DNA from: a virus
IMG/VR virus record: IMGVR_UViG_3300032308_000708
Location: 1-40,864 of that record
Length of the DNA: 40,864 nucleotides
Strand: one strand, 5' to 3'
In this document: positions 1-40,864 of the stretch, piece after piece
Position numbering within the stretch: position 1 is the first letter of the stretch
Layout: each line of letters starts with the position of its first letter
The notes under the pieces: generated by a model
The model's input: the letters and a program-made list of their open reading frames with translations, nothing else
Told to the model about the DNA's origin: nothing
Databases searched by the model: none
Made by a program: the position numbers and the translations under genes

Positions 1-1
1 T

Positions 2-3000
2 ACTATTAATGCTGCTGGCACATTACTTATAGCAGATGTACCAGGTGATATTTTTACCATTGCTCAAGGTGATAATATCATCATTGTTCCTGAACCACTT
101 GATGATAGACTAACTATTTCTGCTAATCTAACTTCTGCTAATAATTGGGCCAACACTAAACTATCAAATACATCCGGTGTCTCTTTTGCTGGTGATCTAT
201 ACTTTCCAACAGGAAATGTTGGTATCGGTACCGATTCTCCGCAGTATAAACTAGATGTCTTAGGTAAAAGTAGAATAGGATATACGGTCGCTCAAGGTAA
301 TCCAAATAGCACAGATATAACGACTAATGCTCATACATTATTAAGTGGTACAGGAGGAAACTATCTTTCTATTGGTCAGTATGGATCCGATAGAGGTTTT
401 GCACAGTGGATTCAATCATCATTCGCAAATCCTACTACAGCAACATATAATCTAATACTGAATCCTCTTGGTGGTAAAATTGGTATAGGTAATAATTCGC
501 CTGCTTATACCGTGGATGTTTCTGGTGATGTTAACATCACAGGAACATATCGTGTCAATGGAACACCAATAGCAGCCGGTTCAAGCGATCTAACACCAGC
601 AAATAACTGGGCAAACACAGTAGGTGTCTATGCCAATAATTACGCCGGAGTTATGGCCAACTCGGTCAATACCTACACATCAGCAACATATTCCACACTA
701 ACACAATTTGGATCTGTATTTGGTGTTGCGAATGCGGCATTTGATAAGGCCAACTCTGCTAATGTCCTTGCTTATAATACTGGTATCGGTGCTAATGCTT
801 ATACCGATTCTGCCACAATTTCTGCTAATAATTATGCTGGGTATATGGCCAATTCGGTCAATTCTTATACCAGTGCCACATATTCCACACTAACACAATT
901 TGGTTCAGTATTTACGGTTGCCAATGCTGCCTTTGATAAGGCTAATTCAGCAAATGTTCTTGCTTACGATACTGGTGTTGGTGCTAATGCTTATGCTGTT
1001 ACAGTAGGAACGAGTGCAAATAATTACGCCGGTGCCATGGCCAATGCATCCAATGCATATGCTGCTTCCCTTACACCAGATTTATCACCGGCATTTAATA
1101 AGGCGAACGATGCCTACACTCAGGCCAATGCTGCCTATTCCCATGCCAATGATGTAGCAACAGGCGCTAATGCCTATTCCGTTTCTGTAGGTGCTTCTAG
1201 TAATGCTTATGTCAATGTGGTTGGTGGTGCTGCTAATGCTTATTCTATAGTCGTAGGAGCAGCAGGAAACGCTTATACCAACACGGTTGGCGCAGCATCA
1301 AATGCCTGGGCAAACAGTCTCGCTTCCGCAGGAAATGCTTATTCTAATACCGTAGGTTCGGCAGGAAATAACTACACAATTTCTGTAGGTGCGTCTGGTA
1401 ATGCTTATGTCAATCTATCTACGAGCGCATCCAATGCTTACTCCATAGTCGTAGGAGCAGCATCCAATGCATATACCAACACAGTCGGTACATCTGCAAA
1501 CAACTATGCCGGTGCTATGGCCAACTCGGCCAATGCCTACACCTCAGCAACCTATTCCACATTAACACAATTAGGCCAGAATTGGGCCGTTATTAATACG
1601 GCTTTTGGTGTAGCAAATGCTGCATACGGTCAGGCAAATACATTAAAAACATCAGCAAATGCTTATGCTGATTTGGTGGGAACATCTGCAAACAATTATG
1701 CCGGTGTTATGGCAAATGCCTCTAATACATATGCGGCATCACTAACACCTAATCTTGCACCTCCTTTTGATGTTGCGAATGCGGCATTTGATAAGGCCAA
1801 TAGTGCTAACGTCCTTGCTTTCAATACTGGCGTCGGTGCTAATGCTTATGCTACAACAGTAGGAACAGCAGGAAACACATATGCTGCTACGGTTGGTACA
1901 AATGCTAATAACTATTCTAATAGCACATTTGTTAAATTAACCGCTGCTTCTCAGACAATTACTGGTGATTTTTCTATTACTGGTAATCTGTTTATTGGTG
2001 GTAATACAACTTCTGTTTCTGCCAATAATTTAATTGTAAATGATCCTTTGATTTACTTGGCCAATAACAATCCGGACGATATCTTAGATATTGGATTTGT
2101 TGGTAGTTATATTAATGTTACATCATCACATGTCCATACCGGTCTTTTCAGAGATCATAGTAGCAAGCAATATTATCTATTCCAAGGATATGACGGTAAT
2201 CCGGATATCAATAATGATATCACACCATATTCTAACAATATGGTTAATGCCACTCTTGTCGCAGATTTACTAACAAGTAATTTAACACTAGGTGGTGCTA
2301 ATGCTATAATTTGGATTAAGTCAAGTTATGATACCTCTAATGGTGGATTCACTACTGCCAATGCTGCCTTTAATAAGGCTAATGCTGCCAATGTTCTGGC
2401 ATATAATACAGGTATCGGTGCTAATTCTTATTCCGACTCATTACTAATAACTGCAAAACAGCATACCAATACATCAACCGAGGTTGCTAATAATTATACT
2501 AATACATCTACTGGTGCCGCTAACACTTGGGCAAACACAGTTGCGGCGGCCGCCAATGCTTATTCTAATTCATTACTAATAACTGCTAGAGCATACACCA
2601 ACACATCTACTGCCGCAGCATACGCCTGGGCCAATTCAGTAGGAACTGCTGGTAATACATATGCTTCTTCCGTTGGAACATCTGCTAATGCTTATACTGT
2701 TACAGTTGGTGATTCTGGTAATGCCTATACTAATACATCTGTATCGGCAGCGAACAACTTTGCCGGTTCTATGGCAAATGCAGTTAATGCTTATACTGTT
2801 ACAGTTGGGGCGGCATCTAATACATACGCCGACAGTTTATTAGTAACTGCTAGAGCATATACCAATACATCTACCGATGCTTCTAATGCCTATACTAATA
2901 CATCTGTATCGGCAGCAAACAACTTTGCTGGTTCAATGGCAAATGCCGTTAATGCTTATACATCAGCAACATATTCTACATTAACACAACTTGGTCAAAA

Positions 3001-3730
3001 CTGGACTGTAACCAATTCAGCATATAGTTTTGCTAATACCGTAAACACATATGCTTATGGTGTTGCTGCTAATGCCAAAGCTGCGTTTGATTTCGCCAAC
3101 ACACTTGGTAGTGGCGGCGCCACAATTTCCAATACAGCACCTTCTTCACCTTCAGCCGGTTCTCTTTGGTGGAATACCACTTATGGTAGACTACTTGTTT
3201 ATTATAATGATGGTGATACCAGTCAGTGGGTAGATGCTACACCAATATCTGCTGCCAAAGTGACAATGACGGATACAGCACCTGCCTCACCTTTGGCAGG
3301 ACAACTTTGGTGGAATAATGAATATGGTAGATTGTTTGTTTATTACACCGATGAAGATAGCACTTCACAATGGGTTGATGCCAACCCCGCACAAAATCTA
3401 TCCGCATTTAATGATTTGGCAAATGCTGCTTTTAATACTGCTAATGCTGCATATACTACCGCTAATGCTGCTGCTACATACTCTTATACAAATACATCAG
3501 TTGGTGCCTCTAACACCTGGGCCAATACAGTTGGTGTATCTTCAAACGCCTATGTAAATGTTTCAACAGGTGCAGCGAATACCTGGGCAAATACCGTAGG
3601 TGTTAATGCTAATACATATGCTAATGCTAATTTTGCAACAATAACTAATGCGGCAGCTGCCTTTGCTAAGGCCAATGCTGCTGCTTCAACAGGTAAAGCC
3701 ATCGCCATGGCAATAGTTTTCGGAGGATAA
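2..3730 (+). CDS. Giant Ala/Asn-repeat tail fibre protein (5' end outside window)
   Basis: A long virion fibre protein, probably a tail or baseplate fibre. The reading frame is open from base 2, so the GTG at 512 is internal and the true start lies upstream; 1242 residues are visible. The first part has two 'GIG-x-x-SP-x-x-x-x-DV-x-G' motifs (about residues 73 and 160), a motif common in phage fibres. Most of the rest is degenerate repeats of the ANAAFDKAN, VGASxNAY and ANNYAGAMAN types, as in fibres of marine T4-like phages. A conserved insert with IVNDPLIYLANN starts at about residue 678. Two copies of a WWN-x-x-YGRL-x-VYY-x-D-x-x-x-SQWVD module begin near residues 1056 and 1103. It heads the fibre block and ends one base before the next ATG. 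The repeat fibre class is clear; the exact position on the virion is inferred. Confidence 0.85.
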   Translation, partial: TINAAGTLLIADVPGDIFTIAQGDNIIIVPEPLDDRLTISANLTSANNWANTKLSNTSGVSFAGDLYFPTGNVGIGTDSPQYKLDVLGKSRIGYTVAQGNPNSTDITTNAHTLLSGTGGNYLSIGQYGSDRGFAQWIQSSFANPTTATYNLILNPLGGKIGIGNNSPAYTVDVSGDVNITGTYRVNGTPIAAGSSDLTPANNWANTVGVYANNYAGVMANSVNTYTSATYSTLTQFGSVFGVANAAFDKANSANVLAYNTGIGANAYTDSATISANNYAGYMANSVNSYTSATYSTLTQFGSVFTVANAAFDKANSANVLAYDTGVGANAYAVTVGTSANNYAGAMANASNAYAASLTPDLSPAFNKANDAYTQANAAYSHANDVATGANAYSVSVGASSNAYVNVVGGAANAYSIVVGAAGNAYTNTVGAASNAWANSLASAGNAYSNTVGSAGNNYTISVGASGNAYVNLSTSASNAYSIVVGAASNAYTNTVGTSANNYAGAMANSANAYTSATYSTLTQLGQNWAVINTAFGVANAAYGQANTLKTSANAYADLVGTSANNYAGVMANASNTYAASLTPNLAPPFDVANAAFDKANSANVLAFNTGVGANAYATTVGTAGNTYAATVGTNANNYSNSTFVKLTAASQTITGDFSITGNLFIGGNTTSVSANNLIVNDPLIYLANNNPDDILDIGFVGSYINVTSSHVHTGLFRDHSSKQYYLFQGYDGNPDINNDITPYSNNMVNATLVADLLTSNLTLGGANAIIWIKSSYDTSNGGFTTANAAFNKANAANVLAYNTGIGANSYSDSLLITAKQHTNTSTEVANNYTNTSTGAANTWANTVAAAANAYSNSLLITARAYTNTSTAAAYAWANSVGTAGNTYASSVGTSANAYTVTVGDSGNAYTNTSVSAANNFAGSMANAVNAYTVTVGAASNTYADSLLVTARAYTNTSTDASNAYTNTSVSAANNFAGSMANAVNAYTSATYSTLTQLGQNWTVTNSAYSFANTVNTYAYGVAANAKAAFDFANTLGSGGATISNTAPSSPSAGSLWWNTTYGRLLVYYNDGDTSQWVDATPISAAKVTMTDTAPASPLAGQLWWNNEYGRLFVYYTDEDSTSQWVDANPAQNLSAFNDLANAAFNTANAAYTTANAAATYSYTNTSVGASNTWANTVGVSSNAYVNVSTGAANTWANTVGVNANTYANANFATITNAAAAFAKANAAASTGKAIAMAIVFGG
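677..727 (+). repeat. 51-bp segment shared by two fibre genes (copy 1)
   Basis: A segment of the giant fibre gene that matches 19424-19474 in the second repeat fibre at 50 of 51 bases (the difference is A/G in ACACAATTTG versus ACACAGTTTG). It encodes TSATYSTLTQFGSVFGV. Related, more diverged copies lie in the same gene near 868, 1539 and 2957. Confidence 0.9.
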
Positions 3731-3731
3731 T

Positions 3732-4076
3732 ATGGCAGCCCCAAATGTAGTAAGTGTAACATCAATTTTTGGTAAAACAGCATTAGCAAATACCACTAGC
3801 ACCAGTGCGAATGTTATCATTGCTAATACAAACACTGTTGTGAAAGTTAATTCGGTTATTATTCCCAACTATTCAACAGCAAACTTTACAGCAAATGTTG
3901 GCATTCTTCGTGCTGGTTTTATCTATTTACATATAGGTAATGTTATTATTCCTGCTAATTCAACAATGGTTGTTTCTGGTAAAGATACTTCTTTCTATCT
4001 AGAAGAAGGTGATTGTTTGAGAGTTTCAACTAGTAATGCCTCATCTGTTATAGCATCTTATGAGATTATTAGCTGA
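3732..4076 (+). CDS. Small conserved virion structural protein
   Basis: A 114-residue protein starting MAAPNVVSVTSIFGKTA and ending near a KDTSFYLEEGDCLRV segment. This pattern (MAAPNVV start, 'PANSTMVV', 'KDTSxYLEE', 'ASYE' end) recurs in a small protein found beside fibre genes in marine T4-like phages; I recognise it from memory, not from a search. It is probably an all-beta virion or fibre-associated protein, but no biochemical role is known to me. Its ATG follows the upstream stop after one base, and its TGA overlaps the next ATG by one base, so it is probably translationally coupled to both neighbours. Confidence 0.7.
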   Translation: MAAPNVVSVTSIFGKTALANTTSTSANVIIANTNTVVKVNSVIIPNYSTANFTANVGILRAGFIYLHIGNVIIPANSTMVVSGKDTSFYLEEGDCLRVSTSNASSVIASYEIIS

Positions 4077-5071
4077 TGAAATATAAAGGTGGAATTATAT
4101 CTAGTATTGTTGCAAATGTCACTTCAACAATTGCTAGTGCTGTATGGTCTCTTCAAGATCAAATGCAAGGTGCATTTGGAATTAACTGGCCTGGTGTTAC
4201 AGCACCTGCTTTATACGCCTTCACCGATGCAACTATTGCTCCTACAATAGCATCTGGAATTTCAGGCAGAACAGGACCATCATTGGCACAATTGGTTGCT
4301 GCTACGACTAGTACCGGCGATGTTAGTTGGAAAAATAATACATCTTATTTTAATGCTACATCTGGTATCATATCTTGGACTGTCCCTGCTACAGGTACAT
4401 ATAGATTTGAGGTTTGGGGTGCTAGAGGTGGTAATGCATCTGGCGGACCAAGCTATCTTGGTGGTTATGGTGCCAGAATGAGAGGCGACTTTGCTTTAAC
4501 TGCTGGTTCTGTTATTAAAATTCTCATAGGACAAATGGGCGGTGCCAGCTATGGCGGTGGTGGTGGCGGCACATTCGTTGCCACAAATGCCAATGTTCCT
4601 TTGATTGTTGCTGGCGGCGGAAATACTACATCTCCTTGGAGTAGCACATCTGTTAATGCGGTTACGACGACAAGTGGTACCAGTGGTTCAGTTGCTTATG
4701 GCGGTACCGCTGGTGGCGGCGGAAATGCTGCCGGTTCAAGCGCGGCCGGCGGCGCCGGATTCACAGGTAATGGAACAAATACATCTTGTGGCAGTTCTAT
4801 TGCACCTTTAAGTTTTGTTAACGGCGGCACAGGCGGACAAACATGTAATGCAATAGGCGGTTTTGGCGGCGGATCCGCATCCGATGGTTGTTGTCAAGGC
4901 GCTTCGGGTGCCGGCGGCGGATATTCAGGTGGTGCTGGGTGTAGTAGTAGCAGTCAATATGGCGGCGCCGGAGGTTCGTATAACGACGGAACTAATCCGA
5001 GTAACGATGCTGGCGGTGTTGGTACAGCCACAAGAAGCGATAATGGACAAATTATCATAACTAGACTATAA
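4076..5071 (+). CDS. Glycine-rich adhesin / fibre tip protein A
   Basis: A 331-residue protein, probably a receptor-binding or fibre-tip protein. Residues 1-45 resemble a recurrent phage fibre N-terminus (YKGGIISSIVAN, then SAVWSLQDQMQ, then WPG). After about residue 100 comes a beta segment (SWTVPATGTYRFEVWGARGG) that leads into long glycine runs, a Gly-rich domain like those in many phage adhesins and in the glycine-rich region of ALK-type receptors. Five cysteines fall in the last 100 residues. It overlaps the preceding gene by one base and is followed after nine bases by a paralogue whose N-terminus has the same layout. Virion location is inferred from the domain type and neighbours. Confidence 0.75.
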   Translation: MKYKGGIISSIVANVTSTIASAVWSLQDQMQGAFGINWPGVTAPALYAFTDATIAPTIASGISGRTGPSLAQLVAATTSTGDVSWKNNTSYFNATSGIISWTVPATGTYRFEVWGARGGNASGGPSYLGGYGARMRGDFALTAGSVIKILIGQMGGASYGGGGGGTFVATNANVPLIVAGGGNTTSPWSSTSVNAVTTTSGTSGSVAYGGTAGGGGNAAGSSAAGGAGFTGNGTNTSCGSSIAPLSFVNGGTGGQTCNAIGGFGGGSASDGCCQGASGAGGGYSGGAGCSSSSQYGGAGGSYNDGTNPSNDAGGVGTATRSDNGQIIITRL

Positions 5072-5080
5072 TAGGTAAAA

Positions 5081-6001
5081 ATGATCAAGGGTTATAAAGG
5101 CCGAATTATAACAGCAAATGCTAATTTAGTTTCAACTACTACTAGTAGTGCTAGTGGTATTTGGCAGCCTGAAGAACAAATGCAAGCAACTAGGGCCGGT
5201 ACTTGGCCGGGAGGTTCCGCCTCAGCGTTAACTATTAGTTATCTTGTAGTTGCTGGAGGAGGGTCTGGAGGGACATGTTCCTATGCTGGAGGTGGTGGCG
5301 CCGGAGGAGTTTTAACAGGCAGTAATTTTACCGCAACTTTTGGTTGTTGTATACCAATTCAAGTTGGTGGAGGAGGAACAACAGGAAATCCACGAGGTAT
5401 TTCTGGAACAAACTCTTGTTTGGGTTGCTTAATATCCTGCGGAGGAGGAGGTGGAGGCACATATGTTCCTAGTCAACCTGCTTTTGCTACTGGACTTCCA
5501 GGTGGTTCTGGCGGCGGCGGAGGATATTGCGCCGGCGCGGCAGCTGCATGTATATGTGGCGGTACAGGTATTGCAGGTCAAGGATTTTGCGGTGGGTCTG
5601 GTGACAACTGGGGTGGAGGATATGGCGGCGGAGGCGGCGGTGCTGGAGGTATCGGCACTAATGCAATCAATCCTTCTACCTCTGGTTGCGGTGGACCCGG
5701 TATTTGTTCGTCTATTATGGGCGGCGCAACTATTTGTTGCGTGGGTGGCGGCGGCGGCGGAACATATACTTCATTAGGAGGTCTTGGCGGTGGTGGCGCT
5801 GCACCTGGTGGTGTTGGAACAGCATTTACTGGAGGTGGAGGAGGTGCAAGTGGTGCAGGAACAGGCGGTTCTGGTGTAGTTATTATTGCGTATCCTAGTG
5901 CGTGTCCTTATGCAACCTCAACAACCGGTTCTCCGACTTGCTGTGATAATGGTTCCTGTAAAGTTTACAGATGGATATCTTCTGGTTCTATAACATTCTA
6001 A
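5081..6001 (+). CDS. Glycine/cysteine-rich adhesin protein B
   Basis: A 306-residue paralogue of the preceding adhesin. Its N-terminus (GYKGRIITANAN, then SGIWQPEEQMQA, then GTWPGG) aligns by eye with protein A. From about residue 50 it has the classic glycine-rich phage domain that opens SYLVVAGGGSGG and runs as polyglycine patches to GGSGVVIIAYPS. Polyglycine sandwiches of this kind form fibre tips in T4-like adhesins (known from gp38-type proteins). Unusually, it carries about 18 cysteines, several adjacent (GCC, ICC, TCC), where relatives normally have Ser, Thr or Gly. An AGG lies six bases before the ATG. Probably a receptor-binding component. Confidence 0.75.
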   Translation: MIKGYKGRIITANANLVSTTTSSASGIWQPEEQMQATRAGTWPGGSASALTISYLVVAGGGSGGTCSYAGGGGAGGVLTGSNFTATFGCCIPIQVGGGGTTGNPRGISGTNSCLGCLISCGGGGGGTYVPSQPAFATGLPGGSGGGGGYCAGAAAACICGGTGIAGQGFCGGSGDNWGGGYGGGGGGAGGIGTNAINPSTSGCGGPGICSSIMGGATICCVGGGGGGTYTSLGGLGGGGAAPGGVGTAFTGGGGGASGAGTGGSGVVIIAYPSACPYATSTTGSPTCCDNGSCKVYRWISSGSITF

Positions 6002-6012
6002 TGGAGTAACTT

Positions 6013-6411
6013 ATGGCACATTTTGCAGAAATTAGTGAAAATGGTACCGTCCTAAGAGTTATAGTGGTTCATAATAATGAATTATTAGATGAGAATAATA
6101 AAGAAAGTGAAGAAAAAGGTATTAAATTTTGTAAAGATCATTATGGACAAGATACAATGTGGGTTCAGACAAGTTATAATTCTTCTTTCAGAAAAAACTT
6201 TGCTGGTATAAATTTTGTTTATGATAAAGAAAAAGATGCTTTTATACCATCAAAACCTTTTCTAACATGGATTTTAAATGAAGAAACATGTAGATGGGAA
6301 CCTCCAATTCCTAAACCAAATGATCCGGATAAAATTTATGTTTGGGATTTTGATAAAGAAGATTGGAAAATCATACCTGACCCAGTTAACATAAATACCG
6401 ATAACGGATAA
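6013..6411 (+). CDS. Conserved tail/fibre-associated protein
   Basis: A 132-residue protein with the recognisable sequence pattern MAHFAEIxENGTVLRVIVV, WVQTSYNxxFRKNFAGI, YDxExDAFIPxKPFLTWxLNEETCxWEPPIPxP, WDFDxEDW. This family is very common next to fibre genes in marine T4-like phages and is annotated there as hypothetical or virion-associated; no function is established to my knowledge. A GGAG lies eight bases before the ATG. The last codons contain a late-promoter-like CATAAATA (6390-6397) that could serve the next gene. Confidence 0.7.
   Translation: MAHFAEISENGTVLRVIVVHNNELLDENNKESEEKGIKFCKDHYGQDTMWVQTSYNSSFRKNFAGINFVYDKEKDAFIPSKPFLTWILNEETCRWEPPIPKPNDPDKIYVWDFDKEDWKIIPDPVNINTDNG
6390..6397 (+). 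promoter_or_regulatory. Late promoter-like box before the S74 fibre
   Basis: CATAAATA inside the last codons of the preceding gene, 22 bases before the ATG of the S74 fibre; seven of eight bases match the T4 late octamer. Confidence 0.45.
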
Positions 6412-6419
6412 GAGTATAG

Positions 6420-7202
6420 ATGGCAAAAATTAATTTTCCAGCATCACCTACAAATGGTCAGCCATATTCTATTAATGGTGTTTATTACTATTATGACTCC
6501 ACTATCGGTGCTTGGGTCACATCATTAATTGCTAGACCTCTTGATGCTAGTTTAAATACACAAATTAATTTTAATGATAGCGGTTATTCCAACGGTTCTA
6601 ATGGAATGACCTTTAGTAAGACTGCTAATACTACTTACTTTAATAATGTTGCTATAACTCAAAATGTTTCTACAACTTATATTTCAGCAACCAGAATTAC
6701 ATTAACAGAAAATGTTTCTGCTAGTTATTTTGTTGGTAATGGTTCTTTACTTACCGGTATAACAACCACCACCATAACAAATGATACCACAGGAGCAGGG
6801 ACTTATTATCCAATATTCACCACTACTTCAAGTGGTCAATTGGCAATTGCTAATACATCCACAACCAAATTGTATTTTGTTCCTAGCACAGGAACATTAT
6901 CTGCTACCACTTTCAATTCATTATCGGATAGACAATTCAAAGATAACATTGAAGATTTTGATGGCGAAGGTTTGCTTGATAAGATAGATCCAGTTACATT
7001 TACATGGAAGGAAACCAATGCTAGATCATATGGTGTTGTCGCGCAAGATTTGGAAAGACATATTCCAGAATTAGTTTCAACTAATGATCAAGGCATTAAA
7101 TCAGTCTCTTATGATCCTATGATTGCTATTCTTATAGATGTGATTAAAAAACAACAAAAACAAATTTCCGAAATAAAAAAGGTACTAAATAGTAGGAAAT
7201 AA
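6420..7202 (+). CDS. Tail fibre with C-terminal S74 intramolecular chaperone
   Basis: A 260-residue fibre protein. Residues 1-35 are a short beta segment (FPASPTNGQPYSINGVYYYYD) typical of fibre N-termini, and residues 60-165 are Thr/Ser/Asn-rich fibre shaft. Residues 167-258 are an S74 / endosialidase-type chaperone domain. It starts at LSDRQFKDNI, with Ser169-Asp170 and Lys174 matching the autocleavage dyad of the family, continues through YGVVAQDLERHIPELV and SYDPMIAILID, and ends in a coiled helix. In this family the domain trimerises the fibre and then cuts itself off before the serine, so the mature shaft would be about 168 residues. The small size suggests a short side fibre. A late-promoter-like box sits 22 bases upstream. 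Confidence 0.85.
   Translation: MAKINFPASPTNGQPYSINGVYYYYDSTIGAWVTSLIARPLDASLNTQINFNDSGYSNGSNGMTFSKTANTTYFNNVAITQNVSTTYISATRITLTENVSASYFVGNGSLLTGITTTTITNDTTGAGTYYPIFTTTSSGQLAIANTSTTKLYFVPSTGTLSATTFNSLSDRQFKDNIEDFDGEGLLDKIDPVTFTWKETNARSYGVVAQDLERHIPELVSTNDQGIKSVSYDPMIAILIDVIKKQQKQISEIKKVLNSRK
7184..7191 (+). promoter_or_regulatory. Late promoter-like box before the cysteine-rich fibre
   Basis: ACTAAATA near the end of the S74 fibre gene, 41 bases before the ATG of the cysteine-rich protein; TAAATA core intact. Confidence 0.45.
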
Positions 7203-7232
7203 TCAACAGCCGAGTTCTAAGAAGGAGCGAAG

Positions 7233-9173
7233 ATGGCAATCAAGATTCAAGGTACAACAATTATTGATGATGCTGCAAATGTGTCTAATATTTGTATGGT
7301 TACTACAGGAACAATTTGTTCCAATACTTATTATGGATGCGGAAGTGGATTGTGCGGTGTTCCAGTAACAAAAGTATCATCCTATAGCTGTAAATGCTGT
7401 TTAACTAATTCATCATGTAATAATATTACAATCGATCTTTGTTGCGGAAACTATTATCAAATAAGATCATTAGGCCCAGTAAACGTTTCTTGTGTTTGTA
7501 ATATAAATTATTGTAATAAACTCATCATAGAGACTTTGGGTAATTCTCTATCATCTAAATTAACAATGCCATCCTGTTTTGCATACGCATGTTCATCGGC
7601 AGATCAGTGTAAAGTTACCACAACTTTCGAAGATGTTGGAAACAATTGTTGGATAGGAAATTATTATTCCCAACCTAGATTACAAGGAGATAATATTTAT
7701 AATAGTTGGCAATGTTGTGATATTAATACTATTACCACTAGACTCGGTTGTATAAGATGTGTTTCATCCTCACCATCTGTTATTTTTTGTAATTTTGAGA
7801 TAGAGCGAGCTATGTGTTTATGCGGATCAAATAGTCCTTATGCTCTCAGTAATTTTGCTATATGCGATGCCCAGAAATCAAAAGGTCAACTATCAGGTTT
7901 CTGTTATAATAATAATTTATATGGAATTGGCATTGGCCAGGTATATGATGCTGGACAGGGCGGAGCATATACTTATATGAGATTTTGGAGAGTAAATCCT
8001 GCGACAGGAGATTTGGATTGTTTTAGGTGTTTTGCTTTAGGTTATTATGATAGCACTTATGGTGCTAATTTAAGTCCAGGTGTAATTATTTCAGTATCTC
8101 CCGAGAATGATTTTTTTGTGACAGCAAGAAGGGTATGCTGGTTTCCATCTCAAAGTTGTGGATCTAGCTGTATAGTAGTCTATTCTTTATCCGACGCTGT
8201 TAATAATGGAACTTTAGTACCTTTACAATACATTTGTGCATGTGGAGATACCGGCGGCGCCCGAGGTATAAACTTATACTGTCAATCCAGTGCCATTCCT
8301 TTTCATAATATGGACGTTTGCTGTTCTCCAGCAAAATTAATATATAAGAATTGTTGTAATTGTTACGGAACTTGTGGATTATATGTCAGAAAATTTTGGA
8401 AAGGAACTGCACCTTGTTATGTATGTAGTTCTGATTGTTGTTTGTTCTGTGCTTCAACTATTTCTGATCCTGGATTGTTGACTCAAGAAGGAGACTATCT
8501 TCTACACTCTTGCTGTTGTTGTGTTGACACTAGCTGTTGTCATTTGTGTGTTAGAGTTTCTTATGACAGTTTGAATAATTGTTGCACCAATACATCATTC
8601 AGCGAAGTAGTAAATCATAGTGTGTTGAATGTGGTATGTAATCGAGGTGTTTTCATAACAGATTGTCGTTTTTGTCATATAGGTCACATTACTTTGCAAG
8701 TGCAATGTTTTGCCGATACTTCTACTGCTTGTATAAAAACAAGACTTGCAAATGGAACTTATATCAGTTCGTATAGTTGTAGTGGATTAATGTGCAATTG
8801 TTCATATGGGCCAGTTTGGACACCCGGAGGTTGCACTTGTGGATGTTTTAGTCGCACGCCTAATTTTCTTGGCAGTTGCACTGCCGAACCATTCTTATAC
8901 ATCGATTTACAAAATAACTGTATGTATTCTGCTCTTAAGGCTAATGGTAGCGATTCTCTTAGTCAGACAGGATCTCGTTATTGCACAAATACTTGTACCT
9001 GGGTTTTCGGAACAGGATGTTGCTATGCTTGTTCAAATTCTGGATATTGTGCTTATGGTGTTGAAACAACGATATCTACTTTATTGTATAGAAACAAAGC
9101 ACCAGATGGTTCTATAATAGATGTTTTAGGAGGACCTCATGAACTTTCTAACACTAAACTATTTTCTTGTTAA
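7233..9173 (+). CDS. Exceptionally cysteine-rich fibre-like protein
   Basis: A 646-residue protein with a fibre N-terminus (MAIKIQGTTIIDDAANVSNI, then YYGCGSGLCGV, where relatives usually have G-x-GSxLTGV). The rest is a beta-rich, low-charge sequence with about 74 cysteines (around 11%) spread along the whole length. Many are adjacent (CC in more than ten places, one run of four Cys) or in CxC. Apart from cysteine, the sequence looks like an ordinary folded beta protein with N, S, Y and V, not a zinc-finger or metallothionein pattern. No signal peptide or membrane segment is seen. The start has a strong AAGGAG seven bases upstream, and an ACTAAATA box precedes it. Probably a virion adhesin; its fold and the role of the cysteines are unknown. 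Confidence 0.7.
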   Translation: MAIKIQGTTIIDDAANVSNICMVTTGTICSNTYYGCGSGLCGVPVTKVSSYSCKCCLTNSSCNNITIDLCCGNYYQIRSLGPVNVSCVCNINYCNKLIIETLGNSLSSKLTMPSCFAYACSSADQCKVTTTFEDVGNNCWIGNYYSQPRLQGDNIYNSWQCCDINTITTRLGCIRCVSSSPSVIFCNFEIERAMCLCGSNSPYALSNFAICDAQKSKGQLSGFCYNNNLYGIGIGQVYDAGQGGAYTYMRFWRVNPATGDLDCFRCFALGYYDSTYGANLSPGVIISVSPENDFFVTARRVCWFPSQSCGSSCIVVYSLSDAVNNGTLVPLQYICACGDTGGARGINLYCQSSAIPFHNMDVCCSPAKLIYKNCCNCYGTCGLYVRKFWKGTAPCYVCSSDCCLFCASTISDPGLLTQEGDYLLHSCCCCVDTSCCHLCVRVSYDSLNNCCTNTSFSEVVNHSVLNVVCNRGVFITDCRFCHIGHITLQVQCFADTSTACIKTRLANGTYISSYSCSGLMCNCSYGPVWTPGGCTCGCFSRTPNFLGSCTAEPFLYIDLQNNCMYSALKANGSDSLSQTGSRYCTNTCTWVFGTGCCYACSNSGYCAYGVETTISTLLYRNKAPDGSIIDVLGGPHELSNTKLFSC

Positions 9174-9183
9174 GGATTGAACC

Positions 9184-9696
9184 ATGACTTTTTTAATAAA
9201 AACAGATTTATTTGCAGTATTTGACAACCAAAATAATTATACTGGAAGTGTATTTACCGATATCCAGATGAAAGTTTTGTTTGATGGTAATTCTGAAGAT
9301 TTCTACCAACATGAAAATAATAAATATTATAGAGTATATAATGAAAATTTAGAAGAATCAGAAAAAAAATATACTAAATGGTATACAAATACACCAAATA
9401 ATTATTTTTTGAATGATGATAAAACATTTGCTATTTGTCCTTTAGAAACAGGCGATTTCACAACAGAACAATTGGAATTAGTGTTTAAAGATAATTGGTC
9501 GAAAATAAGAATAGTAAGAAATAAACTATTGTCAGAATCAGATGCGGAAAGTTTTATCATGTTACCCGATGTGTGGAATGAAAAATCTGAACAATGGAAA
9601 ACACAATGGTTAAATTATAGAAAAAAGTTGAGAGACCTTCCTGAAAATTTCGTAAATCCTTTTGAAATTATATGGCCAGAGAAGCCAACTATATAA
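9184..9696 (+). CDS. Phage tail assembly chaperone-like protein
   Basis: A 170-residue protein whose C-terminal third has the pattern W-x-x-QWLNYRKKLRDLPENF, then NPFEIIWPEKP. This matches the family of phage tail-assembly chaperone proteins (Phage_tail_APC type, consensus YR-x-x-LRDLP ... WP-x-KP). The N-terminal part is not recognised. Such genes normally lie directly after the fibre they help fold, which here would be the cysteine-rich fibre-like gene ending 10 bases upstream. Family assignment rests on the C-terminal motif; the partner is inferred from position. Confidence 0.65.
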   Translation: MTFLIKTDLFAVFDNQNNYTGSVFTDIQMKVLFDGNSEDFYQHENNKYYRVYNENLEESEKKYTKWYTNTPNNYFLNDDKTFAICPLETGDFTTEQLELVFKDNWSKIRIVRNKLLSESDAESFIMLPDVWNEKSEQWKTQWLNYRKKLRDLPENFVNPFEIIWPEKPTI

Positions 9697-9707
9697 TAGT
9701 ATAGAAT

Positions 9708-9721
9708 AACTCTTTTGAGTT
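9708..9721 (+). terminator. Weak hairpin after the fibre block
   Basis: Five-base inverted repeat AACTC-TTTT-GAGTT, followed by GATTTTT, in the gap between the assembly-chaperone-like gene and the glycosyltransferase gene. The stem is short, so it would be at best a weak intrinsic terminator. Confidence 0.35.
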
Positions 9722-9744
9722 GATTTTTAAACAATGGAGATAAC

Positions 9745-10680
9745 ATGCGTAAAGTCTTTTCAATTGATGGTGGCGCTGGCAGAGTCATCGCCGCCATCCC
9801 TGCCTTAGAAAAATATGTAAGAAACAATCCTAAAGAAGATGTAAAGATCCTAATTTATGGTTGGGACAATCTTCTTTGGGGTAATACTTTACTACAGGAC
9901 ATCACCTTCAATCCCGATACCAAGGGTATTTGGGAACTATTTTTGAAGGATGCTGATGTTATTGTTACTCCAGAACCTTATCGTGTTCCTGGTTATTACA
10001 ACCAGAAACTATCTCTTGCAGAAGCATTTGATAAAGAGATTAATAACACAGACGATCATTCTGATCTAACCATTCCAAGACTTTACACAAACAAGGCAGA
10101 AGAAAAGAATGCCGCCAATCTTATTGCTGATGTTAAGGCACAGCAAAAGAAAGACAAGACTATTGTTATCCAGCCATATGGTCGTTCTGCAAGAGTTGAT
10201 CGCAATGATATCATTGATGATAGTTCCCGTGGTTTAGACTCCACAGCATATCTCTCCTTGGTTAAGAAACTCTCCACTAAGTATAATCTCATTTTATTTG
10301 CGGAAAAGCAGTTTCATCAACCACAAGATACTTACACATTTAAACTAGAGGCTGATCTAAGGTTCTGGTCTGCCATCATTGAGGCGGCCGATTATTTTGT
10401 TGGTTGTGATTCTGTTGGTCAGCATATGGCTCGGGTCTTTGATAAACCAGGTACAGTTTTCATTGGTTCAACATATCCTATTAATGTAAGTTATCCAGAT
10501 TGGTTTAATATCATTGAGAAGGAAGGTGTTGCTAAGAAGTATTCGCCTATTCGTGTTTGCGGCCTTGATGCACATCTGGCAGACCGTTATAACGATAAAT
10601 GCATGGATTATTCAGAAGAAGAGGTCCATGAAATCTTTATGAAAATTGTTAAAGATATTGAAAATAAGGTGGGCAAATAA
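9745..10680 (+). CDS. GT9-like (heptosyltransferase-fold) glycosyltransferase
   Basis: A 311-residue protein resembling the ADP-heptose:LPS heptosyltransferase / GT9 group. The N-terminal half starts MRKVFSIDGGAGRVIAAIPAL, like the GG(I/L)GDxxxAxPA opening of GT9 enzymes. The C-terminal half has a nucleotide-sugar-binding segment, VIQPYGRS near residue 141, and the family-like DxxxxHxA segment FVGCDSVGQHMA at 218-229 followed by TVFIGSTYP. It would be cytoplasmic and transfer an activated sugar. The ADP-heptose genes on the facing strand make heptose a plausible donor, but substrate and acceptor are inferred. GGAG lies seven bases before the ATG. The next gene starts one base after its stop. 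Confidence 0.6.
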   Translation: MRKVFSIDGGAGRVIAAIPALEKYVRNNPKEDVKILIYGWDNLLWGNTLLQDITFNPDTKGIWELFLKDADVIVTPEPYRVPGYYNQKLSLAEAFDKEINNTDDHSDLTIPRLYTNKAEEKNAANLIADVKAQQKKDKTIVIQPYGRSARVDRNDIIDDSSRGLDSTAYLSLVKKLSTKYNLILFAEKQFHQPQDTYTFKLEADLRFWSAIIEAADYFVGCDSVGQHMARVFDKPGTVFIGSTYPINVSYPDWFNIIEKEGVAKKYSPIRVCGLDAHLADRYNDKCMDYSEEEVHEIFMKIVKDIENKVGK

Positions 10681-10681
10681 T

Positions 10682-12415
10682 ATGACATATAATGTTTTAG
10701 GTATTAATCCAGGACACAATGGTTCTGCTGCACTTACTGTTGATGGAGAACTTGTTTATTACCTTGAAGAAGAAAGATTAACAAGACAAAAATATGACGG
10801 TAATCCATTTAGAACGATTTTAGATATTCTATCTAAGTGGCATGTTGATGAAGTTGTCGTCGGTGGTACAAATTGTGCTAAACCTGAACTATCATGGACA
10901 AGAGAAGAACCTAATTACGCTCTTGTTAGAAAATTTAATAAGAATGTAAAGTTCACAGACCTGAGAGACGAACACCATCTATCTCATTCACTGACCGCCT
11001 TTTATAATTCAGGATTTGATAAGGCAATTGTTGTTGTAGCAGATGGTGCAGGATCCTTTAAAGTGGAGCAAATAGAACCAGATAACTTTGCTGAAGGTTA
11101 TGAGGCCGAATCAGTTTGGGTAATGGAATATCCTTTATCAGCAAAGTTACTGTATAAGTCTTATGGAGTACCAAGAGTTAAGAATGATGTTTGGTCTTTC
11201 AAATTTCCACATCATAATATTTTAGATTTTGATGATGCTATCACAGTAACCAAAACATATGAAGCGGCAACTCAGTATCTAGGATTTGGATTTATAGAAG
11301 CAGGAAAAACTATGGGATTATCTTCCTATGGTAAAGAAGATCCTAGACTACCGGAGTTATATAAAGGTAATAGAGGAAGCAGAGATGTGTTTTTAACATT
11401 CTTGCCTGCTGGTGCTATCATTGATGAAAAGAGAAATGAAATCTTTAGGAGAGATTATAATCCTTTAGAATGGCATAAAGATCCAACCAAACTATCCGAT
11501 ATTGAAAAGAATTTAGCTTGGAAAATTCAGAATGAAACACAAAAGATTATTGCTAGGTATATTGAATTTTCTGTAGAGGCGACAGGAATAAAAAATGTTT
11601 GTGTCGTTGGTGGATATGGATTAAATTGTGTGGCCAATTACTATTTCAAGAAAGTTTTACCAGATATTAATATCTACAACGAACCTGTTTCACATGATGG
11701 AGGAACAGCAATTGGACTAGCCAAGTTTGGATGGTATAATAAATTACGAGAAAAAGGTGAAGAGGCAAAAATACATCCAATTAAAACATTATATCTTGGA
11801 CCAAAATATGATCCTAAAGATATTGAAAAAACTCTAGAAAGTCATTCGGAAAAAATTAAAACAAAAAAAGTTACTTATGATGATATTGCCAAACTAATAT
11901 CAGAAAAGAATATTGTTGCAATGTACCAGGGACAATCCGAAGCGGGCCCAAGAGCATTAGGTAACAGATCCATTCTATATGATCCAACTGATCCTGATGG
12001 TAAAGATTTTGTTAATACTGTAAAAGGTAGAGAATGGTTTAGACCATTTGCTGGTACCGTTCTACAGGAAGATGCAAATGATTGGTTTGATATGGCGGGA
12101 ATGGACGAAAGTCCGTTTATGATGTATGCTGTGAATGTTGCTGCGGATAAGATTGATCAGATTCCATCAATCTGTCATGTTGATGATACTTGCCGTATTC
12201 AGACAGTCACGGAAGATCAGAATAAACATTATTATAATCTAATCAAGTCATTCAAGGGTATTACCGGTGTACCAATTCTATTCAACACATCTTTTAACCT
12301 TGCTGGTGACCCACTGGTAGAAACGGTAGAAGATGCTTTAGACACCCTCTACCGTTCTAAAATGAATTACTTATATCTCCCAGAATTGGGACTATTGGTC
12401 GAGAAATCAGTCTAA
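10682..12415 (+). CDS. NodU/CmcH-family carbamoyltransferase
   Basis: A 577-residue O-carbamoyltransferase, which moves carbamoyl from carbamoyl phosphate to a hydroxyl, usually on a sugar. Start chosen at the ATG at 10682 (MTYNVLGINPGHNGSAAL); an open frame extends 12 codons upstream, but that would overlap the previous gene and lacks the family start. The N-terminal ASKHA-fold domain shows GINPGHNGSA (7-16), YYLEEERLTR (26-35), the metal-site HHLSH (98-102) and VVGGYGLNC (308-316). The C-terminal domain from about 405 shows QSEAGPRALGNRSIL (418-432), FRPFAGTVL and PILFNTSFN (531-539). Both domains are complete. It is probably cotranscribed with the glycosyltransferase. Its last nine bases overlap convergently with the end of gmhB. 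Acceptor unknown. Confidence 0.85.
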   Translation: MTYNVLGINPGHNGSAALTVDGELVYYLEEERLTRQKYDGNPFRTILDILSKWHVDEVVVGGTNCAKPELSWTREEPNYALVRKFNKNVKFTDLRDEHHLSHSLTAFYNSGFDKAIVVVADGAGSFKVEQIEPDNFAEGYEAESVWVMEYPLSAKLLYKSYGVPRVKNDVWSFKFPHHNILDFDDAITVTKTYEAATQYLGFGFIEAGKTMGLSSYGKEDPRLPELYKGNRGSRDVFLTFLPAGAIIDEKRNEIFRRDYNPLEWHKDPTKLSDIEKNLAWKIQNETQKIIARYIEFSVEATGIKNVCVVGGYGLNCVANYYFKKVLPDINIYNEPVSHDGGTAIGLAKFGWYNKLREKGEEAKIHPIKTLYLGPKYDPKDIEKTLESHSEKIKTKKVTYDDIAKLISEKNIVAMYQGQSEAGPRALGNRSILYDPTDPDGKDFVNTVKGREWFRPFAGTVLQEDANDWFDMAGMDESPFMMYAVNVAADKIDQIPSICHVDDTCRIQTVTEDQNKHYYNLIKSFKGITGVPILFNTSFNLAGDPLVETVEDALDTLYRSKMNYLYLPELGLLVEKSV

Positions 12416-13084
12416 AGACTCAGCAAACTCTAAAAGATTGTTAAACACCTTTGTCGCCTTTTTAAGGTCCTTATTGGCAAAGGTGTTTAACTTTTCTTCC
12501 GTTTCATCACCATGGCCTGTCTTAACAAGAATAGGTTTAGCACCAATATTAGATGCTGCCTTTAGATCACTCATTTTATCACCTACATACCAACCTTCAG
12601 AAAACTTAATACCTCCTGGTAGTTCTTTTTCTGCCCGTCTAAACATACCAATATTAGGCTTGGCATATTCATCATCTTTAAGATTTGTTGTAGAATAGTA
12701 TAAACCGTCAATACTAAAGATACCTGCCTGTCCAAAGATTTGCATCAGATATTGATGAATCGCATCTACCTGTTGGATTGTCTGTAGGCCTTTATGAATG
12801 CCTCCTTGATTGGTTAGAATAACAATCTTATATCCTTTGAGGCGCATCATACGAATTGCTTCTAATGAACCTGGAATAGGATGAACTTGACTAGAATCTG
12901 TGATATAGTTACCCATATCTTGAATGATAGTACCGTCTCTATCTAATCCAATAACCGGCTTTGGAAAGAACTGAGGCCACTCACTAGGATTAAACTGACC
13001 CTGTGGTTGAACTGGCATTCCAGGTTGCTGCATTTGTTGCTGAGGTGGTAATTCACTCACAGGTACACTTGTAAATCGTCCCAT
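12407..13084 (-). CDS. gmhB: D-glycero-D-manno-heptose 1,7-bisphosphate phosphatase-like (HAD)
   Basis: A 225-residue HAD-superfamily phosphatase, the GmhB step of ADP-heptose synthesis. The catalytic loop is GLDRDGTI (Asp48 nucleophile, Asp50 acid/base), motif II is ILTNQGGI (Thr91), then KPNIGMFRR (Lys143), and the metal site is YVGDKMSDLKAA (Asp169, Asp173). Two oddities: residues 1-40 are a Pro/Gln-rich extension absent from typical GmhB, and the Cys/His zinc loop of E. coli GmhB is missing. A related HAD histidinol-phosphate phosphatase role is possible from sequence alone; the HldE and HldD neighbours favour GmhB. Its start overlaps the hldD stop by one base. A perfect 14-base inverted repeat lies inside the 3' end. 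Confidence 0.8.
   Translation of the reverse strand: MGRFTSVPVSELPPQQQMQQPGMPVQPQGQFNPSEWPQFFPKPVIGLDRDGTIIQDMGNYITDSSQVHPIPGSLEAIRMMRLKGYKIVILTNQGGIHKGLQTIQQVDAIHQYLMQIFGQAGIFSIDGLYYSTTNLKDDEYAKPNIGMFRRAEKELPGGIKFSEGWYVGDKMSDLKAASNIGAKPILVKTGHGDETEEKLNTFANKDLKKATKVFNNLLEFAESLD
12440..12491. terminator. Perfect 14-bp inverted repeat, possible bidirectional terminator
   Basis: GTTAAACACCTTTG (12440-12453) and its exact complement CAAAGGTGTTTAAC (12478-12491) flank a 24-base loop that itself contains a small CCTT/AAGG stem. On the + strand the right arm is followed by TTTTCTT, so it could end the carbamoyltransferase transcript 25-80 bases past its stop. On the - strand it lies in the last codons of gmhB and is followed by a weaker T-rich run. 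The repeat is directly visible; the terminator role is inferred. Confidence 0.5.
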
Positions 13085-13872
13085 TATAAATCTCCTAATA
13101 CATATTCTTCTATTGATTTAAACTTGTGTTGTATGAAATGATTTCTAGCACAGGTATAATACTGATACTTTCCTTCTAGATGTTTTGGAAAGGGAATGTA
13201 TTCTATAGTAGCATTATATTTATCTGCTATAATTTCAGCAACTCTTTCAAAAGACCTTGCCACACCTGTACCAACATCATAGATACCTGATGGTTTATTC
13301 ATTAACATACAGTCAATAATATCTTCAACCCATATAAAGTCTCTCATGTATGCTTTAGAGTTTTCAAACAGTTTAATTACACCGTTTTCTTTTGACTGTT
13401 TAGTAAACATGTGAACCGGACTGGCCTGATTACCTTTATGATCTTCATGTTTACCAAAAACATTAAAGAATCTATACCCCTGTATTCTTACAAACTTGTC
13501 TATGTTATCTTCAACCCATTTATCAATAGTGGCCTTAGACATAGCATAATAATTTAATGGGTTGATACATCTATTATAGTTTGGTGATGTTCCATACACG
13601 GACGCGGACGAGGCATACTTAACAGGAATACCAAACTCAATTGCTATTTTAAATAGTTCTATAGAGTATTGAATATTATATGTATGAATACTATCAAGGT
13701 CGGTACAAGTGGTATCAGAGATAGCACCAATATGCCAAATCTCATCTATCTCATCCCAAGGTATTGTAAGAAGGTCTTTCAAACAGGTATCTTTTTCAGA
13801 TAGGTATAGATTATCAAATCTATTGGCAATGTTTTGACCTATGAATCCTTTATGTCCTGTAACTAAAATCAT
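13084..13872 (-). CDS. hldD: ADP-glyceromanno-heptose 6-epimerase-like SDR
   Basis: A 262-residue NAD(P)-dependent extended short-chain dehydrogenase/epimerase. The nucleotide site is VTGHKGFIG (4-12); the catalytic set is ASSASVYG (87-94) and Y109-x-x-x-K113 in NYYAMSK. HldD-specific marks are GAISDTT (49-55), RFFNVFGKHEDHKG (134-147), MRDFIWVED (176-184) and PFPKHLEGKYQYYT (227-240), matching the heptose epimerase more closely than GalE or RmlB. E. coli HldD is about 310 residues, so this is a compact form. In the pathway it converts ADP-D,D-heptose to ADP-L,D-heptose. The ATG overlaps the cupin stop by four bases. Confidence 0.82.
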   Translation of the reverse strand: MILVTGHKGFIGQNIANRFDNLYLSEKDTCLKDLLTIPWDEIDEIWHIGAISDTTCTDLDSIHTYNIQYSIELFKIAIEFGIPVKYASSASVYGTSPNYNRCINPLNYYAMSKATIDKWVEDNIDKFVRIQGYRFFNVFGKHEDHKGNQASPVHMFTKQSKENGVIKLFENSKAYMRDFIWVEDIIDCMLMNKPSGIYDVGTGVARSFERVAEIIADKYNATIEYIPFPKHLEGKYQYYTCARNHFIQHKFKSIEEYVLGDL

Positions 13873-14216
13873 TGTCCGTCTCCTGGCATAACTCTATAAC
13901 TATCATTATCATAATGTGTGGTTGATGCTTCTATAAGAACCGAATTGTCCTCTAGAGCCTCAATCTGATGTGGTTTACCAGGTTCATTTACCCAAGTATC
14001 ACCTTCTCTCAAAATAACATCATGTATGGAGGCATCGTTTGTTTCTATCCAACGAATCTTAAACATACCTTTTTGAACATAAAATGTTTCATGTTTCTTC
14101 ATATGGAAATGCATTGACCCTTTTGAACCGGCCTTGTCGTGTATAAGGAGTTTACCACAATACATTTCATTATTGGCAAAGATGACCTCTCTACCCCATT
14201 TCTTTTCAACAATCAT
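13869..14216 (-). CDS. Single-domain cupin, sugar-isomerase-like
   Basis: A 115-residue cupin. The metal-site motif is GSMHFHMKKHETFYVQKG, with His36, His38, His42/Glu43 and then His83 in PGKPHQIEAL. The opening WGREVIF and the SMHFHxxKxE core resemble the cupin half of type II phosphomannose isomerases and stand-alone sugar-phosphate cupins. It sits inside the heptose operon, overlapping the end of hldE by 11 bases and the start of hldD by four, so it probably acts on a sugar in the same pathway. Whether it isomerises a heptose, edits a nucleotide sugar or only binds cannot be read from the sequence. Confidence 0.7.
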   Translation of the reverse strand: MIVEKKWGREVIFANNEMYCGKLLIHDKAGSKGSMHFHMKKHETFYVQKGMFKIRWIETNDASIHDVILREGDTWVNEPGKPHQIEALEDNSVLIEASTTHYDNDSYRVMPGDGQ

Positions 14217-15381
14217 TAATCTTCTCCACCATTTTGGTCGTTGAATAACCTTCTAAAAATGGAATTAGTTCAACATTTGCGATATCATTACCAACTACTT
14301 CTTCCTTGGTTTTGTAATCACCACCTTTTGTAATTATATCAGGTTGTATTCGTTTAATCAAGTCATAAGGTGTATCTTCATCAAAAATAATAACCTCATC
14401 TACACATTTGAGACTCTCTAAAACTCTTTTACGGTCATCTTGATTATTATAAGGTTTGTTTTCACCTTTAAGTCTTTTAACGGAATCATCAGAGTTTAGT
14501 CCAATAATAAGGTAATCACCAAGTTCTTTTGACTTTTCAAGATATGTAACATGGCCTCGGTGAATAAAGTCAAAACATCCGTTAGTAAAAATTACTTTCT
14601 TTTCTACAGAACGAATATCTTCTTGTGTTAATGTATATGTTCCAAACTTACAAACGGATAAAGATGCCAACTTATTAGCCAACTCACAAGCATTATAGAT
14701 TGATTTACCTTTGGCGAGATAATAAGTCATAGCAGCAATAAACACATCACCAGCACCAGTTACATCGGAGACCTGCGTAGAATGACCTGGAATGTTCTGT
14801 ATACCATCTTCCGATACAATAGTAACACCTTCACCACCTTTTGTTATAACAAGTGTTCCTATATTATAAAACTTCCTTGTTTCTTGATACCCACCTTCAA
14901 TCATAGAAAACCTATGATATTCGGATTCATTAAGTTTTATAATATCAGCACCTTCATAGTTAACCAAACTTTTCTTTGGATCAACTATAACAATCTTACC
15001 TTGTTCTTTCAGAGAATGAACTAACTGCTGACTTTTAGAGAGAACACCTTTATTATAATCGGAGAGAATGACATATTTGGTTTCTTCAGGAAATTCTATT
15101 TGAGAAATATCAGCGGTGCTAGTCTTATCTTCATCCACACGGAACATAATATGGTTATCACACACATATCTTTTCTTGATACTATATTCTTTATTATCAA
15201 AGAAATAATCAACATAAGCACCTAAGGCCATTAGGTTGTTATTAACATTAGAGGCACCACCGGCCTTACATTCTTCTCGGGTAATATCAAAGATAGGAAG
15301 AGGAGACTCTGGAGAGAACCGATTCATTTTTCCATAAATATAGATGTCAGTTATATGATCACCAATAAGACCGATTTTCAT
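14206..15381 (-). CDS. hldE: Bifunctional heptose 7-phosphate kinase / heptose 1-phosphate adenylyltransferase
   Basis: A 391-residue two-domain enzyme. Residues 1-250 are a PfkB/ribokinase-type kinase: GDHITDIYIYG (7-17), the substrate-side CKAGGASNVNNNL (38-50), and the anion-hole/catalytic motif DVTGAGDVF (206-214, Asp212 base). Residues 262-391 are a cytidylyltransferase-like nucleotidyltransferase: TNGCFDFIHRGHV (266-278, with the HxGH at 274-277), RVLESLKCVDEV, IITKGGDY and a FLEGYSTT end (375-382). This order is specific to HldE (RfaE), which phosphorylates heptose 7-phosphate and adenylates heptose 1-phosphate. E. coli HldE is about 477 residues, so the kinase half is trimmed, but the motifs are intact. 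GGAG lies seven bases before the ATG. First gene of the - strand operon. Confidence 0.9.
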   Translation of the reverse strand: MKIGLIGDHITDIYIYGKMNRFSPESPLPIFDITREECKAGGASNVNNNLMALGAYVDYFFDNKEYSIKKRYVCDNHIMFRVDEDKTSTADISQIEFPEETKYVILSDYNKGVLSKSQQLVHSLKEQGKIVIVDPKKSLVNYEGADIIKLNESEYHRFSMIEGGYQETRKFYNIGTLVITKGGEGVTIVSEDGIQNIPGHSTQVSDVTGAGDVFIAAMTYYLAKGKSIYNACELANKLASLSVCKFGTYTLTQEDIRSVEKKVIFTNGCFDFIHRGHVTYLEKSKELGDYLIIGLNSDDSVKRLKGENKPYNNQDDRKRVLESLKCVDEVIIFDEDTPYDLIKRIQPDIITKGGDYKTKEEVVGNDIANVELIPFLEGYSTTKMVEKINDC

Positions 15382-15404
15382 TCCGAAACTCCATTACCAA
15401 GTTA

Positions 15405-15412
15405 TATAAATA
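15405..15412 (+). promoter_or_regulatory. T4-type late promoter before gp13
   Basis: Exact T4 late promoter octamer TATAAATA, 28 bases upstream of the gp13 ATG. It is the best match in the window to the sequence read by gp55-containing RNA polymerase in T4. Confidence 0.75.
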
Positions 15413-15437
15413 TATAGCAAAGCATGTAGAAGGTCAA
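15409..15437 (-). promoter_or_regulatory. Sigma70-type promoter for the heptose operon
   Basis: Read on the - strand: TTGACC (15437-15432), a 17-base spacer, then TATATT (15414-15409). Each hexamer matches the sigma70 consensus at five of six positions. Transcription would start about 20-25 bases before the hldE ATG, which has its own GGAG. The -10 overlaps the opposite-strand late promoter of gp13. Confidence 0.6.
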
Positions 15438-15440
15438 GAT

Positions 15441-16190
15441 ATGTCTCAGACTAAACCAGCAAATAAAGAAGAATTAAAGGATTTCTGTTTAAGACAGTTA
15501 GGATATCCTGTTGTTCAGATCAATGTTGATGATGTCCAGGTTGATGATGCTGTAGAACTAGCATTTGAGTATTGGAACGAGTTTCATTTTGACGGAACAG
15601 AACGCACTTATCTAAAACACCAAGTAACCTCTGATAATAAGGCCAATGGTTGGATACAAATGAGCGAAAGTGTTATTGGCGCTGTTAAAATATTTCCTAT
15701 TGGCGGAAATAACATGGCTATGAATATGTTTGACCTTCGTTATCAACTCCGTCTAAACGATCTTTGGGATCTTTCATCAACATCTTATACAAACTATGCT
15801 TTAACTATGCAGCATTTGGCCACCTTGGATCTTATTTTTACAGGCCAGACACCTGTTCGTTTTAATAAAATTAACAATCGTCTTTATATTGATCATTCTT
15901 GGGCAACGGATGTTGAAGTTGGTGAATGGATTGTGGTTGAAGGAATGATTATAACCGATCCTGTAGCATATACTAAAGTTTGGAATGATCGTATGTTGAA
16001 AAAGTTAGCCACTTCTTATGTTAAAAAACAGTGGGGCCAGAACATGAAAAAGTTCAAGGGTATGCAGTTACCTGGTGGTATTACACTAGACGGTCAGCAA
16101 ATCTTTGATGAGGCGACAAAAGAGATTATGGAATCAGAGCAAGAAATTAGAAATACTTACGAACAACCACCAGTATTTTTGGTAGGATAG
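15441..16190 (+). CDS. gp13: Neck protein gp13
   Basis: A 249-residue protein matching T4-like gp13, the head-completion/neck protein that seals the filled head with gp14 before tail joining. Recognisable segments are LGYPVVQINVDDVQVDDAVELAFEYWNEFH in the first third (a widely conserved opening), then GAVKIFPIGG, LRYQLRLNDLWDL and KVWNDRMLKKLATSYVKKQWG. The length is close to the usual T4-like size. It starts the late structural run, is preceded by a TATAAATA late promoter, and is followed after three bases by gp14, the standard order. No membrane segment. Confidence 0.9.
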   Translation: MSQTKPANKEELKDFCLRQLGYPVVQINVDDVQVDDAVELAFEYWNEFHFDGTERTYLKHQVTSDNKANGWIQMSESVIGAVKIFPIGGNNMAMNMFDLRYQLRLNDLWDLSSTSYTNYALTMQHLATLDLIFTGQTPVRFNKINNRLYIDHSWATDVEVGEWIVVEGMIITDPVAYTKVWNDRMLKKLATSYVKKQWGQNMKKFKGMQLPGGITLDGQQIFDEATKEIMESEQEIRNTYEQPPVFLVG

Positions 16191-16193
16191 TAT

Positions 16194-17084
16194 ATGCCCG
16201 TCAACGGATACTTTAACAACTTTCCAGGTGAAAATAGGTTCAATAACGAACATCGGTTGATGGAAGATGTTATTGTAGAATCCATTCAAATCATGGGCCA
16301 TAATGTATGGTATATTCCTAGAGAATCATTTGATAATATGGATATGATTTTCGGAGAGGCCACCAAAGTTATATTCAATCGCGCCTATATGGTTGAGGCC
16401 TATATTGCTAATGTTGAAGGTTTTGAAGGTGACGGAGATTTCTTTTCTAAGTTTGGTTTAGAAATTAGAGATAGTTCTAACTTTATTCTTTCACGCAGAT
16501 CATTTTCTAAGATTATTCCATCTACATTAAGAGAACGACCTCAAGAAGGAGACCTTGTTTGGGTTCCTCTTATGCATCGTATGTTTGAGATTAAGTTTAT
16601 TGAAAAGAAGTTGATGTTTTATTCCGTAGGTAATAGACAACCATTCGTCTATGAAATGCGTTGTGAGGACTTCCGCTTCTCAGAAGAAATCATGGATACT
16701 GGTGTTGAGGATATTGATCAGATCGGTGAAGATAACGCCTATACAATGAAACTCAATCTGGCAACTACAGGTGTAAGATCATTTATTGATAACGAAATTG
16801 TATTCCAAAGTCCTGATGGAACATGGGCCAATAATACAGCAAAAGCCACTATTAGTGAATGGTATGCTGCCAATGGCACTATGCTTATTCACGACATTGC
16901 AGGAACATTTGCTGCTAACACTAATTTATATGGTAATACATCAATGGCTAGATTTAATACAATTTCAGTTGGTGATGAAAAACTAGACCTTGTTCCGAAT
17001 GACTTCTTTAATAATGATGACTTTAATACAGATACGACACTCATTTTAGATTTGAGTGAAATTAATCCGTTTGGAAAACCTTAA
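16194..17084 (+). CDS. gp14: Neck protein gp14
   Basis: A 296-residue protein matching T4-like gp14, the partner of gp13 in the neck (head-to-tail connector). The conserved opening is NGYFNN, EHRLMEDVIVESIQIMGHN, WYIPRES, then FGEATKVIFNRAYMVEAYI, RRSFSK and RPQEGDLVWVPLM. The C-terminal part (about residue 190 onward) is beta-rich with Asn/Thr stretches. It ends in TAATG, and the ATG of the next ORF (the homing endonuclease) lies in this overlap. By comparison with relatives, this ATG position is where gp15 would be expected to start. Confidence 0.9.
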   Translation: MPVNGYFNNFPGENRFNNEHRLMEDVIVESIQIMGHNVWYIPRESFDNMDMIFGEATKVIFNRAYMVEAYIANVEGFEGDGDFFSKFGLEIRDSSNFILSRRSFSKIIPSTLRERPQEGDLVWVPLMHRMFEIKFIEKKLMFYSVGNRQPFVYEMRCEDFRFSEEIMDTGVEDIDQIGEDNAYTMKLNLATTGVRSFIDNEIVFQSPDGTWANNTAKATISEWYAANGTMLIHDIAGTFAANTNLYGNTSMARFNTISVGDEKLDLVPNDFFNNDDFNTDTTLILDLSEINPFGKP

Positions 17085-17635
17085 TGCGAAATAGATGTTA
17101 CAGAAAAATATACGAACGATATCATGGTTCTATTCCTAAGGACAATAAAGGTCGTTCATTTGAAATTCATCATATTGACGGAAATCATGATAATAATGAT
17201 ATAACTAATTTGATGGCTGTTAGTATCGAGGAACATTATAAAATACATAAAGAACAAGGAGACCTTGGTGCATGTTGGTTAATGTCTCCGAGATTAGAAC
17301 TTGATGCACAGGAAATGTCTCTTTTAGGGAGAGAAATGGCTCTGAGATCCTTACCAAGATCAGAAGATTGGAAAAGAAAGCAAAGAGAATCGCAAAAGAA
17401 ACGCATCAGAAAACCACATTCCGAAGAAACCAAACTAAAAATTAGTAAGGCAAATTTAGGTAAAATATCTCCAAATAAAGGTATACCTATGAGTGAGGAA
17501 AATAAACAAAAGAGAAGAAAACCTAAACTCAATACAGAAAATTATAGAAAACCTAAATCAGAAGAACATAAACAAAAAATGAGAGAGTCTGCTAAATTAG
17601 CATGGCAAAAGAGGAGAGACTCAAATTCTAGGTAA
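17084..17635 (+). CDS. HNH homing endonuclease inserted between gp14 and gp15
   Basis: A 183-residue free-standing homing endonuclease. The HNH nuclease is at residues 26-55: EIHHIDGNHDNNDITNLMAVS with His29/His30, Asn38 and Asn42, and then His51. Residues 105-175 are Lys/Arg-rich and hold three repeats of the S-E-E-x-K-x-K-[IM] type that resemble NUMOD3 DNA-binding modules, a combination common in phage homing endonucleases. Such enzymes cut a relative lacking the insert and spread into it. It starts in the TAATG of gp14 without a strong ribosome-binding site. Its last 11 bases overlap the likely start of gp15. No room for a group I intron core is seen outside the ORF, so it is treated as an intronless insertion. 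Confidence 0.88.
   Translation: MRNRCYRKIYERYHGSIPKDNKGRSFEIHHIDGNHDNNDITNLMAVSIEEHYKIHKEQGDLGACWLMSPRLELDAQEMSLLGREMALRSLPRSEDWKRKQRESQKKRIRKPHSEETKLKISKANLGKISPNKGIPMSEENKQKRRKPKLNTENYRKPKSEEHKQKMRESAKLAWQKRRDSNSR
17610..17616 (+). promoter_or_regulatory. Ribosome-binding site that decides the gp15 start
   Basis: AGAGGAG inside the 3' end of the homing endonuclease gene, eight bases before an ATT codon at 17625 in the gp15 frame. The next ATG (17688) has only a weak GGTAG upstream, so this site points to initiation at or near 17625. Confidence 0.5.
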
Positions 17636-18632
17636 TAAACACTTTTATCATCAATTAACTCGTAAGGCAGTCATTCTATTCGGTAGAATGTTTGATGATA
17701 TTTCCATTATTCGTAAAAGCAATATAACTGGTAAAGAGTTTAACCGTTTTCTTGTTCCTATCATTTATGCTCCTAAAGAAAAGATGGTTACTCGTATCTT
17801 TTCTGATCCGGACCTAATGCGTCAGGTTCAGACTATTCTACCTAGAATGTCTTTTGAAATCACAGGTATTTCCTATGATGCTTCAAGAAAACAAAACTCA
17901 TTATTAAAATCTGCTAAGCCTACAACAGGTGCTTCGGCTACAGCAGCATATATGGGTGTTCCATATGATTTAAACTTTGCTCTCAATGTTTATGCTCGTA
18001 ACATTGATGACGGTACTCATATTGTAGAACAAATTATGCCTTTCTTTAATCCAGATTTCACAGTTGCCGCTAATATGGTGCCTGATCTTGGATTTGTTAA
18101 AGATATTCCAATCATACTAAACAATGTAACAAATAACATTGAATATGAGGGTAACTTTGATTCGGTGAGATATGTTTATTGGACTCTTAACTTTACCATG
18201 AAGATGCATTTTTATGGTCCGATCTCTTATCCAAAAATCATTCGTACCGTTTATGCGAATATCTATAATGATCCTTCACTGAAATCAGGATATATCACAA
18301 GAATTAACACTGCCAATACTAGCGGTATTTTCAAATCCGATGATATGGTATATCAAGGAGAAAATTATAATACAGCTAGAGCATATGGTATTATGATGGA
18401 TTATAGTTCTAATACCAATATAATGACTATAGGTGCTACACAAGGACAGTTTAAGGTTAATACTAGTATTCATGCTGTTTCAACTAATGCTGTTTGTACC
18501 TTATCATCATTTGTTGTAAATCCTTTAAAATTGGTAGAAATTAAAATACAACCAGACCCTATTACTGCCGAACCAGGTGATGATTATGGATATAATATTG
18601 ATATCACGGAATGGCCAGACACAGAAACATAA
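17625..18632 (+). CDS. gp15: Tail sheath stabiliser gp15 (probable ATT start)
   Basis: The tail-completion protein that caps the sheath and tube and contacts the neck. The frame from ATT 17625 gives ILGNKHFYHQLTRKAVILFG, then RMFDDISIIRK, which matches the FYH-x-x-x-R-x-x-x-x-FG-x-x-F-x-x-I start of T4-like gp15. It continues VPIIYAPKEKMVTRIF, LPRMSFEITGISYDASRKQN, PYDLNFALNVYARNIDDG and QIMPFFNPDF. The first ATG is at 17688 and would drop about 21 conserved residues (314 instead of 335). Because the homing endonuclease sits directly upstream and overlaps this start, I infer that the original ATG was lost on insertion. If ATT is not used, the protein starts at 17688. The product identity is secure; the start is not. 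Confidence 0.85.
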   Translation: MLGNKHFYHQLTRKAVILFGRMFDDISIIRKSNITGKEFNRFLVPIIYAPKEKMVTRIFSDPDLMRQVQTILPRMSFEITGISYDASRKQNSLLKSAKPTTGASATAAYMGVPYDLNFALNVYARNIDDGTHIVEQIMPFFNPDFTVAANMVPDLGFVKDIPIILNNVTNNIEYEGNFDSVRYVYWTLNFTMKMHFYGPISYPKIIRTVYANIYNDPSLKSGYITRINTANTSGIFKSDDMVYQGENYNTARAYGIMMDYSSNTNIMTIGATQGQFKVNTSIHAVSTNAVCTLSSFVVNPLKLVEIKIQPDPITAEPGDDYGYNIDITEWPDTET

Positions 18633-18635
18633 ATA
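18628..18635 (+). promoter_or_regulatory. Late promoter-like box before the second repeat fibre
   Basis: CATAAATA overlapping the gp15 stop codon, 29 bases before the next ATG; seven of eight bases match the T4 late octamer. Confidence 0.55.
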
Positions 18636-18664
18636 GTAAGAAACCAGCAGGAATCTAAAAGACT

Positions 18665-19681
18665 ATGGCACAAGAAACAATTTTTATCGGTACAATTCCT
18701 AATGATGGAACAGGCGATACACTCCGTGTATCTTTTTCAAAGACAAACAATAACTTCTCAGAAGTTTACGGTACATTAGCAAACGATCAAATAGACATAG
18801 CACAATTACAAGAACTATTTTTTAGTAATTCTGGTAGTGTTACTGCTAATGCAGGATTTTCGGTTGCTAATCTTGCTTTTGGTACAGCAAATGATGGTTA
18901 TTTTATTGCTAATGCTGCCTTTGGTAGAGCAAATGGTGCCGTTATTCTTGGAGGCGCCGCATATGATCAGGCAAATGCCGCTTATAACTATGCTAATACA
19001 ATCATAGGTGAAAATACAAATTTAACAGATTTATTTAATGTCGCTAACTCATCATTTAATGTTGCCAATTTATCATTTAATAAGGCTAATTCAGCAAATG
19101 TATTAGCAAAAGCGGCTTTTGATTATGCCAATACTATTATCAGTGAGAATACAAATCTTACAGATGTATTTACGGTTGCTAATGCTGCTTTTGATAAAGC
19201 CAATGCTGCTGTTGTCTACACATATGCCAACTCTGTTGGTGTAAATGCCAATACCTGGGCAAATACAGTTGGTGCAGCTGGTAATACCTGGGCCAATACA
19301 GTTGGTGCTGCTGGTAATGCTTATTCTAATGTTGTAAGTGCTGCTTCTAATACCTGGGCTAATACAGTTGTTGTAAATGCCAATACTTATTCAGGTGCCA
19401 TGGCCAATGCCGTTAATGCTTATACATCAGCAACATATTCCACACTAACACAGTTTGGATCTGTATTTGGTGTTTCCAATGCAGCATTTGGTAAAGCCAA
19501 TACAGCATTACAAAATACAACAGGCACATTAGATGGTACACTAACTGTTAATAATACTATTATTGTAAAAACCTTAAAAGGTCCATATACTGATGATACT
19601 GATGCTTCCGCAAATGGTAGTGTCGCTTTGAAAGAATTATATTACGATGCATCTGGAATGGTAAGAATTAGATTGGTGTAA
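18665..19681 (+). CDS. Repeat-containing tail fibre / virion protein
   Basis: A 338-residue fibre-type protein. Residues 1-45 carry a recurrent attachment-type N-terminus, IGTIPNDGTGDTLRVSFSKT, then NNNFSEVY. The middle is ANAAFxKAN, FNVANxSF and VGAAGNTWANT repeats of the same family as the giant fibre at the left end of the window, including one 51-base stretch that is almost identical at DNA level. The end (GPYTDDTDASANGSVALKELYYD) is a compact non-repeat tail. Its place between gp15 and the terminase genes is unlike T4, where no fibre lies there. Function as a fibre or baseplate-linked rod is inferred from the repeats and N-terminus. Confidence 0.75.
   Translation: MAQETIFIGTIPNDGTGDTLRVSFSKTNNNFSEVYGTLANDQIDIAQLQELFFSNSGSVTANAGFSVANLAFGTANDGYFIANAAFGRANGAVILGGAAYDQANAAYNYANTIIGENTNLTDLFNVANSSFNVANLSFNKANSANVLAKAAFDYANTIISENTNLTDVFTVANAAFDKANAAVVYTYANSVGVNANTWANTVGAAGNTWANTVGAAGNAYSNVVSAASNTWANTVVVNANTYSGAMANAVNAYTSATYSTLTQFGSVFGVSNAAFGKANTALQNTTGTLDGTLTVNNTIIVKTLKGPYTDDTDASANGSVALKELYYDASGMVRIRLV
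19424..19474 (+). repeat. 51-bp segment shared by two fibre genes (copy 2)
   Basis: The second copy of the near-identical 51-base fibre segment, in the fibre gene between gp15 and gp16. Synonymous positions are conserved too, so it points to recent exchange or duplication rather than protein-level constraint alone. Confidence 0.9.
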
Positions 19682-19691
19682 AGGTGAAATT

Positions 19692-20147
19692 ATGGGTATT
19701 GAAAATAATCTGTCCAAAGCATTGGACATAGATCATGTGGTTCCTAAAGAGGAACCTAAACAAGAAATCGTAACTTATGAACCCATCAATACAGGACTAA
19801 CCGACCAAGAAGAAGATTATCTATTGGCCCGTAAAGTTCTCCGTAACCTTATTGAAAAAGGTACCGATGCTATTGATGAAATCTCCACAATTGCTAGACA
19901 AAATGAGTCCGCTAGAGGTTTTGAGGTTGTATCCACACTGATTAAAACGGTAGGAGATACAACAAAAGACCTATATAACCTCCAGAAAATGACGAAGGAT
20001 CTTAAAGGTCCAGATCCATCTGCCGACCCAAGAGTGAAGAATACCGAATCCATTAATGTTGAACAAGCCGTTTTTGTCGGTTCGGCTGCCGAACTTCTAT
20101 CTGCTATAAAGAAAAAGAAAGAAGAAGATGGCTCGTCTTCCGTTTAG
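19692..20147 (+). CDS. gp16: Small terminase subunit gp16
   Basis: A 151-residue protein matching T4-like gp16, which recognises viral DNA and regulates the packaging motor. The recognisable core is DYLLARKVLRNLIEKGTDAI, DEISTIARQNESARGFEVVSTLIKT, then DTTKDLYNLQKMTKDL, a helical segment that forms the coiled-coil oligomer in this family. Residues 1-35 are acidic and probably flexible. It is followed directly by gp17, overlapping by 20 bases, the usual T4-like arrangement, so the two subunits are probably translationally coupled. Confidence 0.88.
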   Translation: MGIENNLSKALDIDHVVPKEEPKQEIVTYEPINTGLTDQEEDYLLARKVLRNLIEKGTDAIDEISTIARQNESARGFEVVSTLIKTVGDTTKDLYNLQKMTKDLKGPDPSADPRVKNTESINVEQAVFVGSAAELLSAIKKKKEEDGSSSV

Positions 20148-21804
20148 TTACCAGAATAATCCCAATTTACCATCAGAACAATACCGCCATTCATTTACTC
20201 AACATGAACTTAATGAGTATATGAAATGTGAAGCGGATCCTGTTTACTTTGCTACAAAATATATCAAGATCGTCAATGTTGATCGTGGTCTTATGCCATT
20301 TGAGATGTGGAACTTTCAGAAAGATATGTTGAATACTTTCCATGATAACCGCTTCGCCATCTGTAAATTACCTCGGCAGGTTGGAAAGTCAACCACAAGT
20401 GTAGCATATTTGTTACACCAAGTTTTGTTTAATGAGAATATTATGATTGCCATCTTGGCAAACCGTGCGCCAACCGCAAGAGAGTTGTTACAGAAACTTA
20501 AACTGGCCTTTGAGTATCTACCTATGTTTCTTAAACAAGGTATCAAAGAATGGAACAAAGGTTCTATTCATCTCGCCAATGGTTCTAGAGTTTTGGCAGA
20601 TTCCACCTCAGGCAGTTCTGTCCGTGGTTTCTCGTTTAACATTATCTTTTTAGATGAGTTTGCGTTCGTTCCTAATAATATTGCTGAAGAGTTCTTTAGT
20701 TCAACCTATCCTACTATTTCTTCTGGTAAAAGTTCCAAGGTTATCATTGTTTCTACACCAAACGGTATGAATCTATTCTACCGTATGTGGATGGATGCCA
20801 TAGAAAGTAGATCAGACTATAAGAGTATTGAAATCCATTGGTCTCTGGTGCCAGGTAGAGATGCCGCATGGGCGGAACAAACCATTCGTAACACCAGTCA
20901 AAGACAGTTTGACCAAGAGTTTGGTTGTGAGTTCTTAGGTTCTACCAATACACTTATTAGTGGTGCTAAACTCCGTATGATGGCCATGAAAAGTCCTATT
21001 GAAAGTTATAATCATATGGACATATATGAGCAATCGGAAGATAAACACACTTATGTTATATGTGTAGATGTGGCAGAAGGTCAAGGTTTAGACTATTCAA
21101 CATTCTCGGTATTTGATGTTACAAAACTCCCATATAGGCAGGTTGCTAAATACCGTAATAACGAAATAACTCCTATTATGTTACCAGCGGTAGTATATGC
21201 GGCCGCCAAGAAATATAACGATGCCTTTGTTTTAGTTGAAATCAATTCAATAGGTCTACAAGTAGCAGATATTCTACATTTTGAATTGGCATACGAAAAC
21301 CTATTAAAGTTTCAAACAAAAGGTAAACAAGGTAATCAACCATCAGAAGGATTTGGTGCTGGTGGTAAAAATAAAGTTGCCCTCGGTTTAAGAACAACAC
21401 CACAATCTAAGATTATTGGTTGTGCTAATTTAAAAACACTGGTTGAATCAGATAAGTTAATTATTAACGATGCTGATACTATTATGGAATTATCTTCTTT
21501 TTCATCAAATAAAAGATCATTTGCTGCGGAAGAAGGAAGTAATGATGACCTTGCTATGACGCTGGTTCACTTTGGGTGGTTAACTTCACAGAAATATTTC
21601 AAAGAGAATATCAGTGAAGATATTAAATCAGCTTTACAAAAAGAACAAATGGATGTTATGGATACAAACATTGTTCCTTTTGGATTTATAGATGACGGAT
21701 TGAATGATGTGGTGGAAAAAGATGTAAATGGTGATATATGGTCTGGCAGTGAGAAGAATTATCCTTTTGATGATTTCAATTATGACGGGAATGTTAGACT
21801 ATAA
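20128..21804 (+). CDS. gp17: Large terminase subunit gp17
   Basis: A 558-residue packaging motor ATPase and nuclease. The N-terminal ATPase domain has an adenine-side WNFQKDML, Walker A PRQVGKST (82-89), Walker B IIFLDEFA (172-179, catalytic Glu177) and the coupling motif IIVSTPNG (206-213). The C-terminal RNase H-like nuclease starts at YVICVDVAEGQGLDYSTF (about 308-325), with the first metal-binding Asp and a later Glu in LVEINSIG. T4 gp17 is 610 residues. All motor and nuclease motifs are present, so the enzyme should be active, cutting concatemers and driving DNA into the prohead through gp20. Confidence 0.95.
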   Translation: MARLPFSYQNNPNLPSEQYRHSFTQHELNEYMKCEADPVYFATKYIKIVNVDRGLMPFEMWNFQKDMLNTFHDNRFAICKLPRQVGKSTTSVAYLLHQVLFNENIMIAILANRAPTARELLQKLKLAFEYLPMFLKQGIKEWNKGSIHLANGSRVLADSTSGSSVRGFSFNIIFLDEFAFVPNNIAEEFFSSTYPTISSGKSSKVIIVSTPNGMNLFYRMWMDAIESRSDYKSIEIHWSLVPGRDAAWAEQTIRNTSQRQFDQEFGCEFLGSTNTLISGAKLRMMAMKSPIESYNHMDIYEQSEDKHTYVICVDVAEGQGLDYSTFSVFDVTKLPYRQVAKYRNNEITPIMLPAVVYAAAKKYNDAFVLVEINSIGLQVADILHFELAYENLLKFQTKGKQGNQPSEGFGAGGKNKVALGLRTTPQSKIIGCANLKTLVESDKLIINDADTIMELSSFSSNKRSFAAEEGSNDDLAMTLVHFGWLTSQKYFKENISEDIKSALQKEQMDVMDTNIVPFGFIDDGLNDVVEKDVNGDIWSGSEKNYPFDDFNYDGNVRL

Positions 21805-21824
21805 GTTCTTAAAATCATCAAAAC

Positions 21825-21832
21825 AATAAATA
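21825..21832 (+). promoter_or_regulatory. Late promoter-like box before gp18
   Basis: AATAAATA in the 77-base gap between gp17 and gp18, 49 bases before the gp18 ATG; seven of eight bases match the T4 late octamer. Confidence 0.6.
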
Positions 21833-21838
21833 AAGGTA

Positions 21839-21862
21839 TTGGAATAAGTTATACAATTCCAA
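21839..21862 (+). other. Stem-loop at the 5' end of gp18 mRNA
   Basis: TTGGAAT (21839-21845) pairs with ATTCCAA (21856-21862) across a 10-base loop. It begins about seven bases after the late promoter box, so the transcript would start with or just before this hairpin, upstream of the AAAGGAG ribosome-binding site. Confidence 0.45.
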
Positions 21863-21881
21863 CCTATAAAAGGAGTAAAAG

Positions 21882-23594
21882 ATGGCATATCAACTTTCAC
21901 CAGGTGTGACATGGTCAGAAATTGACTTAACGACCATTGTTCCATCAGTAGCTACTACAGAGGGAGGTTTTGCCGGCGACTTTGATTGGGGTCCTATCAA
22001 TGAAATCCGATTGATTTCAACTGAACTAGAACTCACTCGTTATTTTGGTAAGCCTAGTGCAAATACTTATCGTGCATTTTTCACCGCCGCAAACTTTCTT
22101 GCTTATGGTAGTAATTTGAGATTAGTTCGTTCCGCAAATACCGCAGTTGCTAAAAATGCTACAAACGGTAATGCCGGACTTCTTATCAAGTCAAGAGATC
22201 AGTATGAAGATGAATATTTAGATTTATCTGCTGCTAATACATCAGGTATGTTTGCTGCCCGTTATGCTGGTGATTTAGGTAACAGCATCAAAGTTTCACT
22301 TTGGGCCAATACAGTAAACACTACAGGATATACCGCCTGGCAATATGGCAGAGATTTTAATGGTATTCCAGGAACATCTAATTGGACTGCTGATAAAGGC
22401 GGTTCTAAAGACGAAATGCATATTATTGTTGTAGATGATAAAGGTACTATTACAGGAACAGCAGGTACAGTTCTTGAAAAGTTCCCATATGTTTCTAAGG
22501 CATCAGATGCTAAGAATGATGACGGTTCTTCAAACTATTATGTAAATGTTATTAATGATAAGTCAGAGTTCATTTACATTCTAAATCATGCTCAGAATAC
22601 CACAACTCAGGTTGCTGAGACAACAACTTGGGGTCTTCCAGCACAAGGAAGAATATTCCTTGAAAATACTGAATATTATACAGCAAACCTAGCAAATGGT
22701 TCTGTTGGTACACCAACAACAGCTAATCTAACATCATCTTATGATCTATTCAAAAATGCCGATGAAATTGATGTTTCATTGCTAATGACTGGCGATGCTC
22801 CTCAGAGCGTTTCAGAATACATCATCGATAATATTGCGGAAGTAAGAAAAGACCTTGTTGTATTCATTTCTCCACTTATGGGGGATGTGGTCAACAATGA
22901 TGGTCAGGAATATGCTGATATCATTTCTTATCGTAATGATTTTAATTCATCTTCTTATGCTGTATTGGATTCTGCTTGGAAGAAGCAGTTCGACAAATTC
23001 AACAATGTCTATCGTTGGGTTCCTCTCAATGGTGATATTGCCGGTCTTTGTGCTAGAACAGACCTTGACCGTGATCCTTGGTGGTCACCTGCCGGTCTAA
23101 ATCGTGGATTGATCAAGAATGTTACAAAACTTTCTTGGAACCCATCAAAGGCTGCTAGAGATGAACTTTATAAGAATAGTATCAACCCAATTGTTCAGTT
23201 CAAGGGTGAAGGTACAGTTCTTTATGGTGATAAAACAATGACAGCTAAGCCTTCAGCATTTGATCGTATCAATGTTCGTAGATTGTTTATTGTCCTTGAA
23301 AAGGCTATTTCAAGAGCAGCAAAATACTCACTCTTTGAATTTAACGATGAGTTTACAAGATCACAGTTCGTTGCTCTTGTTGAACCTTATCTACGAGATG
23401 TTAAAGGTAGAAGAGGTATTTTCGATTTCCGTGTCGTCTGTGATGACTCAAACAATACACCGGAAATCATCGACCGTAATGAATTTGTCGGAGACATTTA
23501 CATTAAGCCAGCTAGAGCGATTAACTTTATTCATCTTAACTTTGTGGCGGTTCGCACCGGTGTTGCCTTCTCCGAAATTGTTGGCCAATTCTAA
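21882..23594 (+). CDS. gp18: Contractile tail sheath protein gp18
   Basis: A 570-residue sheath subunit, the protein that contracts to drive the tube through the host envelope. The start MAYQLSPGVTWSEIDLTTIVP and the following GGFAGDFDWGP and LVRS are the conserved N-terminal handshake region of T4-like sheaths. The C-terminal half has the conserved core: RWVPLNGDIAGLCARTD, PWWSPAGLNRG, LYKNSINPIVQF, GTVLYGDKTM, INVRRLFIVLEKAI and FEFNDEFTR, ending with AINFIHLNFVAVRTG. T4 gp18 is 659 residues; this is shorter in the surface-exposed middle domain, which varies among relatives. AAAGGAG lies six bases before the ATG. Confidence 0.95.
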   Translation: MAYQLSPGVTWSEIDLTTIVPSVATTEGGFAGDFDWGPINEIRLISTELELTRYFGKPSANTYRAFFTAANFLAYGSNLRLVRSANTAVAKNATNGNAGLLIKSRDQYEDEYLDLSAANTSGMFAARYAGDLGNSIKVSLWANTVNTTGYTAWQYGRDFNGIPGTSNWTADKGGSKDEMHIIVVDDKGTITGTAGTVLEKFPYVSKASDAKNDDGSSNYYVNVINDKSEFIYILNHAQNTTTQVAETTTWGLPAQGRIFLENTEYYTANLANGSVGTPTTANLTSSYDLFKNADEIDVSLLMTGDAPQSVSEYIIDNIAEVRKDLVVFISPLMGDVVNNDGQEYADIISYRNDFNSSSYAVLDSAWKKQFDKFNNVYRWVPLNGDIAGLCARTDLDRDPWWSPAGLNRGLIKNVTKLSWNPSKAARDELYKNSINPIVQFKGEGTVLYGDKTMTAKPSAFDRINVRRLFIVLEKAISRAAKYSLFEFNDEFTRSQFVALVEPYLRDVKGRRGIFDFRVVCDDSNNTPEIIDRNEFVGDIYIKPARAINFIHLNFVAVRTGVAFSEIVGQF

Positions 23595-23600
23595 TAAATA
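23593..23600 (+). promoter_or_regulatory. Late promoter-like box before gp19
   Basis: AATAAATA overlapping the end of gp18, 20 bases before the gp19 ATG. An AAGGAG ribosome-binding site lies between the two. Confidence 0.55.
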
Positions 23601-23620
23601 GAGACAAGGAGAAATAACAA

Positions 23621-24226
23621 ATGGCATTTAATGTTAACGATTTTAGAGCATCACTGTTTAACGACGGCGCACGCCCAAGTTTATTCGAGGTGGTTATGAC
23701 TCTACCTCCGTTGGTTGGAATTGGTGCCGTTCTTGATCAAGAAGTCCGCTTCAAAGCAAGAGCAACATCTTTACCAGGCGACAACATTTCATCAATCGTT
23801 GTTCCATACTTCGGTCGTGAAATTAAAGTAGCAGGCACCAGAACTTTTCCAGACTGGTCTATTACAGTTATTAATGATGAGAACTTTAGAATCCGTAATA
23901 ATCTAGAACTTTGGATGAGCGGAATCAATTCTCATGTTAATAACCGTAGAGCTGCGGCACTAACAACTGCGGCATCATATACAACAGATGCTTGGGTTTA
24001 TCAGTATAGCAAGAGCGGCGGCAACCCTCCTGTTGCTGGTGCTCCAACTGGTCTAGCGGTTCCTATTAAAGCCTATAGATTCGTTGGTTTGTTCCCAATC
24101 GATGTTGCTCCAATTGATCTTGATTGGGGTATGGGCGATCAGATTGAAGAGTTCGCAGTAACCTGGGCATATCAGTGGTGGGAATCAGACACAACCGATA
24201 GTGTCGGTATTGGCCCTATCGTTTAA
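23621..24226 (+). CDS. gp19: Tail tube protein gp19
   Basis: A 201-residue tube subunit that stacks into the inner tail tube through which DNA passes. Conserved T4-like gp19 signatures are DGARPSLFEV (near residue 15), FKARATSLPGDN, IVVPYFGREIKVAGTRTFPDW, TVINDENFRIRN, and a C-terminal PIDVAPIDLDWGMGDQIEEF, then AVTWAYQWWES. T4 gp19 is 163 residues; the extra length here lies mainly in an Ala/Gly-rich insert near residues 110-150. It directly follows the sheath gene, as in T4, and has its own late box and AAGGAG. Confidence 0.95.
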   Translation: MAFNVNDFRASLFNDGARPSLFEVVMTLPPLVGIGAVLDQEVRFKARATSLPGDNISSIVVPYFGREIKVAGTRTFPDWSITVINDENFRIRNNLELWMSGINSHVNNRRAAALTTAASYTTDAWVYQYSKSGGNPPVAGAPTGLAVPIKAYRFVGLFPIDVAPIDLDWGMGDQIEEFAVTWAYQWWESDTTDSVGIGPIV

Positions 24227-24233
24227 TTCATGA

Positions 24234-24241
24234 CCTAAATA
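24234..24241 (+). promoter_or_regulatory. Late promoter-like box before gp20
   Basis: CCTAAATA in the 73-base gap between gp19 and gp20; the TAAATA core is intact. It is followed six bases later by a perfect hairpin. Confidence 0.5.
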
Positions 24242-24247
24242 GTTCAT

Positions 24248-24275
24248 ATTCCATGGGGGTTCTCTCCCATGGAAT
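24248..24275 (+). other. Perfect 10-bp stem-loop in the gp20 leader
   Basis: ATTCCATGGG (24248-24257) and CCCATGGAAT (24266-24275) form a perfect 10-base stem with an 8-base loop. No T-run follows, so it does not look like an intrinsic terminator. Its position just after the late box suggests a 5'-terminal mRNA hairpin, or a processing/stability element between gp19 and gp20. Confidence 0.6.
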
Positions 24276-24299
24276 CTCGTCTAGACAAAGGATTATATA

Positions 24300-26123
24300 G
24301 TGAGAATTTTTGGATTTCAAATTGGTAATGATAAATCAGATCAACAACCGGAACAGTTAAAGAATAAAACATTCACACTTCCTCAGAACGAGGACGGTGC
24401 TGTTACTGTTGCTGGTGCTGGATATTATGGTACATATGTTGATCTAGATGGTACTTTCCGTAACGAAACTCAGTTAATCACAAAGTACCGTGAACTTGCT
24501 ATTCAACCAGAAATGGAATCGGCACTAGACGAAATTGTTAATGAAGCAATTGTTATGGAGGATTCTGGACAATCTATTGAAATCAATACAGATGAACTTA
24601 AAGTTCCAGAACCTATTAAGAAAAGAATTGAAGCAGAATTTGAGTATATTCTAAAACTACTCAACTTTGGTAATATGGGCCATGAAATCTTTCGTAGATG
24701 GTATATTGATGGCCGTCTCTTCTATCATGTCGTAATTGACGAAACACTTCCTCAAAACGGTATCGTAGAGGTGAAATATATTGACCCTCGCCGTATTAGA
24801 AAGATCCGCGAAATCCAAAAGATGCGTGATCCTAATACAGGAGTTGAACTAATCAAAAGACAGATTGAATACTATCTCTATAATGAGAAGGGTATGGTCG
24901 GTGCTGGTACCAATTTAGGTTCCAAGATTGCCGTTGATTCAATTGTCAATATCAATTCAGGTATCATGGATCCAAAACAGACCATGGTGCTATCATATCT
25001 TCATAAGGCAATTAAACCATTTAACAATCTAAGAATGGTTGAAGATGCCACCGTTATCTATCGTCTCTCCAGAGCACCAGAACGCCGTGTATTCTACATT
25101 GATGTTGGTAATATGCCAACCATTAAGGCGGAACAATATGTCCGTGATATTATGGTTAAGTATCGTAACAAGTTAGTTTATGATTCCAATACTGGTGAAA
25201 TCAAAGATGACCGTAAACATCTATCAATGTTGGAAGATTTTTGGTTACCACGCCGTGAAGGTTCCAAAGGTACCGAAATCTCTACACTAGAAGGCGCCAG
25301 AAACCTTGGTGAGTTGGAAGATGTTAAGTATTTCCAAACCAAACTTTATAAGTCACTTAATGTTCCTGTTGGTCGTCTAGAACCACAGCAAGGTTTTTCT
25401 CTTGGTCGTTCTACAGAAATTACCAGAGACGAAATTAAGTTTAATAAGTTTATCGGCAGACTCCGTAATAAGTTTGCCACTCTCTTTGATGATATGCTTC
25501 GGGTCCAACTTGTCCTTAAAAAAGTTTGTACCGATGAAGAATGGAGAGAGTTCAAAGAAGATATTTGGTATGACTTTAAGAAAGATAACAACTTTGAAGA
25601 GCTTAAAGAATCGGAATTACTACTTAATAGAGTTTCTATTTTAACACAGATTGATCCATTTGTTGGTAAGTATTTCAGTCAACTCTGGGTTCGTAAAAAT
25701 ATTCTACAACAGACAGATGATGATATTGAAGAAATAAATGTTCAAATGGAACAAGAGGCACAGGTTATGGCTCAGTTCCAACAGCAACAAGCAATTGATC
25801 AGCAACAGCAGGCAGCGCAGCAACAACAGGATCAGATGGCATTACAAAGTCAGCAACAGATTCAGCAGGCCGTTGTTCAAGATAAGATTCGGCAATTAAC
25901 ACAAGATCCAAACCGAGACGAAAAAGACATGATCAATAAGGGTCATGAACAGTCTATGTTAGATAAGAAAATTGAATTAGAAAAAGTTAAGAAAAAGACC
26001 GCGGTCAAAGAAGCGGTAGAGTTAGGTCTTACATATGTTGGTAATGGTAAATATGCCAACACCGAAGGTAAGGTAACTCATTTAAATGAAAATGGTATAC
26101 TAATACCATTGGAAACTAAATAA
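24300..26123 (+). CDS. gp20: Portal vertex protein gp20
   Basis: A 607-residue portal subunit; the ring at one head vertex that nucleates prohead assembly and conducts DNA. The start is GTG (24300), preceded by AAAGGA. Conserved T4-like segments are TKYRELAIQPEMESALDEIVNEAI, RRWYIDGRLFYHVVID, VKYIDPRRIRKIRE, LSYLHKAIKPFNNLRMVEDATVIYRLSRAPERRVFYIDVGNMP (split across residues about 237-282), DFWLPRREGSKGTEI and YKSLNVPVGRL. T4 gp20 is 524 residues; the extra length is a glutamine-rich tail (roughly residues 483-530) followed by a charged helical end, which would probably face the head interior or wing region. Confidence 0.95.
   Translation: MRIFGFQIGNDKSDQQPEQLKNKTFTLPQNEDGAVTVAGAGYYGTYVDLDGTFRNETQLITKYRELAIQPEMESALDEIVNEAIVMEDSGQSIEINTDELKVPEPIKKRIEAEFEYILKLLNFGNMGHEIFRRWYIDGRLFYHVVIDETLPQNGIVEVKYIDPRRIRKIREIQKMRDPNTGVELIKRQIEYYLYNEKGMVGAGTNLGSKIAVDSIVNINSGIMDPKQTMVLSYLHKAIKPFNNLRMVEDATVIYRLSRAPERRVFYIDVGNMPTIKAEQYVRDIMVKYRNKLVYDSNTGEIKDDRKHLSMLEDFWLPRREGSKGTEISTLEGARNLGELEDVKYFQTKLYKSLNVPVGRLEPQQGFSLGRSTEITRDEIKFNKFIGRLRNKFATLFDDMLRVQLVLKKVCTDEEWREFKEDIWYDFKKDNNFEELKESELLLNRVSILTQIDPFVGKYFSQLWVRKNILQQTDDDIEEINVQMEQEAQVMAQFQQQQAIDQQQQAAQQQQDQMALQSQQQIQQAVVQDKIRQLTQDPNRDEKDMINKGHEQSMLDKKIELEKVKKKTAVKEAVELGLTYVGNGKYANTEGKVTHLNENGILIPLETK
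26115..26122 (+). promoter_or_regulatory. Late promoter-like box before the head-core genes
   Basis: ACTAAATA overlapping the last codons of gp20, 25 bases before the TTG start of the next gene; TAAATA core intact. Confidence 0.45.
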
Positions 26124-26147
26124 TAGATATATTAAGGATATATTACA

Positions 26148-28121
26148 TTGTCTCTTAAAGATACCGATGTTAAAACACCAGGAAACGCCGCTATTGCTAA
26201 GAAGTTTAAACTTTCTTTAGCAAGAGTTCGTCAATTGGTTGCTGATGGTGCTAAACACGAAAAAGAACATAACACCGATCAAGCAAAGGCAGAAGAGGTA
26301 GCAAGAGACCATATTTCCGAAAGACCAGATTATTATAAAATGTTAAATAAAGCTGTGAAAACTAAAGTTCAAATGAAAGAGGAATCTTCTACAGGTGGTG
26401 TTAGAGGTTTAGGATTTGTTACTGGTGATCCTGGTGTTAATTATGTAGATCAGTATATCAACACCAATTCTATGGCATATGTAGACGAAAATGGTAATAA
26501 ACTTAAAAACATAAAGAAAAAACATATAGATTTACATAATAGTAAACTAGGTTATAACTTTTTTGATCCTACTAATATAAAAGAATTATCAAACAAAACC
26601 CTAAAAGAGTTTAATATGGCATTAGGACCTGATGCTGATCTAGCAGGAACATCCGATGCCCCTTCAAAAACATATAGAAAAACTGAAGTTAAAGAAGATG
26701 CGTTTAATGAAGACCTAAGAAAATGGTTTAGAGAAAAATGGGTTCGCTACGACACTAAAGGTAATATTAAAGGTCCTTGTGCGAGAGAAGAAGGTGAAGG
26801 TAAACCAAAATGTCGGCCTTTGGCCAGCGCCAGAGCAATGAGTAAAGATGAAAGAGCGAAATCCGCAAGAAGAAAAAGAAGGGAAGACCCAGTGGCAGAT
26901 AGACCAGGAAAAGGTGGTAAACCTATTATGGTTAATACCAACGAAGAAACACTTTTAGAAAAAAATGTTCCTACAAATCCTGAGTTGTGGGCTAGAGCAA
27001 AGTCTCAAGCAAAAGCAAAGTTTGATGTTTATCCTTCTGCTTATGCTAATGGTTGGGCTTCCAAATGGTATAAATCAAAAGGTGGTGGATGGAAATCTGC
27101 TGCTAATGAATCGGTTGATGAGGCATGTTGGGATAACTATAAGCAAAAGGGTATGAAGAAAAAAGGTAATAAGATGGTACCCAATTGTGTACCTGTAGAA
27201 GAACAAGGTCAGGTCTATTCAAGATATACCGAAAGACCTATGTATGAAATGATTGATCAAAATATCCATGATAGAAGAATTAAAAAATTACGCACAGATG
27301 TCCTAGAAGATTGGCAGTCAGTTAATCGTAAAGATAAAACAGACGGTCTATCACAGAAGGCGGTTAATGCTTATAAGAGAGAGAATCCAGGTTCTAAATT
27401 ACAAACTGCCGTTACTGAAAAGAATCCAACTGGTAAAAGAGCATCACGCCGTAAATCGTTCTGTTCAAGAATGGGTGGAATGAAGAAAAGATTAACATCT
27501 GCTAAGACAGCAAGAGATCCAGATTCACGCATTAATAAGGCACTACGCCGTTGGAACTGTGAAGAAGAAAGAACAACAAAAGGCGCTTCTTTACCACAGG
27601 TAGGTGGAATTGATTTAGGTGTAGTAAGAGAAAACAGACTGGATGAATTAAAGGCAGAAACTCTTGGTTCATATATAAAAAAGGTTGTTACATCTAGAAA
27701 GAAGTCTCTTGAAGGATCTAAACCAGATATCAAGACTTGGGCCAAAAGACAGAAGGGTGTTACAACCGCAATCAAGAAACTAACATCAGTAGATAAACCA
27801 AAGAAAGATGTAAAAGAGTTTTGGATGCCTTTTATACAACAGCATCATAAACATTCTGCCCGTTTAAGTAAAAAATTGGGTAATAAACCAGACCTAATTA
27901 TGGATAGAGGTGGGGAAAAGGGCCAAACAAAATACGGTCAACAATTCAAAGAGGAAACTAAAATGGATAATAATAACCTTATCAATGAAGCGATTGAGAA
28001 CATTCTTGAGAATGATCTTGCCGCTATGAAAGAAAACTTCATGGCTTCCCTACAAGAAAAGGCAATAGAAAAACTTGAGGAACGCAAAAAACAAATTGCT
28101 TCCGAATATTTTGCTCAATAA
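26148..28121 (+). CDS. Modular basic head-core protein with gp67-like C-terminus
   Basis: A 657-residue, Lys/Arg-rich protein with a TTG start (AAGGA nine bases upstream). It sits where T4 has the small prohead-core gene 67. It reads as a chain of modules I know as separate small proteins in marine phages: a helical KKFKLSLxRVxxLVxDG...EKEHxTDxAKAEEVARDHxSERPDYY unit (about 18-63, DUF5661-like); an LRKWFREKWVRYDxKG...PCAREEGExKPKCRPLA unit (about 190-262, DUF5872-like); a PSAYANGWASKWYKSKGGGW unit (296-315); an ACWDNYKQKGMKKKG...VPNCVP unit (326-349); and an AVNAYKRENPGSKLQTAVT...RRKSFCSRMGGMK...ALRRWNC unit (about 405-471). Residues 606-657 resemble the T4-like gp67 core peptide. Family names are from memory. 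Probably an internal head protein. Confidence 0.7.
   Translation: MSLKDTDVKTPGNAAIAKKFKLSLARVRQLVADGAKHEKEHNTDQAKAEEVARDHISERPDYYKMLNKAVKTKVQMKEESSTGGVRGLGFVTGDPGVNYVDQYINTNSMAYVDENGNKLKNIKKKHIDLHNSKLGYNFFDPTNIKELSNKTLKEFNMALGPDADLAGTSDAPSKTYRKTEVKEDAFNEDLRKWFREKWVRYDTKGNIKGPCAREEGEGKPKCRPLASARAMSKDERAKSARRKRREDPVADRPGKGGKPIMVNTNEETLLEKNVPTNPELWARAKSQAKAKFDVYPSAYANGWASKWYKSKGGGWKSAANESVDEACWDNYKQKGMKKKGNKMVPNCVPVEEQGQVYSRYTERPMYEMIDQNIHDRRIKKLRTDVLEDWQSVNRKDKTDGLSQKAVNAYKRENPGSKLQTAVTEKNPTGKRASRRKSFCSRMGGMKKRLTSAKTARDPDSRINKALRRWNCEEERTTKGASLPQVGGIDLGVVRENRLDELKAETLGSYIKKVVTSRKKSLEGSKPDIKTWAKRQKGVTTAIKKLTSVDKPKKDVKEFWMPFIQQHHKHSARLSKKLGNKPDLIMDRGGEKGQTKYGQQFKEETKMDNNNLINEAIENILENDLAAMKENFMASLQEKAIEKLEERKKQIASEYFAQ
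27963..28121 (+). CDS. gp67: Nested gp67-like prohead core protein (internal start)
   Basis: A possible second product from the same frame as the long core protein: ATG 27963 starts MDNNNLINEAIENILENDLA and runs 52 residues to the shared stop. An AGAGGA seven bases upstream, within a GAGGAAACTAAAATG context, closely resembles the leader of the major capsid gene (AAGGAAACTAAAATG). The length and the Glu/Lys helical character (NEAIENILENDLAAMKENF, LEERKKQIASEYF) fit the small prohead-core protein gp67. Whether it is made separately is inferred from the strong ribosome-binding site; it may instead be only the C-terminal domain of the fusion. Confidence 0.45.
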   Translation: MDNNNLINEAIENILENDLAAMKENFMASLQEKAIEKLEERKKQIASEYFAQ

Positions 28122-28131
28122 GGATTAAATA

Positions 28132-29367
28132 ATGAAAACGCTCAAGCAGATTAAAGAAGAGTATGATAATAACTTTTTAAGTCAGGTAGAAATACCTGAA
28201 GAAATTTCGCTTGAGGAATCTTCAAGATATAAAGACAGGCCTGCTTCTCATTCTATTCCAACACCTTCACAGATGCCTATTGTATTAGTGTTTAGAAGAA
28301 TTACATATAGAACATATCCTGATAAGCAAGTTGTAGCACTCTATTATTCAAAGTTAGTTGATAAGTATCTATCAATTCCATTTGGTCCAACTGGTAACCT
28401 CAATATGAGTGAAGCAATCGCACATGATACATTAGAGGAAGGTCCTGTATGGGATGCCGTAAAGGGTGGTGTTAAAGGTGGTATCAGAGGTGCTGGTAAA
28501 GGTGCTATGCTTGGAACCGTCGCCCATGCGCCTGGGATGGTCGCTGGTGGTGTTGTTGGTGGTGCTGTAGGTGCTTATAAGGGTGCTAAGAAAGCATATA
28601 ATAAATCAAAAGATACCAATGTTAATGAACACTTTAAAATGAACCTTGAAAACCTTCGCAATGAAGAAAAAGATGATGATCCATATGGAGTAAAAACAGC
28701 AATTTCTATGGTACCTTTTGCTTCTGCTTATCAGAAATATAAGGAAGGTGATAAGGCAGGAGCATTGAAGAGTGGTGCTGTTGATGCCGCATTACTTGGA
28801 GTAGGAGCCGGTGCTTTAAAATCATTAAAAACAGCAACAGCAGGTAAAGGTATTATTGGTGGTGCTAAAGAAGTTGTTAAAAGAGTTGTCAAAGCACCTG
28901 TTAAAATTGCCAGCAAAGCATTAGATTTAGGAACAAAGGCGGCAGCTGTTTCAGCACTTACAGGTGGGACAACAGAAAAATCAACCACTGATAGATCATC
29001 AGGTGCTTTATTAAGAAATAAACCAGGTGCTAAGACTTATAGTTCTTGGGAGAAAAAATCATCTTCTAATCCTATACAGCAATCTAGACTTGATACGGCA
29101 GCTGCCAAAGAAGCACAATCTTCATTAAGTAAACGCCAAGCAAATGAAAACAAAATGTCTGATATTCGTAAAATGGTAAATGAAGGTATTGAAAATAAAG
29201 ATATTCTAATTAACGGAAGAAGTGTTACACTAAATACCAGTATGGCAAAAAGAATACTTGAAGTTTATGACTCGGTCAATACTAAAAACAAAAAGATTGT
29301 TGAAGGTATGTTAAACGAAGACCTAGAGTCCTTCAAGAAACTACTTAACTTTTCAATTAGGAACTAA
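28132..29367 (+). CDS. Prohead core / internal head protein with glycine-rich segment
   Basis: A 411-residue protein in the position of T4 gene 68. Residues 45-95 contain a conserved-looking beta unit, MPIVLVFRRITYRTYPDKQV, then YYSKLVDKYLSIPFGPTG. Residues 108-155 are a Gly/Ala/Lys segment with glycine-zipper character (KGGVKGGIRGAGKGAMLG, AGGVVGGAVGAYKGAKKA), and residues 205-275 are again Ala/Gly/Lys-rich. The C-terminus (IRKMVNEGIENKDILINGRS, then AKRILEVYDSVN, LNEDLESFKKLLNF) is helical and core-like. LEE-G at 101-104 fits the gp21 protease rule. It is probably cut and packaged in the head. Strict homology with T4 gp68 is not clear. Confidence 0.6.
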   Translation: MKTLKQIKEEYDNNFLSQVEIPEEISLEESSRYKDRPASHSIPTPSQMPIVLVFRRITYRTYPDKQVVALYYSKLVDKYLSIPFGPTGNLNMSEAIAHDTLEEGPVWDAVKGGVKGGIRGAGKGAMLGTVAHAPGMVAGGVVGGAVGAYKGAKKAYNKSKDTNVNEHFKMNLENLRNEEKDDDPYGVKTAISMVPFASAYQKYKEGDKAGALKSGAVDAALLGVGAGALKSLKTATAGKGIIGGAKEVVKRVVKAPVKIASKALDLGTKAAAVSALTGGTTEKSTTDRSSGALLRNKPGAKTYSSWEKKSSSNPIQQSRLDTAAAKEAQSSLSKRQANENKMSDIRKMVNEGIENKDILINGRSVTLNTSMAKRILEVYDSVNTKNKKIVEGMLNEDLESFKKLLNFSIRN

Positions 29368-29369
29368 CA

Positions 29370-29876
29370 ATGGCAAACGTAATCACAGAGCAGAAGGTTA
29401 TCGATAACCACAATAGAGCATTGCTAAAATATGTTATCCGTTTCGATGGGACAACAACTGCCAATACTCTTTTGGTTGATGTATCACAGTTGGCGTATGC
29501 CATGAATACTAGTAACAAAATTATGGTTTCTAATACTAATCCAAAAACATCATATCATAATAGTATTAGAAGAATTTTTGGTCAAGGTCAATTCAAATCA
29601 GGATTTGGTGTAGCACTTGGTTGGCATTCAGATTCAAATACAGACATTGTTACAATCGGTAGCGGTGTTTTTGATTACAATTTTGACCCACAAGGATTAA
29701 CTGCTTCTATTCCAATGACAGGAGCAAATGCTACAGGCGATATTCTTTTAAGTAATATTGGTAGTGTCGCCTCTGGTGATGCAGTTACCATTTTTATCGA
29801 CCTTAAGAAAGATAACCGTGATTATGATAACGGTCAGACTGCCGATCCAACCTCATTTAACGTTCACGGAATCTAA
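29370..29876 (+). CDS. Conserved virion structural protein
   Basis: A 168-residue beta-rich protein (MANVITEQKVIDNHNRALLKYV, LLVDVSQLAY, IFGQGQFKSGFGVALGW, DPQGLTASIPMTG, GDAVTIFIDLKKDNRDYDNG). The 'MAN-x-(I/V)T-x-Q' start, VDVSxL and late IDLKK pattern recur in a structural protein family of marine T4-like phages; I know no precise role, and a head decoration or head-associated function is only a guess from its place among head genes. It starts two bases after the previous stop and ends one base before the next ATG. Confidence 0.6.
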   Translation: MANVITEQKVIDNHNRALLKYVIRFDGTTTANTLLVDVSQLAYAMNTSNKIMVSNTNPKTSYHNSIRRIFGQGQFKSGFGVALGWHSDSNTDIVTIGSGVFDYNFDPQGLTASIPMTGANATGDILLSNIGSVASGDAVTIFIDLKKDNRDYDNGQTADPTSFNVHGI

Positions 29877-29877
29877 T

Positions 29878-30693
29878 ATGTCTAAATTACTAGAGTCTAT
29901 CCTCAACCGAGATTATGTTTCTGCCAATGAACTCTTTGAAGAGAGAATGGTAGAACTACAGGAACAAAAATTATACGAAGAAAAGCGTATGCTTGCTGCA
30001 CAAATGAATGAAGCAATGGGTGGTATGTCTAGAGAAGATTTTGAACGCCGTAAAAAAGCAGGATTTATGAAAGCTTCTGATTATTTTGAGGCATTAAAGG
30101 CAGCAAAAGAAATTGAAAGAAAAGCAAAAAGTGATATCACACCTGTTGTAACCAAAAAGAAAAAAATATCGGAAGCAAATACAGGTGTAGGTTCTGGTTC
30201 ACAAGAAGAATTAGAAAAAAGAGCAAAAAAGTCCGCTGTTGCACTTGGTCAAGCAATTAAAGGTGCTGCAAAAGCACAGTCCGAAAGAGTTAGTCGTGAA
30301 CAGGCAAAAAGATCCGCCATGAAGAAAAGTGCCGCTAAATCACAAGCAGCACCTGTTCCTCCTTCAGTACCTCAAAAACCTACTTCTGGTACGGTTCCTA
30401 CAATAGAACCAGAGATTAGAGTAAAGAAGCTTGCTTCTAAATCCGCTGCTAAAACACCAGAAGATAGACAAAAGCAAGTTGCTAAAATAGCAGATATGGC
30501 CAAGCGTCTTAAAGCAAGAGGTCATAGTGATCCTTATGGAAAATTAAAACAAGCATCTCCAGTAGGATATCAAAAACATAAAATTGTAACTGCTATAAAA
30601 GATACAGGATCCGCAATTTCAAAAGTAAAAAGTGCTTTAAATAATGGACCTTTAGGTAGATTTGGTTCTGAAATGGGAACCTGGGAAGAATAA
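29878..30693 (+). CDS. Prohead core protein with basic Ala/Lys-rich tail
   Basis: A 271-residue protein. The start is the ATG at 29878; the open frame extends upstream over the previous gene but carries no sensible protein there. Residues 1-45 (SKLLESILNRDYVSANELFE, then ERMVELQEQKLYEEKRMLAA) form a charged helix similar to the gp67-like end of the first core gene, pointing to a scaffold-core role. From about residue 100 it is Ala/Lys/Ser-rich and strongly basic (RSAMKKSAAKSQAAPVPPSV, AKIADMAKRLKARGHSDPYG). ISE-A at 97-100 fits the gp21 protease site, which would release a basic DNA-binding-like fragment of about 172 residues inside the head. Cleavage is inferred. Confidence 0.65.
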   Translation: MSKLLESILNRDYVSANELFEERMVELQEQKLYEEKRMLAAQMNEAMGGMSREDFERRKKAGFMKASDYFEALKAAKEIERKAKSDITPVVTKKKKISEANTGVGSGSQEELEKRAKKSAVALGQAIKGAAKAQSERVSREQAKRSAMKKSAAKSQAAPVPPSVPQKPTSGTVPTIEPEIRVKKLASKSAAKTPEDRQKQVAKIADMAKRLKARGHSDPYGKLKQASPVGYQKHKIVTAIKDTGSAISKVKSALNNGPLGRFGSEMGTWEE

Positions 30694-30703
30694 ATACTAA
30701 ATA
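30689..30703 (+). promoter_or_regulatory. Tandem late promoter-like boxes before gp21
   Basis: Two overlapping boxes, AATAAATA (30689-30696) and ACTAAATA (30696-30703), lie 20-28 bases upstream of the gp21 ATG. The first overlaps the stop codon of the preceding gene. Confidence 0.5.
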
Positions 30704-30723
30704 TACCACACAGGTAAAAAGAA

Positions 30724-31371
30724 ATGAAACTTATTAGAGAAGATATTCAAGATATTCAATACTTGGTAGAAGAAGATGGTAAAGGTGGTAAGAACCACTT
30801 TATCACCGGCATCTTTATGCAGGCAGAAAAACAAAACCGTAACGGTCGTGTATATCCTATGTCAGTTCTCTCAAAAGAGGCAGACAGATATAATAGAGAG
30901 TATATTCAAAAGAATAGAGCATTTGGTGAACTAGGTCATCCAGAGAATCCTCAAATAAACCTAGACCGTGTGTCTCACATGATTACATCATTACATCCTG
31001 ACGGGACAAACTTTATTGGTAAAGCAAAGATTTTAGATACTCCTAACGGTAAAATTGTTAAGAGCTTACTAGACGGCGGTGCAAGTCTTGGTGTTTCCAC
31101 AAGAGGCGTAGGGTCTCTTAGGGCACACAATGGATACCAGCAGGTACAAGACGATTATAAGTTAGCAACAGCAGCAGATGTTGTGGCCGACCCATCAGCA
31201 CCAGAGGCATTCGTTCGTGGTATTATGGAAGGTAAAGAATGGGTTTTTGAGAATGGTCGTTGGACAGAACAATATAATGACCGTGCTAAAAAACTCATTA
31301 AAGAGGCTTCCAGATATGAGATCGAAGAAGTGGCTCTAAAGATTTTCGAGAATTATTTCTCAAAACTTTAA
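30724..31371 (+). CDS. gp21: Prohead maturation protease gp21
   Basis: A 215-residue serine protease of the T4-like prohead family (U9/S80 type, herpes-protease fold). It sits in the scaffold core and cuts core and capsid proteins after (L/I)-x-E. Catalytic motifs are GELGHP (68-73, His72) and GVSTRGVG (123-130, Ser125). The NRNGRVYP motif (39-45) is a strong family mark, and PQINLDRVSHMI contributes a conserved Asp/His region. T4 gp21 is 212 residues, so this is full length. It lies directly before gp22 and gp23, as expected. Confidence 0.95.
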   Translation: MKLIREDIQDIQYLVEEDGKGGKNHFITGIFMQAEKQNRNGRVYPMSVLSKEADRYNREYIQKNRAFGELGHPENPQINLDRVSHMITSLHPDGTNFIGKAKILDTPNGKIVKSLLDGGASLGVSTRGVGSLRAHNGYQQVQDDYKLATAADVVADPSAPEAFVRGIMEGKEWVFENGRWTEQYNDRAKKLIKEASRYEIEEVALKIFENYFSKL

Positions 31372-31375
31372 TATT

Positions 31376-31383
31376 ACTAAATA
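31376..31383 (+). promoter_or_regulatory. Late promoter-like box before gp22
   Basis: ACTAAATA in the 41-base gap between gp21 and gp22, 29 bases before the gp22 ATG. An AAAAAGGAG ribosome-binding site follows. Confidence 0.5.
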
Positions 31384-31412
31384 ACATTAGGATAAAAAGG
31401 AGTATCATTCAA

Positions 31413-32711
31413 ATGGCATCATTAACAGAAGCTGCTAAAGCAGTTTTAGAAGGAAAAGTTTTGGAAGAAGGTATACCAACAGTAGGTTCATTGTCTGGTG
31501 GTGTATCAAATCCAAATCCTGTTGATTCTTCAACAGCATCAACAAGCAATGCAAAAACACTTCATCCAGGTTCAAAATCTGTTGAAGGCCGTCACGGTAA
31601 TCCAGGTGGCGCAGATACATCATCATTTTCCGGTGTTGACGATCTTGGTGGTGCTACACCAACATCAGTCGCGGCCGATAATCTTGGTGCTAAAGCATCT
31701 GCTAAAACAAGTAAAGATACATCAAAGTCATCTCGTTCATCAACTGCCGCAGAAAAGGTTAAAAGTCTTAAATCACAACCTGCTGCTGTTTCAGAAGAAG
31801 AAGAAGTTGAAGGTGATGTAGTTGAAGAAGAAATTGAACTTTCAGATGAACTTAACGATTTCATCAATGAAGGCATTGAAGCTGGACTTTCTGAGGAAGA
31901 AATTCTTGCTGCTATTGATGAGAACTTTGAGTTTGTTTCAGAAGAGATAGAGGAATCACCAATTGCTTCTTACGAAGTAAACATGGAAGAGCATGTTAAT
32001 GCTCTACTAGAAGGTGAAAACCTTTCAGAAGAATTTCATGCTAAGGCAACCACAATTTTTGAATCTGCTGTAAAAGCGAAACTTGAAGAAGAAGTTGCCC
32101 TACTTGAGCAGGCTTATGCTGAAACCTTAGAAGAAAGAATTGCCGAAATTCAAGAGGAACTTTCATCACAGGTTGACGAATATTTAAATTACGTTGTAGA
32201 ACAGTGGATTGAAGAGAATGAAGTTGCTGTTGAGTCCGCACTCCGTAGCGAACTTACAGAGGACTTTATCTCTGGTCTACGCACACTATTTGCCGAACAT
32301 TACATTGATGTTCCTGAAGAGGAAGTCCATGTAGTTGAAGAACTTTCTCAAACAGTTGAGGAATTAGAAGCAAAACTTAACGAAGAAATTGAACGCAATG
32401 TTGCTTTAACAACTATGCTTTCGGAGTCCCGTAAAGTTGAACTTACCTCATATGTTTGTGAAGGCCTAACCAGCACCCAAGCAGAGAAACTTAAATCTCT
32501 TGCTGAAAATGTTGCTTATACATCAGATGATGAGTTCGTCGAAAAAATTTCAACACTAAGGGAGAATTATTTCCCAGTTGCCGTTAAGTCCGATGCAGTT
32601 CTTGACCGTGTTGACGATGCTAAAGCACCAGGTATGATTAACGAAGATACTAATCTAAATGGTCCAATGGCAAATTATGTTAAGGCAATTGGCAGAAATC
32701 TTCCAAAGTAA
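31413..32711 (+). CDS. gp22: Prohead core scaffold protein gp22
   Basis: A 432-residue acidic scaffold protein. Residues 1-130 are Ser/Thr/Gly/Lys-rich and probably disordered, opening MASLTEAAKAVLEGKVLEEG with SNPNPVDSST and HPGSKSVEGRHGNPGG. Residues 135-335 are long Glu-rich helices (coiled-coil-like), and the end includes TSYVCEGLTSTQAEKLKSLAEN and KISTLRENYFP. It fills the prohead, guides gp23 assembly and is then chopped by gp21; LTE-A (4-7) and LEE-G (17-20) fit the protease rule. T4 gp22 is 269 residues, but marine relatives are often longer. Confidence 0.9.
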   Translation: MASLTEAAKAVLEGKVLEEGIPTVGSLSGGVSNPNPVDSSTASTSNAKTLHPGSKSVEGRHGNPGGADTSSFSGVDDLGGATPTSVAADNLGAKASAKTSKDTSKSSRSSTAAEKVKSLKSQPAAVSEEEEVEGDVVEEEIELSDELNDFINEGIEAGLSEEEILAAIDENFEFVSEEIEESPIASYEVNMEEHVNALLEGENLSEEFHAKATTIFESAVKAKLEEEVALLEQAYAETLEERIAEIQEELSSQVDEYLNYVVEQWIEENEVAVESALRSELTEDFISGLRTLFAEHYIDVPEEEVHVVEELSQTVEELEAKLNEEIERNVALTTMLSESRKVELTSYVCEGLTSTQAEKLKSLAENVAYTSDDEFVEKISTLRENYFPVAVKSDAVLDRVDDAKAPGMINEDTNLNGPMANYVKAIGRNLPK

Positions 32712-32747
32712 TTTTAACTTAAAAAACATAGAAAGAAGGAAACTAAA

Positions 32748-34112
32748 ATGTATTTAACAGAACAACTAGAGCAGAAGTGGTCACCAGTTCTTGACCACAA
32801 CGGCTTAAACGAAATTAAAGACCCATACCGTCGTGCGGTTACTGCTGTCATCCTTGAAAATCAAGAAAAGGCAATGGCAGAAGAGTCCCGCACACTTAAC
32901 GAAGCTGCTCCTACCAACTCTGGTGGCGGTCTCGGATCTGGTACATCAGTTGGTTCATACGATCCAATTTTGATTTCACTAGTTCGTCGTGCGCTTCCAA
33001 ACCTCATTGCTTATGATGTTTGTGGCGTTCAGCCAATGACCGGTCCAACCGGCCTCATCTTTGCTATGCGTTCACGCTATACAGCAATGGGTGGCCAGAA
33101 TGCTGGTACAACAAACGAAGCATTGTTCTTTGAAGCTAACTCTGCATTCTCTTCACAGAACTCAGCTGCTGGTCTTGCTGGCGCTGTTTCTGGCGATGCT
33201 GCTAATACAAATCCTGTTGCTGATCTTGCTACAGCTTCTGCTTACGGTGTTGGTAAAGGCATGACAACAGCACAGGCTGAGGCTCTCGGCGATGCTGCTG
33301 GCAACATGTTCTCAGAAATGGCCTTCTCAATTGATAAGGTCACTGTTACTGCTCGTAGCCGTGCGCTAAAAGCAGAATACACCACAGAACTTGCACAGGA
33401 CCTTAAAGCAATTCACGGTCTTGATGCTGAGACAGAGCTTGCTAACATTCTCTCAACAGAGATTCTTGCTGAAATCAATCGTGAGGTTATCCGCACAATT
33501 TACCGTTCAGCAACAGTTGGCGCTCAGTATGGTGTAACAACCGCTGGTACATTTGATCTTGATACAGACTCAAACGGCCGTTGGTCAGTTGAGAAGTTCA
33601 AAGGTCTTATTTTCCACATTGAGCGTGAGTGTAACGCTATCGCCAAGGCAACCCGTCGCGGCAAGGGTAACATCCTCATTGTTTCATCAGATGTTGCATC
33701 TGCTATGGCAATGGCCGGTGTTCTCGACTACGCTCCTGCTATGTCAACAAATCTAACCGTTGACGATACTGGCAACACATTTGCTGGTGTTATGCACGGC
33801 CGTGTTAAGGTCTATATCGATCCTTACTTCGGTGGTTCAGCAAACGGCGACGAGCTAGTAACCGTTGGTTACCGTGGTCAGTCACCATTTGACGCTGGTC
33901 TATTCTACTGCCCATACGTTCCACTACAGATGGTTCGTGCTATCGGCCAGGATACATTCCAGCCAAAGATTGGATTTAAGACCCGCTACGGCATGGTTGC
34001 TAATCCATTCGCTACATCAGCTGGTACAGGTGCTGTTGGTGACCGTTCAACCAATTCTGGTAACGACACAAACATCTACTATCGTATCTTTAAAGTAAGA
34101 AATCTAACCTAA
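32748..34112 (+). CDS. gp23: Major capsid protein gp23
   Basis: A 454-residue HK97-fold capsid protein. The start MYLTEQLEQKWSPVLDHNGL and the segment DPYRRAVTAVILENQEKAM are classic T4-like gp23. The maturation site is LNE-A (Glu52-Ala53), cut by gp21. The mature part includes PILISLVRRALPNLIAYDVCGVQPM, IFAMRSRYT, FSIDKVTVTARSRALKAEYT, TELAQDLKAIHGLDAE, EINREVIRTIYRSA and GYRGQSPFDAGLFYCPYVPLQ (each spread along the family order). T4 gp23 is 521 residues. Codon choice here is visibly more C-ending than in neighbouring genes, as expected for the most abundant protein. AGAAGGA lies eight bases before the ATG; no late box lies in the short gap before it. Confidence 0.97.
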   Translation: MYLTEQLEQKWSPVLDHNGLNEIKDPYRRAVTAVILENQEKAMAEESRTLNEAAPTNSGGGLGSGTSVGSYDPILISLVRRALPNLIAYDVCGVQPMTGPTGLIFAMRSRYTAMGGQNAGTTNEALFFEANSAFSSQNSAAGLAGAVSGDAANTNPVADLATASAYGVGKGMTTAQAEALGDAAGNMFSEMAFSIDKVTVTARSRALKAEYTTELAQDLKAIHGLDAETELANILSTEILAEINREVIRTIYRSATVGAQYGVTTAGTFDLDTDSNGRWSVEKFKGLIFHIERECNAIAKATRRGKGNILIVSSDVASAMAMAGVLDYAPAMSTNLTVDDTGNTFAGVMHGRVKVYIDPYFGGSANGDELVTVGYRGQSPFDAGLFYCPYVPLQMVRAIGQDTFQPKIGFKTRYGMVANPFATSAGTGAVGDRSTNSGNDTNIYYRIFKVRNLT

Positions 34113-34141
34113 TCGTTTATAAGATTAGAGTTGGAAAACTT

Positions 34142-34170
34142 AAAAGAGGGGTTTCGACCCCTCTTTTTTT
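34142..34170 (+). terminator. Intrinsic terminator after gp23
   Basis: A perfect 11-base stem, AAAAGAGGGGT (34142-34152), TTCG loop, ACCCCTCTTTT (34157-34167), with a run of seven T's to 34170. It is a textbook rho-independent terminator 30 bases after the gp23 stop. Confidence 0.92.
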
Positions 34171-34173
34171 ATG

Positions 34174-34181
34174 CCTAAATA
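34174..34181 (+). promoter_or_regulatory. Late promoter-like box after the gp23 terminator
   Basis: CCTAAATA, four bases after the T-run and 16 bases before the ATG of the tube-like gene; restarts transcription behind the terminator. CGGAGG lies between it and the ATG. Confidence 0.5.
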
Positions 34182-34197
34182 ATAGACGGAGGATTAT

Positions 34198-34725
34198 ATG
34201 ACTATAGAATCATTTGCGTCTAATACACCTGACAATACTAGTATTCTTCAAAGTACCAAGTTTACTTTTTTAATTCCTGATATGCCTTTTTTAAAGTATT
34301 TTTGTCAGACTGTGTATCTACCTTCTGTTTCTACATCAGAAGTTATGATTCCTACTCCTTTCTCCGCAACTTATAGACACGGTGATAAAATGGTATTTGA
34401 ACCGTTCACTGTTACCGCATTAATGGATGAAGACCTCCGTGTATGGGAAGAAACATATAAATGGATGAAATCATTAACAAGGCCATCTTCATATGATGAA
34501 TATGCCAGAAAAACTCCAAAAGATGTAATGACGCCTTTATATTTTGACGGTTTCTTAACCATAAACACAAACGCCAACCGATCTAATATTCGTATCAAAT
34601 TCCATAACTGTCATCCAACATCAATTGGTATGGTAAACTTTGATACAAAAGTGGATGCTGATGTTATTCCTACCGCAGACTTTACCTTCCGTTACGATAT
34701 CTTTGAGATTGAAAGATTAAATTGA
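34198..34725 (+). CDS. Tail-tube-fold structural protein (gp19-like paralogue)
   Basis: A 175-residue protein with the layout of tail-tube-type proteins: STKFTFLIPDMPFLKYFCQT, then VYLPSVSTSEVMIPTPF, HGDKMVFEPFTVTALMDEDL, RVWEETYKWMKSL and a C-terminal ADFTFRYDIFEIERL. The 'LPSVS ... TPF ... GDK-x-x-FEPFTV-x-x-x-x-DEDL' pattern parallels 'LPGDN ... FGREIKVAG ... DW-x-x-T-x-x-NDEN' in gp19. The same place, between gp23 and uvsY, is held in some relatives by the tail-completion gene gp3, so that name is possible by position, but the sequence looks more tube-like to me. It has its own late box and ends just before a sigma70 promoter. Confidence 0.6.
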   Translation: MTIESFASNTPDNTSILQSTKFTFLIPDMPFLKYFCQTVYLPSVSTSEVMIPTPFSATYRHGDKMVFEPFTVTALMDEDLRVWEETYKWMKSLTRPSSYDEYARKTPKDVMTPLYFDGFLTINTNANRSNIRIKFHNCHPTSIGMVNFDTKVDADVIPTADFTFRYDIFEIERLN

Positions 34726-34750
34726 CACATTGATTTTATTATGATATAAT
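34722..34750 (+). promoter_or_regulatory. Perfect sigma70 promoter before uvsY
   Basis: TTGACA (34722-34727), a 17-base spacer and TATAAT (34745-34750): both hexamers and the spacing equal the bacterial housekeeping consensus. The uvsY ATG is 24 bases downstream, behind AAGGAG. Read by unmodified host polymerase, it would give early expression of the recombination block. Confidence 0.9.
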
Positions 34751-34774
34751 GTATTCCTTAATAAGGAGTTTGTT

Positions 34775-35242
34775 ATGAATTTACGGCCGCCGGTGAATAT
34801 TGACCAGTTAAATGATGAGTGGGAAAAAGACTGTGATATTGATTTTAAGGATCCAAACATTGATTTAGAACTCCTTAAATTATCTTTCCTTCACTCCAAA
34901 TATTGTCGTATTCGTTCCCATCACAAACAAACTTCTTTTGCTTTGGAGGAAAAGTATAGAACTATGAAAGAACTTCGCCGTGAATGGATAGAAGGAAAAT
35001 CAGAGTTAGAAACTTTACAAAAATATGGATGGAACCAGTGGCAAGGTGTTGCTATCATCACAAGAGTAGCACAGGAATCCAGACTGGCTGACGATCCAGA
35101 ACTCACCAAAATACTATTAAAGAAGAAACTACAAGACCTTATTGTAGAGCAATGTGACCTTTATCTAAAAGAACTTAATGGACGAAACTTTGCTTTAAGA
35201 GGTGTAATTGACAATAGAAGGTTCTTAAAGGGTAATGATTAA
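34775..35242 (+). CDS. uvsY: Recombination mediator UvsY
   Basis: A 155-residue protein assigned as UvsY, which loads the UvsX recombinase on gp32-coated single-stranded DNA. The opening LNDEWEKDCDIDFKDPNIDLE resembles T4 UvsY (L-x-x-x-x-x-KD-x-x-ID), and the helical middle (KLSFLHSKYCRIRSHHKQTS, then LEEKYRTMKELRREWIEG) carries the LHSKY-type motif seen in marine relatives. The C-terminus is DLYLKELNGRNFALRGVIDNRRF, like the 'IKSRGFAIKHIQDMRAF' end of T4 UvsY. It is followed, with an 8-base overlap, by uvsW, the same pair as in T4. Low overall identity with T4 is expected for this family. Confidence 0.85.
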   Translation: MNLRPPVNIDQLNDEWEKDCDIDFKDPNIDLELLKLSFLHSKYCRIRSHHKQTSFALEEKYRTMKELRREWIEGKSELETLQKYGWNQWQGVAIITRVAQESRLADDPELTKILLKKKLQDLIVEQCDLYLKELNGRNFALRGVIDNRRFLKGND

Positions 35243-36701
35243 AATTACAAACAAAGATGAATCCTATATTCACATTGAATGTGATGAAGGTGTTGCATGG
35301 GAACTGCGTGATGCTTTCTCTTTTCGTCCACCTGGATTTCAATTTGTTCCTTCTTATAAGCAAAAATTATGGGATGGTTGGCTAAGACTATTTGATGCTA
35401 ACAAGAGAATTATATACCGTGGACTAGCACCACAGGTAATGAAATGGATAACTGAAAAAGGTTATACCTATACCTATGAAGATGAGGTTTATGATACATC
35501 ATTTTCACTAAATGACGCTATGTCTTTTGTTGAAGGTTTAAATCCAAAACATACGCCTAGAGATTACCAATTACAATCATTCGTTCATGCTATAAGAAGC
35601 AAAAGGCGAATAATCCTTTCTCCTACCGGTTCTGGTAAGTCATTACTATTATACCTTATCTGTAACTATCTCCTTAAACAAGGTAAAAGAGGATTGTTAA
35701 TAGTACCTCGTTCTGCCCTAGTGGAACAAATGTATAGTGATTTTGAGGACTATTCTTTAAAGAATGGTAAAAAAATGGAGAACTATTGTCATCGTGTATA
35801 TTCTGGACGTGATAAAGTTTCCGATAAACCTATAATCATTTCTACTTGGCAATCATTACAAAGGTTACCTAAAGAGTATTTCCAGCAGTTTGATTATGTA
35901 ATATGTGATGAGGTACACCAAGCACAAGCCAAAGCCTTATCAGAAATAGTTACCAAATGTACCAAAACCGAATATAGAGTTGGTGTTACCGGTACATTAT
36001 CTGGTGCCAAGGCTCATGAATGGGTATTGATGGGTTTGTTCGGACAGGTATACAAGGCAACTACATCAAAAGAGTTAATGGATAAGAAACAACTAGCCGA
36101 ACTTACCATCAAATGCCTTATGTTGAAGTATTCACCAGAAGAATGTCAGTATATGAAAACGGCATCATATCAAGAAGAGATTGACTATATTGTATCTAAT
36201 CCTGCTAGAAATAAGTTTATTGTAAATCTATCTCTATCATTAGAAGGTAATACTCTACTACTGTTTAACTTTGTAGAGAAGCACGGTGATGTCCTATATG
36301 ACATGCTAAATAAGAAAGTTAAAGAAGGTCGCAAGGTCTTTTATATACATGGAGGTACAGATGTTGAAGATAGAGAACAGATCCGAAGAATCGTCGAGAC
36401 TGAGCGTGATGCTATTATTGTTGGGTCCGTTGGTGTCCTCAGCACTGGTACTAATATCGTGGCCTTGGATAATGTCATCTTTGCATCTCCTTCCAAGTCC
36501 AAGATTCGTAATTTACAATCAATCGGCCGAGGCCTTAGGGTTAGTGAGACCAAGCAATCCGCCATTCTCTTTGACATTGCCGACGATTTTACTTGGAAAT
36601 CCAGAGAAAACTTTACCCTTAAACATTTCTTTGAAAGAATCAAAACTTATACCGAAGAAAACTTCAAATTCAAAATCTATAAGATACAAATGAAAGATTA
36701 A
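35235..36701 (+). CDS. uvsW: Recombination helicase UvsW
   Basis: A 488-residue superfamily 2 helicase that remodels branched DNA (replication forks, R-loops, Holliday junctions) and in T4 shifts replication from origin to recombination mode. Residues 1-100 are the small N-terminal DNA-binding domain (FQFVPSYKQKLWDGWLRLFD). The helicase core shows the Q-like RDYQLQSFV (109-117), Walker A SPTGSGKS (129-136), LLIVPRSALVEQ, DEVH box (225-228), motif III VTGTL (251-255) and motif VI QSIGRGLR (about 428-435). T4 UvsW is about 500 residues, so this is full length. Confidence 0.94.
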   Translation: MIKITNKDESYIHIECDEGVAWELRDAFSFRPPGFQFVPSYKQKLWDGWLRLFDANKRIIYRGLAPQVMKWITEKGYTYTYEDEVYDTSFSLNDAMSFVEGLNPKHTPRDYQLQSFVHAIRSKRRIILSPTGSGKSLLLYLICNYLLKQGKRGLLIVPRSALVEQMYSDFEDYSLKNGKKMENYCHRVYSGRDKVSDKPIIISTWQSLQRLPKEYFQQFDYVICDEVHQAQAKALSEIVTKCTKTEYRVGVTGTLSGAKAHEWVLMGLFGQVYKATTSKELMDKKQLAELTIKCLMLKYSPEECQYMKTASYQEEIDYIVSNPARNKFIVNLSLSLEGNTLLLFNFVEKHGDVLYDMLNKKVKEGRKVFYIHGGTDVEDREQIRRIVETERDAIIVGSVGVLSTGTNIVALDNVIFASPSKSKIRNLQSIGRGLRVSETKQSAILFDIADDFTWKSRENFTLKHFFERIKTYTEENFKFKIYKIQMKD

Positions 36702-36703
36702 TT

Positions 36704-37120
36704 ATGGAACAGATTATAGAAGAAAATAGAGTTAAGTTTATTCGTCTTAAAAACGGTGATGATATTGTATCAGAAGTCATTGAAATAGGAGAAAATGATC
36801 AAGTAGATTATATGTTACTAAATCCTTTAAAAGTAGTATATATATCTTCTACTACCAGTGATGATTATTTACAGATAGCTTTTATGCCATGGGTCTTTCC
36901 TTCAATATGTATAGAACAAGATTTCTATATTTGTTCTGATGATGTTTTAACTATGGGTAATATAACCGAAAAGATGATAGCATATTATTGGAAAAATATG
37001 GATTATTTTAGTAAAAAAGAAACTAAAAAAGAATCGGTTGAAGAACCTGAAAAACCAGATTCGGAAGAACTTAAAGAAATATTAGATAAACTTTTAACTA
37101 GCACAAGGACATTTCACTAA
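36704..37120 (+). CDS. Uncharacterised protein, possible Sm-like N-terminal domain
   Basis: A 138-residue protein. Residues 9-60 (RVKFIRLKNGDDIVSEVIEI, then YMLLNPLKVVYISS) resemble the short beta unit of small Sm-like proteins found near recombination genes in marine T4-like phages; this is a pattern impression, not a proven homology. The C-terminal 35 residues are Glu/Lys/Pro-rich and probably disordered. It starts two bases after uvsW and its last base is the first base of the next ATG, so it belongs to the uvsY operon. Function unknown. Confidence 0.6.
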   Translation: MEQIIEENRVKFIRLKNGDDIVSEVIEIGENDQVDYMLLNPLKVVYISSTTSDDYLQIAFMPWVFPSICIEQDFYICSDDVLTMGNITEKMIAYYWKNMDYFSKKETKKESVEEPEKPDSEELKEILDKLLTSTRTFH

Positions 37121-37434
37121 TGGCAACAAACACTAACGAATATCTAACATTAGATGATGCTGATTTAGTTGATGATTTCGGATTCACTTTTGGAAATGAA
37201 GATGATATTGTTGCCGAAGCAGTAGCACCTACTTTAGATGAGGTTACGGATCTTAAAAAAAGATTAGAAGCTATTAGGAAGATTTACCTTCCTTTACTAC
37301 AGAACCTATCAAAAAATTCCGACCAACCTATTATCAAATGGCCTGATAGAGGTCCTATCCTTCAAAAGCAGATTGCAAAACTTAATATGCTTACTGCACC
37401 GGCGTTTCCTTCACCTACAGCAAACACTAAGTAA
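37120..37434 (+). CDS. Small conserved protein of the uvsW-gp55 region
   Basis: A 104-residue acidic protein. After an Asp/Glu-rich start it has a helical segment (KKRLEAIRKIYLPLLQNLSK) and a WPDR motif (IIKWPDRGPILQKQIAKLNM). The 'x-LPLLxNLxKNxxxxxIxWPxRxxxLxxQIxK' pattern recurs in a small protein near gp55 in marine T4-like phages; its function is unknown to me. It overlaps the previous stop by one base and is the last gene before a GC-rich hairpin region. Confidence 0.6.
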   Translation: MATNTNEYLTLDDADLVDDFGFTFGNEDDIVAEAVAPTLDEVTDLKKRLEAIRKIYLPLLQNLSKNSDQPIIKWPDRGPILQKQIAKLNMLTAPAFPSPTANTK

Positions 37435-37513
37435 ACGCTTCGCGTTTGTGTCGCTTCGCTCCACGGTGAGCGTTTGGTTAATATTGGTGTAAGTCATGGT
37501 GGTGGAGCGGAGC
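37433..37513 (+). other. GC-rich nested hairpins between the uvsW operon and gp55
   Basis: The 178-base gap before gp55 starts with two inverted repeats. AAACGC-TTC-GCGTTT (37433-37447) overlaps the stop codon. GCTTCGCTCCAC (37453-37464) pairs with GTGGAGCGGAGC (37502-37513) with one G-T pair over a 37-base loop; a small CGCTC/GAGCG stem nests inside it. No T-run follows. It may act as a transcript end, an RNA-stability element or a protein site. The rest of the gap holds the gp55 promoter. Confidence 0.55.
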
Positions 37514-37558
37514 ACATTATACACATATTTATGGAACCTTGTCAAGCTAAATCCGCCA

Positions 37559-37587
37559 TTGACATGAAACTTTTTTTAGTATATAAT
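37559..37587 (+). promoter_or_regulatory. Perfect sigma70 promoter before gp55
   Basis: TTGACA (37559-37564), 17-base spacer, TATAAT (37582-37587). The gp55 ATG is 25 bases downstream behind AAAGAGG. Same architecture as the uvsY promoter, implying early host-polymerase expression of the late sigma factor. Confidence 0.9.
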
Positions 37588-37612
37588 GTTAAATCATTGA
37601 AAAGAGGTTTAT

Positions 37613-38191
37613 ATGATTACCAAAAAGAAACGCAATCACTATGTTGATAATGAAAAATTCTTAGCAGAAATTGTTGAATATAAAGCAAAATGTAAAGAGG
37701 CTTCTGAAAAGGGTTTATCTAAACCTCGTGTTTCCGAATATATTGGTAAATGTATTTACTTAATTGCCGAGAATCTATCACACAAGCCTCGTTTTATGAA
37801 CTACTCATTCCGTGATGAGTTGGTATCTGATGCTATTGAAAACTGTTTCCTTTATTTTGACAATTTTAATCCTACCATTTCACAAAATCCTTTTGCTTAC
37901 TTTACTCAAATCATATACTATGCCTTTCATAGAAGGATTAGTAAAGAAGAAAAAAATCGTTACATTATATACAAAAAATTTCAAGAAAGTGTCCTAGATA
38001 CCTCGGATGCCGCTTTGATGATAGATCATGATGATAACCACTTGATTTCCTCCACAATGTATGATAACCTAAACGAGTTCATAAAGAAGTTTGAAGGTCG
38101 TGAAGCGGAAAAGAAAGAGAAGAGGAAAGCGGCCAAAGAAGGACTTGAAAAGTTTATAGGAGAAGAAGATGAAGGAAGAGAATCAGTTTGA
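37613..38191 (+). CDS. gp55: Late-transcription sigma factor gp55
   Basis: A 192-residue minimal sigma factor. It binds host RNA polymerase core and directs it to TATAAATA-type late promoters, normally with help from the gp45 clamp and gp33. The family core is SKPRVSEYIGKCIYLIAENL, RFMNYSFRDELVSDAIENC, then LYFDNFNPTISQNPFAYFTQ and IIYYAFHRRISKEEKNRYI, corresponding to sigma region 2. The C-terminus is charged and ends with LEKFIGEEDEGRESV, where T4 gp55 carries its clamp-binding tail; that role is inferred. T4 gp55 is 185 residues. The many TAAATA boxes before late genes in this window fit its presence. Confidence 0.93.
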   Translation: MITKKKRNHYVDNEKFLAEIVEYKAKCKEASEKGLSKPRVSEYIGKCIYLIAENLSHKPRFMNYSFRDELVSDAIENCFLYFDNFNPTISQNPFAYFTQIIYYAFHRRISKEEKNRYIIYKKFQESVLDTSDAALMIDHDDNHLISSTMYDNLNEFIKKFEGREAEKKEKRKAAKEGLEKFIGEEDEGRESV

Positions 38192-38378
38192 TGTTCCTTT
38201 CCAGGTTCAGCAGTTGTTAGTAGCAATGCAGGATAAGAAAGAAAGAGTAAATGTCCGTGGCAACTATCGTATGCGCCTTGAGGGAATCAAGAGAGCAATA
38301 GATAAGGCTATTACAGATTATGATACAGAAATGGGGACGGTGACTACCTTTGCTGGTAAACGCCGTAGATCGTCATGA
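38169..38378 (+). CDS. Small unknown ORF between gp55 and gp47 (A)
   Basis: A 69-residue basic protein (FDVPFQVQQLLVAMQDKKER, then RGNYRMRLEGIKRAIDKAIT, ending GKRRRSS). AGGAG lies six bases before the ATG. It overlaps the last 23 bases of gp55 and ends in an ATGA overlap with the next ORF, so it looks translated. Not recognised. Its link to gp55 would allow a transcription-helper role, but nothing in the sequence proves it. Confidence 0.6.
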   Translation: MKEENQFDVPFQVQQLLVAMQDKKERVNVRGNYRMRLEGIKRAIDKAITDYDTEMGTVTTFAGKRRRSS

Positions 38379-38560
38379 CCGATATTGATGATGTGATATC
38401 CGAAATTGATAAAAATATAGAATGGTTCTGTGATAAAATTGTGGAGCCAATTCCTCATAGTAAAGATGATAAAGACAAGATAATGAAAAGAATGATTAAC
38501 CTTGGATGGTTAAGACAGTCTGAATATGAAACATATAAAGAGATCACTAAAGAGGATTGA
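38375..38560 (+). CDS. Small unknown ORF between gp55 and gp47 (B)
   Basis: A 61-residue acidic protein (MTDIDDVISEIDKNIEWFCD, then KIMKRMINLGWLRQSEYETY). It starts in an ATGA overlap with the previous ORF and ends two bases before gp47; the AGAGGA in its last codons serves gp47. Not recognised. Coding status is supported by the tight spacing rather than by homology. Confidence 0.55.
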   Translation: MTDIDDVISEIDKNIEWFCDKIVEPIPHSKDDKDKIMKRMINLGWLRQSEYETYKEITKED

Positions 38561-38562
38561 TA

Positions 38563-39639
38563 ATGGCGAAGATTGCTATGATTACCGATACACACGCAGG
38601 TGTTCGGAATGATAACCCGGCGTTTCATAATTATCAAAAACTTTGTTACGACTGGTTCTTTAATTATATTGATACTAATAATATTAGGTATGTGGTACAC
38701 CTTGGAGACATCTTTGATCGTAGGAAATATATTAACTTCCTATCCGCAAAAAGATGTAGAGAGGACTTCCTCGACCCATTAGAGGACAGAGGTATTGAAA
38801 CACATATCATTCAGGGAAATCATGATAGTTACTATAAAGATACACACGAAGTAAATGCCTTAGATGAACTTGTAGCAGGACGGTATCAGTTTATCCGTAC
38901 CTATGGTCTACCTGAAATAATCAATATAGACGGACTTAATATTCAGATTATGCCTTGGATCACCGACTCTAATCGTGAGGTGGCCATGGATGTTATTATT
39001 CATCCGCGGGCAGAGGTTCTTATGGGTCACTTAGAACTAAACGGTTTTACTATGCATAGAGGGTTAATATCAGATCATGGACTTGATAGGATTACTTTTG
39101 ATAAATTTGATAAAGTTTTTTCGGGTCATTATCATCATCGTTCTACTATTGGTAATGTATCATACATTGGTGCCTTTGCCGAATATACATGGCATGATTA
39201 TTCCGACCCCAGAGGATTTTCTGTATTTGATACTGAGACCAGAGAAATAGAGTTTATACAAAATCCTTACAAGATGTTTCGTTTGGCCAAGTATGATGAT
39301 GTTGCTAACCCGGAGATTGTGGAAAAGATCCAAAACACGGATTTCTCCAAATATAAGAACACCTATGTCAAACTGATTGTGGTAAACAAGTCTAATCCTT
39401 ATACCTTTGACCTTCTCTTTGACTCAATCTACAAGGCTGGACCTTTAGATATTACCGTTGTTGAAGATCCTTCCGTATTGCTAGAGAATGAAGATATGGA
39501 ATCAGTAGATGAAGCGGAAGATACCAGCACAATACTTTCCAAGTATATTGATGGGTTGACTTTGCCGGTGGAATCTGCTAAGATGAAATCATTCATGTTA
39601 GAAGTTTACCAAGATGCACTACAGGTAGAAACTGTATGA
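38563..39639 (+). CDS. gp47: Recombination nuclease subunit gp47 (Mre11-like)
   Basis: A 358-residue metallophosphoesterase, the nuclease half of the gp46/gp47 complex that resects DNA ends for recombination-dependent replication. Start chosen at ATG 38563, seven bases after AGAGGA; an in-frame TTG two codons earlier has no spacing from that site. Metal-binding motifs are ITDTHAG (7-13), HLGDIFDRR (46-54), IIQGNHDSY (82-90), LMGHLELNG and the paired-His FSGHYHHR. The C-terminal third is the capping domain. T4 gp47 is 339 residues. The TGA overlaps the gp46 ATG (ATGA), as expected for a coupled complex. Confidence 0.94.
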   Translation: MAKIAMITDTHAGVRNDNPAFHNYQKLCYDWFFNYIDTNNIRYVVHLGDIFDRRKYINFLSAKRCREDFLDPLEDRGIETHIIQGNHDSYYKDTHEVNALDELVAGRYQFIRTYGLPEIINIDGLNIQIMPWITDSNREVAMDVIIHPRAEVLMGHLELNGFTMHRGLISDHGLDRITFDKFDKVFSGHYHHRSTIGNVSYIGAFAEYTWHDYSDPRGFSVFDTETREIEFIQNPYKMFRLAKYDDVANPEIVEKIQNTDFSKYKNTYVKLIVVNKSNPYTFDLLFDSIYKAGPLDITVVEDPSVLLENEDMESVDEAEDTSTILSKYIDGLTLPVESAKMKSFMLEVYQDALQVETV

Positions 39640-40864
39640 TAACATTCCATAATATTCGCTATAAGAATTTTCTTTCGGCAGGTAATTCCTGGACTGAAAT
39701 AGAATTAGACACACATAAGAATACCCTTATCATGGGACACAATGGATCGGGTAAGTCTACATTTCTGGATGCCTTGACCTTTGTGTTGTTTGGTAAACCT
39801 TTTCGTAAGGTGAACAAAGGTAATGTAGTGAACTCTATCAACGGTAAGAACTGTGAGGTGGAGATTGAGTTTTCTGTTTCTAACAAACGGTACAAGATTA
39901 TTCGTGGTGCAAAACCAAATATCTTTGAGATTTATTGTGAAGGTAAAATGGTCAACCAGGATGCAGCAGCCAAGGATTATCAAGAATACCTAGAGAAGCA
40001 CATTCTAAAGATGAACTTTAAGTCTTTTACACAGGTTGTTATCCTTGGATCAGCTTCGTTTGTACCTTTTATGCAGTTATCACCTGGTGATCGTAGAACG
40101 GTTATTGAGGATCTGCTGGACATTCAAATCTTTTCTGCTATGTCTAATGTGGTCAAGAACCGACTACAAATTAACCGTGAAGGATTAGAAAAGAATAGGA
40201 TTACTTTAACCAGTAAAAATGAAAATAAAACTTACATTGAACAGACCTTAGAGTCGTTAAAGTCAAATAATGAAACTAAACTTGCTCAATTGAGAGAGAA
40301 AGAACAAGAACTAAAAGATAGTTTAGTTTCCGAGCAAACAGTGATTTCTGACCTAGAGAAGCAAAGAGATAATCTCCTTGAACAGGGTATTGATACCTCG
40401 GCGCTAAGGACAAAGTATGGTAAGTTGGTCGGGTTCAAGGCCAAGATGGAAGGTAATTCCGAAAGATTGATGAAAGAAGTGTCATTCTATCATGATAATG
40501 ATAGTTGTCCTACCTGTAAACAGGATATTGCCGTAGACCATAAAGAAAAGGCCATTAGTGAAAACAAAACCAAGATTGATGAAATTCGGTTAGGACTAAA
40601 TAAGGCTGACGAACAGATTACTGCCGTCTTAGAAGAGATAGAGAAGATTGATGAAGTTCTCCAACGTCTTAATGGAGTTAAGATGGATCTTACATCTAGT
40701 AGGTCTTCCTATAAGCATATTGATAATAATCTGTCTCAAATTATGGTACAGATTGAGACGTTCGCACTATCTGACAAAACTACCCAAGAGTCGGAACGAC
40801 AACTCGTTCAAGTCCAACATGATATTTCCACCCTCGAAGAAGAAAAGAAGGCCCTTCTAGATGA
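39636..40864 (+). CDS. gp46: Recombination nuclease subunit gp46 (Rad50-like, 3' end outside window)
   Basis: The first 409 residues of an SMC/Rad50-type ATPase; the frame stays open to the window edge. The N-terminal lobe shows TFHNIRYKNFLSAGNSWTEI, Walker A GHNGSGKS (34-41) and the Q-loop-like FKSFTQVVILGSASFVPFMQ region (near 130-147). Coiled coil follows from about residue 170. The zinc-hook Cys-Pro-Thr-Cys is at 291-294, where two gp46 arms would join. T4 gp46 is 560 residues, so the returning coil and the C-terminal signature and Walker B motifs should lie past the end of the window. Confidence 0.94.
   Translation, partial: MITFHNIRYKNFLSAGNSWTEIELDTHKNTLIMGHNGSGKSTFLDALTFVLFGKPFRKVNKGNVVNSINGKNCEVEIEFSVSNKRYKIIRGAKPNIFEIYCEGKMVNQDAAAKDYQEYLEKHILKMNFKSFTQVVILGSASFVPFMQLSPGDRRTVIEDLLDIQIFSAMSNVVKNRLQINREGLEKNRITLTSKNENKTYIEQTLESLKSNNETKLAQLREKEQELKDSLVSEQTVISDLEKQRDNLLEQGIDTSALRTKYGKLVGFKAKMEGNSERLMKEVSFYHDNDSCPTCKQDIAVDHKEKAISENKTKIDEIRLGLNKADEQITAVLEEIEKIDEVLQRLNGVKMDLTSSRSSYKHIDNNLSQIMVQIETFALSDKTTQESERQLVQVQHDISTLEEEKKALLD

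Follow-up and report, generated by a model that had tools for sequence, protein, structure and literature searches.

Cysteine-rich fibres of aquatic viruses lie beside a gene for a GT9-fold glycosyltransferase, suggesting that fibre cysteines are handles for sugars

Aquatic viruses of bacteria carry a widespread and previously undescribed class of cysteine-rich fibres, almost always encoded beside the same glycosyltransferase gene. As these fibres are of unrelated folds and are tied to one gene for a GT9-fold enzyme, the association suggests that their cysteines are handles for sugars, and we favour, with modest confidence, the reading that the phage S-glycosylates its fibre cysteines, probably with heptose, by means of this enzyme. 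The evidence comprises the Cys-rich fibres, their linkage to the enzyme gene, the predicted fold of the enzyme, the neighbouring heptose genes, and a change at the catalytic position.

The window, that is, the whole stretch of DNA analysed, is a linear virus record of 40,864 bases and, judged by its protein sequences, belongs to a T4-like (Kyanoviridae-type) aquatic myovirus. It encodes gp23, neck and other T4-type structural homologues, with a capsid protein (MCP) that shares 64% identity with its counterpart in Pelagibacter phage Mosig and a gp13 with 46-50% identity to those of Melnitz and Mosig. A neck protein of the window has a 100% identical counterpart on a 6.7-kb IMG/VR contig (913-1659), and a near-identical virus thus exists elsewhere. 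Directly after the neck-protein genes of the window lies a gene for a homing-type HNH endonuclease with a NUMOD3 motif (17084-17635). The features on which the analysis centres are as follows:

5081-6001, + strand: second Cys-enriched protein with a glycine-rich domain (PF21722); 306 aa, 18 Cys (5.9%)
6420-7202, + strand: fibre protein with an S74 chaperone domain (PF13884, E = 7e-11), without Cys
7233-9173, + strand: Cys-rich fibre-like protein; 646 aa, 74 Cys, uninterrupted ORF (translation)
9184-9696, + strand: tail-fibre assembly chaperone (Phage_tail_APC; PF16778, E = 8e-13; phrog_4912)
9745-10680, + strand: GT9-fold glycosyltransferase, phrog_8954 ("unknown function"; PHROG E = 3.5e-87)
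10646-12415, + strand: Nol/NodU-like carbamoyltransferase (PHROG 2.5e-158; PF16861/PF02543)
12407-13084, - strand: GmhB-like heptose bisphosphate phosphatase (NCBIfam PRK08942, E = 6.7e-36, below the equivalog cut-off)
13084-13872, - strand: HldD-like ADP-glyceromanno-heptose 6-epimerase (TIGR02197, E = 2.6e-63, below cut-off)
13869-14216, - strand: cassette cupin (Pfam Cupin_2; WbuC-like)
14206-15381, - strand: HldE-like heptose-7-phosphate kinase / heptose-1-phosphate adenylyltransferase (PRK11316, E = 2.5e-89, TIGR02198 and TIGR02199, below cut-offs)

An earlier note, made from the sequence of the window, had described the product of 7233-9173 as a fibre-like protein of 646 residues with about 74 cysteines, or about 11%. 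Translation gives exactly 74 cysteines (74/646, 11.5%), making Cys the commonest residue of the protein, and the finer details of that description likewise hold: there are many CC pairs, a single CCCC (residues 427-430), both Cys codons (59 TGT and 15 TGC), and an N-terminal fibre motif that reads GSGLCG. The even spread of Cys that had been reported is roughly right, in that the longest Cys-free gap is 40 residues with 40 expected, while CC steps number 12 versus 8.4 ± 2.6 in shuffles. Its assignment as a fibre agrees with the N-terminal motif and with the S74 fibre gene before and the fibre-assembly chaperone gene after it. The N-terminal MAIKIQGTTIIDD motif contains no Cys, the first being residue 21, and likeness to other fibres is confined to residues 1-45. 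This N-terminal motif also occurs in a fibre of more than 2,000 aa in Marine virus AG-345-L05 (MH319754.1, 6001-12108), which has 3.3% Cys (68) and YadA-head-like repeats.

The author of the earlier note had known no described family of this kind, and the body of the protein indeed has no match in PHROGs, Pfam, NCBIfam or the PDB, nor a relative in phage records even at E<=10. No homologue of the protein was found among IMG/VR viral contigs, close relatives included, and AlphaFold2 run on the single sequence without an alignment gave a pLDDT of 31, too low for a usable model. A DNA pattern search for GSGLCG-type motifs returned a single, unrelated match, a CC-Gly pattern search returned mainly ordinary glycine-rich proteins with few Cys, and the tail-fibre assembly chaperone used as bait led to unrelated phages without Cys-rich fibres. 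The search for Cys-rich homologues that had been proposed thus yielded no relative of the protein body, but the Cys-rich property itself recurs in related loci. An assembly artefact was rejected, as the trait is also present in the sequenced isolates P-SSM2, S-SSM7, S-CAM1, S-CAM3 and Sf-FS3.

The glycosyltransferase gene is the second gene downstream of the Cys-rich fibre ORF, and relatives of its product in IMG/VR define a set of 80 loci, in which ORFs of at least 200 aa were counted. Most of these loci have a Cys-rich fibre ORF just upstream of the enzyme gene, in many unrelated architectures. ORFs with at least 7% Cys accounted for 51 of the 236 within 5 kb upstream of the gene, for 0 of the 97 farther upstream, and for 0 of the 490 downstream or on the other strand (51/236 versus 0/587; Fisher p = 3e-30, which overstates independence as the loci are related). 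Among loci whose enzyme has at least about 59% identity to the window's and which include an upstream ORF of at least 200 aa, a fibre ORF with at least 6.9% Cys was found in 43 of 43. A neighbour with at least 4% Cys occurs in 52 of the 71 loci that have at least 2.5 kb upstream, and the 19 without one belong to divergent enzyme clades, mostly at 45-56% identity. Some divergent loci encode a small CxxCxxCC-like protein upstream of the enzyme gene (L181, 8068-8532; L184, 8124-8579; L199, 9627-10004; L214, 9568-9996; L215, 5297-5719), which we take to resemble YkgJ-type proteins and which, from its motif, could possibly be a partner in Cys handling. RCC1-like repeat proteins (WGWGxN-type) with roughly 2-6% Cys lie near other divergent enzyme genes (L198, L200, L207, L209, L210 and L211).

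The association extends to cultured phages. A tblastn search located the glycosyltransferase gene in 55 phage records. The enzymes of P-SSM2, S-SSM7, S-CAM1, S-CAM3 and Sf-FS3 share only about 38% identity with that of the window, yet the proteins encoded just upstream of them contain 8.0-11.6% Cys (PSSM2_304 and PSSM2_306 in P-SSM2). In Vibrio phage SBP1 and Aeromonas phage HJ05, very remote homologues adjoin proteins in which Cys is locally clustered. Six metagenome-assembled "bacterial or archaeal" contigs also carry the enzyme gene, with neighbours of 8-12% Cys in each; these are probably viral contigs in bins, and contigs with the phage cassette had been binned as Woesearchaeota, Gammaproteobacteria, Euryarchaeota and Neomarinimicrobiota. 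The Cys-rich proteins fall into about 35 separate clusters with Cys content as their sole common trait, and as the Cys-rich fibres are otherwise of unrelated folds, it is Cys itself that is selected.

Loci without the enzyme gene served as controls. Across 80 gp13 loci that lack it, not all of which contain fibre genes, no Cys-rich ORF was found on the fibre strand, and the single Cys-rich ORF among 647 lies on the minus strand. In eight T4-like isolates without the gene (Syn9, P-RSM1, ACG-2014f, HTVC008M, S-RIM14, ACG-2014d, Mosig and Melnitz), Cys reached no more than 3.1% in the sequence retrieved on either side of and including the fibre genes. Within the window, all remaining ORFs contain 0-1.9% Cys with the exception of 5081-6001, and the Cys content of 7233-9173 thus exceeds chance by far; the claim that such a content is abnormal for a phage fibre is supported. 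The product of 5081-6001 was absent from the earlier note; its cysteines align mostly with T, N, S, Y and A, and seldom with G, of Cys-poor relatives (eight sequences).

A reverse test started from one fibre N-terminal family, comparing its Cys-rich members (at least 6% Cys, with enough downstream sequence) with its Cys-poor members (less than 3%). This revealed the enzyme gene in 19 of 19 Cys-rich and 0 of 25 Cys-poor members (p = 7e-13), a result that bears on the proposal that the glycosyltransferase and heptose genes alter the host LPS to exclude other phages and adjoin Cys-rich fibres only through a shared host-recognition region. Published work has interpreted genes of this kind as LPS genes in cyanophages (PMC3037559) and as modifiers of the O-chain in pelagimyophages (PMC7029224), but a shared location does not by itself link Cys content with the enzyme, and marine Synechococcus LPS contains no heptose (PMC4515613), which makes the cassette hard to explain as LPS core synthesis in that host. 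We consider alteration of host LPS, with a merely positional link to the fibres, very unlikely.

To return to the enzyme, an AlphaFold2 model of the 9745-10680 product built with 60 homologues has a pLDDT of 94.2, and the PDB structures that match it best are WaaF, TibC, a Veillonella GT9 enzyme, and WaaC (Foldseek, 1e-9 for 1PSW and 2e-9 for TibC; VIA Z, 23.6 for 3TOV, 21.0 for 1PSW and 19 for WaaC, with the next different families at about 12). The GT-B fold of GT9 heptosyltransferases is predicted with high confidence from this model. Profile matches were fainter: PF01075 was detected in 51 of 60 members (best 3e-6), with no hit for the window's member at E<=1, while TIGR02201 (heptosyltransferase III) matched all 60 weakly (0.0015 for the window's member, far below cut-off). 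A profile search of the PDB with one alignment of the enzyme (A2) returned nothing relevant, and a search with another (A3) returned WaaF at 0.0063.

The N-terminus of the enzyme aligns without gaps to E. coli WaaC, WaaF, WaaQ and WaaU (WaaC, SMGDVLHTLPAL; phage enzyme, GAGRVIAAIPAL). Asp13, invariant in the E. coli set, is replaced by an Arg13 that is invariant in all 60 members and in all 23 aligned phage members, such that the catalytic Asp of the GT9 N-terminal G-D motif is absent. As read from sequence and fold alignments, Arg13 stands at the GT9 catalytic-Asp position, and we call the enzyme GT9-fold rather than a member of GT9. On the donor side, a local hhalign match of 85 columns pairs WaaC K192 with R162, a conservative change, D261 with D222, and H266 with H227.

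Thiols are stronger nucleophiles than hydroxyls and need less activation, so the change from D13 to R13 would be compatible with a Cys acceptor. In TibC, Asp-110, at the position equivalent to Asp13 of WaaC, is the catalytic base, and Ser is the target (PMC4358343). Were the phage enzyme to modify Ser and Thr of the fibre as TibC does, leaving the cysteines to serve otherwise in cross-linking or metal binding, acceptors would be plentiful, as Ser and Thr still make up 18% of the window protein; however, the catalytic base has given way to Arg, and the presence of the enzyme tracks Cys rather than Ser/Thr, which is higher in the few Cys-poor relatives compared (21-31%) than in Cys-rich ones (13-20%). 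O-glycosylation of the fibre therefore seems to us quite unlikely.

The pattern of Cys was analysed across a set of 71 proteins with 4,384 Cys. Neither a sequon nor a fixed metal-ligand motif was found around Cys in this set; Pro is disfavoured at positions +/-1, and CC pairs are above expectation (670 versus 432). In conservation, Cys ranks first or second among the residues of the set, at 57-81% according to how far the proteins have diverged, and residues of many kinds take its place; where homologues share 60-75% identity, 81% of Cys are kept and about 19% differ. Counts per protein are even in 41 and odd in 30, without an even-number rule. From these alignments it seems that Cys density is kept rather than exact position, a pattern that suits numerous separate acceptor sites better than a disulfide network or metal site of fixed layout.

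The same data weigh on the proposals of the earlier note, derived from the fibre protein by itself, in which the cysteines cross-link, bind metal or take part in thiol chemistry; such roles are possible, but leave the linkage, the incomplete conservation and the absence of an even-number rule unexplained. In one version, the thiols are kept reduced inside the cell and pair up once lysis exposes them to oxygenated water, to give a rigid, protease-resistant fibre, the enzyme acting elsewhere or shielding thiols until then. The high rank of Cys in conservation and the excess of CC would suit such armour, but vicinal CC and CCCC runs seldom form simple disulfides. Disulfide networks are reported in the tail of Agrobacterium phage Milano (PMC10811340), whereas the near-equal even and odd counts, the difference in about 19% of Cys between homologues of 60-75% identity, the absence of a visible thiol oxidase from the window cassette, and the linkage to a GT9-fold gene all speak against pairing here, and we consider it unlikely. 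Binding of metal ions, or reaction with thiols or metals on the host surface, could account for clusters such as CCCC and CxC, but the set shows no fixed ligand motif, the cassette contains no metal-handling gene, and the link to the glycosyltransferase is again left unexplained; we regard this explanation as highly improbable.

If the fibre cysteines are acceptors, the sugar would probably be heptose. Heptose genes are present in the window and in 36 of the 52 loci with enough downstream sequence, while the other 16 have none within reach. The GmhB-, HldD- and HldE-like proteins are heptose-type by best match rather than certified equivalogs because all score below NCBIfam cut-offs, and in S-SM2 and P-TIM68 heptose genes form part of ordinary glycan clusters that lack the phrog_8954 enzyme. 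As heptose genes occur without the enzyme and are not seen within reach in 16 of 52 loci, we are less sure of the sugar than of the linkage. The carbamoyltransferase gene, whose ORF is listed from a TTG with the likely ATG near 10682, adjoins the glycosyltransferase gene in 64 of 82 loci, and its product is possibly a sugar modifier. The cupin gene is found downstream of the glycosyltransferase gene in 36 of 52 loci. Its counterpart in P-SSM2 (PSSM2_312, 16355-16711 of the locus) and equivalents in cyanophages are annotated as "cysteine dioxygenase"; no NCBIfam family supports this name for the P-SSM2 cupin, and it may be wrong.

Taken together, we envisage that the phage would make a fibre in which roughly every tenth residue is Cys, its cysteines being acceptor sites; that the adjacent HldE-, GmhB- and HldD-like genes would supply ADP-heptose; and that the GT9-fold enzyme would transfer the sugar, probably heptose, to many fibre thiols in the host cytoplasm; the sugar may in addition be modified by the adjacent carbamoyltransferase. 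The lack of a sequon, the 19 divergent loci without a Cys-enriched neighbour and the 16 loci with no heptose gene in reach weigh against this reading. The outcome would be a densely S-glycosylated adhesin like that of the TibC/TibA pair, with Cys in place of Ser, and the modification may aid host binding or solubility, or keep thiols from cross-linking.

Several known systems resemble parts of this arrangement. In the bacterial autotransporter heptosyltransferase (BAHT) pairs TibC/TibA and AAH/AIDA-I, as here, a dedicated GT9-like heptosyltransferase is encoded with a many-acceptor adhesin, and the phage enzyme gene adjoins adhesin-type (fibre) genes upstream in the window and in related loci. 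TibC, the protein-modifying structure closest to the phage model, hyper-heptosylates autotransporter adhesins, and BAHT enzymes modify Ser, use a catalytic Asp, and have an N-terminal beta-barrel and a four-Cys iron finger (PMC4358343). In contrast, the phage enzyme, with 311 aa and 3 Cys in total, begins at the catalytic domain (aligned to TibC 97-396) and lacks the Asp, barrel and finger, while its partner protein is Cys-rich. WaaC, WaaF and WaaQ share with it the GT9 fold and the donor-site K/R, D and H positions, but act on LPS and have an invariant G-D motif where the phage family has an invariant G-R. SunS, the S-glycosyltransferase of the glycocin sublancin, is a GT2 enzyme of a fold and family other than GT9, and modifies a short bacteriocin rather than a structural protein of 600-1400 aa. 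Enzymatic S-glycosylation of Cys is nonetheless established by such enzymes (PMC6405829, PMC12457901), and the phage enzyme would share this chemistry. Milano (PMC10811340) resembles the present viruses in having tail protein cysteines with an extracellular purpose, but there they form a disulfide network in the contractile tail, whereas the enrichment described here concerns fibre proteins and tracks a glycosyltransferase gene.

In the literature retrieved by our search, which had most subscription journals outside its reach, no description of Cys-rich phage fibres linked to a glycosyltransferase was found. An adhesin with a dedicated heptosyltransferase has a precedent in TibC/TibA; what is new is its occurrence in phages, the abundance of Cys and the change at the catalytic position. 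A broader proposal, which we advance tentatively and rate just short of an even chance, is that this is a new modification system in which fibres with at least 10% Cys, of many unrelated folds, are coated with S-linked, possibly carbamoylated heptose by a GT9-derived enzyme whose hydroxyl-activating Asp became Arg for a thiol acceptor, which would amount to S-glycosylation of large structural proteins on a mass scale, widespread in marine and fresh waters.

What unites these fibres as a class is chemistry and not fold. They occur in isolates that have been studied for a long time, such as P-SSM2, S-SSM7 and S-CAM1, and the "hypothetical" family phrog_8954, together with genes labelled as LPS synthesis, gains a testable job. 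If the S-glycosylation reading is true, modified peptides would escape standard proteomics, dense Cys glycosylation of viral adhesins would bring a rare modification to a new scale, and it would help to explain why marine phages carry heptose genes despite cyanobacterial hosts whose LPS contains no heptose.
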